The notes under the pieces were generated by a model. It had not been told where the DNA came from. It made no database searches and saw only the letters and a program-made list of their open reading frames with translations. A DNA stretch of 58,514 nt from an uncultured Lachnospiraceae bacterium (GTDB lineage Bacteria; Bacillota; Clostridia; Lachnospirales; Lachnospiraceae): NCBI GenBank assembly GCA_946403625.1, contig CAMJAP010000008.1, positions 1-58,514 on the forward strand. The letters are read 5' to 3'. This document shows positions 1-58,514 of the stretch, one piece after another. How positions within the stretch are numbered: the stretch's first letter is position 1; every line of letters begins with the position of its first letter. The position numbers and the translations under genes are program-made.

Positions 1-1
1 A

Positions 2-502
2 CTGAATTTATATACCGAATGCGAAGTGGATTTTATCGAGAATTATGAGCAGATCGCGCGGGACGTGCTAAGCCATGTTTTGCAAAAGTACGCTTGTCCT
101 TATCCGGTACAGGTGGCGCTTTATATCGTGACACCCGAGGAGATCCGCGAAGCCAATGCGCAGACTCGCGAGATCGATAAAGTCACGGACGTGCTGTCCT
201 TTCCGAATCTGTTTTTTGAAGTCGGAAAGGAAGGCGATTTTTCCGAACTGACCGAAGGGGATGCGGATGTCTTTGATCCGGAGACCGGGGAACTGATGCT
301 CGGCGAGATCATGATCTGTGCGGAAAAAGTCTACGCGCAGGCCGAAGAATACGGGCATGGATTTATCCGGGAATTTGCGTTTCTGGTGGCTCATTCCGCA
401 TTACATCTGTTGGGGTACGACCACATGAACGATGAGGAACGGGAACGGATGGAAGCATTGCAGGAAGAATTCTTAAAGGAGGCCGGGTATGAGCGAAAGT
501 AA
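2..502 (+). CDS. ybeY: Endoribonuclease YbeY (5' end cut by window)
   Basis: YbeY is a zinc-dependent endoribonuclease for 16S rRNA 3'-end maturation and ribosome quality control. The C-terminal part shows the family signature HxxxHxxxxxH (HSALHLLGYDH, about bases 392-424), whose three histidines bind the metal. The N-terminal half has the usual DVLSFP motif. The frame is open to the window edge; a GTG at 26 exists, but the residues before it (LNLYTEC) fit a normal YbeY N-terminus, so the true start lies upstream of the window. The stop overlaps the next gene by 14 bases, which suggests translational coupling. Confidence 0.93.
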   Translation: MNLYTECEVDFIENYEQIARDVLSHVLQKYACPYPVQVALYIVTPEEIREANAQTREIDKVTDVLSFPNLFFEVGKEGDFSELTEGDADVFDPETGELMLGEIMICAEKVYAQAEEYGHGFIREFAFLVAHSALHLLGYDHMNDEERERMEALQEEFLKEAGYERK

Positions 503-2138
503 GAAGCGCAGAAAAAAGCTTGCGATCGCCCTGCCGCATTTTGACGGCGACAATTTTTTGAACTGGTGCGTTGTGCTGGCGGTGTTTTTTTCGGTACTGA
601 CCAGATGCGTTGTGGTACGCAGGACCGGAGTGCAGGGCAGTGCATATTTTTTCGCGGCATACGATGTGCTGGTATTTTTGCTTTTGTTTTTCCCGGCGGG
701 GATCTCGTCCACGGTACGGGAACAGTTCGGAAAGCGTTTTGAGAACGGCTTTTTCCGAAATGCCAAGCGGATCTTTAATGCTGCGGTGATCGCGCTCTTT
801 TTCTATCTGATCGTCGTGGTTTTGCTTTGGTGGCAATTGTCTGAAATGATCTCCGAATTCTTTTTGCTGGGGAAAACCAACACCCTGCCGCTGATGTGGC
901 TGTTGCCGGTCTTTGTGGTGGACGGACTGACATTGCTTTTGCGCGGTTTCCTCGACGGTGAAATGGAAACTTCGGCAAGCAGTATCGTTTTCCTGATCCG
1001 TCAGTTTACGACTTTTGTTTTTGTACTGATCTTTGCCGGTGTATTTCATGAAGACGGTACGAATGTATCCAAACTGTTTCGCAATGAAGAAGTCAAGTAT
1101 GTTTACGGCGCGGCCGGCGTGGCCATCGGTTTTCTGATCGGCGCGGTGGTCGGACTGATCGTTTATTTCGGCATCTATTTTAAACACCTGACCTATCTGC
1201 AGCGCCAGGTGGACCGGGACCAGAACCGTCGCCGGGAAAACAGCAACGGGATTTTGTTTACCTATGCATCCTCTGCGGCCATCGCTTATATCGGAATGTA
1301 CGGGATGACCTTTTTGACGCAGACGCTGACCATGCGGCATTTCCGCGTGGAAGCCGAATTGGTGAATTCCTATCAATGGGGTATTTTTGAAGGAATCTGC
1401 CAGACCACCGGAGCCTTTCCGCTGCTGTTGATCTTGTTGCTGCATCTGGGCGATGCCAGACAGATCACACGGGCCAACCAGACCGGGGATTATCATGAAG
1501 TACGCATCAAATGCCAGAGCCTGACGGAATTTTCCATGCTGATCAGTTTCTTCTTCGCAAGTTTTCATATTGCGGCGGCAGGGGTGATCACAAAAGGTCT
1601 GTTCGGAATGGATTCCGTCATGGCCGTTCGTATGCTTCGCTACAGCAGCATCGCAAATCTGTTTCTTTCCTATGCGCTGGTTACCTGTCTGCAACTTTTG
1701 TTTATGCAGCAAAAGGCTAAGGTTGCTATTCATTCCATCGGCGCAATGATCGTCGGCAGTGCCGTGTTGTGGGGGCTGTTACCGAAAGAAAAACTGGGGA
1801 TCTATGCGATCTTTGTGGCGGAGACCATCTTTTCGCTGATCCTGATCGTTTCCAATCTGGTGGTGCTGAACCGTAAGATCCGTTTTCGGGCGGATTCCAA
1901 ATATTTTATCTGGCCGTGCATCCTGGGGCTGATCAGCGGTGCGGTGTCGTTACTTTTGACGGTGTTGTTCGGGCTCTTTTTACCGCCGCTGGTATCCGTG
2001 ATCCTGATCTTTCCGCTCAGTTTGCTGGCGTACTTTATTGCGGGCTGCAAAACCGGTGAGATCACGGAATATACTTTTTACGGAATACCGTTAGGGGAAC
2101 AGATGGAACGATTCGGTCGGATGATCAGGGTATTATGA
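489..2138 (+). CDS. MATE/MOP-superfamily flippase-like membrane protein
   Basis: A 549-residue protein with about 12 to 14 hydrophobic segments after a short basic N-terminus. The fold pattern and length fit the MOP flippase superfamily (polysaccharide or lipid-linked precursor exporters, SpoVB/Wzx-like), but no diagnostic motif identifies the substrate. The start is set by AAAGGAGG at 476-483, inside the end of ybeY. It overlaps the following oxidoreductase gene by 4 bases. A role in moving a lipid-linked sugar across the membrane is an inference from the family only. Confidence 0.7.
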   Translation: MSESKKRRKKLAIALPHFDGDNFLNWCVVLAVFFSVLTRCVVVRRTGVQGSAYFFAAYDVLVFLLLFFPAGISSTVREQFGKRFENGFFRNAKRIFNAAVIALFFYLIVVVLLWWQLSEMISEFFLLGKTNTLPLMWLLPVFVVDGLTLLLRGFLDGEMETSASSIVFLIRQFTTFVFVLIFAGVFHEDGTNVSKLFRNEEVKYVYGAAGVAIGFLIGAVVGLIVYFGIYFKHLTYLQRQVDRDQNRRRENSNGILFTYASSAAIAYIGMYGMTFLTQTLTMRHFRVEAELVNSYQWGIFEGICQTTGAFPLLLILLLHLGDARQITRANQTGDYHEVRIKCQSLTEFSMLISFFFASFHIAAAGVITKGLFGMDSVMAVRMLRYSSIANLFLSYALVTCLQLLFMQQKAKVAIHSIGAMIVGSAVLWGLLPKEKLGIYAIFVAETIFSLILIVSNLVVLNRKIRFRADSKYFIWPCILGLISGAVSLLLTVLFGLFLPPLVSVILIFPLSLLAYFIAGCKTGEITEYTFYGIPLGEQMERFGRMIRVL

Positions 2139-3364
2139 TGGCGAAAGAAGAAAAAATTGCAATCATTGGTGGCGGCATGTCGGGCCTGGCGGCAGCCATA
2201 ATGCTGGCAGAAGCGGGAAAACATGTCGTTCTTTTTGAGCGGCAGGATCGCATCGGAAAGAAACTCCTGCTGACCGGCAACGGACGCTGCAACATCTCCA
2301 ATATGTATATGGATGCGAGTTATTACCGAAGTGAGGATCCTGCGCGTCTTAGCAAGATCCTTTCTTGTTGTGATGCCGATACGGAAACGGCTTTTTGGGA
2401 AGGACTCGGTATGCAGATCCGTGAAATGAAGGGCTGTCTGTATCCGGTGACCAATCAGGCATCTACGGTTCTGGATTGTCTGCGTTTTCGGATCGAGGAA
2501 CTGGGCATCGAGGTACGGACGGAAACCTTTGTCTGGCAGATCAGCGGGATCAAACGGGATTTTCGCGTTGCTTTCCAGCAGCCGGACGGCGTAATGCAGA
2601 CCGAAAGCGGATTCCTCTATGTATTGCTTTGCTGCGGCGGACTGGCCGGTGTTTACAAAGAATTGGAACAGAACGGCTATCTTCTGGCAAAAGACCTGTT
2701 TCATACCGTGCGCAAAGGGCATCCGGCGTTGGTTCCGGTCATGTGTGCGGAGGACTTAAAAGCGGTGGCCGGCGTGCGTGTGCAGGCAAAGGTATCCCTG
2801 TTACAGAACGATGTCTGTGTGGCTTCGGATGAAGGGGAGTTGCAGCTTACCAAAGACGCGCTTTCCGGGATTCCGGTATTTCAGTTGACCCGTTATCTGG
2901 ACGATATCAAAAACGCGGTCTTTGAGGTGGATTTTCTGCCGTTCTTGACAGAGGATGCGATCAACGATTCGTTGTACGCCCGCTATGATTCCATGCGGGA
3001 GCGCACCCTCGAACAGTTCTTCACCGGCTGGCTGCAGAAGAAACTGACCTTATACTTACTCAAAAAACTGGGGATCCGGGCGGATAAATGCATCGAATCC
3101 ATCTCCGTCAAACAGTTGGCCGGTTTGATCCGCGAAATAAAACATTGCCGGTTCACACCGGTGGCGCTGGGCAATTACCGCCAGGCACAGGTGTCCGTCG
3201 GAGGCATTCCGTTATCCGAGGTCACCAACACCATGGAATCCGTCAAAGTGCCCGGCATTTATATCACCGGTGAAATGCTCGACATCACAGGGGCGTGCGG
3301 CGGCTACAACCTGCATTTTGCACTGGCCTCCGCCTTCGCCGCTGTGGAGGGAATTTTGGAATAA
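2135..3364 (+). CDS. HI0933/YhiN-family NAD(P)/FAD-dependent oxidoreductase
   Basis: A 409-residue flavoprotein. The N-terminus holds the Rossmann dinucleotide-binding motif GGGMSG, followed by the family-specific stretch KKLLLTGNGRCN. Near the C-terminus is a second FAD-contact stretch, TGEMLDITGACGGYN. This matches the HI0933 family (COG2081), whose physiological substrate is generally unknown. Two ATG codons stand in tandem at 2135 and 2138; the first overlaps the upstream stop (ATGA). It probably belongs to the ybeY-flippase transcription unit. Confidence 0.85.
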   Translation: MMAKEEKIAIIGGGMSGLAAAIMLAEAGKHVVLFERQDRIGKKLLLTGNGRCNISNMYMDASYYRSEDPARLSKILSCCDADTETAFWEGLGMQIREMKGCLYPVTNQASTVLDCLRFRIEELGIEVRTETFVWQISGIKRDFRVAFQQPDGVMQTESGFLYVLLCCGGLAGVYKELEQNGYLLAKDLFHTVRKGHPALVPVMCAEDLKAVAGVRVQAKVSLLQNDVCVASDEGELQLTKDALSGIPVFQLTRYLDDIKNAVFEVDFLPFLTEDAINDSLYARYDSMRERTLEQFFTGWLQKKLTLYLLKKLGIRADKCIESISVKQLAGLIREIKHCRFTPVALGNYRQAQVSVGGIPLSEVTNTMESVKVPGIYITGEMLDITGACGGYNLHFALASAFAAVEGILE

Positions 3365-3436
3365 GTCTTCCCCCTGCTTACGGGTAGAGGTAAGACAACG
3401 ACAGTCCGACAACATTAATTTACAAAGGAAACAACC

Positions 3437-5059
3437 ATGTATCAGATCGACCGAATCAACCTTATACCGCCGATCCAAAATGAGGCGGAGCAAATAAAGC
3501 ATGCGGTGGCGAAGCGGATCCGTGTGGATGCGAATGCGCTGACGGATGTGAGGATCGTAAAGAAGTCGCTGGATGCCAGAAAGAAGCCGGATCTGAAGTA
3601 TTCGTATACCGTGGCATTTGAACTGGCGGATAAAAAGACGGCGCAGCGATTGCTGAAAAAGAATGCGAAGGGGGAGTCGGAGATCCGGGAATATGCGCCG
3701 AAGGTGTATACGCTTCCGGATGTGCATTTTGAGACAGTGCCGGAAAGGAACCGCCCCATCGTGGTCGGCAGCGGCCCGGCAGGACTTTTTTGTGCGTATG
3801 CGCTGGCAAAGGCGGGATTGCGACCGAGGATCGTGGAACGCGGCAAGAGCGTGGATGAGCGGAGCAGTACGGTGGAAACATTCTGGAAAGACGGCGTGCT
3901 GGATCCCAATACCAATGTACAGTTTGGGGAAGGCGGCGCCGGAACCTTTTCGGACGGAAAATTAAATACGCAGGTTTCGGACAAGACCGGTTTGCATGGA
4001 CTGGTATTGCGATTGTTTGCGGAGTATGGTGCGCCGGCGGATATTGTGTATTCCAATAAGCCGCATATCGGGACGGATGTGCTGAAAGAGGTGATCAAAA
4101 ATCTGCGTGCCGCTATGGAGCAGATGGGCGCGGAATATTTTTTTGAGACCGCCTTTGTGAAGCCGGTGAGTCAGAACGGCAAAGTAACCGGCGCGGAAAT
4201 ACGGACCAAAGACGGAAACTCGGTAGTTTGGGAAACGGATCGTCTGATCCTGTGTACCGGGCACAGTGCCAGAGATACCTTCCGAAACCTTCATGCGGCA
4301 GGTATCATTATGGAATCCAAGGCATTTGCCGTAGGGTATCGCGTGCAGCATTTGCAGAGCCGGATCAATTTATCGCAGTATGGCGAGGGCTTCGAACGAA
4401 AGGGGCTGCCGGCGGCGGATTATAAACTGACGGCCAGGGTTTCTTCCGGCAGAGGCGTGTATTCGTTCTGTATGTGTCCGGGCGGATATGTGGTCAATGC
4501 CTCCAGCGAGCCGGGGCGGCTGGCGGTGAACGGTATGAGCTACCGGGATCGCGGGTCGAAAAATGCCAATTCCGCTATTGTGGTCACCATCGATCCGAGT
4601 ATTTATGGCGATGGCCTGTTTGACGGAATGCGGTTGCAGGAACAGATGGAAGAACGGGCCTATCAGGCAGCCAAAGGCGCGGTTCCGGTAGAGCGACTGG
4701 CGGATTTTTCCGAAAGACGAAAAGAGGGCCTTTCCAAAGGGATTGAGCCCCAGATCAAAGGTGTGTGGGAGTATGCTTCTTTGGAAGGTATATTACCGAA
4801 GGTGCTGGAAGAGGATGTGATCGAGGCATTTCCGGTGTTCGGACGCTATATCGAAGGTTTTGATGACGGAGATGCTCTTTTGGCAGGGGTGGAGAGCCGG
4901 ACCTCCTCACCTTTGCGTATTTTGCGGGATGAGAACGGACACAGCAACCTGATCGGACTGTTTCCGTGCGGGGAAGGGGCCGGATATGCCGGCGGGATCA
5001 CTTCGGCTGCCATGGACGGACTGCGAACCGCTGAAAAAGTGCTGAATTATCAGGCATGA
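3437..5059 (+). CDS. COG2509-type FAD-dependent dehydrogenase
   Basis: A 540-residue protein with an N-terminal domain of about 100 residues and then an FAD-binding Rossmann motif (VVGSGPAGLFCAYAL, about residues 109-123). A glycine-rich stretch FGEGGAGTFSDGKL follows and the C-terminus ends in GGITSAAMDGL, all typical of the uncharacterised FAD-dependent dehydrogenases of COG2509. The start codon has AAAGGAAA just upstream. It is the second flavoprotein in a row; the 72-base gap before it holds a weak imperfect hairpin (about 3365-3396) without a U-run. Confidence 0.85.
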   Translation: MYQIDRINLIPPIQNEAEQIKHAVAKRIRVDANALTDVRIVKKSLDARKKPDLKYSYTVAFELADKKTAQRLLKKNAKGESEIREYAPKVYTLPDVHFETVPERNRPIVVGSGPAGLFCAYALAKAGLRPRIVERGKSVDERSSTVETFWKDGVLDPNTNVQFGEGGAGTFSDGKLNTQVSDKTGLHGLVLRLFAEYGAPADIVYSNKPHIGTDVLKEVIKNLRAAMEQMGAEYFFETAFVKPVSQNGKVTGAEIRTKDGNSVVWETDRLILCTGHSARDTFRNLHAAGIIMESKAFAVGYRVQHLQSRINLSQYGEGFERKGLPAADYKLTARVSSGRGVYSFCMCPGGYVVNASSEPGRLAVNGMSYRDRGSKNANSAIVVTIDPSIYGDGLFDGMRLQEQMEERAYQAAKGAVPVERLADFSERRKEGLSKGIEPQIKGVWEYASLEGILPKVLEEDVIEAFPVFGRYIEGFDDGDALLAGVESRTSSPLRILRDENGHSNLIGLFPCGEGAGYAGGITSAAMDGLRTAEKVLNYQA

Positions 5060-5077
5060 TTTTGTAATACGCAACAC

Positions 5078-5107
5078 TTGCGAAATCGTGGTAAAAAATT
5101 TTATAAT
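5078..5107 (+). promoter_or_regulatory. Putative sigma-A promoter of the signalling operon
   Basis: TTGCGA (5078-5083), 18-base spacer, perfect TATAAT (5102-5107). The predicted transcription start is about 5114, essentially at the ATG at 5115, and no Shine-Dalgarno sequence precedes that ATG. If real, the first gene would be leaderless or start farther downstream. Confidence 0.4.
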
Positions 5108-5114
5108 AGATGTT

Positions 5115-7445
5115 ATGATACAAGATACGGTATTGGAGAATCACGTAAGTGAACAATCTGATCGCAGGGATGAGATCCGACTCACAAGAAGGAACCGTAT
5201 CATTACGGTGCTCGTTGTGATCTTTTTTGCGAGCATCATTTTTCTTTATTATCATATGCTCTACGAAGCCAAACGGAGCAGTATCATCCGGGAGGGCGAA
5301 GTCAGCGCGGAGGAATCCGCGGACGAATTGGAGCAGTATCTTTCCACCAATATCGATTCCATAAAACTCTCTGCCTATACCCTCGATGATATGATCGAAA
5401 AAGGAAGCAGCGAGCAGGAGATTCAGAGTTTTCTTGTAGGACAGTCAACGGCGATCAAAAGTGCCGTGATGGAGAATGCAACCGGTCTTTACGGCTATAT
5501 CAACGGGCGGTTTTACAGCGGAACCAATTGGAATCCGCCGGAAGGGTATAACGCGACCAAACGCCCTTGGTATACCAGACCGATGGAAAATCCGGGCGAG
5601 ATCACGATCCTGGATCCATACGTGGATGTGCAATCCGGAAACACCATGCTGGCGCTTGGCAAAACACTTTCGGACGGTGTCAGTGTGATCTCGGTGGACG
5701 TTTCTCTGGACCGGGTACAGAATCTGATGGAAGAAGCGGTGGAGCGCGGCTATTCGGACATCGAAATGGTGCTGAATGAAAAAGGTATTGTGATAGCCCA
5801 CTCCGATCCTGCGGAGAACGGAAAAAACTATTACGAGGAAACGGATACCCTGGGTTCGAATATCATTTATAACCTGGAGTGTCCGGATCGGAATAATTAT
5901 GAGTTCCGTTTTCAGGGGGAGCATTATATTGTTTATGTTGCGCATATTCAGGATAAATGGCATTGCATCTCGGTTCGAAATGTCAGCCGCGTATTCGGGA
6001 TCCTGAATATGATCCTGTTTGCTACGATCGGCGTGGTGATCCTGCTCGGTGCGATCATCAGCATCATTATCCACAGAACCAATCATTATTATCATATGTC
6101 TGCCATGGCGATCGCTGCCAGCGAAGCCAAATCTTCCTTTTTGTCCAATATGTCCCATGAGATAAGGACGCCCATCAACGCGATCCTGGGGATGAATGAA
6201 ATGATCCTGCGGGAAAGCAGGGAGCGTGCGATACTGACCTATGCGCAGAACATCCGGAATGCCGGGAGAAACCTGATGGAACTGGTCAACGGGATTTTGG
6301 ATTTCTCCAGGATCGAAGCCGGAGAAGTGGATCTGCACAGTTCGGACCGGGATGCGTTGGAGACGACAGAGCAAGCGAATGCAGACAGCCAAACGATCCG
6401 CTATCGGGAACGTTTCAATGCACCGGATGCCCATATTCTTGTGGTGGATGATAATCCTATGAACCTGATCGTTTTTCAGAGTCTGGTCAAAAAGACCGGC
6501 GTAAAGATCGATACGGCGGAAAACGGGGACGAGGGAATTGACCTTTGTAAAAAACGCAGATACGACATTATTTTCCTGGATCATATGATGCCGGGGAAAG
6601 ACGGTATCGAAACCCTGGCGGCGATACGAAATACGGCGCAGGCATTTAATAAAGGGACACCATGCATCTGCCTTACCGCAAACGCCATCAACGGATCCCG
6701 GGAAAAATATCTGGCCGCCGGTTTTGACGAATACCTTTCCAAACCCATTGATCCGGCGCGCCTGGAAGAGCTGATGCTGTTCTACCTGCCGCAGGATAAG
6801 GTGGTAAAATACGAAACCGCGGAAAAGACACCGCTGCGACCGATCCCGGCAGATCTGGAACCGCTTAGCGCCAGCGGCATGGATGTCATCGGCGGTATCG
6901 AAAACAGCGGCGGCGAAAAAGAATACCGCGTACTGCTCAAGATGTTTTACGATTCGGCGGAAGCAAAGGCAAAAGAACTGGAAGAATCCTATGCGGCATC
7001 GGATTTTGCAAACTATACCGTTCGTGTTCATGCGATGAAGAGCTCCGCAAAGATCATCGGGGCTGCGGCGTTCGGGGAAGAGGCCCAGAACCTGGAAGAT
7101 GCCGGGAAGAGCGGCGATGTCGAATATATCCGGGAGCATCATGAAAAGTTTTTGAAAGATCTGTTCTATACCGCCGATCTGCTGAACGGAATGTTCCGCA
7201 GCGGCGCGGAAAAAGAAGAAAAACAGCTGGCGGATCCGGTACTGATGAAGGAAGTATTTTCGGAACTGCTGGCGGCATCGGAGGAGATGGATTGCGATCT
7301 TTTGGAGAGCATCTTTGACGAAATGGACAGCTATCGTATTCCGGCGCGGGACAAAACGCTGTATGAAAAGATACGCAGTGCGGTGAAAAATTACGATTAT
7401 GAGACGATTGTTACACTAATACGAAAAGGAGAGGAACAGTTATGA
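5115..7445 (+). CDS. Cache-HisKA-REC-HPt sensor protein lacking the HATPase domain
   Basis: Domain order (776 residues from ATG 5115; a GTG at 5088 adds nine): transmembrane helix about 29-49, extracytoplasmic Cache-like sensor about 52-290, second helix about 295-319, HisKA dimerisation helix pair about 340-402 with phospho-acceptor His348 in the motif MSHEIRTP, receiver from about 440 (VVDDN, phospho-acceptor Asp489 in DHMMPG), then an HPt-like domain with His639 (HAMKSSAKIIG) and a helical tail. Only about 38 residues separate the HisKA end (FSRIEAGE) from the receiver, so the whole ATP-binding HATPase domain with its N and G boxes is absent. It therefore cannot autophosphorylate and should depend on another kinase. 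It overlaps the receiver-GGDEF gene by 4 bases. The deletion is in frame and the flanks are intact, so this is an architecture, not an obvious frameshift. Confidence 0.88.
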   Translation: MIQDTVLENHVSEQSDRRDEIRLTRRNRIITVLVVIFFASIIFLYYHMLYEAKRSSIIREGEVSAEESADELEQYLSTNIDSIKLSAYTLDDMIEKGSSEQEIQSFLVGQSTAIKSAVMENATGLYGYINGRFYSGTNWNPPEGYNATKRPWYTRPMENPGEITILDPYVDVQSGNTMLALGKTLSDGVSVISVDVSLDRVQNLMEEAVERGYSDIEMVLNEKGIVIAHSDPAENGKNYYEETDTLGSNIIYNLECPDRNNYEFRFQGEHYIVYVAHIQDKWHCISVRNVSRVFGILNMILFATIGVVILLGAIISIIIHRTNHYYHMSAMAIAASEAKSSFLSNMSHEIRTPINAILGMNEMILRESRERAILTYAQNIRNAGRNLMELVNGILDFSRIEAGEVDLHSSDRDALETTEQANADSQTIRYRERFNAPDAHILVVDDNPMNLIVFQSLVKKTGVKIDTAENGDEGIDLCKKRRYDIIFLDHMMPGKDGIETLAAIRNTAQAFNKGTPCICLTANAINGSREKYLAAGFDEYLSKPIDPARLEELMLFYLPQDKVVKYETAEKTPLRPIPADLEPLSASGMDVIGGIENSGGEKEYRVLLKMFYDSAEAKAKELEESYAASDFANYTVRVHAMKSSAKIIGAAAFGEEAQNLEDAGKSGDVEYIREHHEKFLKDLFYTADLLNGMFRSGAEKEEKQLADPVLMKEVFSELLAASEEMDCDLLESIFDEMDSYRIPARDKTLYEKIRSAVKNYDYETIVTLIRKGEEQL

Positions 7446-8785
7446 GTGAATGGGTCGTTATTGTCGATGATGAAGCGCTGAGCCTGACCAATGCCAAAAA
7501 CATTCTGAGTGCGGAAGGCATGAAGATCTCATGTCTTCGTTCCGGCCAGGATCTACTCAAATTTACGGAAAAGAACCAGCCGGACCTGATCCTTTTGGAT
7601 ATTATCATGCCGGAGATGGACGGATTTGCCACCTTCCGGGAACTGCGTAAGAAGGAAGAACAGATCGGACGTATTCCGACACCGGTGATCTTTCTGACCG
7701 GCGATGGAGATACGGAATCGGAGCGTCGCGGCCTGACGGAAGGCGCGTCGGATTTTATCAAAAAACCGTTTAACCGGGAGATCCTGATCAGTCGTATTCA
7801 GAAAACCCTGCAGAACCGTAAGACTTTGGAATCTCTGTTAGAGAGAGCGTCTACGGATAAACTGACCGGTTTTCTCAACAAGAGCAGCGGCACGGAAAAA
7901 ATATCAAAGCTTTGTGAAAACGAAGACGGTGCGCTTATGATCGTGGATCTGGACAGTTTCAAGTCGGTCAATGATATTTACGGGCACGATATGGGCGATA
8001 TGGTGCTGCAGGGCTTTGCCAGGATCCTTAAGGAGAATCTGCGGGAAAAAGACGTGCTGAGCCGAATCGGCGGCGATGAGTTTTTGATCTTTGCCAGAGG
8101 TCTGCTTGCCGCGGACAATGTGAAGAACCTGATCCGTCGTTTGAATCATTTGCTCGATAAAGAAGCGGAACGGCTTTTGGGTGAAGATTACGGGATCCCT
8201 CTGGGCATCTCGGCCGGCGTGGTCTTTGTTCCGGATATGGGACGTGATTATAAAATGCTGTTTCAGTTTGCGGACAGTTCCCTGTATCGCGTAAAACAAA
8301 ACGGAAAGCACGCTTGCGAAGTTTATTCTCCGCTGCGGATCGCGGATAATGTCGGAGATGATCTGGAAAACGAAATGGCACGGATCACACATATGGTGGA
8401 AGAACGCGGGATCGGCCGGGGGGCTTTGCTGTTGGGCCAGGAAGCTTTTTCATGCAATTACCGGTTTATCATGCGCTTTGCCAAACGAAATCGTTTGAAG
8501 GCCAGCCGCTTGCTGTTTGTGATCGATGCGACGACGGAGGATCTGGATCTCAACACCGCTATGATCAGTTTCGGAGAGGTGATGAAGCAGTCGCTGCGAA
8601 AATATGACATTATCTTCCGCAGCCGTCACAACAGTTATTATCTGCTGCTGCCGGAATTGAACGAAAGCGATGTGATGGCGGTAGTAGAGAGGATCCGGCA
8701 GGCATGGAAAGAGACCAAATACGCGGATTGTACACAGATCCGGCATTTTTCCGAATCTTTCTCATTTGCCTTTGATGAAGTTTAA
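7442..8785 (+). CDS. Receiver-GGDEF response regulator (diguanylate cyclase) with degenerate second GGDEF
   Basis: A 447-residue protein. The N-terminal receiver has VVIVDDE and phospho-acceptor Asp53 (LLDIIMPEMDG). The GGDEF domain carries an intact active site GGDEF at about residues 210-214, preceded at the right distance by REKD, a match to the RxxD product-inhibition site; it should make cyclic-di-GMP from two GTP. A third region (about 305-447) looks like a second, degenerate GGDEF fold, with the spacing RKYD...R followed by SRHNSYY where GGDEF would be, so it is probably non-catalytic and regulatory. It has a strong SD (AAAAGGAGAGG) and sits between two defective kinases, making it the likely output of the phosphorelay. 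Confidence 0.9.
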   Translation: MSEWVVIVDDEALSLTNAKNILSAEGMKISCLRSGQDLLKFTEKNQPDLILLDIIMPEMDGFATFRELRKKEEQIGRIPTPVIFLTGDGDTESERRGLTEGASDFIKKPFNREILISRIQKTLQNRKTLESLLERASTDKLTGFLNKSSGTEKISKLCENEDGALMIVDLDSFKSVNDIYGHDMGDMVLQGFARILKENLREKDVLSRIGGDEFLIFARGLLAADNVKNLIRRLNHLLDKEAERLLGEDYGIPLGISAGVVFVPDMGRDYKMLFQFADSSLYRVKQNGKHACEVYSPLRIADNVGDDLENEMARITHMVEERGIGRGALLLGQEAFSCNYRFIMRFAKRNRLKASRLLFVIDATTEDLDLNTAMISFGEVMKQSLRKYDIIFRSRHNSYYLLLPELNESDVMAVVERIRQAWKETKYADCTQIRHFSESFSFAFDEV

Positions 8786-8803
8786 CCAACAACAGGGAGT
8801 TCG

Positions 8804-10450
8804 ATGAAGAAGAAAAACAATGAAATCTTTATTGTACTGATGATCCTTGTGTCCGGGATCGGGCTTTGTGCGGAAAGTTTTCTCTTTCATTGGGAATTTT
8901 GGGTGCCGCCCCTGATCCTTCTGGCGATGATCGGCATTTTGGTATTGTATGTTTTGAAACATACGTGGTATTCGCTGCGCAAAACATGCTATTTTTTGTT
9001 TACGTTTCTGGCGTTGTTCTACCATGGAGTTCACAAGGAAAACATGATCGATATCGGACTGGCGGTCTGTTTTTCGTTTGTCACGTTTACCCTGCTGGAC
9101 AGTCTGTTGATGCTGCGGATTTTTTATACGGAGTATATTGTTTTAATCGGGATCCGTATTTTTATCCTTACGGATTGGGAGATCGTACCGGCGGATGCGG
9201 CAACGGTTGCCGGGATCCTTTTTTCTGTGCTGGTGGTCAGTCTGACCTACTGGATGTCTGCCAGAATGCTTCGGGAACGAAAAGAATTACTGCAATTGCA
9301 GGAGCAAAATGAGAAAAAAAACGAAGCGGCAGATGCGGATACGGAAAATTTCCTGATCAATATTTCGCAGGAACTGCGTACACCGGTCAATGTCATCAAC
9401 GGAATGTCGGAGATCCTGATCGGCCGTCATGGCGGTGCGGAGGCAGATGCGATCCGCGGTGCGGGGATACGTCTGGCGCAACAACTGGAAGATCTCGGGG
9501 ATTATATCGAATGTAAGCGGCAAAAAGTACTTCCGCAGGAAGCGGAGTATATGTGCACATCGCTGGTCAACGATGTGGTGAACGGTTTTCGGTCCATGGA
9601 GAATACGACAAAACAGGAACTGGTGATGGATCTGGATCCGATGGTGCCGAGCAGACTGTACGGTGATGCCCGTAAGATTCACAAGATCTTTCGGCATCTT
9701 TTGGAGAATGCCGTAAAATATACGGAAATCGGCGGTATTTATATTCGTGTGTTCGCGGAAGAAAAAGAATACGGAGTGAATCTGTGTATTGAGATGACGG
9801 ATACCGGAATCGGCATGGACCGCCGTTTGGTCGCAGCCGTTTCGGAAGGAAAATATCCGGGGATGAAACAGAAAAAACGCAACAGCGGTATCGGACTGGG
9901 GCTGTTTATTGTTTATGGATTCGTACATCGTATGGGCGGATTTGTAAAGATCGAAAGTGAAAAAAACGTCGGAACCACCGTGCGGGTAACCCTTCCGCAG
10001 AAAGTAGTCGATAAGAGTCCGTGTCTGGCGCTGAATCACAGTTTTAACGGGGATCTGATCTTCCATGTGCGCCAGGATAAATATACCACGCCGGCAGTAC
10101 GTGATTTTTACCGTTCCATGGCGACCAATCTGGCAACCGGCATTCATGTTTCTCTGTATCCGGCACAGACGGTGCAGGAGATCGAAAAACTCCGCGAAAA
10201 ACTCCATGTTGCAATGATCTTTATGGGGCAGGAAGAGTATGAGGACAATCCTGCGTATTTTAACGCGCTGAGTAAAATGGGGATTGCCGTTGCGGTATCG
10301 GCGGCACCGGGCTTTCGCGCCGATCCGGACAGCACGGTTCATATTATGCCCAAGCCGTTGTATGCATATCACGTGATCAAAGCATTGAACGAAGGGCGAA
10401 CCTCCATGGAAACACCGGCCTCCGTAAGCGGGAAAGGAGGGAATGCATAA
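8804..10450 (+). CDS. Membrane histidine-kinase-like protein with Gln in place of phospho-acceptor His and a pseudo-receiver
   Basis: A 548-residue protein with about six transmembrane helices in residues 8-160 and a coiled coil at about 160-180. The HisKA-like motif reads ISQELRTP: Gln189 stands where the phosphorylated histidine belongs. The ATPase domain looks intact: N box with Asn302 (LLENAVKY), G1 box from Asp333 (DTGIGM) and G2 box GIGLGL. The last 130 residues resemble a receiver (a KPLYAYHVIKALN end like the KP motif) but lack the acidic pair and the acceptor aspartate, so it is a pseudo-receiver. It can probably bind ATP but not phosphorylate itself; a trans-acting kinase or purely allosteric role is inferred. 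It lies 18 bases after the GGDEF gene and abuts the next one. Confidence 0.88.
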   Translation: MKKKNNEIFIVLMILVSGIGLCAESFLFHWEFWVPPLILLAMIGILVLYVLKHTWYSLRKTCYFLFTFLALFYHGVHKENMIDIGLAVCFSFVTFTLLDSLLMLRIFYTEYIVLIGIRIFILTDWEIVPADAATVAGILFSVLVVSLTYWMSARMLRERKELLQLQEQNEKKNEAADADTENFLINISQELRTPVNVINGMSEILIGRHGGAEADAIRGAGIRLAQQLEDLGDYIECKRQKVLPQEAEYMCTSLVNDVVNGFRSMENTTKQELVMDLDPMVPSRLYGDARKIHKIFRHLLENAVKYTEIGGIYIRVFAEEKEYGVNLCIEMTDTGIGMDRRLVAAVSEGKYPGMKQKKRNSGIGLGLFIVYGFVHRMGGFVKIESEKNVGTTVRVTLPQKVVDKSPCLALNHSFNGDLIFHVRQDKYTTPAVRDFYRSMATNLATGIHVSLYPAQTVQEIEKLREKLHVAMIFMGQEEYEDNPAYFNALSKMGIAVAVSAAPGFRADPDSTVHIMPKPLYAYHVIKALNEGRTSMETPASVSGKGGNA

Positions 10451-13400
10451 ATGAATCGAAAAAGCCTTTTCCGCAGCATTTATGAAGCCATCCTTGATCC
10501 GGATCGGGAATTTACGGAGCGTATTTATCTGGGGCTTTCCCTGGTTTCTGAGATCATGGCCCTGATCGCGCTCATCGGGGACCTCATCATTGAGGAAAAT
10601 CCGGTGGAGACATGCACGATCTTCGGCATCATGGTCCTGATCCTGGTATTGATGGTGATCGGTTTTCTGAAAGACAAAGTGCGGGAAGCAAAGCGGGTCA
10701 CCGTTCTTGTGCTGGTCTTTTTGATCAATCCCGTGCTGTTCTTTTTCGGCGGTGGACTCCATGGCGGCGGCGTGATCTGGATCATCTTTACCTTTACCTA
10801 TGTCGGACTGGTCATGACCGGTAAATGGCGTACACTGATGATCATCTTGACCTTTTTGATCACGCTGATCTGTTATCTGGTCGGATGGTTTTTCCCGGAA
10901 ATGGTTTTGGATCATACCCCGGAAGCGTTTTTTATCGATTCCTTTGTGTCACTGGTTGTTGTAGGTATCATCTGTTTTGTAATGACCTGGCTGCAACGCC
11001 GGTTGTATAACTACGAATATGAGCGTGCGCAAAAAGCAGTGGAGACGGCGGAAGAACTGTCGAAGGCACAGAACCGTTTCTTCTCGCGTATGAGTCACGA
11101 GATCCGTACACCGATCAATTCGATCCTGGGCCTCAATGAACTGATCCTGCGTGAAGAAAATCTTTCCGAGGAGATCCTGAGGGATGCATCCGGGATCCAG
11201 GGATCCGGCAAGATGCTTTTGTCCCTCATCAACGATATTCTGGATTTCTCTCGCATCGAAGCCGGAAGCATGGAGATCATTTCGGTTGATTACCGGACCG
11301 AGCAGATGCTTTCGGAGATCATTAATATGTTCCGGGAACGGGCAAATGAAAAAGGCCTGGCTTTTCGTGTGACGATCGATCCGCGTTTGCCGGTAATGCT
11401 GTACGGCGACGAAATGCGCATCAAACAGATCCTGATCAATCTGCTCAACAATGCGGTCAAGTATACCCAGGAAGGGAGCGTGGAACTGCATGTCGAGCGA
11501 ATGGAAAAGGACGAAAAGAATGTGCAGTTATCCATTTCCGTAATGGATACCGGTATGGGGATTCGAAAGGAATCCATACCGCATTTGTTTGATGCTTTCA
11601 TAAGAGCTGATGAAGAAAAGAACCACTACATCGAAGGTACGGGGCTGGGACTGTCGATCGTAAAACAGCTGGTGGAACTGATGGGCGGCAGCGTTGCGGT
11701 GAACAGTATCTATGGCACGGGTTCCACCTTTACGGTGGTGCTGGCGCAGGGCATTTCCGATCCGGCGCAGATCGGCGAGCTGAATATCCGTCAGGATACG
11801 CTGCAGCAAAAGGTTTACGAATGCAGTTTCCGCGCAAACGATGTCCGCATCCTGATCGTCGATGACAACGAGATGAACCTGGAGGTGGAAGGAAAACTGT
11901 TGAAGGATACCGGCATTGCAGTGGATAAGGCCGAATCCGGCAAGAAGGCGCTGGAACTGACCCTGCAGTATCATTATGATGTGATCCTGATGGACCATAT
12001 GATGCCGGAAATGGACGGGATCGAGTGTCTGGAGAATATCCGAAATCAGACCGGCGGTTTGAACCGTGCTACACCGGTTGTGGTTCTTACGGCCAATGCG
12101 GGAAGCGACAACCGTGAGTTGTATAACCGTGCCGGGTTTGACGGCTATATGGTCAAACCGGTATCCGGCGAAATGCTGGAAAATACCCTGGTCAAATATA
12201 TTTCGGCGGATAAACTGACGATCAACAGTAACAAGATGATGACCAAGAACGAAAACATCAATACGACCGCCGGATATTCCGGAAAACTGCCGGTCATCAT
12301 TACCGCAACGAGTATGTGTGATCTGCCGGTGGCGTTGATCCGTAAACTGCATCTGCCCATTTTGCCGTACAAGATCCGCACGGAAGAAGGCGAATTCCAG
12401 GATGGCGTGCAGATGAGCGCGGATGAGCTGATCCGCTACATTAACACCGGCAAGAATGCCAGTTCCATGCATCCGACGGAAGAAGAATACATGGCCTTTT
12501 TCTCCGAGGCATTGAAACGGGCACATCACGTCATCCATATTGCACTGACCAACAGTATGAGCGAGGATTATGAGATCGCGTCGGAAGCGGCCAAGTCCTT
12601 TGACAATGTGACGGTATTCAATTCGGAGTGCCTGTCTTCGGCTACCGGTATCATGGTGCTGATCGCGCACAAACTGGTACAGATGAATCTGTCCGTGGAA
12701 GACATTCTTGCCGAACTGGAAACGGTGAAACAACGGATGCGCTGTTCCTTTGTGATCGATACTACCGAATATATGCGGCACAGGGAATTGGTCAGCCCCC
12801 AGATCGATGCGATCGCCAGAAGTTTAAATCTGCATCCGTATCTGCATCTGAAAAATAATCGCTCCGTGATCGGCGGTATCTGGATCGGAAAACGGGAACG
12901 TGCCTATCGAAAGTATATTGAAAAGGTGTTTCCGGCCAATCGGGATCCGGATACGGAGCTGGTATTTATCACCTATGTGGACGTTCCGGTGGATACCCTC
13001 AACTGGATCAAGGATGAGATCTCCAAATACGAGCATTTTGCGCATGTGATCATCAAGCAGGCGTCTGCGGCAATCTCCTCCAACTGCGGCCCGGGAACTT
13101 TCGGCATTCTGTATTTTGACAAATCCGACAAGTCCTATAACCTTTCCTCGTTCCTCGAAGACGAAGCGATGTTCTGGGAAGAAGAACTGACTGAGGAGGT
13201 ACCGGAGGAAGAAACGTTACAGGAGGCGGATTGGATGCCGGAGGAAGACGAAACTGCAACGGAAGAAACACAAGCGTCTGCGGAATCGTACGGACTTGCG
13301 CCTGCGGAGGCGTCCGGGCGCAATGCCAAACGGCGGAAGGAAAACGAGAAGGAGCCGCAGGATGGAGAAGAGGCCGATCCTGCGGCGGAAAACCGTATCA

Positions 13401-13774
13401 TGATCCTTTCGTATCAATACAGCGTGGTCGTAAAAGGCATGGAACGCAAGCTGAAAAATGACGGCTACGAGGTGGTTTCCTATGCGGAAGACCTGAAATA
13501 CCATGCGAACGAACAGGCCGGCAAAACGGCGGTGCAGCTGATCTATCTGCCGAAGGACCTCTTGGAAGATACCGCAAAACAGGCGATTTTACAGGATCTG
13601 GTACAGATCGCATCGGAGCAGGAACAGCGTCTGCTGCTGATCGGAGAGGCTGAGCAGTACGAAAAAGTGGCGGAAGAACTGCCGGCCGTAAAGGAGATCA
13701 AATGGATGGATCGGCCTGTCGATCTGGACCGGCTTGCGCGGACGGTTTCCGAAATGCGAAAAAGCGGCAAATAA
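10451..13774 (+). CDS. Hybrid histidine kinase fused to a DegV (fatty-acid-binding) domain
   Basis: A 1107-residue protein. Order: about five to six membrane helices (about 20-185), HisKA with His216 (MSHEIRTP), a complete HATPase domain (LLNNAVKY, DTGMGI, GTGLGLS), receiver at about 457-580 with Asp515 (MDHMMPEMDG), then from about 610 to 890 a DegV-type domain. The DegV signs are the start PVIITATSMCDLP, the DGVQMSADEL stretch, SSMHPTEEEY in the place of the usual TSQP segment, the FVIDTTEYMRH block, and the closing NCGPGTFGILYF that matches the family HTGPGALGLAF. A long acidic linker (about 895-975) leads to a C-terminal pseudo-receiver without phospho-acceptor. DegV proteins bind fatty acids, so sensing of acyl chains is a plausible inference. 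It is the only complete kinase of the operon and may feed the two incomplete ones. Confidence 0.87.
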   Translation: MNRKSLFRSIYEAILDPDREFTERIYLGLSLVSEIMALIALIGDLIIEENPVETCTIFGIMVLILVLMVIGFLKDKVREAKRVTVLVLVFLINPVLFFFGGGLHGGGVIWIIFTFTYVGLVMTGKWRTLMIILTFLITLICYLVGWFFPEMVLDHTPEAFFIDSFVSLVVVGIICFVMTWLQRRLYNYEYERAQKAVETAEELSKAQNRFFSRMSHEIRTPINSILGLNELILREENLSEEILRDASGIQGSGKMLLSLINDILDFSRIEAGSMEIISVDYRTEQMLSEIINMFRERANEKGLAFRVTIDPRLPVMLYGDEMRIKQILINLLNNAVKYTQEGSVELHVERMEKDEKNVQLSISVMDTGMGIRKESIPHLFDAFIRADEEKNHYIEGTGLGLSIVKQLVELMGGSVAVNSIYGTGSTFTVVLAQGISDPAQIGELNIRQDTLQQKVYECSFRANDVRILIVDDNEMNLEVEGKLLKDTGIAVDKAESGKKALELTLQYHYDVILMDHMMPEMDGIECLENIRNQTGGLNRATPVVVLTANAGSDNRELYNRAGFDGYMVKPVSGEMLENTLVKYISADKLTINSNKMMTKNENINTTAGYSGKLPVIITATSMCDLPVALIRKLHLPILPYKIRTEEGEFQDGVQMSADELIRYINTGKNASSMHPTEEEYMAFFSEALKRAHHVIHIALTNSMSEDYEIASEAAKSFDNVTVFNSECLSSATGIMVLIAHKLVQMNLSVEDILAELETVKQRMRCSFVIDTTEYMRHRELVSPQIDAIARSLNLHPYLHLKNNRSVIGGIWIGKRERAYRKYIEKVFPANRDPDTELVFITYVDVPVDTLNWIKDEISKYEHFAHVIIKQASAAISSNCGPGTFGILYFDKSDKSYNLSSFLEDEAMFWEEELTEEVPEEETLQEADWMPEEDETATEETQASAESYGLAPAEASGRNAKRRKENEKEPQDGEEADPAAENRIMILSYQYSVVVKGMERKLKNDGYEVVSYAEDLKYHANEQAGKTAVQLIYLPKDLLEDTAKQAILQDLVQIASEQEQRLLLIGEAEQYEKVAEELPAVKEIKWMDRPVDLDRLARTVSEMRKSGK

Positions 13775-13816
13775 ATACACGAATTTTAAAGTTTTATATG
13801 CAAAATGCTCAAGATA

Positions 13817-13825
13817 TGCTATAAT
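13817..13825 (+). promoter_or_regulatory. Extended -10 promoter of the aroG-miaA operon
   Basis: TGCTATAAT (13817-13825) is a perfect extended -10 element (TGnTATAAT). The -35 region 17 bases upstream (TATGCA) is poor, as is common with extended -10 promoters. It lies 55 bases before the DAHP synthase start. Confidence 0.6.
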
Positions 13826-13879
13826 ACATAGTTGATTTTTCATAAATAATTTTTGGATGCAATAAAGGAGTAAGTTTCG

Positions 13880-14917
13880 ATGGAAAAGTGTATGCAGCTG
13901 ATCCGGGAACTGCCCACGCCGCAGGCGCTGAAGCAGCAGTTTCCGCTGGATCCTTCCGTAGCACCGATCAAGGAAAAAAGGGATGCGGAGATCGCAGATA
14001 TCTTCAGCGGAAAGAGTAATAAATTCCTGCTCATCATCGGTCCGTGTTCGGCGGACAATGAGGATGCGGTATTGGATTATATGAACCGTCTGGCCAGAGT
14101 ATATCAGAAGATCAAGGACAAGATCTTTATCATTCCGCGAGTATATACCAACAAGCCGCGTACCACGGGGCTCGGCTACAAGGGAATGTTGCACCAGCCG
14201 GATCCGGAAGGCAAAGAGGATATGCTGGCCGGCATTATCGCCATCCGTGAAATGCATGCACGTGTGGTTAGGGAAACCGGATTTACCTGTGCGGAAGAGA
14301 TGCTGTATCCGGAAAATCACAGTTATTTATCCGACCTTTTGTCCTATGTAGCGGTCGGAGCACGTTCCGTAGAGGATCAGCAGCACCGCATCGTTGCCAG
14401 CGGCATCGGTATCCCGGCCGGTATGAAGAATCCGACCAGCGGTGATATCTCGGTTATGATGAATTCCATCATTGCGGCACAGAACCCGCAGAAGTTTGTA
14501 TACCGCGGCTGGGAAGTCAAGACTACGGGTAATCCGTATGCCCACGCGATCCTGCGCGGCTACGTAAACCAGTTCGGACAGAGCATTGCAAACTATCACT
14601 ATGAGGACTTGAGACGTCTTTTGGATGCTTACGAAGAGCATAAGGATCTGGTGAATCCGGCGGTGATCATTGACTGTAATCATTCCAACTCCGGAAAGAA
14701 ATACCTGGAGCAGATCCGCATCAGCCGTGATGTAATGCACAGCCGTCATGTGAATCCGGAGATCCGCAGCCTGGTAAAGGGCCTGATGATCGAAAGCTAC
14801 ATCGAAGACGGCGCACAGAAGATCGGCGAGGGTATATACGGCAAATCGATCACCGATCCATGCCTGGGCTGGGAAAAGACGGAACAGCTGTTGTATGAAT
14901 TGGCAGAGCTTGCTTAA
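13880..14917 (+). CDS. aroF: 3-deoxy-7-phosphoheptulonate (DAHP) synthase, AroF/G/H type
   Basis: This enzyme condenses phosphoenolpyruvate with erythrose 4-phosphate, the first step of the shikimate pathway. The 345-residue length and the motifs LLIIGPCSADN, KPRTTGLGYKG, GIPAGMKNPTSGD and DCNHSNSGKK identify the type I alpha class related to E. coli AroF/G/H. The paralogue letter cannot be assigned from sequence alone. The start has AAAGGAG upstream. It is the promoter-proximal gene of a long unit that continues into proline and DNA-repair genes; aroB lies elsewhere in the window. Confidence 0.93.
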   Translation: MEKCMQLIRELPTPQALKQQFPLDPSVAPIKEKRDAEIADIFSGKSNKFLLIIGPCSADNEDAVLDYMNRLARVYQKIKDKIFIIPRVYTNKPRTTGLGYKGMLHQPDPEGKEDMLAGIIAIREMHARVVRETGFTCAEEMLYPENHSYLSDLLSYVAVGARSVEDQQHRIVASGIGIPAGMKNPTSGDISVMMNSIIAAQNPQKFVYRGWEVKTTGNPYAHAILRGYVNQFGQSIANYHYEDLRRLLDAYEEHKDLVNPAVIIDCNHSNSGKKYLEQIRISRDVMHSRHVNPEIRSLVKGLMIESYIEDGAQKIGEGIYGKSITDPCLGWEKTEQLLYELAELA

Positions 14918-14952
14918 GAACGATATTGCAGATAGATGGGAAGTACGAAGAA

Positions 14953-15798
14953 ATGGATCAGTTTAGAGAGTTGATCAAGAACAAGAAGCGCATCGTGGTG
15001 AAGATCGGATCTTCCTCCCTGCGCCATAAAGAAACCGGCGATTTTGATTTTGTAAAGATTGATACACTGGTGCGTGAGTTGTGCAACCTGCGCAATCAGG
15101 GCAAGGATGTGATCCTGGTATCCTCCGGTGCCATTGCGGCAGGACGCAAAGTGGTACATATTGCCGAGGAAGAGCGGGACAAAGTATCCGTAAAGCAGGC
15201 ATGCGCGGCGATCGGCCAGGCAAGGCTGATGATGACCTACGAAAAGATCTTTTCGGAATACGGTCAGGTAGCGGCACAGATCCTGATGACCAAGGACACC
15301 ATTGTTGCGGATCTCAACCGTTTCAATGCGCACAATACCTTTATGGAACTGTTGAAACTTGGCGTGATCCCGGTCGTAAACGAAAATGATACGATCTCCA
15401 CCTACGAGATCGAATTTGGCGATAATGATACACTGTCGGCCATTGTGGCGGCACTGGTGGATGCGGATCTGCTGATCCTGCTTTCCGATATCGACGGCTT
15501 GTATACCGATGATCCGCGGAAAAATCCGGAGGCAAAGTTTTTACCCATCGTTCCGGAACTGACACCGGAGATCATGTCTATGGGCAAAGGAACGACGGGA
15601 TCGGATGTGGGAACCGGCGGTATGGATACCAAGCTGCGTGCTGCAGAGATCGCGACCAGATCCGGCGCGGATATGATCATTGCCAATGCAAAGGATGTTC
15701 GTATCATTCACCGCATTATGGACGGTCGTGATGCCGGTACATTGTTCCTGGCACACAAGGATGAAAACTTCTACTTAAAAGACTATGTAGAAGGATAA
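14953..15798 (+). CDS. proB: Glutamate 5-kinase ProB, short form without PUA domain
   Basis: ProB phosphorylates glutamate to gamma-glutamyl phosphate, the first step of proline synthesis. Motifs visible are VVKIGSSSL, IPVVNENDTIS, GDNDTLSA, SDIDGLYTDDPR and GTGGMDTKLRAA, all of the amino-acid kinase fold. At 281 residues it ends after the kinase domain and lacks the C-terminal PUA domain that makes E. coli ProB about 367 residues. A TTG at 14926 would add nine residues, but the ATG at 14953 fits the family start. proA lies three genes downstream. Confidence 0.94.
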   Translation: MDQFRELIKNKKRIVVKIGSSSLRHKETGDFDFVKIDTLVRELCNLRNQGKDVILVSSGAIAAGRKVVHIAEEERDKVSVKQACAAIGQARLMMTYEKIFSEYGQVAAQILMTKDTIVADLNRFNAHNTFMELLKLGVIPVVNENDTISTYEIEFGDNDTLSAIVAALVDADLLILLSDIDGLYTDDPRKNPEAKFLPIVPELTPEIMSMGKGTTGSDVGTGGMDTKLRAAEIATRSGADMIIANAKDVRIIHRIMDGRDAGTLFLAHKDENFYLKDYVEG

Positions 15799-15825
15799 GC
15801 AAGCGGATACTGAGGGGAAAGTATT

Positions 15826-16044
15826 ATGACAATGGATGAACGCATAGCGCGTATCAATGAATTGTATCATTTATCACAGGAGCGGGAACTGACGGAAGCG
15901 GAGAAAGCGGAACAGAAAACGCTGCGCAAGGAATATGTGGATGCCGTCAGAGGCAATCTGAAAGCACAGCTGGATAATATCGATATCGTAGAAAAAGACG
16001 GAACGATCACAAATCTGGGGGAAAAACACAATGCTCGCAAATGA
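15826..16044 (+). CDS. DUF896 (YnzC-family) small protein
   Basis: A 72-residue highly charged helical protein starting MTMDERIARINELYH with a conserved LTEAEKAEQKTLRKEYVDAVRGNLKAQL pattern broken over two helices, the signature of the DUF896/UPF0291 family (B. subtilis YnzC). The function is not established. The gene starts 27 bases after proB and its last 14 bases overlap the cyclo-ligase gene, so it is co-transcribed within the proB-proA segment. Confidence 0.88.
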   Translation: MTMDERIARINELYHLSQERELTEAEKAEQKTLRKEYVDAVRGNLKAQLDNIDIVEKDGTITNLGEKHNARK

Positions 16045-16609
16045 TAAAGCAACGATTCGCAGAGAAACTATCAAATTGAGAGATCATCAGTCGTCCATGG
16101 AACGCCGGGAACGCTCCCAGCTGTTAACGCAGCGGCTGTTCGGGATCGAGTGTGTGCGCAGGGCTACGGAGATATTGCTGTATGCGGATTTCGGCTCCGA
16201 AGTAATGACCGGGCAGATGTTTCGCAATGCGATCGACATGGGAAAGAAAGTATATTATCCCAAAGTCGAGGGGGATGCGATCGCCTATTATCGTGTGGAA
16301 AATCTCGATGAACTCAACGTGGGATACCGCGGTATTCAGGAGCCGTTTATGCCTAGAGCAGCGGCCAAAGGCAATTTCTTAAGTGACAGTGTGATCATTG
16401 TCCCCGGTAGCGCCTTTTCCAGAGAAGGCTATCGTGTCGGCTACGGAAAAGGTTTCTATGATCGTTATCTGGCGGCACACCCGGAACTGAACCGCATCGG
16501 CGTATGCTATGATGTGCAGCTTTTGTGGCAATGCCCGCATGACGAATACGATGTAAAGATGGATCGTATTGTAACCGAGTTTGAGGAATTGTATTTTGAA
16601 AGAAAATAA
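16031..16609 (+). CDS. 5-formyltetrahydrofolate cyclo-ligase
   Basis: A 192-residue protein that converts 5-formyl-THF to 5,10-methenyl-THF using ATP. The diagnostic block GYRVGYGKGFYDRYL (family GxRxGxGxGxYD) follows VIIVPGSAF, and the C-terminus has DEYDVKMDRIVTE. It starts inside the end of the DUF896 gene, which suggests translational coupling. Its place between proB and proA is not explained by a shared pathway. Confidence 0.93.
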   Translation: MLANDKATIRRETIKLRDHQSSMERRERSQLLTQRLFGIECVRRATEILLYADFGSEVMTGQMFRNAIDMGKKVYYPKVEGDAIAYYRVENLDELNVGYRGIQEPFMPRAAAKGNFLSDSVIIVPGSAFSREGYRVGYGKGFYDRYLAAHPELNRIGVCYDVQLLWQCPHDEYDVKMDRIVTEFEELYFERK

Positions 16610-16622
16610 ATGAGGTAAAGGT

Positions 16623-17867
16623 ATGGAATTAGAGTCTTTATGCCGCAATGCCAAAGCGGCAAAATATGAGATGCAAAGATACAGCACACAGCAGAAGAAC
16701 GATGCTCTGAACAAGATCGCGGATCTGCTGGTGGCAAATGGAGAAGAGATCATCGAGGCAAATGCCAAGGATCTGGAGAATGCGCAGGCCAAAGGCATGA
16801 GCGTGGCACTGCAGGATCGTCTGCGTCTGACTACGGCACGTATCGAAGGCATGAGCGAAGGTTTAAAGCAGGTGGCGGCACTGCCGGATCCTATCGGCGA
16901 AGTGTTGGAGACTTTTGATCGTCCGAATGGTCTGAAACTGGCAAAAGTACGTGTGCCGCTTGGCGTGATCGGCATCATTTATGAATCCCGTCCGAACGTT
17001 ACGGCAGATGCGTTTGCGCTGACTTTCAAATCCGGCAATGTCGTGATCTTAAAAGGCGGCAGCGATGCCATCCATTCCAATATGGCGATCACCAAAGTAA
17101 TCCGTGACGGTCTGAAAGAATGCGGCATTACGGAAGATGCCATCTCTCTGATCGAATCCACCGACCGTGAGACCACCAAACAGTTTATGCAGATGCGCGA
17201 CTATGTGGATGTGCTGATCCCGAGAGGCTCGGCAGGTCTGATCCGCAGCGTTGTGGAAAACAGCAAGATCCCTGTGATCGAGACCGGCGCCGGAAACTGC
17301 CATATCTATATCGATGAGACCGCCGATGCCGAGATGGCAAAGAACATTATTGTCAATGCCAAGACACAGCGTCTGGGCGTATGCAATGCGTGCGAATCCC
17401 TGGTGATCCATGAAAAAGCGGTGGATACCGTATTCCCGGTGGTTGCTGCGGCATTGAAAGAAAAAGAAGTGGAACTGCGTGCGGACGAAACGGCACTGGC
17501 AGCATGTGATCTGTGTGTGGCGGCTTCCGAAGAAGATTTCGGCACCGAATATCTGGATCTTTTGATCTCGGTCAAGACGGTCAAGAACGTGGACGAAGCG
17601 ATCGCGCATATCAATAAATATTCGACCCATCATTCCGAGGCGATCATCACGCAGAATGATGCCAATGCAACGAAGTTTTTGAACGAAGTGGACAGCGCCT
17701 GCGTTTATGTGAATGCATCCACCCGTTTTACCGACGGTTTTGAGTTTGGTTTTGGGGCTGAAATCGGTATCAGCACGCAGATGCTGCATGCCAGAGGACC
17801 GATGGGCCTGAAGGAACTGACCACCTACAAGTATCAGATCCGCGGGAACGGTCAGGTAAGAGGTTAA
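16623..17867 (+). CDS. proA: Gamma-glutamyl phosphate reductase ProA
   Basis: ProA reduces gamma-glutamyl phosphate to glutamate 5-semialdehyde with NADPH, the second step of proline synthesis. The 414-residue length is normal. It has the aldehyde-dehydrogenase-like catalytic cysteine in [11 protein letters not shown], the [16 protein letters not shown] block and [14 protein letters not shown] near the end. It starts 13 bases after the cyclo-ligase and ends 2 bases before miaB. Confidence 0.96.
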
Positions 17868-17869
17868 GT

Positions 17870-19327
17870 ATGTTAAACTGGAGAGAAGCAGATTTTACTT
17901 CCTATACATCGACGGTAGCATTATCTGCCGAAGAAGAAGAACAGCGTCAGAAAGAATCCATGCAGCAGGCAAAGCAACTGGTAGCGGAACTCGGCGAGCA
18001 GCTGGGCCGCACACCGACATGCTGTGTGGTTACTTTCGGATGTCAGATGAATGCCCGGGATTCCGAAAAGATCCTGGGTATCTTAATGGATGCGGGATAT
18101 CAGGAGACCGAATCGGAAGAAGCGGATTTTGTGATCTACAATACCTGCACCGTGCGTGACAATGCCAACCAGAGAGTCTACGGCAGACTGGGGCATTTAA
18201 ACTCCATGAAGAAAAAGAATCCGCAGAAGCGTATTGCTTTGTGCGGCTGTATGATCCAGGAGTCGGATGTGATCGAAAAGATCAAGACATCCTATCGTTT
18301 CGTGGATCTGTTGTTCGGTACCCACAATCTGTACAAATTTCCGGAATTGTTATGTACCATGCTGCAGAATGACCGCATGGTGATTGATGTGTGGAAAGCC
18401 ACCGATGCCATTGTGGAAGACCTGCCGGTGGTTCGAAAATATCCGTTCAAATCCGGCGTAAATATCATGTTTGGCTGCGATAATTTCTGCACTTATTGTA
18501 TCGTGCCGTATGTACGCGGACGGGAACGCAGCCGTTCCAGCAAAGAGATCCTGCAGGAAGTGGAGCGTCTTGCCAAAGACGGCGTGGTGGAAGTGATGCT
18601 GCTGGGACAGAATGTGAATTCCTACGGCAACGGCATCGAAGGCGAGATCTCCTTCCCGGAACTGTTAAAAGAAGTGGAACAGGTGGAAGGGATCCGAAGA
18701 GTCCGCTTTATGACTTCGCATCCGAAGGATCTGTCGGACGAACTGATCGCCGTGATGCGGGATTCCAAAAAGATCTGCCGCCATCTGCATCTGCCGGTAC
18801 AGTCCGGATCTACGGAAGTACTGCGCAAGATGAACCGGCGTTATACCAGAGAACAGTATCTGGAACTGGTGGCAAAACTGCGTCGTGAGATCCCGGATCT
18901 GTCCATCACGACGGATATCATTGTGGGATTCCCGGGGGAAACACCGGCGGATCTGGAAGATACCATCAGTCTGGTGAAGGAAGTCGGATATGACAATGCC
19001 TTTACCTTTATCTATTCGCCCAGAACCGGCACGCCGGCAGCGACATATCCGAAAAACATGACGGATGAAGAAATCTCGCAGGGATTTGACCGCTTGCTTG
19101 CAGTGGTGCAGGAAAAGGCCAGAGAAAGTGTATCCCGCATGTCCGGACGCGTAGAAGAGGCACTGGTGGAAGAAGTTAACAGCCATGACAGTACGCTGGT
19201 GACCGGGCGTCTGAGCAATAATGTATTGGTTCATTTCCCGGGGGATGCTTCCATGATCGGGAAATTTTATCAGGTAAAACTGACCGAAAACCGTGGATTT
19301 TATTATATCGGAGAACGGGTAGAATGA
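17870..19327 (+). CDS. miaB: tRNA methylthiotransferase MiaB
   Basis: MiaB is a radical-SAM enzyme adding a methylthio group to i6A37 of tRNA. The N-terminal MTTase domain has its cluster cysteines (FGCQMNARDSEK, YNTCTVRDNA, CGCMIQ), the radical-SAM domain has CDNFCTYC, and the last 60 residues form a TRAM domain. Length is 485 residues, with an N-terminal extension of about 45 residues before the first cluster motif. It overlaps mutS by 4 bases. The enzyme making its substrate, MiaA, is encoded at the end of the same unit. Confidence 0.96.
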   Translation: MLNWREADFTSYTSTVALSAEEEEQRQKESMQQAKQLVAELGEQLGRTPTCCVVTFGCQMNARDSEKILGILMDAGYQETESEEADFVIYNTCTVRDNANQRVYGRLGHLNSMKKKNPQKRIALCGCMIQESDVIEKIKTSYRFVDLLFGTHNLYKFPELLCTMLQNDRMVIDVWKATDAIVEDLPVVRKYPFKSGVNIMFGCDNFCTYCIVPYVRGRERSRSSKEILQEVERLAKDGVVEVMLLGQNVNSYGNGIEGEISFPELLKEVEQVEGIRRVRFMTSHPKDLSDELIAVMRDSKKICRHLHLPVQSGSTEVLRKMNRRYTREQYLELVAKLRREIPDLSITTDIIVGFPGETPADLEDTISLVKEVGYDNAFTFIYSPRTGTPAATYPKNMTDEEISQGFDRLLAVVQEKARESVSRMSGRVEEALVEEVNSHDSTLVTGRLSNNVLVHFPGDASMIGKFYQVKLTENRGFYYIGERVE

Positions 19328-21990
19328 CACAGGTCGATATGGAAAAGTTATCGCCGATGATGGCGAAATACCTGGAGACAAAAGAAGAATACAAAGATTG
19401 TATTCTCTTTTATCGTTTAGGGGATTTTTATGAAATGTTCTTTGACGATGCCGAACTGGTATCGAAAGAACTGGAACTGACGCTGACGGGCAAGAGCTGC
19501 GGTCTGGAGGAACGGGCGCCTATGTGCGGTGTTCCTTACCATGCGGTGGATACCTATCTGAACCAGCTGGTGGAAAAAGGTTATAAAGTAGCCATCTGCG
19601 AACAGGTGGAAGATCCGAAACTGGCCAAAGGTCTGGTGAAGCGTGAGGTGACCCGCATCGTTACCCCGGGAACCAACCTGAGCGCACAGGCATTGGAAGA
19701 AAGCAAAAACCGCTTTCTAATGTGTATCTTTGCCATGCAGGATCAGATCGGTGTATCCTTTGCGGATATTTCCACCGGCGAATATTATCTGACCGAAACG
19801 GACAATGCCGGCAAACTCTGCGATGAGATCCAAAAACTGGAACCGGCCGAGATCATCTGTAATGATCTGCTCTGCATCAGTTTTCCGCAGGTAAAGGAAC
19901 TGGTGGAGCGTCTTTCCATTCCCTTGTACGAATTGGGCAATTGGTATTTTGAGCATTCGGACTGCGAAAAAGCATTGACGAAGCATTTTAAGGTGTCGTC
20001 TCTGGTGGGGCTCGGAATCTCGGATTTCTCAGCCGGCATGATCGCATCCGGTGCGTTACTGCAATATCTGTACGAAACCCAAAAGATTCCATTAACGCAT
20101 ATTACGCGACTGATCCCGTATACCGGAGCCAGATATATGCTTTTGGACGGCGCTACCCGCCGCAATCTGGAACTGACCGAGACTATGCGGGAAAAACAAA
20201 AGCGCGGGACTCTGTTTTGGGTATTGGACAAGACCAAGACGGCTATGGGCGCACGTATGCTGCGTAACGATATCGAGCAGCCGCTGGTGGATGAAGATGC
20301 GATCCTGGAGCGCCAGGATGCCATTGAAGAACTGTGCAAAAAAAGCGTGGATCGGGATGAGATCCGCGAATATTTAAATGCGATCTACGATTTGGAGCGT
20401 TTATTATCCCGCGTGAGCTATCATTCGGTGAATCCAAGAGATATGATCGCACTGCGCAATTCGCTGGATATGCTGCCGGCGATCCGCAGTGTGCTGGCGG
20501 ATATGGAAAGCGCAGAATTAAAAGGACTCTACGAAGGCATCGATGATCTGGCGGATATCACCGAGCGGATCCGAGCAGCCATTATCGAGGAACCGCCTCT
20601 GACCATCCGTGAAGGCGGGATCCTGCGGGACGGTTTTGATCCGGATATCGATCAGCTGCGCCGTGCCAAAACGGAAGGCAAGACATGGCTTGCCGAACTG
20701 GAATCACAGGAACGGGACCGTACCGGGATCAAGAACTTAAAAATCCGCTACAACAAAGTGTTCGGTTATTATCTGGAAGTGACCAATTCCTACAAGGATA
20801 TGGTACCGGAAGACTATATGCGCAAGCAGACGCTGGCCAATGCGGAGCGTTATATCACGCCGCGTTTGAAAGAACTGGAAGATATGATCCTCAATGCCGA
20901 GGATAAGCTGGCAACGCTGGAATACGATGCGTTCTGCGAATTGCGTGATCTGATCGAAAATAACTTAAGCCGCGTGCAGGCAACGGCCCATGCGGTAGCA
21001 CGACTGGATGTATATGCATCCCTGTCCTACGTAGCAGAGCAGAATCATTACGTGCGCCCGAAGCTGAATAAGCGCGGCGTGATCGATATCAAAGGCGGGC
21101 GTCATCCGGTGGTCGAAAAGATGATCCCGAACGAGCAGTTCATTGATAACGATACGTTTTTGGACAATAAAAAGAACTGCATCAGTATCATTACCGGCCC
21201 GAACATGGCAGGTAAATCCACTTATATGCGACAGGTGGCATTGATCGCCTTGATGTTCCAGATGGGAAGCTTTGTACCCGCCAGGGAAGCATCGCTTGGT
21301 GTGGTGGACCGTATCTTCACCCGTGTGGGGGCATCGGATGATCTGGCCAGCGGACAGTCCACCTTTATGATCGAGATGAACGAGGTGGCGAATATTCTGA
21401 AAAATGCGACTTCCAGATCTCTTCTGATCCTGGATGAGATCGGACGAGGTACCTCGACCTTTGACGGACTTTCCATTGCCTGGGCAGTGATCGAGCATAT
21501 CAGCAACAAGAAACTGCTGGGAGCCAAGACGCTGTTTGCAACCCATTATCACGAGCTGACCGAGCTGGAAGGCAAGATGGATAATGTGAACAATTATTGC
21601 ATCGCGGTAAAGGAAAAGGGAGACGATATCGTTTTTCTGCGAAAGATCATAAAGGGCGGCGCGGACAAGAGCTACGGTATTCAGGTAGCCAAACTGGCGG
21701 GCGTGCCTGCTGAGGTCACTGACCGTGCGGCACAGATCGTTATGCAGTTGTTGGATAATGATATCACCGAAAAGATACAGCAGATCGCGGTCGGTGCCGA
21801 TGCCAAAAAGCATGAGCCGGTTTCTTACGACGAGGCGGATCTGGGGCAGATGTCCTTCTTTGATACCACCTCCGATGAAGATATTTTAAAGGAACTTGCG
21901 GAACTGGAGATCACGACACTGACGCCGTTGGATGCATTAAATACGCTGTATCATTTACAGAGTAAATTAAAAAACAGATACAAAGGATAA
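19324..21990 (+). CDS. mutS: DNA mismatch repair protein MutS
   Basis: MutS recognises mismatches and recruits MutL. The 888-residue protein starts with the mismatch-binding domain, including the FYRLGDFYEMFFDDA motif whose Phe contacts the mismatch. The C-terminal ABC ATPase has Walker A GPNMAGKST and the DEIGRGTSTFDG signature, followed by the ATHYHELTELE stretch. The start ATG is embedded in the miaB stop (ATGA). Confidence 0.97.
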   Translation: MTQVDMEKLSPMMAKYLETKEEYKDCILFYRLGDFYEMFFDDAELVSKELELTLTGKSCGLEERAPMCGVPYHAVDTYLNQLVEKGYKVAICEQVEDPKLAKGLVKREVTRIVTPGTNLSAQALEESKNRFLMCIFAMQDQIGVSFADISTGEYYLTETDNAGKLCDEIQKLEPAEIICNDLLCISFPQVKELVERLSIPLYELGNWYFEHSDCEKALTKHFKVSSLVGLGISDFSAGMIASGALLQYLYETQKIPLTHITRLIPYTGARYMLLDGATRRNLELTETMREKQKRGTLFWVLDKTKTAMGARMLRNDIEQPLVDEDAILERQDAIEELCKKSVDRDEIREYLNAIYDLERLLSRVSYHSVNPRDMIALRNSLDMLPAIRSVLADMESAELKGLYEGIDDLADITERIRAAIIEEPPLTIREGGILRDGFDPDIDQLRRAKTEGKTWLAELESQERDRTGIKNLKIRYNKVFGYYLEVTNSYKDMVPEDYMRKQTLANAERYITPRLKELEDMILNAEDKLATLEYDAFCELRDLIENNLSRVQATAHAVARLDVYASLSYVAEQNHYVRPKLNKRGVIDIKGGRHPVVEKMIPNEQFIDNDTFLDNKKNCISIITGPNMAGKSTYMRQVALIALMFQMGSFVPAREASLGVVDRIFTRVGASDDLASGQSTFMIEMNEVANILKNATSRSLLILDEIGRGTSTFDGLSIAWAVIEHISNKKLLGAKTLFATHYHELTELEGKMDNVNNYCIAVKEKGDDIVFLRKIIKGGADKSYGIQVAKLAGVPAEVTDRAAQIVMQLLDNDITEKIQQIAVGADAKKHEPVSYDEADLGQMSFFDTTSDEDILKELAELEITTLTPLDALNTLYHLQSKLKNRYKG

Positions 21991-21997
21991 ATTACCG

Positions 21998-22237
21998 ATG
22001 CAAAATATTTGGTTTGTATTATTTGTGATCGCTGCAATTGCGGCAGCTGCATTTTCCGTTCTATGCATTGCGTTTCCGGACAAGGCGAGATCCCTATGTG
22101 AGAAAGTTCCGATTTTGGATCTGCAGGGACGGATAAAGAACGGTGAAGACAGTGAGATCCGTACGACGGGAATCATTTCGCTGGTCGCTGCGGTAGCTTT
22201 CTTTGTGCTCGTTCTCATCAGAGCCGGAATGATTTAA
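21998..22237 (+). CDS. Small two-helix membrane protein between mutS and mutL
   Basis: A 79-residue protein with hydrophobic helices at about residues 4-24 and 58-77 and a polar middle. It begins 7 bases after mutS and ends 18 bases before mutL, so it is co-transcribed with both. It is not recognised; its position could be chance operon membership and no mismatch-repair motif is present. Confidence 0.7.
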   Translation: MQNIWFVLFVIAAIAAAAFSVLCIAFPDKARSLCEKVPILDLQGRIKNGEDSEIRTTGIISLVAAVAFFVLVLIRAGMI

Positions 22238-22255
22238 ACTTTTTAGGAGAAAAAC

Positions 22256-24589
22256 ATGTCAGTCATCAGAGTACTGGATAATCAGACGATCGACCAGATC
22301 GCGGCCGGAGAAGTGGTAGAACGGCCGGCGAGCATCGTTAAGGAACTCGTGGAAAATGCCATGGATTCCGGCGCGGATGCGATCACGGTAGAGATCAAAG
22401 GCGGCGGGATTGATTTTATCCGTGTCACCGATAACGGAAGCGGTATTGCGGCGGAGGATATTCCGACCGCATTTTTAAGACATGCCACATCCAAGATCCG
22501 TAGTATTACGGATTTGGAAACACTGCATTCCATGGGCTTTCGCGGAGAGGCGCTGGCGAGTATTGCATCCGTTAGCAAAGTGACTATGATCACAAAATGC
22601 CCGGATGAACTGATGGGGCATAAATACTGCATCAACGGCGGCGTGCCGGAAGAACTGGAAGAGATCGGGGCACCGAACGGCACCACGCTGATCGCGGCAC
22701 ATCTGTTTTATAACACACCGGTGCGACGCAAGTTTTTGAAATCCGCTACCGGTGAAGGCAATGTGATCAGCGAGCTGATGGAACATCTGGCGCTGTCACG
22801 GCCGGATATTTCCTATAAATTTATCGTGAACGGTACCACGCGTTTTATGACCACCGGAAGCGGAGATCTGAAAGAAGTGATCTACCGTATCTTCGGAAAA
22901 GAAACGGCACGGGAAATGGTGCCGGTATCCTATGATGTGGAAGGCATCCGCATCGACGGATATCTGGGCAGTCCGGTGCTGAACCGTCCGAATCGTAATT
23001 TCGAAAACTATTTCCTGAACCAGCGTTACATCCGCAGTGATGTGGTGGCACGCGGTATTGAGGAAGGTTACAGCGGCTATACCATGCAGCACAAGTTCCC
23101 ATTTTGCGTGCTGCACATTACCATGGACAGTTCCGAAGTGGATGTCAATGTACACCCCTCTAAGATGGATGTGCGCTTCCATGACCGGCAGGGCTGCTTT
23201 GATCACATTAGCCAGGCAGTATCGGATACCTTACACGGACGCGAGATGATCCCGGAAACCGTACTGGAAAAGCAAGTAGAGAAGAAAGAAAAACTGCTTG
23301 CACCGGAGCCTTTTGAAGGAAAACGCCGGACGGAACTGGTAGAGGCGGAAACGAAGAAATCGATATCCGGGATGGAAAATAGTGGCTCTGAGAAAGGAAC
23401 TACTGTTAGTTCTGAAGAAGGTGTTTGCCGGAATCTTCCGGAAGAAAAGGCTACGAATTCGAGTGGTGTGAATGCCGGCAAAGTGGATGCTTTCGTGAAT
23501 AAGAAGAATGAAGCATCCGCTAATGAGAAAGAAATCGAAAAGACTTTGGATCGCAATGCCGTGACAGATGCGGGGATTTTGCAGAACGACGATGTTACGA
23601 CAGCACCGGAGGTTTTGCAAGGAAATGCAGTCACAGCGTATGAGAAGTCCCTAAGCGATGCTGCGCAAAAATCAGCGGCTACGGATGAATCTGACTACGA
23701 ACCGGTAACGAAGGAAAACCGGGATATCTTTGATATTTCGTTTGATGATGAGAATGACGGTGCGAAGGTTGTGGATTTCCGTGCAAATACCGCGGCTTCC
23801 ATATCCAAAGAGACAGATGCGGTAAAGGATGCGGATGTGTCCGAAGATGCGCAAGAGGAATCAACATCTGCGAGTGAGATTCCTTCGCAAAAGATGCAGT
23901 ATATACCCAAGCAGCAGGTACTGCCCAATCTGATCCCGGAGGATCCTTACCAGAATGCCAAGCAGATGGAATTGCTGCCGAAGGAACGCGTAATCTCGGA
24001 AAAGGCGAGAAAACAGTATCGTCTGATCGGCTGCATTTTCAATACCTACTGGATGTTTTCCTACCAGGACAAACTGTATTTTGTGGATCAGCACGCAGCG
24101 CATGAAAAAGTGAACTACGAAAAACTGGTGCGGCAGTACAAGGCACATCAGGTCTATACCCAGCAACTGAATCCGCCGATCATCGTGAGCCTGTCACCGT
24201 CGGAAACCGAAACCTTGGAAACCTATCAGCAGTATTTTGCGGAACTCGGTTTTACCATCGAATCCTTCGGCGGAACGGAATATGCGATCTCTACGATCCC
24301 ACTGGATCTGTATCGGAAGGAGCCGAAAACGCTCTTTATGGAGATCCTGAATGAATTGTCGCTCAAGGGTGTACGACAAACGCCGAACATTATCGACCGT
24401 GTACTGGCGACCATGGCATGCAAGGCTTCGGTGAAAGGCGGCGACGTGATCAGCATGCAGGAGATGGATGCCGTGCTGGACGAATTGCTTGCATTGGAAA
24501 ATCCATACCATTGCCCGCATGGACGGCCAACCATCTTTTCCATGAGCCGTACTGAGTTGGAACGCAAGTTTAAGCGTATTGTGAATTGA
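22256..24589 (+). CDS. mutL: DNA mismatch repair protein MutL (endonuclease type, long linker)
   Basis: MutL couples MutS to strand incision. The N-terminal GHKL ATPase shows EVVERPASIVKELVENAMD, DNGSGI and GFRGEALASIASV. The C-terminal dimerisation domain carries the endonuclease metal-binding motif DQHAAHEKVNYE, plus CKASVKGG and CPHGRPT, as expected for bacteria without MutH. The linker, about residues 335-575, is low-complexity and rich in Glu, Ala, Ser and Thr, giving a total of 777 residues, on the long side for the family. It has a good SD (TTAGGAG). Confidence 0.96.
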   Translation: MSVIRVLDNQTIDQIAAGEVVERPASIVKELVENAMDSGADAITVEIKGGGIDFIRVTDNGSGIAAEDIPTAFLRHATSKIRSITDLETLHSMGFRGEALASIASVSKVTMITKCPDELMGHKYCINGGVPEELEEIGAPNGTTLIAAHLFYNTPVRRKFLKSATGEGNVISELMEHLALSRPDISYKFIVNGTTRFMTTGSGDLKEVIYRIFGKETAREMVPVSYDVEGIRIDGYLGSPVLNRPNRNFENYFLNQRYIRSDVVARGIEEGYSGYTMQHKFPFCVLHITMDSSEVDVNVHPSKMDVRFHDRQGCFDHISQAVSDTLHGREMIPETVLEKQVEKKEKLLAPEPFEGKRRTELVEAETKKSISGMENSGSEKGTTVSSEEGVCRNLPEEKATNSSGVNAGKVDAFVNKKNEASANEKEIEKTLDRNAVTDAGILQNDDVTTAPEVLQGNAVTAYEKSLSDAAQKSAATDESDYEPVTKENRDIFDISFDDENDGAKVVDFRANTAASISKETDAVKDADVSEDAQEESTSASEIPSQKMQYIPKQQVLPNLIPEDPYQNAKQMELLPKERVISEKARKQYRLIGCIFNTYWMFSYQDKLYFVDQHAAHEKVNYEKLVRQYKAHQVYTQQLNPPIIVSLSPSETETLETYQQYFAELGFTIESFGGTEYAISTIPLDLYRKEPKTLFMEILNELSLKGVRQTPNIIDRVLATMACKASVKGGDVISMQEMDAVLDELLALENPYHCPHGRPTIFSMSRTELERKFKRIVN

Positions 24590-24619
24590 GAAAATAAGAC
24601 TTACCGGGGAGGGCTCAAC

Positions 24620-25726
24620 ATGGCGGATCCGACGAAAGAAGTGGAGAAAAAGCCGAAAAAGAAAGGCGGTATCAAGAAGTTTTTCAGACGTCTGCTTCTC
24701 GGGCTGGTCATTCTATTGGCCGGGCTGTTCATATTCCATCAGTGTAAAGTACGGGCGGACCTTAAGTTTTTGCAGGAAAAAGGCTATTATAACCCGGTAT
24801 CGGCGGGGGAGTATTCACTGAATACTTACCGTTTCGGAAAAGAAAACGGTGATCACCGGATCGTGGTGATCGCCGGTATGGGCTCCGGTTTTGCGCTGGA
24901 TATCCGCAGGATCACCGCAGGGCTGCAACAGGAGAATGATCTGATCTTCATCGCCCGGGCCGGCTGGGACGGCAGTGAAGACAGCAGGGATGAACGTTCG
25001 GTGCAGCAGATCGTGGAAGATTACCGTAATGTACTGAAGAATGCAGGCATACCGGCGCCCTATGTTTTGATGGCACATTCCATTGGTGGAGCGTATGGCT
25101 CCTATTGGGTGAGCAAGTATCCGGAGGAGATCGAGGCCTTTGTGAATATCGACGGTACCTATGTGACACCGCAGGAGGATACGCAGGAGCAGAGCGACGG
25201 AAGCGCTATCCTGCTGAAGGCGGCTGTCAATTTCGGGATCGGTGATCTGTTCCTTCATGCGTTCTATCCGAAGGAAGAGGCATTTTCGGCTGAGGAGCAG
25301 CGGGTCTACGACTTTATGCTCACCCAGAGCCTGGCTTCCGATGGCGCCAATAAAGAAGGGGCTGTGGTCGCCCGGAATCTGAATGAGATCAACAGCGTGT
25401 TAACGGTAACCGAGGTACCGAAACTCTATATTTCGGCAAGGGACGGGTATCAGACGAAAGAAGATATCCTGAACGGCCCCGGCCTGGATGATTGGGATCT
25501 GGATCATTACGCTCCGGATTTTCAGGGGACGGAGGTCGAACGCCGGGACGCAGCCTGCGCAAATTGGCTCGCGCAATGTCAGGAAAACCGGGATAAGGAA
25601 TTATTCCCATATCTGGAGAAGATGGGAAATTGTACGGTGGAATATATCCCGGGAAGCCATTTTATCTACGAAACCGAACCTGAGCGGACGGCCGAAGTGA
25701 TCGAAAACTTTATCAACGAGCTGTAG
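24620..25726 (+). CDS. Membrane-anchored alpha/beta hydrolase
   Basis: A 368-residue protein with a lysine-rich N-terminus, one transmembrane helix at about residues 25-44 and an outward alpha/beta hydrolase domain. The oxyanion region IAGMGSGF, the nucleophile elbow AHSIGG (Ser in a variant of GxSxG) and the late histidine in PGSHFIYE support the fold. The substrate is unknown. It sits between mutL and miaA in the operon, 30 bases after mutL, with SD GGGGAGGG. Confidence 0.8.
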   Translation: MADPTKEVEKKPKKKGGIKKFFRRLLLGLVILLAGLFIFHQCKVRADLKFLQEKGYYNPVSAGEYSLNTYRFGKENGDHRIVVIAGMGSGFALDIRRITAGLQQENDLIFIARAGWDGSEDSRDERSVQQIVEDYRNVLKNAGIPAPYVLMAHSIGGAYGSYWVSKYPEEIEAFVNIDGTYVTPQEDTQEQSDGSAILLKAAVNFGIGDLFLHAFYPKEEAFSAEEQRVYDFMLTQSLASDGANKEGAVVARNLNEINSVLTVTEVPKLYISARDGYQTKEDILNGPGLDDWDLDHYAPDFQGTEVERRDAACANWLAQCQENRDKELFPYLEKMGNCTVEYIPGSHFIYETEPERTAEVIENFINEL

Positions 25727-25738
25727 GAGAAAAGTATC

Positions 25739-26683
25739 TTGCAAAATACAGAGAAAAAGCCACTCATCATCATAGCGGGACCGACGGCGACCGGAAAATC
25801 AGCGGCTGCCGTAAAAGTTGCCAAGGCAATCGGCGGGGAAGTGATCTCGGCGGATTCCATGCAGGTCTATCGCGGCATGGATATCGGCTCGGCAAAGATC
25901 ACTACGGAAGAGATGGAAGGCGTACCCCATCACCTGATCGATGTGCTGGATCCGACGGAAGATTTTAACGTGACCATTTTTCAAAAGATGGCAAAAGAGG
26001 CAATGCAGGGGATCTACGAGCGGGGACACATTCCCATCATCTGCGGCGGAACCGGGTTTTATATTCAGTCGGTTCTGTATGATATCGATTTTACAACGGA
26101 AGATACGGATTACGCTTATCGGCATTCGCTGGAACAGCTAGCGGAAGAAAAAGGTACTTCTGTGCTCTATGATATGCTGAAAGAGGTGGATCCGGCGTCT
26201 TGTGAGAGCATCCATGAGAACAATGTGAAGCGTGTGATCCGCGCCCTGGAATATTATCACGAAACCGGACAGCCCATCTCGGCACATAATGCAGAGCAGC
26301 GGGAAAAGGAAGAAGCCTATGATGCTTTGTTCTTTGTGATCACAGATGAGCGACCGGCAATGTATGCGCGGATCGACAAACGCGTGGATCAAATGGTTGC
26401 TGCGGGGCTGGTTGAGGAAGTGCAGCACTTAAAGAAACTGGGGATTCCCAGGACTGCGGTTTCGATGCAGGGGCTGGGATATAAAGAGATCTATGACTAT
26501 CTGAACGGCGACTGTTCGTTGGAGGACGCGGTATACACGATCCAACGGGATACCCGGCATTTTGCCAAACGACAACTGACCTGGTTTAAACGCGAGCCTT
26601 CCGTGATCTGGGTGGATCGCTCGGAAAATCCGGATCCGGCCAAACGGATGCTGGAAATCCTAAAAGAACATAGTTTTTCGTAA
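25739..26683 (+). CDS. miaA: tRNA dimethylallyltransferase MiaA
   Basis: MiaA transfers a dimethylallyl group to A37 of tRNA, producing the substrate of MiaB. P-loop GPTATGKS, then DSMQVYRGMDIGSAK, GGTGFYIQ and RDTRHFAKRQLTWF are all family motifs; 314 residues is normal. The start is TTG at 25739, supported by TAGGAG eight bases upstream and by the alignment of the P-loop close to the N-terminus. It is the last gene before a clear terminator. Confidence 0.96.
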   Translation: MQNTEKKPLIIIAGPTATGKSAAAVKVAKAIGGEVISADSMQVYRGMDIGSAKITTEEMEGVPHHLIDVLDPTEDFNVTIFQKMAKEAMQGIYERGHIPIICGGTGFYIQSVLYDIDFTTEDTDYAYRHSLEQLAEEKGTSVLYDMLKEVDPASCESIHENNVKRVIRALEYYHETGQPISAHNAEQREKEEAYDALFFVITDERPAMYARIDKRVDQMVAAGLVEEVQHLKKLGIPRTAVSMQGLGYKEIYDYLNGDCSLEDAVYTIQRDTRHFAKRQLTWFKREPSVIWVDRSENPDPAKRMLEILKEHSFS

Positions 26684-26704
26684 TAATATCAACCAATGAT
26701 ATAG

Positions 26705-26730
26705 AAGCACTCTCCCAAGGGTGCTTTTTT
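26705..26730 (+). terminator. Rho-independent terminator after miaA
   Basis: An 8-base stem AAGCACTC / GGGTGCTT (one G-T pair) with a 6-base loop, followed by a T-run. It closes the 13820-26683 transcription unit. Confidence 0.85.
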
Positions 26731-26742
26731 GTTAGAGTCAGG

Positions 26743-26919
26743 TTATTTGTCACCCGTATCAAGATTTTGTAAGGCATATTGACATGCCTGTATTACAAAA
26801 CCGCTGAAGGTAATATCCTTATTCTGAATTGCATGCTCGATCTCCCGGATCAAAGGAAGGGGGAATCGAACGGTTTTATTTTCTGTTTCTTTTTTGTCCG
26901 GTACTATACGAAAAGACAT
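26743..26919 (-). CDS. Ribbon-helix-helix (Arc/CopG-like) small protein
   Basis: A 58-residue protein with the pattern ENKTVRFPLPLIREIEHAI then FSGFVIQACQYAL, i.e. a beta strand followed by two helices, as in ribbon-helix-helix DNA-binding proteins and many antitoxins. The start ATG at 26919 has GGAGGA seven bases upstream (26927-26933 on the plus strand). No toxin gene is adjacent on the same strand, so it is either an orphan regulator or an autoregulated protein; direct repeats lie in its promoter region. Confidence 0.75.
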   Translation of the reverse strand: MSFRIVPDKKETENKTVRFPLPLIREIEHAIQNKDITFSGFVIQACQYALQNLDTGDK

Positions 26920-26950
26920 CTTGTTTATCCTCCAAGTACTATCGTATTGC

Positions 26951-26988
26951 AAAATAGCAATTCTGTATGCATTGCAATATGCATTGCA
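26951..26988 (-). promoter_or_regulatory. Promoter and repeat operator upstream of the RHH gene
   Basis: On the minus strand a TGCTATTTT extended -10 (TATTTT at 26951-26956 of the plus strand) is preceded by two 11-base direct repeats TATGCATTGCA at 26966-26976 and 26978-26988 (plus-strand reading), 12 bases apart. Their position over the -35 region suits autorepression by the ribbon-helix-helix protein. Confidence 0.45.
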
Positions 26989-27033
26989 CATAGCAACGCT
27001 GACTTGATAAGTGATAAATGGTATTATTCTTTG

Positions 27034-27048
27034 TTGGTTAATAACCAA
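27034..27048. repeat. 15-bp perfect palindrome in divergent intergenic region
   Basis: TTGGTTAATAACCAA lies 68 bases before the zinc-ribbon gene, between it and the oppositely oriented RHH gene. It could be an operator; no binding protein can be named. Confidence 0.4.
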
Positions 27049-27115
27049 AAGATAAAAAGTGTTATAAAGTTGGTAATCCATCTATAAAAACAGGGAAGAA
27101 CGGAGGTAAAAAAAT

Positions 27116-27610
27116 ATGGCAGCAATTCCTTGCCCGCATTGCGGAAATCCGATGTATGAAAAATTGGCGACATGTCCTCACTGCGGCGGGCCGGTGATCT
27201 CACAGGCGTTACAACAGGATATTGAGATGTACACGGAACAGCGATTTGCGGAAGTGAACGAAAGCCACAAAACCTGGTTCAAGATCTCGACTCTGATTGG
27301 GGTGGCAATGTCAATCATTGTGATCGTTGGTACTGCGGAAGGTTTTCCATGGTTTCTCAAACTATTTTACATAATTGCATTCGCTTATGGTTTGTCAGCA
27401 GCTTTTTACGGATTTTATCGTTTTCATCCGATCAATCGCTTCGGGATTTTTCTCATAATTCCGGTTATATTAGTTCCCGTATTTTATGTGGCTATGTTGG
27501 CAGGGATTTTTTCATATTACCCGAAGGCATTAAAACGGTTTCGCAAAAAGATGCCTTTAGTCACAGAAGAAGAATTTCGGGATATGCTGAAAAATAAGGT
27601 GCTTTTTTAA
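27116..27610 (+). CDS. Zinc-ribbon membrane protein
   Basis: A 164-residue protein. The N-terminus holds two CPHCG knuckles (CPHCGNPMYEKLATCPHCGG), a zinc-ribbon likely on the cytoplasmic side. Three to four hydrophobic helices follow between about residues 55 and 140, and a basic tail ends the protein. SD ACGGAGGT precedes the ATG. The function is not recognised. It is encoded in an AT-rich accessory stretch, upstream of two lipoprotein genes. Confidence 0.75.
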   Translation: MAAIPCPHCGNPMYEKLATCPHCGGPVISQALQQDIEMYTEQRFAEVNESHKTWFKISTLIGVAMSIIVIVGTAEGFPWFLKLFYIIAFAYGLSAAFYGFYRFHPINRFGIFLIIPVILVPVFYVAMLAGIFSYYPKALKRFRKKMPLVTEEEFRDMLKNKVLF

Positions 27611-27677
27611 CGGCCCCGGTGTGAAAAGTTTTAATAACGGAAACAATAAAAATATTTATATAAGGGAGTGTAAGAAA

Positions 27678-28670
27678 TTGAAAAAGAGAATTTTAGGACT
27701 GATCAGCGCGGGGATTCTTTCTGCGACGATGATCGCTTGCGGTACTACGGAACCGCAGACAGAGAACAAAACGGAAAATAACGCGGAATCAAGCAATATC
27801 GGAACTTCAGAAGTAAGTGAGGGCTCGGAAACAGCGGAGAATGCAGGAAGTGTTGAGACGACAGAATCCGGGGAAATTTCCGAAGCGAATAGCGATTCTT
27901 GGGAAGCGAAGGATTTCGAAGAGATGGATGGCGCTGAAATCGTAACGATCGACGGCTATCAGACAAAAATCGTTATGTTTTATAACGAAAAAGATGAAGA
28001 TGCGTATCTGAATGGTCAGGAGGCAGCTTTTGACTATGCAGTAAAGCACATTGCTGAAATGGGATATGACGACAGCCAGGTAAAAAAGATGAGCTATGAA
28101 CAACTGAAAACATCCTGGAGTGACGGGAGTATCACGACAGATAATTTCAGTGAATTCTATCCGAGAGAAGATTATCTGTATATGACAAAGGATTGGCAGG
28201 TAATTATGGGGATTGCTTGTCAGTACGGATATGAATATACCGATGAAAATGGCGATTTAAAAAGAATGATCGTAGCGTATGATAATGTTACAGGACTTGC
28301 ATTTGAGTCGACACAGCGTTTTGTTGATGCAACAATGCATTCGTTTTTGTTCTCGCCGTATAGCAAGCCGGCACCTGCGTATTATCCGACTTTTGGGTAT
28401 CCGGATTATTTTGATGGTTTCTGCGGTTGTATGGAGGATGGCTGTGAAATTGAGAACATGCTTGATTTCTTGGCGGTAGTACATAAGGATAGCAATCCGG
28501 ATCGGTATTTTATTTCCTTTGATTACCCGGGATTAGATGAATTATCCGGAATTATCGATGTTGAAAAAATTTACGAAGTCATCGAGGTGATTGAAAAATA
28601 CGCCGTATCCAACGAAGAAATCGAATACGACGGAGTTGATCGAATTTCCAGAGAATTCTATTTGAAATGA
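27678..28670 (+). CDS. Putative lipoprotein, paralogue 1
   Basis: A 330-residue secreted protein. The start is TTG at 27678, with AAGGGAG nine bases upstream; a GTG at 27621 would bury the signal peptide. The signal peptide ends in a lipobox (MIAC), followed by a Ser/Glu/Thr-rich linker of about 75 residues. The rest is an acidic globular region with DGYQTKIVMFYNEKDEDAYL and a YLYMTKDWQV...GYEY stretch that is shared with the following gene. It contains CGCMEDGCE, which might form a metal site or disulfide. No known family is recognised. It probably sits on the outer face of the membrane. Confidence 0.75.
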   Translation: MKKRILGLISAGILSATMIACGTTEPQTENKTENNAESSNIGTSEVSEGSETAENAGSVETTESGEISEANSDSWEAKDFEEMDGAEIVTIDGYQTKIVMFYNEKDEDAYLNGQEAAFDYAVKHIAEMGYDDSQVKKMSYEQLKTSWSDGSITTDNFSEFYPREDYLYMTKDWQVIMGIACQYGYEYTDENGDLKRMIVAYDNVTGLAFESTQRFVDATMHSFLFSPYSKPAPAYYPTFGYPDYFDGFCGCMEDGCEIENMLDFLAVVHKDSNPDRYFISFDYPGLDELSGIIDVEKIYEVIEVIEKYAVSNEEIEYDGVDRISREFYLK

Positions 28671-28694
28671 TACAAGAAGAAAGGGATGAATTAT

Positions 28695-29600
28695 ATGAAA
28701 AAGAAACTTTTACAGACAACTATCGGGATTATCGCTTCACTGATGATCACGGCATGCGCAAGTGAAACGGAGGGCAGCAAAGATTCTTTACAAAGTGAAA
28801 ATCAGCAAGAGGCACCCACTCCGGAGCGTGTTGAGAAATCGGATTCTTTGCTGACCGAAACGGGAGAAAATGTTTCGGAAACGGTAGCGGAACAGGAAGA
28901 GGCAAAAGAAGCGGAGGAAGAGTCCGATTGTGAAGTGATCCATTTGGATGGCTTTCAATCCGAAATATATATGTTTCATAATGAACCGGATCCCGGAAAA
29001 TACAGAAAGTTTATGAAAGGTGCGGAGGAATTTGCTGCGCAATATGTAGAAGAACATAATGGTGATCCGTCAATGATATACGAGCAGGAGCTTGATGAAA
29101 GCCAGTTATATCCCCAATATGTGTATATGACAGATGATTGGAAGGTATATATAGGAAAAGGATATCGATATGGATATGCTAGTTATGAACCGTATATGTC
29201 AAGTATCATTTACTGTCCGGATTTGGATATATATATTAAAGATTTAAATGCCGATTTCTCTGTTTTGTTATATACAAAATGTGTAGATGTCTATGGGGAT
29301 CATAGAGATGCGCCTGATGTATATTGCGACGATTTTTTACCTGAGAAAGAGTATGATGTTTACTTTGACTTTGAATGGGAATATATCTTGGAACACTTAG
29401 TGGATTTCCGTGCAGAGATTGCAAAATATAACGGAGAAAAAGAGATTTTTTCAGCTCATTTTCCTCTGAAATGTGACAACAAACCTATCAATGAAGAGAA
29501 TCTGGAACAATTCCTCTCTGTTTTTGACAAGGTTTCGGAGAGAGTAACCGATGAAATCACTGACTTCGGTGAACGCTATGTGGTATATGAAGTAAAATAA
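28695..29600 (+). CDS. Putative lipoprotein, paralogue 2
   Basis: A 301-residue lipoprotein with signal peptide and lipobox ITAC. ATG 28695 is preferred over ATG 28686 because the SD AAGGG (28681-28685) is then nine bases away. After a Glu-rich linker it has DGFQSEIYMFHNEPDPGKY and YVYMTDDWKVYIGKGYRYGY, aligning with the DGYQTKIVMFYNEKD and YLYMTKDWQV blocks of the gene before it, so the two arose by duplication and strong divergence. It lacks the Cys-rich segment of its paralogue. Function unknown. Confidence 0.75.
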   Translation: MKKKLLQTTIGIIASLMITACASETEGSKDSLQSENQQEAPTPERVEKSDSLLTETGENVSETVAEQEEAKEAEEESDCEVIHLDGFQSEIYMFHNEPDPGKYRKFMKGAEEFAAQYVEEHNGDPSMIYEQELDESQLYPQYVYMTDDWKVYIGKGYRYGYASYEPYMSSIIYCPDLDIYIKDLNADFSVLLYTKCVDVYGDHRDAPDVYCDDFLPEKEYDVYFDFEWEYILEHLVDFRAEIAKYNGEKEIFSAHFPLKCDNKPINEENLEQFLSVFDKVSERVTDEITDFGERYVVYEVK

Positions 29601-29620
29601 ATAAAGAAATAGATTCCTAA

Positions 29621-29653
29621 AACGCCCGGCAAAACTACGCCGGGCGTTTTTTT
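29621..29653 (+). terminator. Rho-independent terminator after lipoprotein genes
   Basis: AACGCCCGGC (29621-29630) pairs with GCCGGGCGTT (29639-29648) and is followed by seven Ts. Confidence 0.92.
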
Positions 29654-29713
29654 GATGTAAAAAAGCCTTTCGGTTTGTGGATAAAGTTGTTTAAAAGTTG
29701 TGTAGAAGTTCCA

Positions 29714-29742
29714 TTGACAATTCGGACGATTTCACATATTAT
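29714..29742 (+). promoter_or_regulatory. Strong sigma-A promoter of the rpn gene
   Basis: TTGACA (29714-29719), 17-base spacer, TATTAT (29737-29742): nearly consensus. The leader of about 165 bases to the rpn start holds a perfect 14-base palindrome CAGGCGGCCGCCTG (29779-29792) and no recognisable gene. The 29601-29915 gap otherwise contains only the terminator. Confidence 0.75.
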
Positions 29743-29915
29743 TCTTGTCGTGGTTCAGGGGATTTCTCCTTAGCAAGCAGGCGGCCGCCTGTTTCAAATC
29801 ACAGAAAACAACAATATATTACAGTGCCGATACAGAGTGGGCAGTTTTTCTTTGATCTTCTTTTGGAAACATCTTCTGCTTTGCGACCGGCAGGAAGGAG
29901 ATGGAGCAAATTAAG

Positions 29916-31079
29916 ATGGTAAAAGAAGAAAACAGGTTAACAACGGTTCTGGGAGAGCCAATGACCGAAAATGAAGCAATCCGGATGATCATGCAGGAGG
30001 ATATTGCGTGGCACGAGTTTCGACGCTTGTCTGCGGAACAACAACAGCCTCTGATGGATTTCTTTATGGGAAAAAGCAGTCTGCTGATCACTTATGATGC
30101 CTTTTTCCGGGAAATCCTATCTCCGGAGAAACATCCGGAGCGTTTGGAGAGTTTCCTGAGTTCCGTGACGGGAGAACCGGTAAAGATCAAGGAAGTATTA
30201 ACCAGGGAAGGGCAGGCACTTACAGAAGACAGCAGTCTGGTGATCATGGATCTGCTGGTAGAGATCGGAAATCATCGAATTGTAAATCTGGAGATGCAGA
30301 AGATCGGATTATACTTTCCGGGAGAACGGAGCGAGGTGTATGCGGCAGACCTGATCATACGGCAGTACACGCGGCTGAAAAATCTTCGAGGCAAGGAATT
30401 TCAATACAGCGATATGGCTCCGGTTTATATCATTGTTATGATGGATAAGAGCTCCAAAGAGTTTCTGAAAAAGGATGTGTGTGATTATTATATCCATCGC
30501 AGACAGGTGAGTTATGACAGTGGTGTAGAAATGAAAAGCCTGGAAAATATTACATACATATCGCTTGACACTTTTCGGGAAAAACTGCACAATAAAGGTA
30601 TCCAAAGCAGGCAGGACGCATGGCTTACCTTCTTTTCGTCGGTGCAGGCAGAGGATATTGTGGCTTTGATCGAACAATACCCGGAGTTTAGGGAGTACTA
30701 CAGTGATATCGCAGCATATCGCCGTAAACCAAAGGAGGTGATCCGTATGTATTCAGAGGCTATAGCGTTTTTGGATAAAAACACGGTGAAGTATATGGTT
30801 GAGGACATGAGCAATCAGCTGACGGTGTTAAAGAAAGATAAAGAAGAACTTGAACTACAGAATACGGATCTGAAATCACAAAATATGGACCTTGAAGCGC
30901 AAAAAAAGGATTTGGAAATTCAGAATAAAGACTTGGAAACGCAGAATATGGATTGGCTGGAGAAGAGCAAAGAGTGGGAGGATGAGAAAAAAGCGCTTGA
31001 AGATCAAAATAACTGTTTACTTGCGGAGATTGAAAGACTACGGAAGTCCACAACCGGGGATGATTCGGAGAAATCCTGA
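29916..31079 (+). CDS. Rpn-family recombination-promoting nuclease (PD-(D/E)XK), long form
   Basis: A 387-residue protein of the Rpn / PD-(D/E)XK transposase-like nuclease family. Recognisable parts are the N-terminal TYDAFFREILS block, the nuclease core with DLLVEIGNHRIVNLEMQ (acidic residue, then E-x-Q in the active-site place), the RSEVYAADLIIRQYT helix and the YIHRRQVSYDSG region, followed by a C-terminal coiled coil. ATG 29916 with GGAG at 29903-29906 is preferred; ATG 29901 directly abuts AAGGAG and lacks spacing. In E. coli, Rpn long forms are toxic DNases that act against phage and are held in check by a separately translated C-terminal domain; the same arrangement is visible here (see the next entries). 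Confidence 0.85.
   Translation: MVKEENRLTTVLGEPMTENEAIRMIMQEDIAWHEFRRLSAEQQQPLMDFFMGKSSLLITYDAFFREILSPEKHPERLESFLSSVTGEPVKIKEVLTREGQALTEDSSLVIMDLLVEIGNHRIVNLEMQKIGLYFPGERSEVYAADLIIRQYTRLKNLRGKEFQYSDMAPVYIIVMMDKSSKEFLKKDVCDYYIHRRQVSYDSGVEMKSLENITYISLDTFREKLHNKGIQSRQDAWLTFFSSVQAEDIVALIEQYPEFREYYSDIAAYRRKPKEVIRMYSEAIAFLDKNTVKYMVEDMSNQLTVLKKDKEELELQNTDLKSQNMDLEAQKKDLEIQNKDLETQNMDWLEKSKEWEDEKKALEDQNNCLLAEIERLRKSTTGDDSEKS
30731..30749 (+). promoter_or_regulatory. Perfect internal Shine-Dalgarno and in-frame ATG inside rpn
   Basis: AAAGGAGGTGATC (30731-30743) is complementary to the 16S rRNA 3' end over its whole length. The ATG at 30747 is in the rpn frame, eight bases after GGAGG. It is a better ribosome binding site than the one at the start of the gene. 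Confidence 0.75.
30747..31079 (+). CDS. Intragenic C-terminal Rpn small protein (RpnS-like putative antitoxin)
   Basis: Translation from the internal ATG would give a 110-residue protein starting MYSEAIAFLDKNTVKYM. It contains an N-terminal helix and five imperfect 7-residue repeats (LELQNTD, LKSQNMD, LEAQKKD, LEIQNKD, LETQNMD), i.e. a dimeric coiled coil. In E. coli the RpnS products are translated the same way from inside rpn genes, contain variable short repeats and block the toxic full-length nuclease. Separate translation here is inferred from the ribosome binding site, not shown. Confidence 0.6.
   Translation: MYSEAIAFLDKNTVKYMVEDMSNQLTVLKKDKEELELQNTDLKSQNMDLEAQKKDLEIQNKDLETQNMDWLEKSKEWEDEKKALEDQNNCLLAEIERLRKSTTGDDSEKS
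30849..30953 (+). repeat. Five 21-bp heptad-coding repeats
   Basis: Units at 30849, 30870, 30891, 30912 and 30933 encode LxxQNxD-type heptads. They diverge at DNA level but keep length and reading frame, so repeat number could change by slippage or recombination. Confidence 0.8.
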
Positions 31080-31093
31080 ATCCCGTCACTATA

Positions 31094-31120
31094 AGGGGGC
31101 GCTTTGGCGTCCTCTTTTAT
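31094..31120 (+). terminator. Rho-independent terminator after rpn
   Basis: A 9-base stem, AGGGGGCGC with GCGTCCTCT (two G-T pairs), and a 4-base loop, followed by a T-rich tract. Confidence 0.65.
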
Positions 31121-31165
31121 TGATCCGGTCTAAAAGAGAATTGTCTTTGTTATATGATATAAAAC

Positions 31166-31194
31166 TATACATTTTCGTGATTTGGTGGTAAAAT
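31166..31194 (+). promoter_or_regulatory. Putative promoter of the mreB cluster
   Basis: TATACA (31166-31171), 17-base spacer, TAAAAT (31189-31194). The match is moderate; it is the best candidate between the rpn terminator and mreB. Confidence 0.35.
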
Positions 31195-31270
31195 ACAAAG
31201 GATTTTGGTTGATTTTATACAGTGTTTTATAAATCGATCGTTTTAACGATACAAGAAAGGAAAATTTGAA

Positions 31271-32278
31271 GTGGGCATCAGTGCATTCGGGATCGATCTG
31301 GGATCCAGCAATATAAAGATCTATAACGGCTTTGACAACAGTTATTTTATGGAAAAGAATATGATCGCCATTAAGGGGCGGGATACTTTGTATGCGTACG
31401 GCGATTCGGCATTTGATATGTACGAGAAAGCGCCGGATAACATTCAGGTGTCTTTTCCGATCGTAAATGGCGTGATCGCGGACATCCGCAATATGAATAC
31501 TCTGATCCATTATTTTATCATGGATCAGTGCAAAGGCAGCATTAAGCCGGCGGATTATTACATTGCCGTGCCGACGGATGTGACCGAGGTGGAACGCAGA
31601 GCATTTGAAGATCTGATCCGCGAGAGCAATGTAAAAGCAAGAAAAGTGTATATTGTCGAAAAAGCGATTGCCGACGGACTGGGGATGGATATTGATGTAA
31701 AGACATCCCAGGGCCTGATGGTGGTGGATGTGGGATACGATACCACCGAGATCTCCCTGTTGTCTTTGGGAGGTATTGTTATGTCGCAGCTCATTAAGAC
31801 CGGCGGACAGAAACTGGATGATGCGATCAAGGCAGCGGTGCGGACAGAATACAACCTGTTCATCGGATCCAAGACGGCGGAAAAACTAAAGATCGCCGTG
31901 CGTGATGTGGAGAACCAGAAAAAGAACGCGGTGGTATACGGTCGTGATATCATTTCCGGCCTTCCCATCGAAAAAGAAATATCGACCGCTTTGGTCAATG
32001 ATTGCCTGAATGCTACTTTTGACAGTATTGTAGATAATGTAAGGCAGGTATTGGAGCATACACCGCCCGAATTGGGTGCGGATGTATATCGCAACGGTAT
32101 CTTTTTGTCCGGCGGAGCATGTCTGGCGGGACACCTGGCTTCCAAGATCAGTGATAATACAGGTCTGAAAGTCAATATCAGTGAAGAACCGATCGCGTGT
32201 GTTGTAAAAGGACTGTCTACGATCATTCGGGATGATCGTTATACCTCTTTGGCCTACAGCTTGGAAAATGGCAAGTAA
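31271..32278 (+). CDS. mreB: Rod-shape actin homologue MreB
   Basis: MreB forms actin-like filaments that guide lateral wall synthesis. The actin-fold phosphate loops are visible: GIDLGSSNIKIY at the N-terminus, VDVGYDTTEIS in the middle and FLSGGACLAG near the end. The 335-residue length is typical. The start is GTG at 31271 with AAGGAAA upstream. It heads the mreBCD-mrdA-rodA set. The loop sequence GSSNIKI is less common than GTANTLV, so it may be an MreB-like paralogue (Mbl/MreBH class). Confidence 0.93.
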   Translation: MGISAFGIDLGSSNIKIYNGFDNSYFMEKNMIAIKGRDTLYAYGDSAFDMYEKAPDNIQVSFPIVNGVIADIRNMNTLIHYFIMDQCKGSIKPADYYIAVPTDVTEVERRAFEDLIRESNVKARKVYIVEKAIADGLGMDIDVKTSQGLMVVDVGYDTTEISLLSLGGIVMSQLIKTGGQKLDDAIKAAVRTEYNLFIGSKTAEKLKIAVRDVENQKKNAVVYGRDIISGLPIEKEISTALVNDCLNATFDSIVDNVRQVLEHTPPELGADVYRNGIFLSGGACLAGHLASKISDNTGLKVNISEEPIACVVKGLSTIIRDDRYTSLAYSLENGK

Positions 32279-32284
32279 AAAATT

Positions 32285-33154
32285 ATGTGTCCGGTAGTAA
32301 AACGAAAAGAAGAAAAGAAAAAGATTCCCGGCAAGTATGTGCTGCTGATCTTTACTGCATTGTGTATCGCGCTGATGCTTTATACGTTTACGCACGATAT
32401 TCAGGGCGGTACGCTGCAGAATACCGCCGGGGCTATTTTTGTGCCCTTTCAAAAGGGCATCGCAAGGGTCAGCTCCAACATATTGGCCTTTGTGGAAGAA
32501 AAACATACCATTGCGGAACTGAATGCGGAGAATGAAGAACTCCGCCGACAGATCGACGAACTGAACTGGGAAAATTCACAGCTGTTGCAGGATCATTATG
32601 AACTGACCAATCTGCGTGAATTGTATGAACTGGACAACACCTATGCGGAATATGCAAAGGTCGGCGCCCGTATCATTGCTGCCGGAAACGATAACCGATT
32701 CAATTCCTTTTTGATCGATAAGGGGACGGACGACGGCATCACGGTCAATATGAATGTGCTGGCCGGATCCGGGCTGGTGGGGATCGTCAGCGAAACGGCA
32801 TCCAACTGGTCCAGGGTAACCACCATTATTTCGGACAATTCCAACGTCAGCGGATCCGTTTTACATACGCAGGATAACCTGATCGTGAGCGGCAGTATGG
32901 AGTTGATCGCGCAGGGAATGGTTTCCTATTCCCAGTTGACCGACCGGGAACATCGTGTGGTGGTCGGAGACAAAGTGGTGACCTCCAATATCAGTGACCG
33001 GTATCTGCCTGGCATCCTCATCGGTTATATTGCAACGGTAGAAGAAGATTCCAATCATCTGACCATGTCGGGCAAGATCACGCCGGTGGTGGATTTTGAA
33101 CATCTTTCAGATGTGTTGGTGATCACGGAAACGAAGAAGACGGTGGAGAAATAG
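32285..33154 (+). CDS. mreC: Rod-shape protein MreC
   Basis: A 289-residue protein with a basic N-terminus, a single membrane helix at about residues 18-36, a coiled coil (AELNAENEELRRQIDEL) and an outer beta-barrel domain ending in VVDFEHLSDVLVIT. MreC scaffolds the elongation complex outside the membrane and contacts PBP2. It starts 6 bases after mreB. Confidence 0.94.
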   Translation: MCPVVKRKEEKKKIPGKYVLLIFTALCIALMLYTFTHDIQGGTLQNTAGAIFVPFQKGIARVSSNILAFVEEKHTIAELNAENEELRRQIDELNWENSQLLQDHYELTNLRELYELDNTYAEYAKVGARIIAAGNDNRFNSFLIDKGTDDGITVNMNVLAGSGLVGIVSETASNWSRVTTIISDNSNVSGSVLHTQDNLIVSGSMELIAQGMVSYSQLTDREHRVVVGDKVVTSNISDRYLPGILIGYIATVEEDSNHLTMSGKITPVVDFEHLSDVLVITETKKTVEK

Positions 33155-33157
33155 CCT

Positions 33158-33739
33158 ATGCGGATTGCGATCAAGGAAAAAATCACCGCGGCATTGTTTG
33201 TGTTTCTCTGCTTTTTGTTTCAAAGCAGCGTTTTTCCGCATTTCTCCGTCAGCCGTATCGTTCCGGATCTGATCCTGGCATGCGTATGCATTTTTGCTTG
33301 GCTGCGCGGGGAGTATTCGGGCATGTTCTGCGGTTTCTTCGGCGGTTTGTTTATTGATATTTTTTTTATGGATACCATCGGCCTGCACGCACTGATCTAT
33401 GTGTATGTAGGATTTCTGTGCGGGCAGTTTCATCGTTTCTTTGATGAACACGAATACCGTATTCCCATCGCGATGATCGTGATTTCAGATCTTTGCGTGT
33501 TGCTGCTGCGTTTTCTTTTATTTGATGTACTGTATGGTAATTTTCATTTCGGGCAGTATTTTACGGCGCGATGCCTGCCGGAGATGGTCATGACCTTTTG
33601 GGCATCCATCCCGTTGTATCCGTTAGCATTATTGATCGAAACCCGTTTTGTGCAGGTGAGTCGTAAGAAGAGTGATATGGATAACTGGGATCCGGGCAAT
33701 ATGTCTGACGATTCCGGTTCGGAAGGGATCGGCGGATGA
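33158..33739 (+). CDS. mreD: Rod-shape protein MreD
   Basis: A 193-residue integral membrane protein with about five helices. The family pattern PDLILACVCIFAWLRGEYSGMFCGFFGG is broken over two helices. It has a polar C-terminal tail rich in Asp and Gly. It lies 3 bases after mreC and overlaps the PBP2 gene by 4 bases, so it is part of the elongasome operon. Confidence 0.92.
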   Translation: MRIAIKEKITAALFVFLCFLFQSSVFPHFSVSRIVPDLILACVCIFAWLRGEYSGMFCGFFGGLFIDIFFMDTIGLHALIYVYVGFLCGQFHRFFDEHEYRIPIAMIVISDLCVLLLRFLLFDVLYGNFHFGQYFTARCLPEMVMTFWASIPLYPLALLIETRFVQVSRKKSDMDNWDPGNMSDDSGSEGIGG

Positions 33740-36594
33740 TCGCTTTTTTGAAAGAAAAATTCATTCGTTTTTATAATGCGAGATACTTTGTACCGTATCT
33801 TTTTTTGGTTATTGTTTTCTGCATTCTGCTGGGCAGGGTCTTTTCGCTGCAGATCGTACAGGGCGAAGATTATATGGACAATTTTACCCTGAGCATCGAA
33901 AAAGAGATCAGCATTCCGGGGGCCCGCGGCAATATTTATGACCGTAACGGTGTCTTGCTGGCCTATAACGAACTGGCCTATTCCGTCACGATCACCGATA
34001 CCATCGAATCCGGAAACGGAAAGAACGAAAAATTAAACGGTATCATTCTGAATATGGTGCGGATGATCGAAGAAAACGGCGATCATGTGATGAATGATTT
34101 CGGTATTTATCTGGATGAGGACGGTAACTTTGCGTTTGCTTATGAGGGAACCCAGAGACTGCGTTTTCTGGCGGACATTTACGGCAGGGCAACCATCGCG
34201 GATTTGTACTATACGGAGAGAACTTCCACGCCGGACGACGTGATGGACTATCTGTGCGCATCGAAAAAATTCGGGATCGGTAGTTATGCCCATGGCGGGA
34301 GCAAGGCAGGGTTTTTTCCGATGATGGGATACAGCAAAGAAGAGATCCTGCAGATCGCGATCATCCGTTATCATTTAAGCCTCAATTCGTTCCAAAAGTA
34401 TATTGCGACGACGGTGGCCACCGATGTGTCGGAAAAGACCGTGGCAGTCATTATGGAAAACAGCGATACCCTGCAGGGTGTTTCGGTGGTGCAGGATACG
34501 ATCCGACGATATAACCACGCGGTTTATTTTTCACCGATCATCGGTTATACGGGACGCATTTCCCAGAACGAATACGAGAGTTATTCTGCCGAAAATCCGG
34601 ACTACGCGACCACGGATTATGTCGGAAAAACCGGTATTGAGTATTCCATGGAAGCGCAGCTGCGCGGACAGAAAGGATCGGAAACCGTCTATGTAGACAA
34701 TATGGGAAAGATCATCGAGACGCAGAATGTGGTGCTTCCGATCGCCGGTAACGATGTGTATCTGACCATCGATACCGACCTGCAGATGGCGGCGTATCAT
34801 CTGCTGGAGCAAAAGATCGCCGGTATCCTGGTGAGCAAACTGCGCAACGAAAAGACCATCAATCAGAGCGGACGAAACCGTCTGATCCCGGTCTATGATG
34901 TATACGCAGCACTGTACGGCAACAACGTCATTAATCTCGATCATTTGTCCAAATCCTATGCGGGAGAAAATGAAAAAGCGGTTTATGCCGCATTCCTGCA
35001 AAAGAGATCCGAAGTTTCGGAGGTCCTTCGCGAGGAGATGATCAACGGAAATACCCCGTACAAGGATCTTTCAACGGAACTGAAGGAATACGAAAGTTAT
35101 ATCATAACGTTATTGGGATCGGATAATGTAGGTATCCTGCATACCTCCGAGATCGATACCACGGACGAAGTCTATCTGAACTGGAAAGTACAGGAGACGA
35201 TCAGCATTCGAGAGTTTTTGCTGTATTGCATATCCAAACAGTGGATCGATATCAGCAAACTTACGATCAGCAGCCAGTATGCGGATTCGGAAGAAATCTA
35301 CCGTGCTTTGGTGGCGGACATCATCGTGCGTCTGGAAAACAGCACCGAATTTTCCAAGCGTCTGTACAAATATATGCTGCAGGAAGACCGGATCAACGGG
35401 CGTCAGACCTGTCTGATCCTTTGGGAACAGGACATCATACAGACGGATACTGACCGCGTGGAAGCGCTGAAGAGCGGGCGGATCACCTCTTACAGTTTTA
35501 TTACCTATATAATCTCACATCTGCGTCTGACACCGGCCCAGCTAGGTTTGGAGCCTTGCTCGGGCTCAGTGGTGATTACCAATCCGGATTCCGGAGAAGT
35601 ACTGGCGCTGGTTTCCTATCCGGGCTATGATAACAACCGTTTGGCCAATACCGCAGATTCGGCGTATCTGGCAAAACTGACGAATGACCGCTCCAAGCCG
35701 CTTTGGAATTATGCAACGCAACAGAGAACGGCTCCGGGTTCTACCTTTAAGATGGTATCGAGTATTGCCGGTCTGGAAGAAGGCGTGATCAACTTAAATT
35801 CCGTGATCGAATGTACCGGAACCTTTACCAAACTGAACGGTACGGTACACAATTGCTGGATCCATCCGGGGCATCACGGAGATCTGAATGTGACCGGGGC
35901 GATCGAGAATTCCTGTAACTGCTTTTTCTACGAAGTGGGCTATCGTCTGGCGAATGACGGTACCGGATATAATGACCATGTCGGTATCGAACGACTGACC
36001 ACTTATGCGGAACAGTTTGCGCTGAATGAAAAATCCGGCGTGGAGATCACCGAAGCGGAGCCGCAGATCTCCGATCAATATCCGGTAGCATCGGCGATCG
36101 GTCAGGGTACCCATAACTTTACCACGGTCGGACTGGCGCGCTATGTGTCGGCGGTGGCCAACAGCGGTACGGTATATGACCTGACGCTGATCCGGGAGAT
36201 CCGGGATCCTGCCGGTAATCCCGATTATTTCTTTGTTCCGCACATCCATAATGAGGTGGTGCTGGATCAGAGCGAATGGAATGCCATTCATCTCGGTATG
36301 CGGCGGGTGGTGGAATCCAAGTCCTACTTTGACGATCTGCCCATCCAGACTGCCGGCAAGACCGGTACGGCACAGGAGGCAACCAACAAACCAAACCATG
36401 CGTTATTTGTCGGATATGCACCGTATGAGCATCCGCAGGCAGCGATCGCGGTCCGAATTGCAAACGGTTATTCCTCCGACTTTGCGGCGCAGGTAGCCCA
36501 CGACTGCTTCCAGTATTATTTCGGCCTGGAAGACGAGGAAACCCTGATCACCGGTACGGCTTCGGATGCAACCGCAGAATCCGCAGGTGACTGA
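33736..36594 (+). CDS. mrdA: Penicillin-binding protein 2 (MrdA), enlarged
   Basis: PBP2 is the transpeptidase of the elongasome that works with RodA. One N-terminal helix (about 17-37) is followed by the dimerisation domain starting IPGARGNIYDRNG. The transpeptidase motifs are SxxK with Ser669 (PGSTFK), SxN with Ser726 and Asn728 (NSCNCF), and KTG at Lys875 (AGKTGTAQ). At 952 residues it is about 300 longer than E. coli PBP2; the extra residues lie mainly at about 360-620, between the dimerisation and transpeptidase domains, and are helical and charged. Other Clostridia also have long PBP2 proteins, so this may be a lineage trait. Confidence 0.92.
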   Translation: MIAFLKEKFIRFYNARYFVPYLFLVIVFCILLGRVFSLQIVQGEDYMDNFTLSIEKEISIPGARGNIYDRNGVLLAYNELAYSVTITDTIESGNGKNEKLNGIILNMVRMIEENGDHVMNDFGIYLDEDGNFAFAYEGTQRLRFLADIYGRATIADLYYTERTSTPDDVMDYLCASKKFGIGSYAHGGSKAGFFPMMGYSKEEILQIAIIRYHLSLNSFQKYIATTVATDVSEKTVAVIMENSDTLQGVSVVQDTIRRYNHAVYFSPIIGYTGRISQNEYESYSAENPDYATTDYVGKTGIEYSMEAQLRGQKGSETVYVDNMGKIIETQNVVLPIAGNDVYLTIDTDLQMAAYHLLEQKIAGILVSKLRNEKTINQSGRNRLIPVYDVYAALYGNNVINLDHLSKSYAGENEKAVYAAFLQKRSEVSEVLREEMINGNTPYKDLSTELKEYESYIITLLGSDNVGILHTSEIDTTDEVYLNWKVQETISIREFLLYCISKQWIDISKLTISSQYADSEEIYRALVADIIVRLENSTEFSKRLYKYMLQEDRINGRQTCLILWEQDIIQTDTDRVEALKSGRITSYSFITYIISHLRLTPAQLGLEPCSGSVVITNPDSGEVLALVSYPGYDNNRLANTADSAYLAKLTNDRSKPLWNYATQQRTAPGSTFKMVSSIAGLEEGVINLNSVIECTGTFTKLNGTVHNCWIHPGHHGDLNVTGAIENSCNCFFYEVGYRLANDGTGYNDHVGIERLTTYAEQFALNEKSGVEITEAEPQISDQYPVASAIGQGTHNFTTVGLARYVSAVANSGTVYDLTLIREIRDPAGNPDYFFVPHIHNEVVLDQSEWNAIHLGMRRVVESKSYFDDLPIQTAGKTGTAQEATNKPNHALFVGYAPYEHPQAAIAVRIANGYSSDFAAQVAHDCFQYYFGLEDEETLITGTASDATAESAGD

Positions 36595-36615
36595 TATGGA
36601 GAAGAAAAGGATCTT

Positions 36616-37782
36616 ATGAAACAGAAACTGTCGGTAAAATATTTTGATTTTCGTCTGGTCGTATTATTGCTCTCCATCTCGACCATCGGCATCATGGCCA
36701 TCGGCAGCGCGAAGGAAAGCGTGCAGATGCGTCAGATCCAGGGACTTTTGATGGGTGTTTTTCTGATGCTCGTGATCAGTTTCTTTGATTACGGCGTGAT
36801 CCTGAAACTGTACTGGCTCATCTATATCGGGAATCTCGGACTGTTGCTTTTGGTTAAGTTTTTCGGTGATTCCTCCAACAATGCGCAGCGATGGATCGAG
36901 ATCGCAGGGATCCGTTTTCAGCCGTCGGAGTCCGCAAAAATATTCTTGATACTTTTTTTTGCACAGTTTATAATGAAACGAAGAGAAAATCTGAATACAG
37001 TGAAGACCATTTTGGAGATGGTGCTTCTGTTTTTGCCGGTCTTTTACCTGATCTACAAGCAGCCGGACCTCTCGACCAGTATCATGGTCGTGTTGATCTT
37101 TTGTATGGTGCTTTATGTCGGCGGCCTCAGCCACAAAGTGATATTTGCCACGCTGGCCGTAGTGATTCCGGCAGCGGTGATCGTGTTCTTTTTGGTATTG
37201 CAGCCGGATCAGAAACTGATCAACGAATACCAGCAGAAGCGAATCCTGGCCTGGTTGCAGCCGGATAAATATTCCCTGACGACCGCCTACCAGCAGCAGA
37301 ATTCCATCACGGCGATCGGATCCGGAAAACTGTGGGGCAAGGGCCTGAACAATAACGAAGTCGGGTCGGTAAAGAACGGAAATTACATTTCGGAACCGCA
37401 GACCGACTTTATCTTTGCGATCATCGGCGAAGAAATGGGATTTGTTGGGACTTCGATCACGATCATCCTGCTGATGCTGATCTCCGGAGAATGTTATTTT
37501 GTCGGGATGAAGGCGAGGGATATTGCCGGAAAGATCATCTGTTTCGGTATGGGTTCGATCATCTGTTTTCAGAGTTTTATCAATGTGGGCGTTACGACCG
37601 GCCTGCTTCCGAACACCGGTCTGCCGTTGCCTTTTGTCAGTTATGGTCTGACCTCGTTAGTCAGTCTTTATATCGGAATGGGATTTGTACTGAGCGTCGG
37701 TTTGCGCAGGCCGCAACCCAGAGCCAGCGGAACGATCTCCTTTACCGAGCTGATCCAGGAAGATTTACATGTAGATATTTAG
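36616..37782 (+). CDS. rodA: Rod-shape glycosyltransferase RodA (SEDS family)
   Basis: RodA polymerises lipid II glycan strands together with PBP2. The 388-residue protein has about ten helices and the SEDS signatures RWIEIAGIRFQPSE, KQPDLSTS and NTGLPLPFVSYGLTS. The SD is AAAGGATC before the ATG. It follows mrdA by 21 bases. A division (FtsW) or sporulation (SpoVE) SEDS role is less likely because of the mre context. Confidence 0.93.
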   Translation: MKQKLSVKYFDFRLVVLLLSISTIGIMAIGSAKESVQMRQIQGLLMGVFLMLVISFFDYGVILKLYWLIYIGNLGLLLLVKFFGDSSNNAQRWIEIAGIRFQPSESAKIFLILFFAQFIMKRRENLNTVKTILEMVLLFLPVFYLIYKQPDLSTSIMVVLIFCMVLYVGGLSHKVIFATLAVVIPAAVIVFFLVLQPDQKLINEYQQKRILAWLQPDKYSLTTAYQQQNSITAIGSGKLWGKGLNNNEVGSVKNGNYISEPQTDFIFAIIGEEMGFVGTSITIILLMLISGECYFVGMKARDIAGKIICFGMGSIICFQSFINVGVTTGLLPNTGLPLPFVSYGLTSLVSLYIGMGFVLSVGLRRPQPRASGTISFTELIQEDLHVDI

Positions 37783-37794
37783 GGGGTATCCATA

Positions 37795-38190
37795 ATGAAT
37801 ATAGCATTGATCGCACATGATGCAAAAAAGAAACTGATGCAGAATTTCTGCATAGCCTATCGCGGGATCCTGAGCAAACATGAAGTATATGCTACGGGAA
37901 CCACCGGCCGCCTCATCGAAGAGGTGACCAATCTGACCGTACACAAGTTTTTGGCCGGAAATCTGGGCGGTGAAAAGCAGATCGCAATTCAGATCGAGCA
38001 CAACCAGATCGATCTGGTGATCTTTTTGCGCGATCCGTTGAATCCCATGTCGCATGAAGTAGATGCAAACAATCTGCTGCGTCTTTGTGATATGCACAAT
38101 ATCCCGCTGGCAACCAATCTGGCCAGTGCGGAACTCCTGATCAAATCCGTGGAGCGTGGAGAACTTGAGTGGCGTGAAATGTATAAGTAA
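37795..38190 (+). CDS. mgsA: Methylglyoxal synthase MgsA, with Glu at the catalytic Asp position
   Basis: MgsA converts dihydroxyacetone phosphate into methylglyoxal, a bypass of glycolysis under phosphate limitation. The 131-residue protein has IALIAHD, the phosphate-binding YATGTTGRLI and the conserved His87 and Asp90 (equivalent to E. coli His98 and Asp101). The usual GGDQQ, whose Asp (Asp71 in E. coli) is a catalytic residue, reads GGEKQ with Glu60. Spacing between Glu60 and His87 equals the E. coli spacing, so the substitution is real. Activity may be altered. It lies 12 bases after rodA. Confidence 0.88.
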   Translation: MNIALIAHDAKKKLMQNFCIAYRGILSKHEVYATGTTGRLIEEVTNLTVHKFLAGNLGGEKQIAIQIEHNQIDLVIFLRDPLNPMSHEVDANNLLRLCDMHNIPLATNLASAELLIKSVERGELEWREMYK

Positions 38191-39157
38191 GTCTATTCGA
38201 TACGGGCTCGGCGTGATCTCGGCAGCCGCTTTGCTGACCGGATGCGGGACGGTAGAAGTTCCCATACCCTACGGAACGCTGGACGGCAGTACGGACTATG
38301 CACTGACCACCAACGTGGAACAGGCACAGATCCCGTTATTTGCGGAAAAACTGTGTGCTGCGGTTGCGGATGTGACCGAAAACAGCACGGTTTCCACCGA
38401 GACATTAAAGGCAGCATGCGTTTATGATATCGACGCATGCAATGTTTTGTATTCCTATCAGGCGAATGAACGATTGAGTCCGGCTTCCCTGACCAAGATC
38501 ATGACGGCGCTTCTGACGCTGGAAAACTGTCCCGATCTCGATGACATCATTACCATTGGAGATGTGACCATCCGTGAGGAGGGCGCACAGAATTTCGGTT
38601 TTAAAGAAGGAGACCGCATCTCCGTTCGGGATCTGTTATATGTAACACTGGTCTATTCCGCAAATGACGGAGCGCTGGCCCTGGCGCAGTATGTAGGGGA
38701 GACGCAGGAAAATTTTGCGGAAATGATGAATGCCCGCGCGGCCGAACTCGGGGCAACGCATACGCATTTTGTGAATCCCCACGGTCTGACCAACGAAGAG
38801 CATTATACCTGTGCGTATGATCTGTACCTGATCTTTCAGGCGGCAATCCAACAGCCGGAATTTTTAAAGATCATCCAGACGGAAAAGTACTCTTTCAGTT
38901 ATATTTCCGCGGCAAACGGAGAGGTAACCAAGGATATTTCCACCACGAACCAGTACTTCCTGAAAGGCTATGAGTCACCGGATCGGGTAACGGTAGTGGG
39001 CGGTAAAACCGGAAGTACAGCGGCTGCGGGAAAATGTATCATACTGTATCTGAAGTCCATGTCGGGGCATCCTTACATCGCGGTTGTGATGGGAGCGGAC
39101 AGTTTTGATACCCTGTATCATTCCATGACACAACTTTGCAACGAAACGATCGAATAG
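38174..39157 (+). CDS. D-alanyl-D-alanine carboxypeptidase (lipoprotein, PBP5-type)
   Basis: A serine D,D-carboxypeptidase that trims peptidoglycan pentapeptides. Catalytic motifs are SLTK (SxxK), SAND (SxN) and GGKTGST (KTG). The N-terminus has a signal peptide and lipobox LLTGC, so it is probably lipid-anchored rather than anchored by the C-terminal helix usual for PBP5; no C-terminal beta domain is present. The start is uncertain: GTG 38174 (GGAG at 38158-38161) is preferred over GTG 38156. Either start overlaps the mgsA end. Confidence 0.9.
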   Translation: MKCISKSIRYGLGVISAAALLTGCGTVEVPIPYGTLDGSTDYALTTNVEQAQIPLFAEKLCAAVADVTENSTVSTETLKAACVYDIDACNVLYSYQANERLSPASLTKIMTALLTLENCPDLDDIITIGDVTIREEGAQNFGFKEGDRISVRDLLYVTLVYSANDGALALAQYVGETQENFAEMMNARAAELGATHTHFVNPHGLTNEEHYTCAYDLYLIFQAAIQQPEFLKIIQTEKYSFSYISAANGEVTKDISTTNQYFLKGYESPDRVTVVGGKTGSTAAAGKCIILYLKSMSGHPYIAVVMGADSFDTLYHSMTQLCNETIE

Positions 39158-39235
39158 TAACGGGTTTAGGAATAATATAACAAAAGAAAGTATAGATTTG
39201 GCAATTTTGTTCGTGAAATTTGTATAGAAAAACAG

Positions 39236-39264
39236 TTGTCACGTGCTAACTTTTAGGCTATAAT
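39236..39264 (+). promoter_or_regulatory. Strong sigma-A promoter before the P-loop protein gene
   Basis: TTGTCA (39236-39241), 17-base spacer, perfect TATAAT (39259-39264), 42 bases before the start codon. Confidence 0.8.
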
Positions 39265-39305
39265 TATTTTCAGTAAGTTACTAATTTTTTCGGAGGTATT
39301 ACCAC

Positions 39306-39725
39306 ATGATAGAATTGATCGTAGGCGGCCAGGGCAAAGGCAAAACCGGAAAGATGCTTGACAAAGTGAATAGCGAGATCAAAGAGGCAAGTGGAAACAT
39401 CGTTTATCTGGATAAGAATACCAAACATATGTATGAATTGAACAACAAGATTCGTTTGGTAGATGTTTCCGAATACGGATTTACTAGCTGCGATGAGTTT
39501 TACGGTTTCATCTGCGGTATCATCTCCCAGGATCATGACCTGGAACAACTTTTCTTTGATAACTTCAAAAGAATCGCCTGTGTGGATGACAGCGAACTGG
39601 AAGCTACACTGGATAAGTTTGCAGCACTCAGCGATGCCAGAAAGATCAAATTCTGCATCAGCATTGCAGCGGAAGAAGCAGTTATCCCTGCAAAATTCAA
39701 GGAAAACATCATCGTTTCCCTGTAA
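39306..39725 (+). CDS. Small P-loop protein of unknown function
   Basis: A 139-residue soluble protein starting MIELIVGGQGKGKTGKM, a clear Walker A loop (GxxxxGKT). It lacks an obvious Walker B; candidates are IACVDDSE at about residue 95 or the IVYLD strand. The C-terminus EEAVIPAKFKENIIVSL resembles the last strand of a small nucleotide-binding domain. It has SD CGGAGGT and its own strong promoter. It precedes the HlyD-like gene by 49 bases; a link to cell-envelope or division genes is positional only. Confidence 0.78.
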   Translation: MIELIVGGQGKGKTGKMLDKVNSEIKEASGNIVYLDKNTKHMYELNNKIRLVDVSEYGFTSCDEFYGFICGIISQDHDLEQLFFDNFKRIACVDDSELEATLDKFAALSDARKIKFCISIAAEEAVIPAKFKENIIVSL

Positions 39726-39774
39726 GAAGTAAAAAGATTTAAATCAGTTTTGTTTTAAAGGATCACGAATTGTA

Positions 39775-41166
39775 ATGAGCAGAAGAGAAAACAGTAACGG
39801 GCTTGTTATGGATGCAAAGTGGAACAGGCGGATTGTTTTCCTTCTGCTTGTTTTTTTGGGCTATCTCATCTATCTTGTAATCCAGCTGTTCAATCGAAAA
39901 GATGTATCGTCCTATCAGGTAAGAGCCGGATCCCTGGCGATCAATAATGTGTATGAAGGTATCGTTTTGCGCGAGGAAAACATTGTCAGCGGAAATGACA
40001 CCGGTTACATTACCTATTTTGCGCGGGAAGGCGAACATATCGGTGTCGGCGATCTGGTTTATGCCATTGATGAGACCGGTGCTTTGAACGAGATGGCCAG
40101 CGCACCGACCGGGGAAAGTTCCCTGTCCGAAGAGGATCTGCGCGATCTTCGTACGGATATCATTCATTTTTCTGCCGGATTTTCGGAGAAGGATTTTCAT
40201 TCCACCTACGATTTTTTGTATGATCTGGACGGAAGTCTGTTAAAACTGGCCAATACCAATGTTTTGAACAATATCAATACCCTGGGAGGCAACTATTCTT
40301 CGGATCTGGTGAAGCTTTCCAAGGCTCAGAAACCGGGCTATGTGGTATATCATACCGACGGTCTGGAGGAACTGAATACCGAGAGTCTGACCCCGACATT
40401 GTTTGACCAGGCAGAATATGAGAAAACGCCTCTTGCCAATCATGCACTGGTCGGCAAGGATGCGCCGGTATACAAACTGCTCACATCCGAGAATTGGAGT
40501 GTTGCGATCCAGGTGGATCCGGAGCGCGGAGAGCAGTTAAAAGCGGAAGGCTATGTGCAGGTCCGTTTCTTAAAGAACCAGCAGGTGCTTTGGGGACAGG
40601 TCAGCATCGTGCCTTACGATCAGAATGTGAGTTTTTGCGTATTGTCCTTTAACAGTTCCGTAGTTAATTTCTGTACGGATCGTTTTTTGGAGATCGAACT
40701 GGACGAAAGCAACGAAACCGGACTGAAGATCCCGTTATCGTCCATCGTGCATAAAGAATTCTTCCTGGTGCCCAAGGACTATCTGATCGAGCAGTCCGAG
40801 GATAATACCTGCGTCTTCCTGCGCAAGACCTTTATGGAAGACGGCACTGCTTCCAGTATGCGTATGTCCATCTCGGTATACTCGGAGGATGAGGAATACT
40901 ACTATGTGGATGACAGTCAGCTTCGCATCGGCGATTATCTGTTGAAGGAAGGCGATCTGGCGGAATATCCGGTCAGTATGAAGGGCGAATTGACCGGCGT
41001 ATATAATATCAACAAAGGATACGCGGATTTCCGACAGATTGTGATCCTGTATCAGAATGATGAATATGCGATCGTAAAATCCAATACGGCTTACGGTCTG
41101 AATGAATACGATTTTATTGCGCTGAATGCGAATGAACTCAGCGACGATGAATTCGTATTTGAATAA
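39775..41166 (+). CDS. HlyD-like membrane-anchored protein
   Basis: A 463-residue protein with one N-terminal helix (about residues 20-38) and a large outer region. The start of that region, with VYEGIVLREENIVSGNDTGYI and REGEHIGVGDLVYAIDE, resembles the lipoyl-like hairpin of HlyD-type adaptor proteins. The rest has no clear match and no partner ABC transporter is nearby. It is followed by yggS and sepF, so a role near the division machinery is possible but unproven. Confidence 0.7.
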   Translation: MSRRENSNGLVMDAKWNRRIVFLLLVFLGYLIYLVIQLFNRKDVSSYQVRAGSLAINNVYEGIVLREENIVSGNDTGYITYFAREGEHIGVGDLVYAIDETGALNEMASAPTGESSLSEEDLRDLRTDIIHFSAGFSEKDFHSTYDFLYDLDGSLLKLANTNVLNNINTLGGNYSSDLVKLSKAQKPGYVVYHTDGLEELNTESLTPTLFDQAEYEKTPLANHALVGKDAPVYKLLTSENWSVAIQVDPERGEQLKAEGYVQVRFLKNQQVLWGQVSIVPYDQNVSFCVLSFNSSVVNFCTDRFLEIELDESNETGLKIPLSSIVHKEFFLVPKDYLIEQSEDNTCVFLRKTFMEDGTASSMRMSISVYSEDEEYYYVDDSQLRIGDYLLKEGDLAEYPVSMKGELTGVYNINKGYADFRQIVILYQNDEYAIVKSNTAYGLNEYDFIALNANELSDDEFVFE

Positions 41167-41186
41167 ACCTGGGAGGGCTTTTGGGT

Positions 41187-41885
41187 ATGAGTATCGGCGG
41201 AAATATTGATGCAGTACAGAACCGGATCAATGCGGCTTGTATGCGCGTCGGAAGAGATGCTTCCGAAGTGACCCTGCTCTGTGTCAGCAAAACAAAACCT
41301 CTTTCTGCGCTGCAGGAAGCTTACAAAGCAGGAGCCAGAGTATTTGCCGAAAACAAGGTGCAGGAACTGACAGCAAAAATGCCGGAAATGCCGGAAGACA
41401 TCGACTGGCATCTGATCGGCCATTTGCAGACCAACAAGATCAAATATATCATCGGCAAAGTGGCTCTGATCCACAGCGTGGACAGCCTGCATCTGGCGGA
41501 AGAGATCAGCAAACAGGCGGTCAAAGCCGAATGTATCCAGCCGATCCTGATCGAGATCAATGTGGCCGGTGAGGACAGCAAATTCGGTACTTCGGATATG
41601 GGGCAAAATGCGGAACTGATCAAAAGTGTATCGGAACTGCCCAATCTGAAACTGATGGGGCTGATGACCATCGCACCCTATGTAGAAGATCCGGAAGAGA
41701 ATCGAGTATATTTCAAGACCTTAAAGGAATTCTTATACAGTGATGCGGTACGCGGTTATTTTCCGGAACGGCCGATCCTCTCTATGGGTATGACCGGAGA
41801 TTTTGAGGTCGCGGTGGAAGAGGGCGCAACCCATGTAAGAGTGGGCACCGGTATTTTCGGAGAACGGGATTATGGCAAACTCTGA
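41187..41885 (+). CDS. YggS/PLPBP pyridoxal-phosphate homeostasis protein
   Basis: A 232-residue PLP-binding protein without known catalytic activity that keeps B6 vitamer and amino-acid pools balanced. The PLP lysine is in LLCVSKTKP. Other marks are FAENKVQEL, WHLIGHLQTNK, KLMGLMTI and LSMGMTGDFEVAVEEGATHVRVGTGIFG (two adjacent family blocks). The ATG at 41187 is nine bases after GGGAGGG; a TTG at 41181 is too close. In many Gram-positive bacteria it precedes sepF, as here. Confidence 0.95.
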   Translation: MSIGGNIDAVQNRINAACMRVGRDASEVTLLCVSKTKPLSALQEAYKAGARVFAENKVQELTAKMPEMPEDIDWHLIGHLQTNKIKYIIGKVALIHSVDSLHLAEEISKQAVKAECIQPILIEINVAGEDSKFGTSDMGQNAELIKSVSELPNLKLMGLMTIAPYVEDPEENRVYFKTLKEFLYSDAVRGYFPERPILSMGMTGDFEVAVEEGATHVRVGTGIFGERDYGKL

Positions 41886-41916
41886 TCTTATAAAATCATA
41901 AAAGGTATTTTGCTAC

Positions 41917-41952
41917 GAACCTTGCGAATGAAATCGCAGGGTTCTTTTTTTA
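41917..41952 (+). terminator. Rho-independent terminator after yggS
   Basis: GAACCTTGCGA (41917-41927) pairs with TCGCAGGGTTC (41934-41944), one G-T pair, followed by a long T-run. Confidence 0.92.
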
Positions 41953-41995
41953 TTGTTCTATATTGTTTCGGATACCCTCAGACAAAACAAAGGGA

Positions 41996-42137
41996 GTTAA
42001 CATAAAATGTAGGTTAACATAACAGATATACATAAGTTGTTTACATAAAATATATGCTGATTTTTATGTAAACTGCCCAAAAATGCGATGAATTATAATG
42101 ATTTTTGTAAAAAGCGCAAAAAGGTGTTGACATAAAA
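41996..42137. repeat. Five copies of a 12-bp repeat GTTnACATAAmA upstream of sepF
   Basis: Direct copies are at 41996-42007 (GTTAACATAAAA), 42013-42024 (GTTAACATAACA), 42039-42050 (GTTTACATAAAA) and 42126-42137 (GTTGACATAAAA). An inverted copy is at 42062-42073 (TTTTATGTAAAC), forming a perfect inverted repeat with the third copy. The last copy contains the -35 element of the sepF promoter. This accounts for the 365-base gene-free stretch between yggS and sepF. Confidence 0.8.
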
Positions 42138-42155
42138 ATATTTTTGATTCATAAT
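42127..42155 (+). promoter_or_regulatory. Sigma-A promoter of sepF, overlapping the repeat array
   Basis: Perfect TTGACA (42127-42132), 17-base spacer, CATAAT (42150-42155). The leader to the ATG at 42251 is about 90 bases. Confidence 0.75.
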
Positions 42156-42250
42156 GGTTTCATTGATGAGGTTTCCATAATTTCTGTATACCTTTTTTGA
42201 GGTTCCGGAGATCTATGGATAATATGAGGAAAAATGAGGAGGAATGTTTC

Positions 42251-42733
42251 ATGGCATGGAATTTAGCTGAAGCAATCAGCAACCGTTTTGGCAACAAGGA
42301 TGATTACGATGAGGATTATTACTTGGACGAAGAAGATGAAGTAGAGGAAGAAGAAAAAGAAAAGCCTGCCAGAAAGGAACGTGCTGCAAAGCCGGCCAAG
42401 AGTTTCGGAAAGATTTCTCCGTTTAATGCGAAGAAGGATTATGCATCCGAGCCGGATCATGAAGTGATCGCGATCCAGCCGACGACTATGGAAGATCTTC
42501 GTCAGATCACTGACAAATTGTTGGATGGTATGACCGTAATCCTGAATACCGAAAGCTGCGATGAAGGTTTTGCACGTCGTGTATTTGACTTCTCCTGCGG
42601 TACTGCATATGCATTGAACTGCGCATTCGGACGCGTATCTTATTCTGCATCCGAAACCTTTGCAGGCATTTATGTAATCACTCCGGAAAACACAAATATT
42701 TCCGGTGCATTCCAGGAAAACTTTATGCAGTAA
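42251..42733 (+). CDS. sepF: Cell division protein SepF
   Basis: SepF binds FtsZ polymers and the membrane to shape the division septum. The 160-residue protein has an N-terminal amphipathic helix (MAWNLAEAISNRFG), an acidic then basic linker, and the SepF core with LLDGMTVILNTES, FDFSCGTAYALN and a C-terminal FAGIYVITPENTNISG. ATG 42251 is chosen because AGGAGG (42237-42242) lies eight bases upstream and the membrane helix must be N-terminal; a longer frame from 42197 is open but unsupported. Confidence 0.93.
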   Translation: MAWNLAEAISNRFGNKDDYDEDYYLDEEDEVEEEEKEKPARKERAAKPAKSFGKISPFNAKKDYASEPDHEVIAIQPTTMEDLRQITDKLLDGMTVILNTESCDEGFARRVFDFSCGTAYALNCAFGRVSYSASETFAGIYVITPENTNISGAFQENFMQ

Positions 42734-42769
42734 TTTGTTTAATTAATTTATGAAATGATCTTATTAGGG

Positions 42770-42809
42770 CTGTTGTTTGGATGGCGGTTCATCCGGGCAA
42801 CAGTCTTTT
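42770..42809 (+). terminator. Terminator after sepF
   Basis: A two-part stem, CTGTTG/CAACAG and GGATG/CATCC, followed by TCTTTT. Confidence 0.75.
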
Positions 42810-42924
42810 GACTTTGTCTGGCTGATCGTACTTCTCCATATCTAAAAACAGAAAAATGATCACCTGTTAATAAAATTTAGGAACTCTGAAAGGAGCGTAG
42901 AGACTGTCTACTTGTTACATTGTT

Positions 42925-43539
42925 ATGCAAAATAAAGGAATAACGAATGAAGCATTTATAGGAATTTTTGGTATTCTGGTATTCGCTTTTATAGCGTTTA
43001 TGTTTTATAGTTCCTATAAGGATGTTCTTGCAAATAATTCAACGGATCTGTATGAACTTATTGATGACGATAAGGAGTTTAATGAACAGTATGTGAGTCT
43101 TTATATCGATAAAGTTATAGGTAATTACGCCGAGACGAAACATACGTTTAATGGGATTCCTATCGGTAAAGATCAACATTATCTTATTATGCTGGATGAT
43201 GGCACATTTATTTCAGTAACCGTAAATAATAAGAAACTAATATCTGAGCTGGAAGAAATCTGTAATAGTACCTGGAATTATATTGACAATAAAACAGACA
43301 GACTTGACAAATCAATAGTCGTTAAGGGAATCATTGGTTCGATGAACACAGAGCTTCAAGGATACTGTAATGAATGGTTAGTTCATCTTGATGTAGATCA
43401 ATCAAATATGCGTTATGTTTCTATAAACACCTATGTGACAGTTTCTTATGTGATTTTCGCGTTAGGATTTTGTCTGTTTTTCATAGGTCTTATGTTGTTT
43501 TTCATTATTTGCTCATCAAAGAAAAAAACGCTTCCTTGA
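42925..43539 (+). CDS. Hypothetical two-helix membrane protein
   Basis: A 204-residue protein with helices at about residues 10-28 and 172-197 and an outer domain of about 140 residues between them, with a basic C-terminal tail. No motif is recognised. The gene is AT-rich relative to its neighbours and its nearest SD (AAAGGAG, about 42890-42896) is too far from the ATG for good initiation, so the start is uncertain. It converges on rluD. Confidence 0.6.
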   Translation: MQNKGITNEAFIGIFGILVFAFIAFMFYSSYKDVLANNSTDLYELIDDDKEFNEQYVSLYIDKVIGNYAETKHTFNGIPIGKDQHYLIMLDDGTFISVTVNNKKLISELEEICNSTWNYIDNKTDRLDKSIVVKGIIGSMNTELQGYCNEWLVHLDVDQSNMRYVSINTYVTVSYVIFALGFCLFFIGLMLFFIICSSKKKTLP

Positions 43540-43553
43540 TCAGGTAATAATTT

Positions 43554-43609
43554 TTATCGGATAAAATCGGCAATTTGCAATGATTAAAAAACTCGATTTT
43601 ATCCGATAA
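43554..43609. repeat. 16-bp perfect inverted repeat with 24-base loop
   Basis: TTATCGGATAAAATCG (43554-43569) is repeated inverted at 43594-43609. An outer 8-base inverted repeat, CTTCCTTG (43531-43538) and CAAGGAAG (43617-43624), encloses it. It lies between two converging genes and could act as a bidirectional terminator, though a T-run is lacking, or be a small mobile repeat. Confidence 0.7.
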
Positions 43610-43709
43610 CCACCGGCAAGGAAGGCAATATCTCTTCGTAAAAGCTGTCTTTCGCGAATAGTTCCTTATGGCCCTCTATCGCGTAGAATATGCTGAAATA
43701 CAGGGATTT
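43599..43709 (-). pseudogene. Possible remnant of a lost minus-strand gene
   Basis: The minus strand carries a 36-codon open stretch ending in LPSLPVVIG-stop with a protein-like composition (FYAIEGHKELF, KDSFYEEI) and no start codon. A second short open stretch ends at 43749 (KVRMFDINT). They could be the decayed 3' end of a gene. Apart from the inverted repeat, nothing else is seen in 43540-43867. Confidence 0.25.
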
Positions 43710-43867
43710 CTATGTATGCAGACATTTTAAATGTAAATCTGTGAATACTTACGTATTGATATCAAACATACGCACTTTAGAATACGAATCCGTAATTTGT
43801 ATGATGCCTGTAATGCAGATTGATTTTGACGGATGCAACTTGCGTAAAATGCTCCGGAATTTACGGC

Positions 43868-44818
43868 CTAATGATCTGTGGTCTCCAAAGCGCTCAAAAT
43901 CTCCTGAAAATACGCCGGCAGCTCTGAATCAAAGGAAATCCACTCATTTGTGGACGGATGTACGAATCCCAGCGTTTTTGCGTGCAATGTCTGGCCCTGC
44001 GTTTTGGACTGAAATCTCGTGGATTTGGCCCCATATACGGCGTCTCCGAGCAACGGATGGCCGATATGCGACAAATGCACGCGGATCTGGTGCGTACGGC
44101 CGGTTTCTAAGCGACATTCGATGTGCGCCATATCCGAATATTGTTTCAATATTGTAAAATGTGTGATGGCGTCCTTGCCGTGTGTGGCGGCGGCGCCTTC
44201 CAAAACCGTCATTTTTTTGCGATCTTTGGGATCACGGCCGATCACCGTATGGATGGTCTGGATCTCTTCGTTCGGTAGTATTTTGCGAATAGTTCCGAGA
44301 GCAATCGCCTGATAACTGCGTTCTACGGAATGCTCTTTTAGCTGCGCAGCGATCTTCTGGTGCGCATCATCGTTTTTGCATATTACCAACAACCCTGTGG
44401 TGTCCCGATCGATCCTGTGGACGATTCCGGGCCGTAAAACGCCGTTAATGCCCGACAAATCCTTGCAATGATACATAATGGCATTGACCAGCGTTCCTTC
44501 GTAATGCCCCGGTGCTGGGTGCACTACCATCCCCTTGGGCTTATTGACGATCGCGATGTCATGATCTTCATAAACAATATCGATGGGAAGATCCTGCGGC
44601 TGAATGGCCGGCAGGACGGATTCCGGCACATTGATCAATACATGATCGCCGGTTTTGATGATGGCGGATGGTTTTACGGCAGAACCGTTCAAGACCAGAG
44701 CGCCGTCTTTGATGAGTTTTTGCAGATAAGACCGGGAGCAATCTTCCAAAAGGGAGGCCGCAAATTTATCGATGCGGTCTCCCTCCTGCTCTTCTGTGAT
44801 CACAAACTGGTATTCCAT
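43868..44818 (-). CDS. RluA/RluD-family 23S rRNA pseudouridine synthase
   Basis: A 316-residue enzyme isomerising uridines in rRNA. An N-terminal S4 RNA-binding domain (RIDKFAASLL...YLQKLIKDGALVLNG) is followed by the catalytic domain with the aspartate in HRIDRDTTGLLV and the RTHQIRVHLSHIGHPLLGD block. Its ATG overlaps the lspA stop (TGATG), so it is translationally coupled and last in the ynbB-aroB-lspA-rluD unit. Confidence 0.94.
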   Translation of the reverse strand: MEYQFVITEEQEGDRIDKFAASLLEDCSRSYLQKLIKDGALVLNGSAVKPSAIIKTGDHVLINVPESVLPAIQPQDLPIDIVYEDHDIAIVNKPKGMVVHPAPGHYEGTLVNAIMYHCKDLSGINGVLRPGIVHRIDRDTTGLLVICKNDDAHQKIAAQLKEHSVERSYQAIALGTIRKILPNEEIQTIHTVIGRDPKDRKKMTVLEGAAATHGKDAITHFTILKQYSDMAHIECRLETGRTHQIRVHLSHIGHPLLGDAVYGAKSTRFQSKTQGQTLHAKTLGFVHPSTNEWISFDSELPAYFQEILSALETTDH

Positions 44819-45399
44819 CAGTCTTCTCCTGCTTTGTCGGATTCTTTGCCAGAATCAGCGTTTGATTTGTCTGCTTTACGGCCAAAATCCATAAACTGCA
44901 GATCATCTTCTTTATACACAAAAATTACCATTGCGGCAATACCGAAGGTTGCAACGACAATATACATATCCGCCACATTAAAGATCGGGAAATTGATGCA
45001 GGATACATAAATAAAGTCCGTGACGGTCTTTTTCATAATACGGTCAATCGTATTACCGATGGCTCCGGCCAGGATCAGGGATGTTGCCAGATTCATGGGC
45101 AGATATTTCTTTTCCTGCGGGATCCGTGTTGCAAAAATGCCAAGTCCGATGACGACGACCACGGCGATCACCAGAAACAATGTCGTCTGGCCCTTCATCA
45201 TGCCCCAGGACGCACCGGGATTTTCGTGATGCAGAATCTGCAGGATCCCGGGGATCACATCGTATCCGGAACTGACCGGCAGTGTCTTGCGGATGTGGAT
45301 CTTGGTGATCTGGTCCAGAAATATGGCGATCAGGCTGATACACAGATCGATCATCAGCATTTTGATACTATTGTTGATTTTCTTGCTTTTTGTATTCAT
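44818..45399 (-). CDS. lspA: Lipoprotein signal peptidase LspA
   Basis: LspA cleaves prolipoprotein signal peptides at the lipobox. The 193-residue protein has four membrane helices and both catalytic aspartates, in GNTIDRI and FNVADMYI. The C-terminal tail is unusually charged, about 30 residues rich in Lys, Asp and Glu. One base overlaps each neighbour (TAATG with aroB, TGATG with rluD). Confidence 0.94.
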   Translation of the reverse strand: MNTKSKKINNSIKMLMIDLCISLIAIFLDQITKIHIRKTLPVSSGYDVIPGILQILHHENPGASWGMMKGQTTLFLVIAVVVVIGLGIFATRIPQEKKYLPMNLATSLILAGAIGNTIDRIMKKTVTDFIYVSCINFPIFNVADMYIVVATFGIAAMVIFVYKEDDLQFMDFGRKADKSNADSGKESDKAGED

Positions 45400-46502
45400 T
45401 ATTCACCGTCTTCCACAAAGTGGATCTCTTTGATGCCGTTTAAAATCTCTTCATCCGTCAAAGTCTTGTCAATATAGGCTTTTCCGACCTTCTTGAGCAG
45501 AATGAATTTGATGCCGTTTTGATCTGTCTTTTTGTCGGATTTGATCAGCTTCATAATCTCCTCGTCATCGATATCATCAATGCTGATGGGCAGATTGAAC
45601 GGTACAAACATATCGCGGATCTCGTAGTACTCTTCCATGGACAGTTTTTCTTTCTTCCAGGAAATGAATGCAGCCGCTACGCAACCCAGCGCTACACATT
45701 CACCGTGCATGAGCGTCAGATTCTTGTATTTTTCGATGGCATGACCGATGGTATGTCCGAAATTGAGCAATGCGCGGTCGCCTTTTTCTTCCGGATCGCG
45801 TTCGACGATACGCTGCTTGCAGATGCAGCAATGTTCGATCATTTCTTCCAGTGTTGCGGCATCCTTATCGTGGATCTCATACAATTTGGAAAGCAGCCAC
45901 TCATAGAAGGAGGCATCCATGATCAGACCGTATTTCAGTACTTCGCCCATACCGGCATAGAACTGACGGTCATCCAATGTAGACAGCGTATTGGTGTTGA
46001 TATAGACCAGCTTCGGCATCTTAAACGCGCCGACCATATTCTTATACTGCAGGAAATCCACACCGGTCTTGCCGCCGATGGAGGAATCCACCTGTGCCAA
46101 AAGGGATGTGGGGATCTGGATCACATCGATACCGCGCATAAAGATGGATGCGCAGAAGCCGGCGACATCGCCAACCACACCACCGCCCAGGGCGATCACC
46201 AGGTCGTGACGGTTCATTTTATTTTCCACCATATCTGCCAGAATGGCCTGTACGGTATCCATATTCTTGTTCTGCTCACCAGCGTCAAAGGCATAGACAA
46301 AGACATCGCTGAAGACATCTTTTACGGCATCTTTGATCGTATCGGCATAGATCGGACCTACCAGTTTGTCCGTTACGATCGTGGCCTTTACGCCTTCGTA
46401 GCCCAGCGTTTTCAGTTTTTCCGCAAGCTGCGAAAAATCATTCTCGATCATAATATCGTAGATCGGTTTGCGGTTCATATTGATCGTGATCAGTTTTGAC
46501 AT
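45399..46502 (-). CDS. aroB: 3-dehydroquinate synthase AroB
   Basis: AroB cyclises DAHP to 3-dehydroquinate, the step after the DAHP synthase encoded at 13880. The 367-residue protein has the NAD-binding region with ALGGGVVGDVAGFCAS, the metal and substrate block QIPTSLLAQVDSSIGGKTGVD and NFGHTIGHAIE. The SD is AAGGAGA. It is grouped with lspA and rluD, without other shikimate genes. Confidence 0.95.
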   Translation of the reverse strand: MSKLITINMNRKPIYDIMIENDFSQLAEKLKTLGYEGVKATIVTDKLVGPIYADTIKDAVKDVFSDVFVYAFDAGEQNKNMDTVQAILADMVENKMNRHDLVIALGGGVVGDVAGFCASIFMRGIDVIQIPTSLLAQVDSSIGGKTGVDFLQYKNMVGAFKMPKLVYINTNTLSTLDDRQFYAGMGEVLKYGLIMDASFYEWLLSKLYEIHDKDAATLEEMIEHCCICKQRIVERDPEEKGDRALLNFGHTIGHAIEKYKNLTLMHGECVALGCVAAAFISWKKEKLSMEEYYEIRDMFVPFNLPISIDDIDDEEIMKLIKSDKKTDQNGIKFILLKKVGKAYIDKTLTDEEILNGIKEIHFVEDGE

Positions 46503-46531
46503 AATATCGTATCTCCTTTATGGATATGTAT

Positions 46532-47833
46532 TTAGGATAATTTGACCAGTCCGCGATCCTTCAGATACTGAACGGTCTTTAACATTCCGTATGCACCATG
46601 CGGCCAGGTGAGTCCGCCTTGGAAATATACATTGTAAGGCGGTTTTAACGGACCGTCTGCGCTCAGTTCGATGGAGGAACCGGAAACAAAGGCGCCGGCG
46701 GCCATGATCACCTGATCGTCATAGCCGGGCATATCCCAGGGTTCCGGCGTGACATGACTGTCTACCGGAGCGGCGGCCTGTACGGCTTCGCAGAAAGCAC
46801 ATAATGCCTCCGGCGTGTTCAGCGTGATCGCCTGAATGATATCGTATCGGGTTTCCGTAGCGTTCGGCAATACGAAATAGCCTAGTTTCTCATACAGATT
46901 AGCGGCAAAGATCGCAGTCTTTAAGGCAGATGCCGTAACGGTCGGCGCCAAAAACAGTCCCTGGTAAAAGGCAGGAAGGATTCCTAAGGATGCCCCCACT
47001 TCTTTACCCAGTCCCGGAGAAGTCAGACGATATGCGGCGTTCTCCACACATTCTTTCTTGCCGACCAGATATCCGCCGATGGGGCAAAGTCCGCCGCCCG
47101 GATTCTTGATCAGGGAACCTGCCACCAGATCCGCGCCCACTTCCGTCGGTTCGATGGCTTCCACAAATTCGCCGTAGCAGTTGTCGACGAGGATCACCAC
47201 ATCCGGCTTGATCTCGCGGATAAAACGGATCAACTCTCCGATGCGTTCTACGGAAAGCGTCGGTCTGGTCTGGTATCCTTTGGAGCGCTGGATGGTGACC
47301 ATATGCGTTTTTTCGTTGATCGCGTTACGGATGCCTTCAAAATCAAATCCGCCGTCCGGCAACAGATCCACCTGACGGTAAGTAATGCCGTATTCTTTTA
47401 AGGATCCGCTGCTGTGGCCGTTTCCGTTATCCCGAATACCGATGACTTCTTCCAAGGTGTCGTACGGTTTTCCCACCGGGCTTAACAGCTCATCTCCGGG
47501 ACGCAGATTGCTCATCAGGGCAAGGGCCAATGCGTGAGTACCGCAGGTGATCTGCGGACGCACCAGAGCATCTTCTGCGCGGAAGATCTCGGCATACACC
47601 ACTTCCAAAGTATCGCGGCCAAGATCGTTATATCCGTAACCGGTAGTTCCCAAAAGACATGCTTCGCTCACCTGATGCTTTTGCATGGCGTGCAGCACCT
47701 TTAACTGGTTCAGTTCCGCCATGGCATCAATCTGCGCAAATCTTTCCTGCAACTGCTTGCGGATCGTATCTCCAAACTGAATGGTCTCCTCATCCAGTCC
47801 CATTTTTTTGTATTGTTCTTTCAAAAAGTCCAT
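46532..47833 (-). CDS. YnbB-type PLP enzyme (methionine gamma-lyase / aluminium-resistance family)
   Basis: A 433-residue fold-type I PLP-dependent enzyme. The PLP lysine sits in GSLIKNPGGG, the aspartate in ILVDNCYGEFVE. The family also has RPQITCGTHA and the C-terminal QGGLTWPHGAYGMLK. Members are annotated as methionine gamma-lyase-like or aluminium-resistance proteins; the reaction has not been settled. It has its own near-consensus promoter on the minus strand and leads the aroB-lspA-rluD genes. Confidence 0.9.
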   Translation of the reverse strand: MDFLKEQYKKMGLDEETIQFGDTIRKQLQERFAQIDAMAELNQLKVLHAMQKHQVSEACLLGTTGYGYNDLGRDTLEVVYAEIFRAEDALVRPQITCGTHALALALMSNLRPGDELLSPVGKPYDTLEEVIGIRDNGNGHSSGSLKEYGITYRQVDLLPDGGFDFEGIRNAINEKTHMVTIQRSKGYQTRPTLSVERIGELIRFIREIKPDVVILVDNCYGEFVEAIEPTEVGADLVAGSLIKNPGGGLCPIGGYLVGKKECVENAAYRLTSPGLGKEVGASLGILPAFYQGLFLAPTVTASALKTAIFAANLYEKLGYFVLPNATETRYDIIQAITLNTPEALCAFCEAVQAAAPVDSHVTPEPWDMPGYDDQVIMAAGAFVSGSSIELSADGPLKPPYNVYFQGGLTWPHGAYGMLKTVQYLKDRGLVKLS

Positions 47834-47893
47834 TGTTCTGTGCTCGTTTCTGTTATCTGAAATTGTTTGGTCAGTGACCGTAAAACCTTACAA

Positions 47894-47923
47894 ATTATAG
47901 CCTACTCCGATGTATATTGTCAA
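47894..47923 (-). promoter_or_regulatory. Near-consensus promoter of the ynbB-rluD unit
   Basis: Minus-strand TTGACA (plus 47918-47923), 18-base spacer, TATAAT (plus 47894-47899). An 11-base palindrome GGTCAGTGACC lies just downstream at 47869-47879 in the leader. Confidence 0.8.
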
Positions 47924-47932
47924 CAATCCCAC

Positions 47933-47961
47933 TTTTCAATTATGTAAATCTGTGGTATAGT
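47933..47961 (+). promoter_or_regulatory. Promoter of the AI-2E family transporter gene
   Basis: TTTTCA (47933-47938), 17-base spacer, TATAGT (47956-47961), divergent from and adjacent to the ynbB promoter. Confidence 0.55.
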
Positions 47962-48012
47962 AGTAATGTTTGGATTTCCTTTAAAATATGCATATTTACG
48001 AGGGTTTTCGAT

Positions 48013-49476
48013 ATGAAAATGGATGATGAACATAACTATTTTGCCTGGGGGCTTACGGCATTCTTAAGCGGGGCTGCGATCATTCTGTTCTTCTTTGTGA
48101 TCAATCAGTTCGATGTGATCTCCGGCATCTTTAAAACCATAGGAAAAATTCTGACACCGCTCTTTATGGGCATGGTAATTGCTTATCTGCTCTCTCCCAT
48201 TATCAATTTTCTGGAGAAGCAATGCTATCGTTTGCCGGAAAAATGGATCTATCATGGCGCGGTCGGCGAAGCCCGCGGAAAAAGCAAGCGACGGATCCGC
48301 GCACTGATCATCCTGATCACTTATATTCTTGTGTTTGTTGCGGTATTCGGATTTTTCAATCTGCTCATCCCGGAATTGGTCAAGAGTATACAGGGCATTA
48401 TTGAAAGTTTCCCCGAGTATATCGATAATTTTGAAACATGGATTTCCAAGATGCTGATCCGTTTTCCGGGGATACAGGAAAATGTGAACGATATTCTGAA
48501 TGCTTCTACCACCGGCATCGAAGAACTGATCATGACCAAACTGACGGATATGGATGAATCCCAGCAGGGAGCGATCATCTCTACTACCGGCGGTTTGGTA
48601 AAAGGTTTGATCTCCGGTGGTGTTTCGGTTCTCAAATTGCTCTTGAACCTGTTGATCGGAATCATCGTATCCATCTATCTGCTCAACAGCAAGGAACTGC
48701 TGATCGGTCAGGCCAAGAAACTGATCTATGCAACCATGAGCCGTGATCGTGCCAACGCGATCATTCACAATATCCGTTTTACGAACAAAACCTTCCTGGG
48801 ATTTTTCAGCGGCAAGATCTTGGATTCCATTATTGTCGGTATCCTTTGCTTTATCTTAACCAAGATCATCGGAACTCCTTATGCGGTACTGGTCAGCGTG
48901 GTGGTCGGAATTACCAATATCATCCCCTATTTCGGACCGTTTATCGGCGCGATCCCCTGCGCCCTGCTGGTTCTCTTGGTGGATCCGATGCAGTGCCTGT
49001 ATTTTATCATTATGATCATTTTGCTGCAGCAGTTTGACGGCAACATTTTGGGCCCGAAGATCCTGGGCGGAAAAACCGGTCTGTCCAGTTTGTGGGTGAT
49101 CGTTGCCATCACCATCTTCGGGGGATTGTTCGATTTTGCCGGAATGGTAGTCGGTGTTCCTCTGTTCGCTGTGATCTTCACCGGTTTAAGTTCTTTTGTG
49201 AACTCGAGACTGACCAAGAAAGAGCTCACCATGGAGACCAAGAAATATGTCCATGTGGATTATATTGACGAGAACGGCGAATTTGTAAAACTGCCGAAGA
49301 ATAAAGTAAAACGTATTATGAGTATCGAGGCCTTCAAAGCACTGGTGAAACGCCAGGAAAACGAAAAAGAAAACGAAGAATTGGCGGTATTTACCGAAGA
49401 GGATTCGGAAAAGACGGAACCGGAAGATAAAACTTCCGATACAAAGAACAAGAAGGCATCCGGTAAGAAATCCTAA
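48013..49476 (+). CDS. AI-2E family transporter (PF01594-type permease)
   Basis: A 487-residue membrane protein with about seven to eight helices and the family region FFSGKILDSIIVGILCF, then VVGITNIIPYFGPFIGAIP and GNILGPKILGGKTGLSSLWV. The family has been linked to AI-2 export and to ion transport, so the substrate is open. ATG 48013 (after GAGGG) is chosen; a frame open from 47917 would run through the promoter. The C-terminal 100 residues are a charged cytoplasmic tail. Confidence 0.9.
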   Translation: MKMDDEHNYFAWGLTAFLSGAAIILFFFVINQFDVISGIFKTIGKILTPLFMGMVIAYLLSPIINFLEKQCYRLPEKWIYHGAVGEARGKSKRRIRALIILITYILVFVAVFGFFNLLIPELVKSIQGIIESFPEYIDNFETWISKMLIRFPGIQENVNDILNASTTGIEELIMTKLTDMDESQQGAIISTTGGLVKGLISGGVSVLKLLLNLLIGIIVSIYLLNSKELLIGQAKKLIYATMSRDRANAIIHNIRFTNKTFLGFFSGKILDSIIVGILCFILTKIIGTPYAVLVSVVVGITNIIPYFGPFIGAIPCALLVLLVDPMQCLYFIIMIILLQQFDGNILGPKILGGKTGLSSLWVIVAITIFGGLFDFAGMVVGVPLFAVIFTGLSSFVNSRLTKKELTMETKKYVHVDYIDENGEFVKLPKNKVKRIMSIEAFKALVKRQENEKENEELAVFTEEDSEKTEPEDKTSDTKNKKASGKKS

Positions 49477-49505
49477 TCGACATGTATTTACGGAGTTTGT
49501 AATCG

Positions 49506-50561
49506 ATGGCAGAACTGAATTATCATGAACAGGTAAAACGAAATAATATCGAAAAACTCCGGCAGATGGAAAAATCCCTTCCGGCTTTTTGTACCATATT
49601 CTTTCGCGGTATTGCCGATCGCGTCAGCGCCCGCACTATGGTGGCCTATGCTTATGATCTCCAGATCTTTTTCAACTATATGAACGAGAATGTCATACAA
49701 CCCAAAGCGGATGTATTATCGGACATTCGTCTGGATGCACTCGAACAGATCGGCAAGTTTGATCTGGAAAATTTTCTGGACTATCTCTCCTACTACACCG
49801 GCGCAGACGGCGTGGAGCATACCAACGATGAGCGCGGAAAAGCCCGTAAGCTTTCGGCGATCAAGTCTTTGTTCAATTATTTCTATGAAGCGGAATTGAT
49901 CAAATCCAATCCGGCGACCATCATTCATATGCCGAAGATCCATGAAAAAAATATCATCCGTCTGGATCCGGATGAAGTTGCCAAACTGTTGGATGTCGTG
50001 GAAAACGGGTCTGCCCAGGAAAGCAAACACCAGAAGAAATTTCATGACCGCACTGTAGTGCGTGATCTTTGCCTGCTTACGCTCCTTTTGGGCACCGGCA
50101 TCCGTGTATCGGAATGTGTCGGCCTCAACCTGGAGGATGTGGATTTTGATAACGGCGCGATCCGCATCATCCGTAAGGGCGGTAACGAGGCCCGTGTCTA
50201 TTTCGGGGAAGAAGTCGAAGAAACCTTATCGGAATATATGGCCCAGAGAAAAGAGGTCATGACCCTCTCCGGTCATGAATCCGCACTCTTTTTGTCCATT
50301 CAGAATCGCCGGATTACGGTCCGTGCGGTCGAAAATCTGGTCAAAAAATATGCATCCCAGGTGACGACACTGAAAAAGATCACCCCGCATAAATTGCGTA
50401 GTACTTACGGCACTTCTTTGTATCGGGAAAGCAACGATATCTATCTGGTGGCCACGGTGTTGGGCCATAAAGATGTGAATACCACAAGGAAGCACTACGC
50501 TTCCATTGATGAGGAACAGAGACGCAAAGCGGCCAAATATGTAAAACTGCGAAAAGAATGA
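49506..50561 (+). CDS. Tyrosine recombinase, Xer type
   Basis: A 351-residue site-specific recombinase with an N-terminal SAM-like DNA-binding domain and a C-terminal catalytic domain. Catalytic residues are visible in GTGIRVSE (Arg I), HKLRSTYG (His-x-x-Arg II), GHKDVNTTRKHYA (His and the nucleophilic Tyr). It is longer than the usual XerC/XerD of about 300 residues; the extra residues are in the N-terminal domain and a loop (about 155-175). No mobile element or att-like repeat borders it, so it is probably the chromosomal dimer-resolution enzyme. Confidence 0.88.
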   Translation: MAELNYHEQVKRNNIEKLRQMEKSLPAFCTIFFRGIADRVSARTMVAYAYDLQIFFNYMNENVIQPKADVLSDIRLDALEQIGKFDLENFLDYLSYYTGADGVEHTNDERGKARKLSAIKSLFNYFYEAELIKSNPATIIHMPKIHEKNIIRLDPDEVAKLLDVVENGSAQESKHQKKFHDRTVVRDLCLLTLLLGTGIRVSECVGLNLEDVDFDNGAIRIIRKGGNEARVYFGEEVEETLSEYMAQRKEVMTLSGHESALFLSIQNRRITVRAVENLVKKYASQVTTLKKITPHKLRSTYGTSLYRESNDIYLVATVLGHKDVNTTRKHYASIDEEQRRKAAKYVKLRKE

Positions 50562-50570
50562 TATGCGTCC

Positions 50571-50960
50571 TCAGTCGTCGGCTTTATCGTCATAATCATC
50601 AGCATCTTCAGCATCAATTTCATCGACTTCTTCGTCGTCCTCTTCATCGTCGTCTTCGGCATCATCGTCATCATTATATAGGGCTCTCAGACCGCCGGAC
50701 TTCAACAAAAATAATGCCTTATAGAATTTGGTTAAATTGATCCCCATTATCACAAATGGGACCAATAAAGAAAAAATCAAAGTTCCGCTGATTCCGTATT
50801 CAATTCCGTAACCGATCATTGGTTTGTGATAAGATTGACAGAGTAAACCAAAACAAAAGATCGACAATCCCAATCGATATACCAGTTCGCCGGGAAAAAA
50901 TAGGCCGACGATGATAAGCACAATTCCGATGCCGTATATAATGGAAATCATATTGATCAT
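50571..50960 (-). CDS. Small membrane protein with a polyacidic tail
   Basis: A 129-residue protein with three to four hydrophobic helices in residues 3-80 and a C-terminal tail of about 35 residues made almost only of Asp, Glu and Ala. The start has GGGGAG at 50967-50973. It converges on the recombinase gene, 9 bases apart. No family recognised; the acidic tail might bind cations or basic partners. Confidence 0.65.
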   Translation of the reverse strand: MINMISIIYGIGIVLIIVGLFFPGELVYRLGLSIFCFGLLCQSYHKPMIGYGIEYGISGTLIFSLLVPFVIMGINLTKFYKALFLLKSGGLRALYNDDDDAEDDDEEDDEEVDEIDAEDADDYDDKADD

Positions 50961-51117
50961 AAAAAATCTCCCCGTCTCATTTCAATCAAAGCTCAGGATA
51001 ATCTATTCATAATTCGATTATCAAGTTCTGATCTTAACATGATCACGGGGAAAATACAATGAACCGACAGTATAAATTATTTTAAGTATCTGATTTGCGG
51101 CTCTGTTATGCTGACAT

Positions 51118-51528
51118 TTACCTTGCGGAATTGGTATATTCCGTGGAGTAATACGGTACGGTGATCGTGGTTCCTGCAACCAGTTTGCCGCCGCCCATCT
51201 GATTGATAAAGAGGACTTCACGGATATAATCGTCCACCGAGACATCCGGACTGCGATAAGCTTCTGCGTAATCCCAGAGGCTGTCGCCCTTTTCGATACG
51301 TATATTCTGATAGTATTTGTAATAAACAGTCTCATTCTCTTCCATTGCATCTACCTTCTGCGGAAAGAAAACATTGGATACGATGATCGAAACCATCAAC
51401 AAAGCGGCTCCGGCTACACACCACTGTGCGATCAGTGAACGGAACCATTTCTGCTGCATCTTGCGGGTAACCTTTCTCTTCCATCTCCGTACGGATCTGT
51501 ATACTGAATTCTTAGCGGTTCTCTTCAT
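51118..51528 (-). CDS. YneA-like LysM protein, SOS-regulated
   Basis: A 136-residue protein with a very basic N-terminus, one membrane helix (about 35-55) and a C-terminal LysM-like domain (IRIEKGDSLWDYAEAY ... INQMGGGKLVAGTTITVPYY). Size, topology and position divergent from lexA match YneA, the SOS-induced inhibitor of cell division in B. subtilis. The ATG at 51528 has GGAGG just upstream. Its promoter contains a LexA box in the spacer, so DNA damage should induce it. Confidence 0.82.
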   Translation of the reverse strand: MKRTAKNSVYRSVRRWKRKVTRKMQQKWFRSLIAQWCVAGAALLMVSIIVSNVFFPQKVDAMEENETVYYKYYQNIRIEKGDSLWDYAEAYRSPDVSVDDYIREVLFINQMGGGKLVAGTTITVPYYSTEYTNSAR

Positions 51529-51541
51529 ATTCGTATCCTCC

Positions 51542-51657
51542 CGAACAAATATTCCGAACAAGTGTTTCTTGCGTATTGTCATCATAGTACAAGAACAAAT
51601 GTTTGTCAATAGAAAATCGAACAATTGTTTCGAAAATTTGTTTCGAAAATATGTTTG
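51542..51657. promoter_or_regulatory. Array of six LexA (SOS) boxes
   Basis: Sites of the form CGAA(C/A)nnnnGTTT at 51542-51555 (weaker right half ATTC), 51555-51568, 51592-51605, 51618-51631, 51631-51644 and 51644-51657. Starts are spaced 13, 37, 26, 13 and 13 bases. They cover the intergenic region between the yneA-like gene and lexA. Confidence 0.88.
51581..51609 (-). promoter_or_regulatory. yneA-like promoter with a LexA box in its spacer
   Basis: Minus-strand TTGACA (plus 51604-51609), 17-base spacer, TATGAT (plus 51581-51586). The LexA box at 51592-51605 lies between the two elements, touching the -35. Confidence 0.8.
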
Positions 51658-51673
51658 CTTTTCGCCGGGTATA

Positions 51674-51682
51674 TGATATAAT
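51674..51682 (+). promoter_or_regulatory. lexA promoter (extended -10)
   Basis: TGATATAAT (51674-51682) is a full extended -10. The sixth LexA box (51644-51657) overlaps the weak -35 region, so lexA should be autoregulated. Confidence 0.7.
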
Positions 51683-51729
51683 GAGAAAAATTAATATGAT
51701 CCCACAGTCGTATAGAGGAGGAAATGTGA

Positions 51730-52347
51730 ATGGCTGAGAAAAAACTTTCGGCAAAACAGCAGGAAATATTGGACTATATCAAAGAAGAAACGATCAAAAA
51801 GGGATATCCGCCTACCGTCAGAGATATCTGTGAAGCGGTGAACCTGAAGTCGACATCTTCGGTACACGCTCATCTTTCTACTTTGGAAAGAAACGGTTTG
51901 ATCCGCAGAGACCCGACCAAACCCAGAGCGATCGAGATCATTGACAACAATTTCCAGATGGTACGACAGGAAATGACCAGCATTCCCATTGTCGGACAGG
52001 TTGCCGCAGGCCAGCCCATCCTGGCAGAGGAAAACATCAGCGGATATTTCCCCCTTCCGGTAGAATATGTTCCCAATGCGGATGTATTTGTACTGAAGGT
52101 AAAGGGCGAAAGTATGATCAATGCCGGCATTCATTCCGGGGACAGCATTTTTGTACAGAGCTGCAATTCCGCGAATAACGGAGATATCGTGGTTGCTTTG
52201 ATCGACGATTCCGCTACGGTAAAGACCTTTTACAAAGAAAAAGATCATATCCGCCTACAGCCGGAAAATGACACTATGGAGCCGATCATTGTAAAAGAAT
52301 GTACGATCCTGGGCAAGGTGTTCGGTGTGTTCCGCCTCTATCATTAA
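51730..52347 (+). CDS. lexA: SOS repressor LexA
   Basis: LexA represses SOS genes and cleaves itself when RecA is activated. The 205-residue protein has the winged-helix N-terminus (KQQEILDYI ... [23 protein letters not shown]), the Ala-Gly cleavage site in VGQVAAGQP, the catalytic Ser in GESM and Lys in ATVKTFY. The SD is AGAGGAGGAAA. Six boxes lie upstream. Confidence 0.97.
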
Positions 52348-52362
52348 AAGAATCCGTATACG

Positions 52363-52402
52363 AAAAACAGCGTCGACGAGGATTCGTTGACGCTGTTTTT
52401 TT
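52363..52402 (+). terminator. Rho-independent terminator after lexA
   Basis: CAGCGTCGACGA (52368-52379) pairs with TCGTTGACGCTG (52384-52395), one G-T pair, with flanking A-run and T-run; it may work in both directions. Confidence 0.92.
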
Positions 52403-52432
52403 ATTTGCATTTACGATTTTAAAAACGCTTCT

Positions 52433-52780
52433 TTATAACTGATCTTTGTCGATCATCTTACCGTCTTTCCAGATGCGCTCCAGATCATAGAACAAACGGT
52501 TTTCACGGTCAAAAATGTGAATGATCACATCGCCGTAATCCATCAGTACCCAGTTGGCGTTGCGATAACCTTCAACCTGCTTCGGGCTCACGCCGGCACG
52601 GCCGAGTTTTTCTTCTATAAAGTCCGCAATCGCATGTACCTGGCTCGGATTGTTACCGTTTGCGATAATAAAAAAGTCTGCAATGGAAGATACTTCCTCG
52701 ATATCGATCACGCGTATGTCATCTGCCTTCTTTTCATCCATAGCAGCGATCGCGATTTTGGCCATTTCTTTAGCGTCCAT
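52433..52780 (-). CDS. rsfS: Ribosomal silencing factor RsfS
   Basis: RsfS binds L14 and blocks subunit joining when nutrients are scarce. The 115-residue protein shows the Iojap-family core ADFFIIANGNNPSQVHAIADFIEEKL and WVLMDYGDVIIHIF. The SD is AGAGGAG. It is downstream of yqeK, an arrangement common in Gram-positive bacteria. Confidence 0.95.
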   Translation of the reverse strand: MDAKEMAKIAIAAMDEKKADDIRVIDIEEVSSIADFFIIANGNNPSQVHAIADFIEEKLGRAGVSPKQVEGYRNANWVLMDYGDVIIHIFDRENRLFYDLERIWKDGKMIDKDQL

Positions 52781-52828
52781 GGTTTTGCTCCTCTCTTCTA
52801 GGTGACATAAAATAATTACGTTAACCGA

Positions 52829-53461
52829 TCACAATACGGAAGGATCGGCGAATTGTTTGTAATACTCAAATGCTTTCAGTGAATTTTCGTCCACCGGCTG
52901 TCCGCGATGCTCCAGATGAATCAGAGTCTGCTTCAGGATCATATACACCGCCTTCTGGAGATTTTGATAGATCTCTGCCCTGATCCAGGGCAGGCAATCC
53001 AGCATCTTGCGATTCGGCTCAATAAAATCCGCCGAAAAGACGATTGCTTCCAAAAGTGTCATATTTTCATAGCCGGTCGTATGGTATCGGATAGCACTCA
53101 GAATTTGTGGATCCGTCACACCGTATTTTTCTTTTGCAAGTACGGCTCCCAGTTTCGCATGGATCAGATAAGGATGCTCCTGCTCGATCGGTGTCAGTTC
53201 CACCTTATATTTCTTGCAAAGATGGTCTCTCTCGTCATCCTCCAGGCATTTCGCACAATCGTGCAATAAACCGGCGGTATACGCCATAGACAGTTCTCTC
53301 AGCCCTTTATCTTCCGCAACACGACCATGCCCATGTGCCATCATCAGAGACACGGCGGTATGCGCCACACCGATGCTGTGTATGTAACGGCGTTCATCCA
53401 GCTTTTTGCGCAGTTTCTTCAGAATCTCTTCTTCCGTATATTTTTCGCTCAAAACCTGCAT
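52829..53461 (-). CDS. yqeK: YqeK-type HD-domain Np4N hydrolase
   Basis: A 210-residue HD-domain phosphohydrolase that splits Ap4A symmetrically. HD-fold metal ligands are visible in HSIGVAHTAVSLM, LLHDCAK and HAKLGAVLA. The C-terminal SADFIEPNRKM block is typical. Usually a nadD gene precedes yqeK; here yhbY precedes it directly and nadD is not seen. The SD is AAGGAGC. Confidence 0.92.
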   Translation of the reverse strand: MQVLSEKYTEEEILKKLRKKLDERRYIHSIGVAHTAVSLMMAHGHGRVAEDKGLRELSMAYTAGLLHDCAKCLEDDERDHLCKKYKVELTPIEQEHPYLIHAKLGAVLAKEKYGVTDPQILSAIRYHTTGYENMTLLEAIVFSADFIEPNRKMLDCLPWIRAEIYQNLQKAVYMILKQTLIHLEHRGQPVDENSLKAFEYYKQFADPSVL

Positions 53462-53475
53462 CCGTATCCTGCTCC

Positions 53476-53775
53476 TTATGCTTTCGGCAATACGATCTGC
53501 GGATTGTCTTTAAACGGTTTGTACAGAACGACTTTACGGCCGATCAGCTGCACCAGCGTGGATCTGGTACGATCTGCCAGGGCCTGCGCCATAGTCATCG
53601 GATCGTCGGAAGCACCTTTTAAGATCGAAATCTTAACGATCTCACGATTGTTAAATGCTTCGCTGACAGCGTCACAGATTTCCGGTGTCAGATTAGACTT
53701 GCCGATTTGAAACAAAGCCGGTTCGTTGGCAGCCAGACTTTTTAAGTATGCTCTCTGCTTACTTGTTAACTGCAT
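53476..53775 (-). CDS. yhbY: YhbY-family ribosome assembly RNA-binding protein
   Basis: A 99-residue CRM-domain protein that associates with pre-50S particles. Family marks: LTSKQRAYLKSLA at the start, QIGKSNLTPEICDAV, and the GxxG-like loop region near LKGASDDP. ATG 53775 follows AGGAAGGAAA; an upstream ATG at 53793 is less likely. It lies between obgE and yqeK on the same strand. Confidence 0.93.
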   Translation of the reverse strand: MQLTSKQRAYLKSLAANEPALFQIGKSNLTPEICDAVSEAFNNREIVKISILKGASDDPMTMAQALADRTRSTLVQLIGRKVVLYKPFKDNPQIVLPKA

Positions 53776-53859
53776 ATGGTTTCCTTCCTGCATATCTGTG
53801 CATTGTATTGTGATTATGCCTGAATTGTGTATGGCAAAACTTCGTTACGAAAACTTGTT

Positions 53860-55259
<1,400 letters not shown>

Positions 55260-55273
55260 AAAAAGAAACATTT

Positions 55274-55558
55274 TTACTGCTCTACAGGATATACGCTTGC
55301 CTGCTTCTTATCACGGCCAAGACGCTCAAAACGCAATACGCCATCTGCCATTGCAAACAAAGTATCATCTCCGCCACGACCAACATTCAGACCCGGATGG
55401 ATCTTTGTGCCACGCTGTCTGTAGAGAATGTTGCCTGCCTTCACGAACTGTCCGTCCGCACGCTTTGCCCCTAATCTCTTGGATTCGGAATCACGACCGT
55501 TCTTCGTGGAACCTACACCCTTCTTGTGTGCAAAGAATTGAAGGTTTAATCTTAACAT
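55274..55558 (-). CDS. rpmA: 50S ribosomal protein L27 with cleavable N-terminal extension
   Basis: A 94-residue L27. The first residues [14 protein letters not shown] contain the Firmicutes-type extension that is removed after the FF by the protease Prp before L27 can work at the peptidyl-transferase centre. The body [19 protein letters not shown] is standard. The SD is GAGGTGAT. The prp gene lies directly upstream in the same operon. Confidence 0.97.
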
Positions 55559-55613
55559 CTTTATCACCTCACTCTTCGTATCCCGATTTAATGTCTTTTC
55601 GTCAAAATCCAAT

Positions 55614-55931
55614 TCAGATTTCAACTTTTACATGAGATCTGCCGTATTGTTCTTCCACGCTTTTCAATCCCAAAACCAGTGCATCCATCAGCAAACCGGC
55701 TTTTTCGTCGGTTCCGTTCGGAAAATCCGTTTGGATACTACCGCTTTTTTCGTCTTCCGATACATTCATCGGACATTCTGTGAAAGAATCGATCGAGTTT
55801 ATCGTATTGATCACCAACATAGATACGGCAGAACATACGATATCACTACCATATTCTGCGTATCCGGCGTGTCCTGTACAGGAAAACCCGATATACCGAT
55901 CTCCGTTTCGTTTTACTTTTACCTTAATCAT
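55614..55931 (-). CDS. prp: Ribosomal-processing cysteine protease Prp
   Basis: A 105-residue cysteine protease that trims the L27 N-terminus. The catalytic histidine and cysteine are in [18 protein letters not shown]. It lies between rplU and rpmA, the usual arrangement in bacteria with extended L27. Its SD is weak, so it may be translationally coupled to rplU, 18 bases upstream. Confidence 0.95.
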
Positions 55932-55949
55932 TGACGATTAAAATAATAC

Positions 55950-56255
55950 TTACGCGTTGATCTTTTCGATCTTGACCTGTGTGTAAGCCTGACGATGACC
56001 GTTCTTCTTGTGGTAACCGGTCTTCGGCTTATACTTGTAAACGATAACCTTGCGGTCACGTCCCTGCTTCATAACAGTAGCGGAAACGCTAGCCTTAGCT
56101 GCATCTGCGCCAACCTTTACGGAGCCATCGGAAACAAGTACTACCTGGTCAAAAGTAACAGTCTCACCAGCTTCTGCAGCGATCTTCTCAACCTTGATGA
56201 TATCGCCTTCGGAAACCTTATACTGCTTTCCACCTGTTGCAATAATTGCGTACAT
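55950..56255 (-). CDS. rplU: 50S ribosomal protein L21
   Basis: A 101-residue L21 with [14 protein letters not shown] at the start and [15 protein letters not shown] at the end, the rRNA-binding basic loop. The start at 56255 is eight to ten bases after AAGGAGG; an ATG three codons earlier is in frame but overlaps the SD. First gene of the rplU-prp-rpmA operon. Confidence 0.97.
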
Positions 56256-56334
56256 GGTCTGCACCTCCTTATCACAAATCTCGCTGGCCTATGGTGATGA
56301 CTTAGTCATACTTATACCTCGCCAAGCGGCATAC
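56256..56334 (-). ncRNA. Candidate L21 leader (ribosomal protein autoregulatory RNA)
   Basis: The 5' UTR of about 80 bases between the predicted transcription start and rplU can fold into small hairpins (GCCgcttGGC; ATGACTaAGTCAT) before the SD. Firmicutes rplU genes often carry an L21 leader; identity is inferred from position and hairpins, not from a covariance search. Confidence 0.45.
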
Positions 56335-56340
56335 TCAAAT

Positions 56341-56369
56341 ATATTATCATCACAAACAACTTATGTCAA
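56341..56369 (-). promoter_or_regulatory. Promoter of the rplU operon
   Basis: Minus-strand TTGACA (plus 56364-56369), 17-base spacer, TAATAT (plus 56341-56346). Confidence 0.8.
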
Positions 56370-56429
56370 GCAATATGCACAAATTGTTTGAATGAATTTA
56401 CACAAACAGTCCAAAGAAATTGTTTCGGA

Positions 56430-56843
56430 TCATAAATGTATATTTTTGCGTATGGTAAAGATGTTCTTTCCGTCCCTGTACTCGTACTGAACATTGTCCA
56501 TACTCTTCTTTACCATATAGATCCCCAAACCACCGATGGGACGTTCCTCTGCAGAAAGAGTCACATCCGGATCTTCTTTTGCCAGGGGATCAAACGGACG
56601 ACCGCTGTCTTCAAAAGAAATTTCGATCGCGGCATCATTGTCGATCCGGTTGCATACGATGCGGATCATACCGGTTACCGGTTTGTACGCATAATGCGCA
56701 ACATTAACAAAGATCTCTTCCACGGCAACTTCGATCGGCATCTGATCTTTGGGAGAACAGTTCATTTCTTCCAAAAAAGAAGAAACAAACGCGATCACTT
56801 CATCCAGATTTTCCACTACAGCCTGTATGTTCAATTCTTTCAT
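56430..56843 (-). CDS. RsbW/SpoIIAB-like GHKL ATPase (anti-sigma-factor type)
   Basis: A 137-residue single-domain GHKL ATPase. N box VAVEEIFVNVAHYAY with the Mg-binding Asn, G1 box FEDSGRPFDP and G2-like GLGIYMVKKSMD are present. Such proteins phosphorylate STAS antagonists and hold sigma factors or other partners. ATG 56843 follows GAGGAG; a longer frame from 56876 is not needed. It is third in the STAS-unknown-GHKL set and no sigma factor is adjacent, so its target is open. Confidence 0.9.
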   Translation of the reverse strand: MKELNIQAVVENLDEVIAFVSSFLEEMNCSPKDQMPIEVAVEEIFVNVAHYAYKPVTGMIRIVCNRIDNDAAIEISFEDSGRPFDPLAKEDPDVTLSAEERPIGGLGIYMVKKSMDNVQYEYRDGKNIFTIRKNIHL

Positions 56844-56898
56844 AAACACCGGGCTCCTCTTCTGATCTTTATGCACAGCATTTTGCTGACCGATACGG

Positions 56899-57525
56899 TC
56901 AAAATGTTTTTGAAATCACCATTTCAACAATATCGCCTTTTACAGATACTTTTACATCGTCGGCAATATTCGCGACAATGGATTTTTCCAATTCATCCCA
57001 AGCTTCTTCTGCAGCAGCGTTTTCGGCTTTGCTCTCCTGCAGGTCTTCGCGATATTGCATATAGGACCATTCAAAACTGATATTGGACAAGGCATCCACT
57101 TCGCGCATCCCCGGCGTGCCGAACATTACCGTGCTGCCACCGTAATCCATAGGATCCGTATTAACCTGGTCCAGACTTTTGTATGCGGAGAGGATCAGAT
57201 TTTTGATCATTCCCATAAAGCCTTTGTTGGCTTCGTTCTTGCCGGAAGAAGACAAGGCGATCAGCTCGCGGGCTTTTTCGTCATCCATATAGGTGTCCGC
57301 ATCCAGGTGGATCCGGCATTCCTCGCCCTCTTTTTCCAGCCAGAATTTTGCATTAAATGCACCGGCGATCGCCTTCACCATACCAAGCGTTTCTTCGGCC
57401 AGAAGACGCAGTCGCAGAGAAGATTTGTGATCCAGCTCCTGGTATTTCGCAAAACGTTCTGTTTCCTTCAGAGCGGCTTCCATACCGGTTCCGTTACTGT
57501 ATACCATTATTTTGTCAGTCTGCAT
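56899..57525 (-). CDS. Unknown protein between STAS and GHKL genes, possibly a degenerate GHKL domain
   Basis: A 208-residue soluble protein. The segment LRLLAEETLGMVKAIAG resembles the N-box helix of its neighbour (VEEIFVNVAHYAY), but the Mg-binding Asn is replaced by Met, and no G1 or G2 box can be seen. The middle (SSSGKNEANKGFMGMIKNLIL) and the end (VKGDIVEMVISK) also fit a GHKL-like beta layer loosely. A catalytically dead partner of the GHKL ATPase is an inference. SD GGAGAG; 36 bases after the STAS gene. Confidence 0.65.
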   Translation of the reverse strand: MQTDKIMVYSNGTGMEAALKETERFAKYQELDHKSSLRLRLLAEETLGMVKAIAGAFNAKFWLEKEGEECRIHLDADTYMDDEKARELIALSSSGKNEANKGFMGMIKNLILSAYKSLDQVNTDPMDYGGSTVMFGTPGMREVDALSNISFEWSYMQYREDLQESKAENAAAEEAWDELEKSIVANIADDVKVSVKGDIVEMVISKTF

Positions 57526-57561
57526 CTTTTACACTCTCCGGATTTCGAATTGTCAAAAAGT

Positions 57562-57858
57562 TTATCGGATATCAATGATCGAAGAAAACCCGGTGACTTC
57601 AAAAATCTCTTTGACTTCTTCGGAAGCGTTCGTTACGGTCATGGATCCCTGCTTTGACATGATCTTTTGTGCCGTCATGATCACACGCAGACCGGCACTG
57701 GAGATGTATTCCAGATTACCGAAGTGGAAGGTAAGTTCCTTGATGCCTTCCAGATCCTGCTTGATCTCGCTCTCAAGTTCCGGAGCTGTTGTGGTATCCA
57801 GTCTGCCGGAAAGAAAAATGGTCAGTGCTGTTCCGTTCTGTTCTTTCGTGATGGTCAT
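57562..57858 (-). CDS. STAS-domain anti-anti-sigma factor
   Basis: A 98-residue single STAS domain of the SpoIIAA/RsbV type. The phosphorylatable serine region reads EYISSAGLRVI and the N-terminal strand is ALTIFLSGRLD. The SD is AAGGAGGG. It is co-oriented with, and just downstream of, glyS and begins the three-gene partner-switch-like set. Confidence 0.92.
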   Translation of the reverse strand: MTITKEQNGTALTIFLSGRLDTTTAPELESEIKQDLEGIKELTFHFGNLEYISSAGLRVIMTAQKIMSKQGSMTVTNASEEVKEIFEVTGFSSIIDIR

Positions 57859-57893
57859 TTCGTTGCCCTCCTTACTTCATGATTTCAGGTGAA

Positions 57894-58514
57894 TTAGAAA
57901 GTAAACTTGTCTGCAAAGAATGCTTCCAGTTCATCGATCGCTACACGTTCCTGCTCCATGGAATCACGGAAACGAACGGTAACCTTATGATCTTCCTCGG
58001 AATCAAAATCGTAGGTGATGCAGAACGGAGTACCGATCTCATCCTGGCGGCGATAACGCTTACCGATCGCACCACGATCATCAAATTCGCAGTTATATTT
58101 CTTGGACAGCTGAGCAAAGATCTTTTCCGCACCCTCGTTCAGCTTCTTGGACAACGGGAGCACACCGATCTTGACCGGAGCAATAGCCGGATGGAAATGC
58201 ATTACCACACGGATGTCCGGAGCTTCTTCAGTGCCCAGGTTCTCTTCGTCATAAGCAGCGCACAGGAAAGCCAATACCATACGGTCTGCACCCAGTGACG
58301 GCTCGATAACGTACGGGATATATTTCTCGTTACGGTTTTCATCAAAATAGGTCATATCCTGCTTGGATACGTTCTGGTGCTGTGTCAGGTCGTAATCGGT
58401 ACGGTCTGCGATACCCCACAGCTCGCCCCAGCCGATGGTCGGGAACAGATACTCGATATCCTGTTCCCACAGCTCGCCCCAGCCGATGGTCGGGAACAGA
58501 TACTCGATATCCTG
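57894..58514 (-). CDS. glyS: Glycine-tRNA ligase (5' part outside window)
   Basis: The C-terminal part of the class II dimeric glycyl-tRNA synthetase. Visible are [28 protein letters not shown] (motif 3 region), an anticodon-binding domain starting [13 protein letters not shown] and [18 protein letters not shown]. The frame is open to the window end. The last 100 bases repeat themselves: residues [17 protein letters not shown] are encoded twice in tandem, which does not fit the family, where GWGELWG occurs once. It is of the eukaryote/archaeal-like GlyQS type rather than the alpha2beta2 type. Confidence 0.9.
58415..58514. repeat. 51-bp tandem duplication at the window end inside glyS
   Basis: Copy one is 58415-58465 and copy two 58466-58514 (49 of 51 bases, cut by the edge). 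The copies are identical and in frame (17 codons). Confidence 0.9.

Follow-up and report, generated by a model that had tools for sequence, protein, structure and literature searches.

Recurrent loss of the ATPase domain in a sensor-relay histidine kinase that is probably phosphorylated in trans

Proteins of the RcsD type have kept an HPt domain and lost the phospho-acceptor histidine of HisKA. The role of RcsD in the Rcs relay is described in PMC12189002 (in excerpt), as is the pseudokinase DivL of Caulobacter. CheA3 and CheA4 of Rhodobacter sphaeroides form a split kinase (PMC3591291, in excerpt). An excerpt from the same source counts 1556 proteins without HATPase among 42417 HisKA proteins, and a HisKA protein of this kind has been named a 'possible incomplete histidine kinase' (PMC5847659, section 7). 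RetS/GacS of Pseudomonas aeruginosa (PMC5992135, in excerpt) and ShkA of Caulobacter (PMC7010744, in excerpt) are the other systems to which we compare an operon of an uncultured Lachnospiraceae bacterium. A literature search at the level of titles and abstract beginnings found nothing on this operon.

The window, that is the whole analysed stretch of 58,514 nucleotides, encodes on its forward strand a sensor hybrid of 776 amino acids (protein A, 5115..7445), characterised by Pfam domains, family comparison and an AlphaFold2 model. Pfam matches delimit HisKA (residues 338-403, 6126..6323; codon of His348 at 6156-6158), a receiver (Response_reg, residues 441-552, 6435..6770; Asp489) and an HPt domain (Hpt, residues 607-673, 6933..7133; His639), together with a Cache-like sensor. 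The place of the ATPase domain is taken by a linker of 37 residues (404-440, 6324..6434), identified as the gap between the Pfam matches and by alignment and AlphaFold2; the original prediction had read HisKA with His348, a receiver and an HPt-like domain, with a gap of about 38 residues. Pfam gives no HATPase_c match in A at E-values up to 0.1, and the AlphaFold2 model places no domain between HisKA and the receiver, with pLDDT below 50 at residues 404-428, which rules out a hidden ATPase domain. Among 22 HisKA matches in the same genome, only that of A is without a HATPase_c match within about 1 kb. As had been predicted, Pfam places a REC-GGDEF response regulator, the probable output (7442..8785, forward strand; Asp53 by sequence reading), between A and the kinase gene B, and a complete kinase, C, begins at 10451. 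The genes of A and B are separated by 1.4 kb and probably belong to one operon.

The absence of the ATPase domain is a recurrent feature of A-type kinases. We built a tree of 50 proteins with HisKA, receiver and HPt, excluding those with DegV or the membrane region of B and leaving out A genes that are truncated or atypical (L043/L113, L105, L137 and L151); identical sequences were counted once. The domain is absent in 14 of the 50, a count from which no frequency can be derived, as the family search scored two candidates per genome in 397 genomes (it gained the ATPase-less rows L192, L193 and L194). The tree requires seven changes, at least five of them forced by well supported branches, and bootstrap trees require seven to eight. 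All 14 A sequences are distinct and have open frames, and the remaining linkers differ between the ATPase-less lineages. At the same loci the ATPase is missing in 0 of 88 C and in 1 of 99 B proteins, the latter a fragment. A REC-GGDEF gene lies within 300 bp of 12/14 ATPase-less kinases, against 14/36 ATPase-bearing ones (Fisher p 0.004, uncorrected for kinship). A thus lacks an ATPase domain while His348, Asp489 and His639 are intact, a state that its relatives have reached several times. These comparisons indicate that an ATPase-less A with an intact His-Asp-His chain beside REC-GGDEF is a recurrent, selected state and not mere decay. It is therefore likely that A is fed in trans.

The sites for phosphate transfer are kept throughout the 14 ATPase-less proteins, whose median pairwise identity is 54%. 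All have the H-box His with Arg-Thr-Pro, an acidic residue after the His (13 Glu, 1 Asp), the HExxT phosphatase motif and the His and Lys of HPt; in the receiver the two acidic residues, the Asp and the Lys are invariant, and the Thr is replaced once, by Ser. In the same rows the end of HisKA leading towards the ATPase is relaxed. The sole close pair, L141/L146, has a dN/dS of 0.04 in the H-box and 0.44 in the linker; dS is saturated for L129/L141 and infinite in most domains for L115/L159, so that pairwise dN/dS is of little use beyond the closest pair. For HisKA kinases in general, the acidic residue acts in the kinase reaction alone and the Thr/Asn in the phosphatase reaction alone (PMC3510030, in excerpt). 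That both are kept argues for the His of A still being phosphorylated. Roles in dimer formation or as a phosphatase may also account for the conservation of HisKA motifs.

Protein B (8804..10450, forward strand, 548 amino acids; Pfam and relatives) comprises a membrane region, HisKA, ATPase and a pseudo-receiver. Its ATPase domain is clear (HATPase_c, residues 287-400, 9662..10003; Pfam E 1.2e-19), and its HisKA match is weak: E 1.5e-5 and 25.4 bits, just under the Pfam cut-off, with 29.3 bits, over it, in the genome search. Sequence and Pfam bear out the earlier reading of an ATPase domain with N and G boxes and of Gln189 (codon 9368..9370, read from the sequence) where the acceptor His is expected, in the motif ISQELRTP. 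Among 98 distinct B proteins, 97 carry His at the acceptor position and only that of the window carries Gln; the Gln state is thus seen in one sequence. The window's B has also lost the C-terminal receiver found in relatives. That receiver is missing in 6 of 99 B proteins: the window's, three at or near contig ends (L111, L137, L136), L130 and the fragment L135. Changes affect 6/16 conserved columns of the ATP lid and 7/37 of HisKA, as many as in only 1/94 others in each case, and 3/59 ATPase columns outside the lid, as many as in 19/94 others. Near-invariant columns are kept at 72/78 positions overall and at 33/35 in the ATPase, the other two lying in the lid. The kept N and G boxes are also compatible with a donor role. 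Since the receiver is lost and the changes are concentrated in HisKA and the ATP lid, the window's B is most likely to be a pseudokinase rather than an ATP donor. Its oddity looks like a separate one-off, apart from the defect of A.

Protein C (10451..13774, forward strand, 1107 amino acids; Pfam and relatives) has a membrane region, HisKA, ATPase, receiver and DegV, and ends in a pseudo-receiver (13394..13747) that by family comparison resembles the separate Pseu-REC gene of relatives. At that place relatives have HPt, with which C ends in 80 of 88 rows. The eight without it are the window's, three at contig ends (L094, L133, L158), L192, where the fetched stretch ended inside the gene, L043 and L159, both close to a separate HPt frame, and L122, itself a second copy of C where its stretch begins. 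Besides the window, 13 operons have an ATPase-less A; twelve of them carry a C with HisKA and ATPase, including L040, which is cut at a contig end; the thirteenth, L193, has an adjacent intact A-type kinase. In the window the HisKA domain of A is 53% identical to that of C and 29% to that of B. HisKA pairs from the same operon were no more alike than cross-operon pairs (mean percentile 0.32 for A-C and 0.36 for A-B), giving no sign of co-evolution in either case. The window's own genome contains nine other HPt matches and many other kinases, so the relay partners need not be in this operon.

We infer that A functions as a relay station supplied with phosphate in trans, with C as the best candidate source; we put the probability that C, or another A/C-type kinase, phosphorylates His348 at roughly 0.45. 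The four genes at 5115-13774 would then constitute a single relay with several kinases that leads to a diguanylate cyclase. C would autophosphorylate and also phosphorylate His348 of A, most likely in mixed A:C dimers formed through the similar HisKA domains, and phosphate would pass from His348 to Asp489, His639 and Asp53 of REC-GGDEF. As the window's C is without HPt, its receiver may also pass phosphate directly to His639. The sensor of A would gate a relay that draws its energy from a different protein. B, which has lost its acceptor, receiver and normal ATP lid, is most likely a pseudokinase that would tune C or A by contact or through the Thr of its HisKA motif. More tentatively, a HisKA-type kinase may repeatedly have shed its ATPase within a single type of operon and turned into a sensor-relay that is obligately trans-phosphorylated, of which the window would be the most divided case: C would provide ATP use and the first His, A the second His with Asp and HPt, the His-less B regulation and REC-GGDEF output, so that no single protein would complete the relay.

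The original prediction had instead A and B as a complementary pair, a split kinase like CheA3/CheA4 in which B's ATPase phosphorylates His348. The intact N and G boxes of B, its kept near-invariant ATPase columns and the proximity of the two genes speak for this, but the defects do not co-occur. Outside the window, B lies on the fetched stretch in 12 of the 13 operons whose A is ATPase-less, a presence that is partly by design since most loci were collected with B as query, and its acceptor is His in all 12 (0/12 with a non-His B); a conserved complementary pair is therefore rejected. In addition, L193 has an ATPase-less A and no B on its 14 kb contig, HisKA is dissimilar between A and B, and in the window's B the receiver is missing and the ATP lid altered. 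We thus consider B an improbable donor. Of the predicted relay, trans-feeding is likely, given the recurrent ATPase-less A with its intact chain beside REC-GGDEF, and the donor role of B is not supported. The alternative offered with it, a relay fed by the kinase at 10451 with B as allosteric partner, fits better and is still a proposal. Related operons with both kinases intact, which the original prediction had named as a refutation, do exist, for example L035, L036, L085 and L089; the conclusion of strain-specific decay that was to follow from them is not valid for A, in which the loss recurs with the sites kept. That the kinases are simply broken in one strain, or misassembled, and without function is very improbable: the Gln and the receiver loss of B are seen once, relatives are mostly metagenome assemblies and the B-C junction of L130 appears collapsed, but against this stand the 14 open A frames with different linkers and kept active sites, the near-complete retention of the ATPase in B and C at the same loci, and the near-invariant columns kept in the window's B.

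A reading along the lines of RetS or RcsD is a possible, if rather doubtful, alternative: His348 would not be phosphorylated from ATP, the receiver or HPt of A would be loaded by C (or by B in relatives), the HPt would pass the phosphate to REC-GGDEF, and HisKA would serve as a dimer part and sensor-gated phosphatase. RetS cannot autophosphorylate; its receiver accepts phosphate from GacS, and the protein has phosphatase activity (PMC5992135, in excerpt), and the universal HExxT motif of the ATPase-less proteins agrees with such a role. In A's place L151 has only a sensor plus HPt and L102 an HPt alone, which implies that this operon type can work with HPt entry, without the His of A. The B of relatives and the window's C have a receiver without HPt, so both could use the HPt of A. 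This reading is at odds with the acidic residue after the His, kept in all 14 though phosphatase activity does not need it. The same residue weighs against A being a drain, which would brake c-di-GMP under the control of its sensor by withdrawing phosphate from REC-GGDEF via HPt and receiver and then releasing it. The kept HPt, receiver and phosphatase motif and the frequent neighbourhood of REC-GGDEF agree with a drain, but His and its acidic neighbour would then be expected to drift; we regard it as unlikely. A relay station phosphorylated by C remains the preferred reading.

HisKA proteins without ATPase make up a few per cent of all HisKA proteins (PMC3591291, in excerpt); mostly they have no known partners. 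The A family offers repeated losses in one constant context, where intact sister genes serve as controls and candidate donors adjoin, and this makes it testable whether the His is phosphorylated by another kinase or the protein is only an HPt carrier or phosphatase. The family also bears on the way in which several sensors can be connected to a single diguanylate cyclase in a bacterium.

Foldseek with B as query ranked RetS chains top by E-value. B shares the HisKA-ATPase-pseudo-receiver fold of ShkA, with a best sequence match covering the kinase core only, but the window's B, unlike ShkA and B's own relatives, is without the acceptor His and the second receiver. Compared with DivL, B lies in an unrelated operon and its partner is only proposed. 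Like RetS, A is a hybrid without a working ATPase that has kept HExxT and, by analogy, may act on a complete kinase within a network of several kinases; RetS keeps a degenerate ATPase domain whereas A has none, and the HPt of A could allow onward transfer of phosphate. Like RcsD, A is a membrane sensor without kinase activity that bears an HPt; unlike RcsD, it retains the phospho-acceptor, His348, and a receiver. With the incomplete histidine kinases A shares a HisKA with the conserved His and an absent HATPase, but it is a defined gene in a defined operon, with repeated loss, receiver and HPt, and REC-GGDEF adjoining. As in CheA3/CheA4, a phospho-His protein without a catalytic domain would rely on a partner for ATP, carrying sensory input to a response regulator. 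CheA3/CheA4, however, is a fixed pair of the CheA type with complementary losses; A is of the HisKA type with receiver and HPt, and its loss has recurred with no corresponding one in a partner.

The probable operon in the window consists of four forward-strand genes, encoding A (5115-7445; Cache-like sensor, HisKA, receiver and HPt), a REC-GGDEF protein (7442-8785), B (8804-10450; a membrane region followed by a HisKA domain bearing Gln189, an ATPase and a pseudo-receiver) and C (10451-13774; a membrane region followed by HisKA and ATPase domains, a receiver, DegV and a pseudo-receiver). Their successive junctions are an overlap of 4 bases and gaps of 18 and 0 bases. The sensor of A is Cache-like by Pfam matches under the cut-off. 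By Pfam, 37 residues separate HisKA from the receiver in A, and its structure model (mean pLDDT 80.1) has no domain in this linker (pLDDT < 50). This confirms the original prediction of a HisKA protein without ATPase; the ATPase domain and Gln189 ascribed to B are likewise seen in its sequence (structure model pLDDT 76.9). The HPt of A is the only one among the four genes, and nine HPt matches occur elsewhere in the genome. The REC-GGDEF protein and its relatives carry a second, partial GGDEF-like match (approximately residues 373-427, 37 bits in the window). The locus end is rearranged in the window: a DAHP synthase gene (13880-14917) lies downstream of C where the related locus L085 has a sodium:alanine symporter followed by D, a small Pseu-REC gene.

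Relatives of B occur in genomes of the window's genus and in the best 80 of 119 loci from one scan of genome contigs, mostly from the rumen (Butyrivibrio, Lachnospiraceae and others); gene content was read with profiles built from the window's own domains. These loci were found through B, whose presence is thus partly by design. The usual set comprises A (sensor-HisKA-ATPase-receiver-HPt), REC-GGDEF, B (membrane-HisKA-ATPase-pseudo-receiver-receiver), C (membrane-HisKA-ATPase-receiver-DegV-HPt) and D, often located further down; many stretches are without A and REC-GGDEF. Compared with this set, the window lacks the ATPase of A, the His and receiver of B, and the HPt of C, which is replaced by a pseudo-receiver resembling that of D (39% identity). 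Hybrid kinases like C, with DegV behind the receiver, number 88 distinct relatives in these loci. In L130 (9542-12630), B stops where its receiver begins and a partial DegV-HPt frame follows, reflecting either a deletion that runs between the B and C receivers or a collapse of the assembly there.

Fifty distinct A-type kinases, defined by HisKA, receiver and HPt and by the absence of DegV and of the B membrane region, were compared, and 14 have no ATPase: those of the window, L040, L100, L110, L115, L118, L129, L141, L146, L156, L159, L192, L193 and L194. Thirteen have a Cache-like sensor. The kinase of L194 (7068-9725, minus strand) instead has 4Fe-4S and iron-only-hydrogenase-like domains (Fe_hyd_lg_C, E 4.7e-26). 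On a maximum-likelihood tree of A, built without the ATPase columns, the trait requires 7 changes; well supported branches force at least 5 of them, and bootstrap trees need 7-8. Although the tree itself gives no direction, these changes are more simply read as losses. The linkers left in place of the ATPase differ. In the same loci the ATPase is absent from 0 of 88 C and 1 of 99 B proteins, the latter a fragment, which argues against widespread assembly error. Further steps of reduction occupy A's place just before B in L151 (699-2150; sensor plus HPt, 483 aa) and L102 (9393-10004; HPt only, 203 aa).

In all 14 ATPase-less proteins the H-box (Ser-His, then an acidic residue and Arg-Thr-Pro) is kept, as are the two acidic residues, the Asp and the Lys of the receiver and both His and Lys of the HPt, while the HisKA end adjoining the lost ATPase drifts. 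In the closest pair, L141/L146, dN/dS is 0.04 for the H-box, resting on one non-synonymous difference, and 0.44 for the linker; the remaining pairs are saturated or close to it. These patterns indicate that A still uses its His together with the downstream relay sites.

Kinases of the HisKA type need the acidic residue next to the His for phosphorylation but not for phosphatase activity, and the Thr/Asn for phosphatase activity only (PMC3510030). A keeps both, which favours phosphorylation of its His in trans; we give entry through His348 by this route a probability of about 45%. For phosphorylation of His348 in trans, C is the best donor candidate: it is complete, its HisKA is nearer to that of A (53% identity versus 29% for B), and 12 of the other 13 operons with an ATPase-less A hold a C that has both HisKA and ATPase, among them L040, where a contig end cuts it. 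In the thirteenth, L193, an intact A-type kinase overlaps the ATPase-less A by 4 bases, with neither B nor C on the 14 kb contig. Two observations weigh against entry through His348: the HisKA domains of A and its neighbours give no co-evolution signal, and L151 and L102 show that entry at the HPt can suffice. Direct loading of the receiver or HPt leaves the retained kinase-reaction residue unaccounted for, and we rank it second, as somewhat less likely. Of the ATPase-less A genes, 12 of 14 have a REC-GGDEF gene within 300 bp; among A genes with ATPase the figure is 14 of 36 (Fisher p 0.004, uncorrected for kinship). Phosphate would likely pass from C through A to REC-GGDEF, and so to c-di-GMP.

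In the literature searched, we did not meet a case in which a particular gene of an operon type repeatedly loses its ATPase yet retains its relay sites, and this recurrence is what appears new. HisKA proteins without ATPase are already known, amounting to a few per cent (1556 of 42417; PMC3591291) and featuring also in PMC5847659. Worked examples are CheA3/CheA4 for a split kinase (PMC3591291) and RetS/GacS for an ATP-less partner (PMC5992135).
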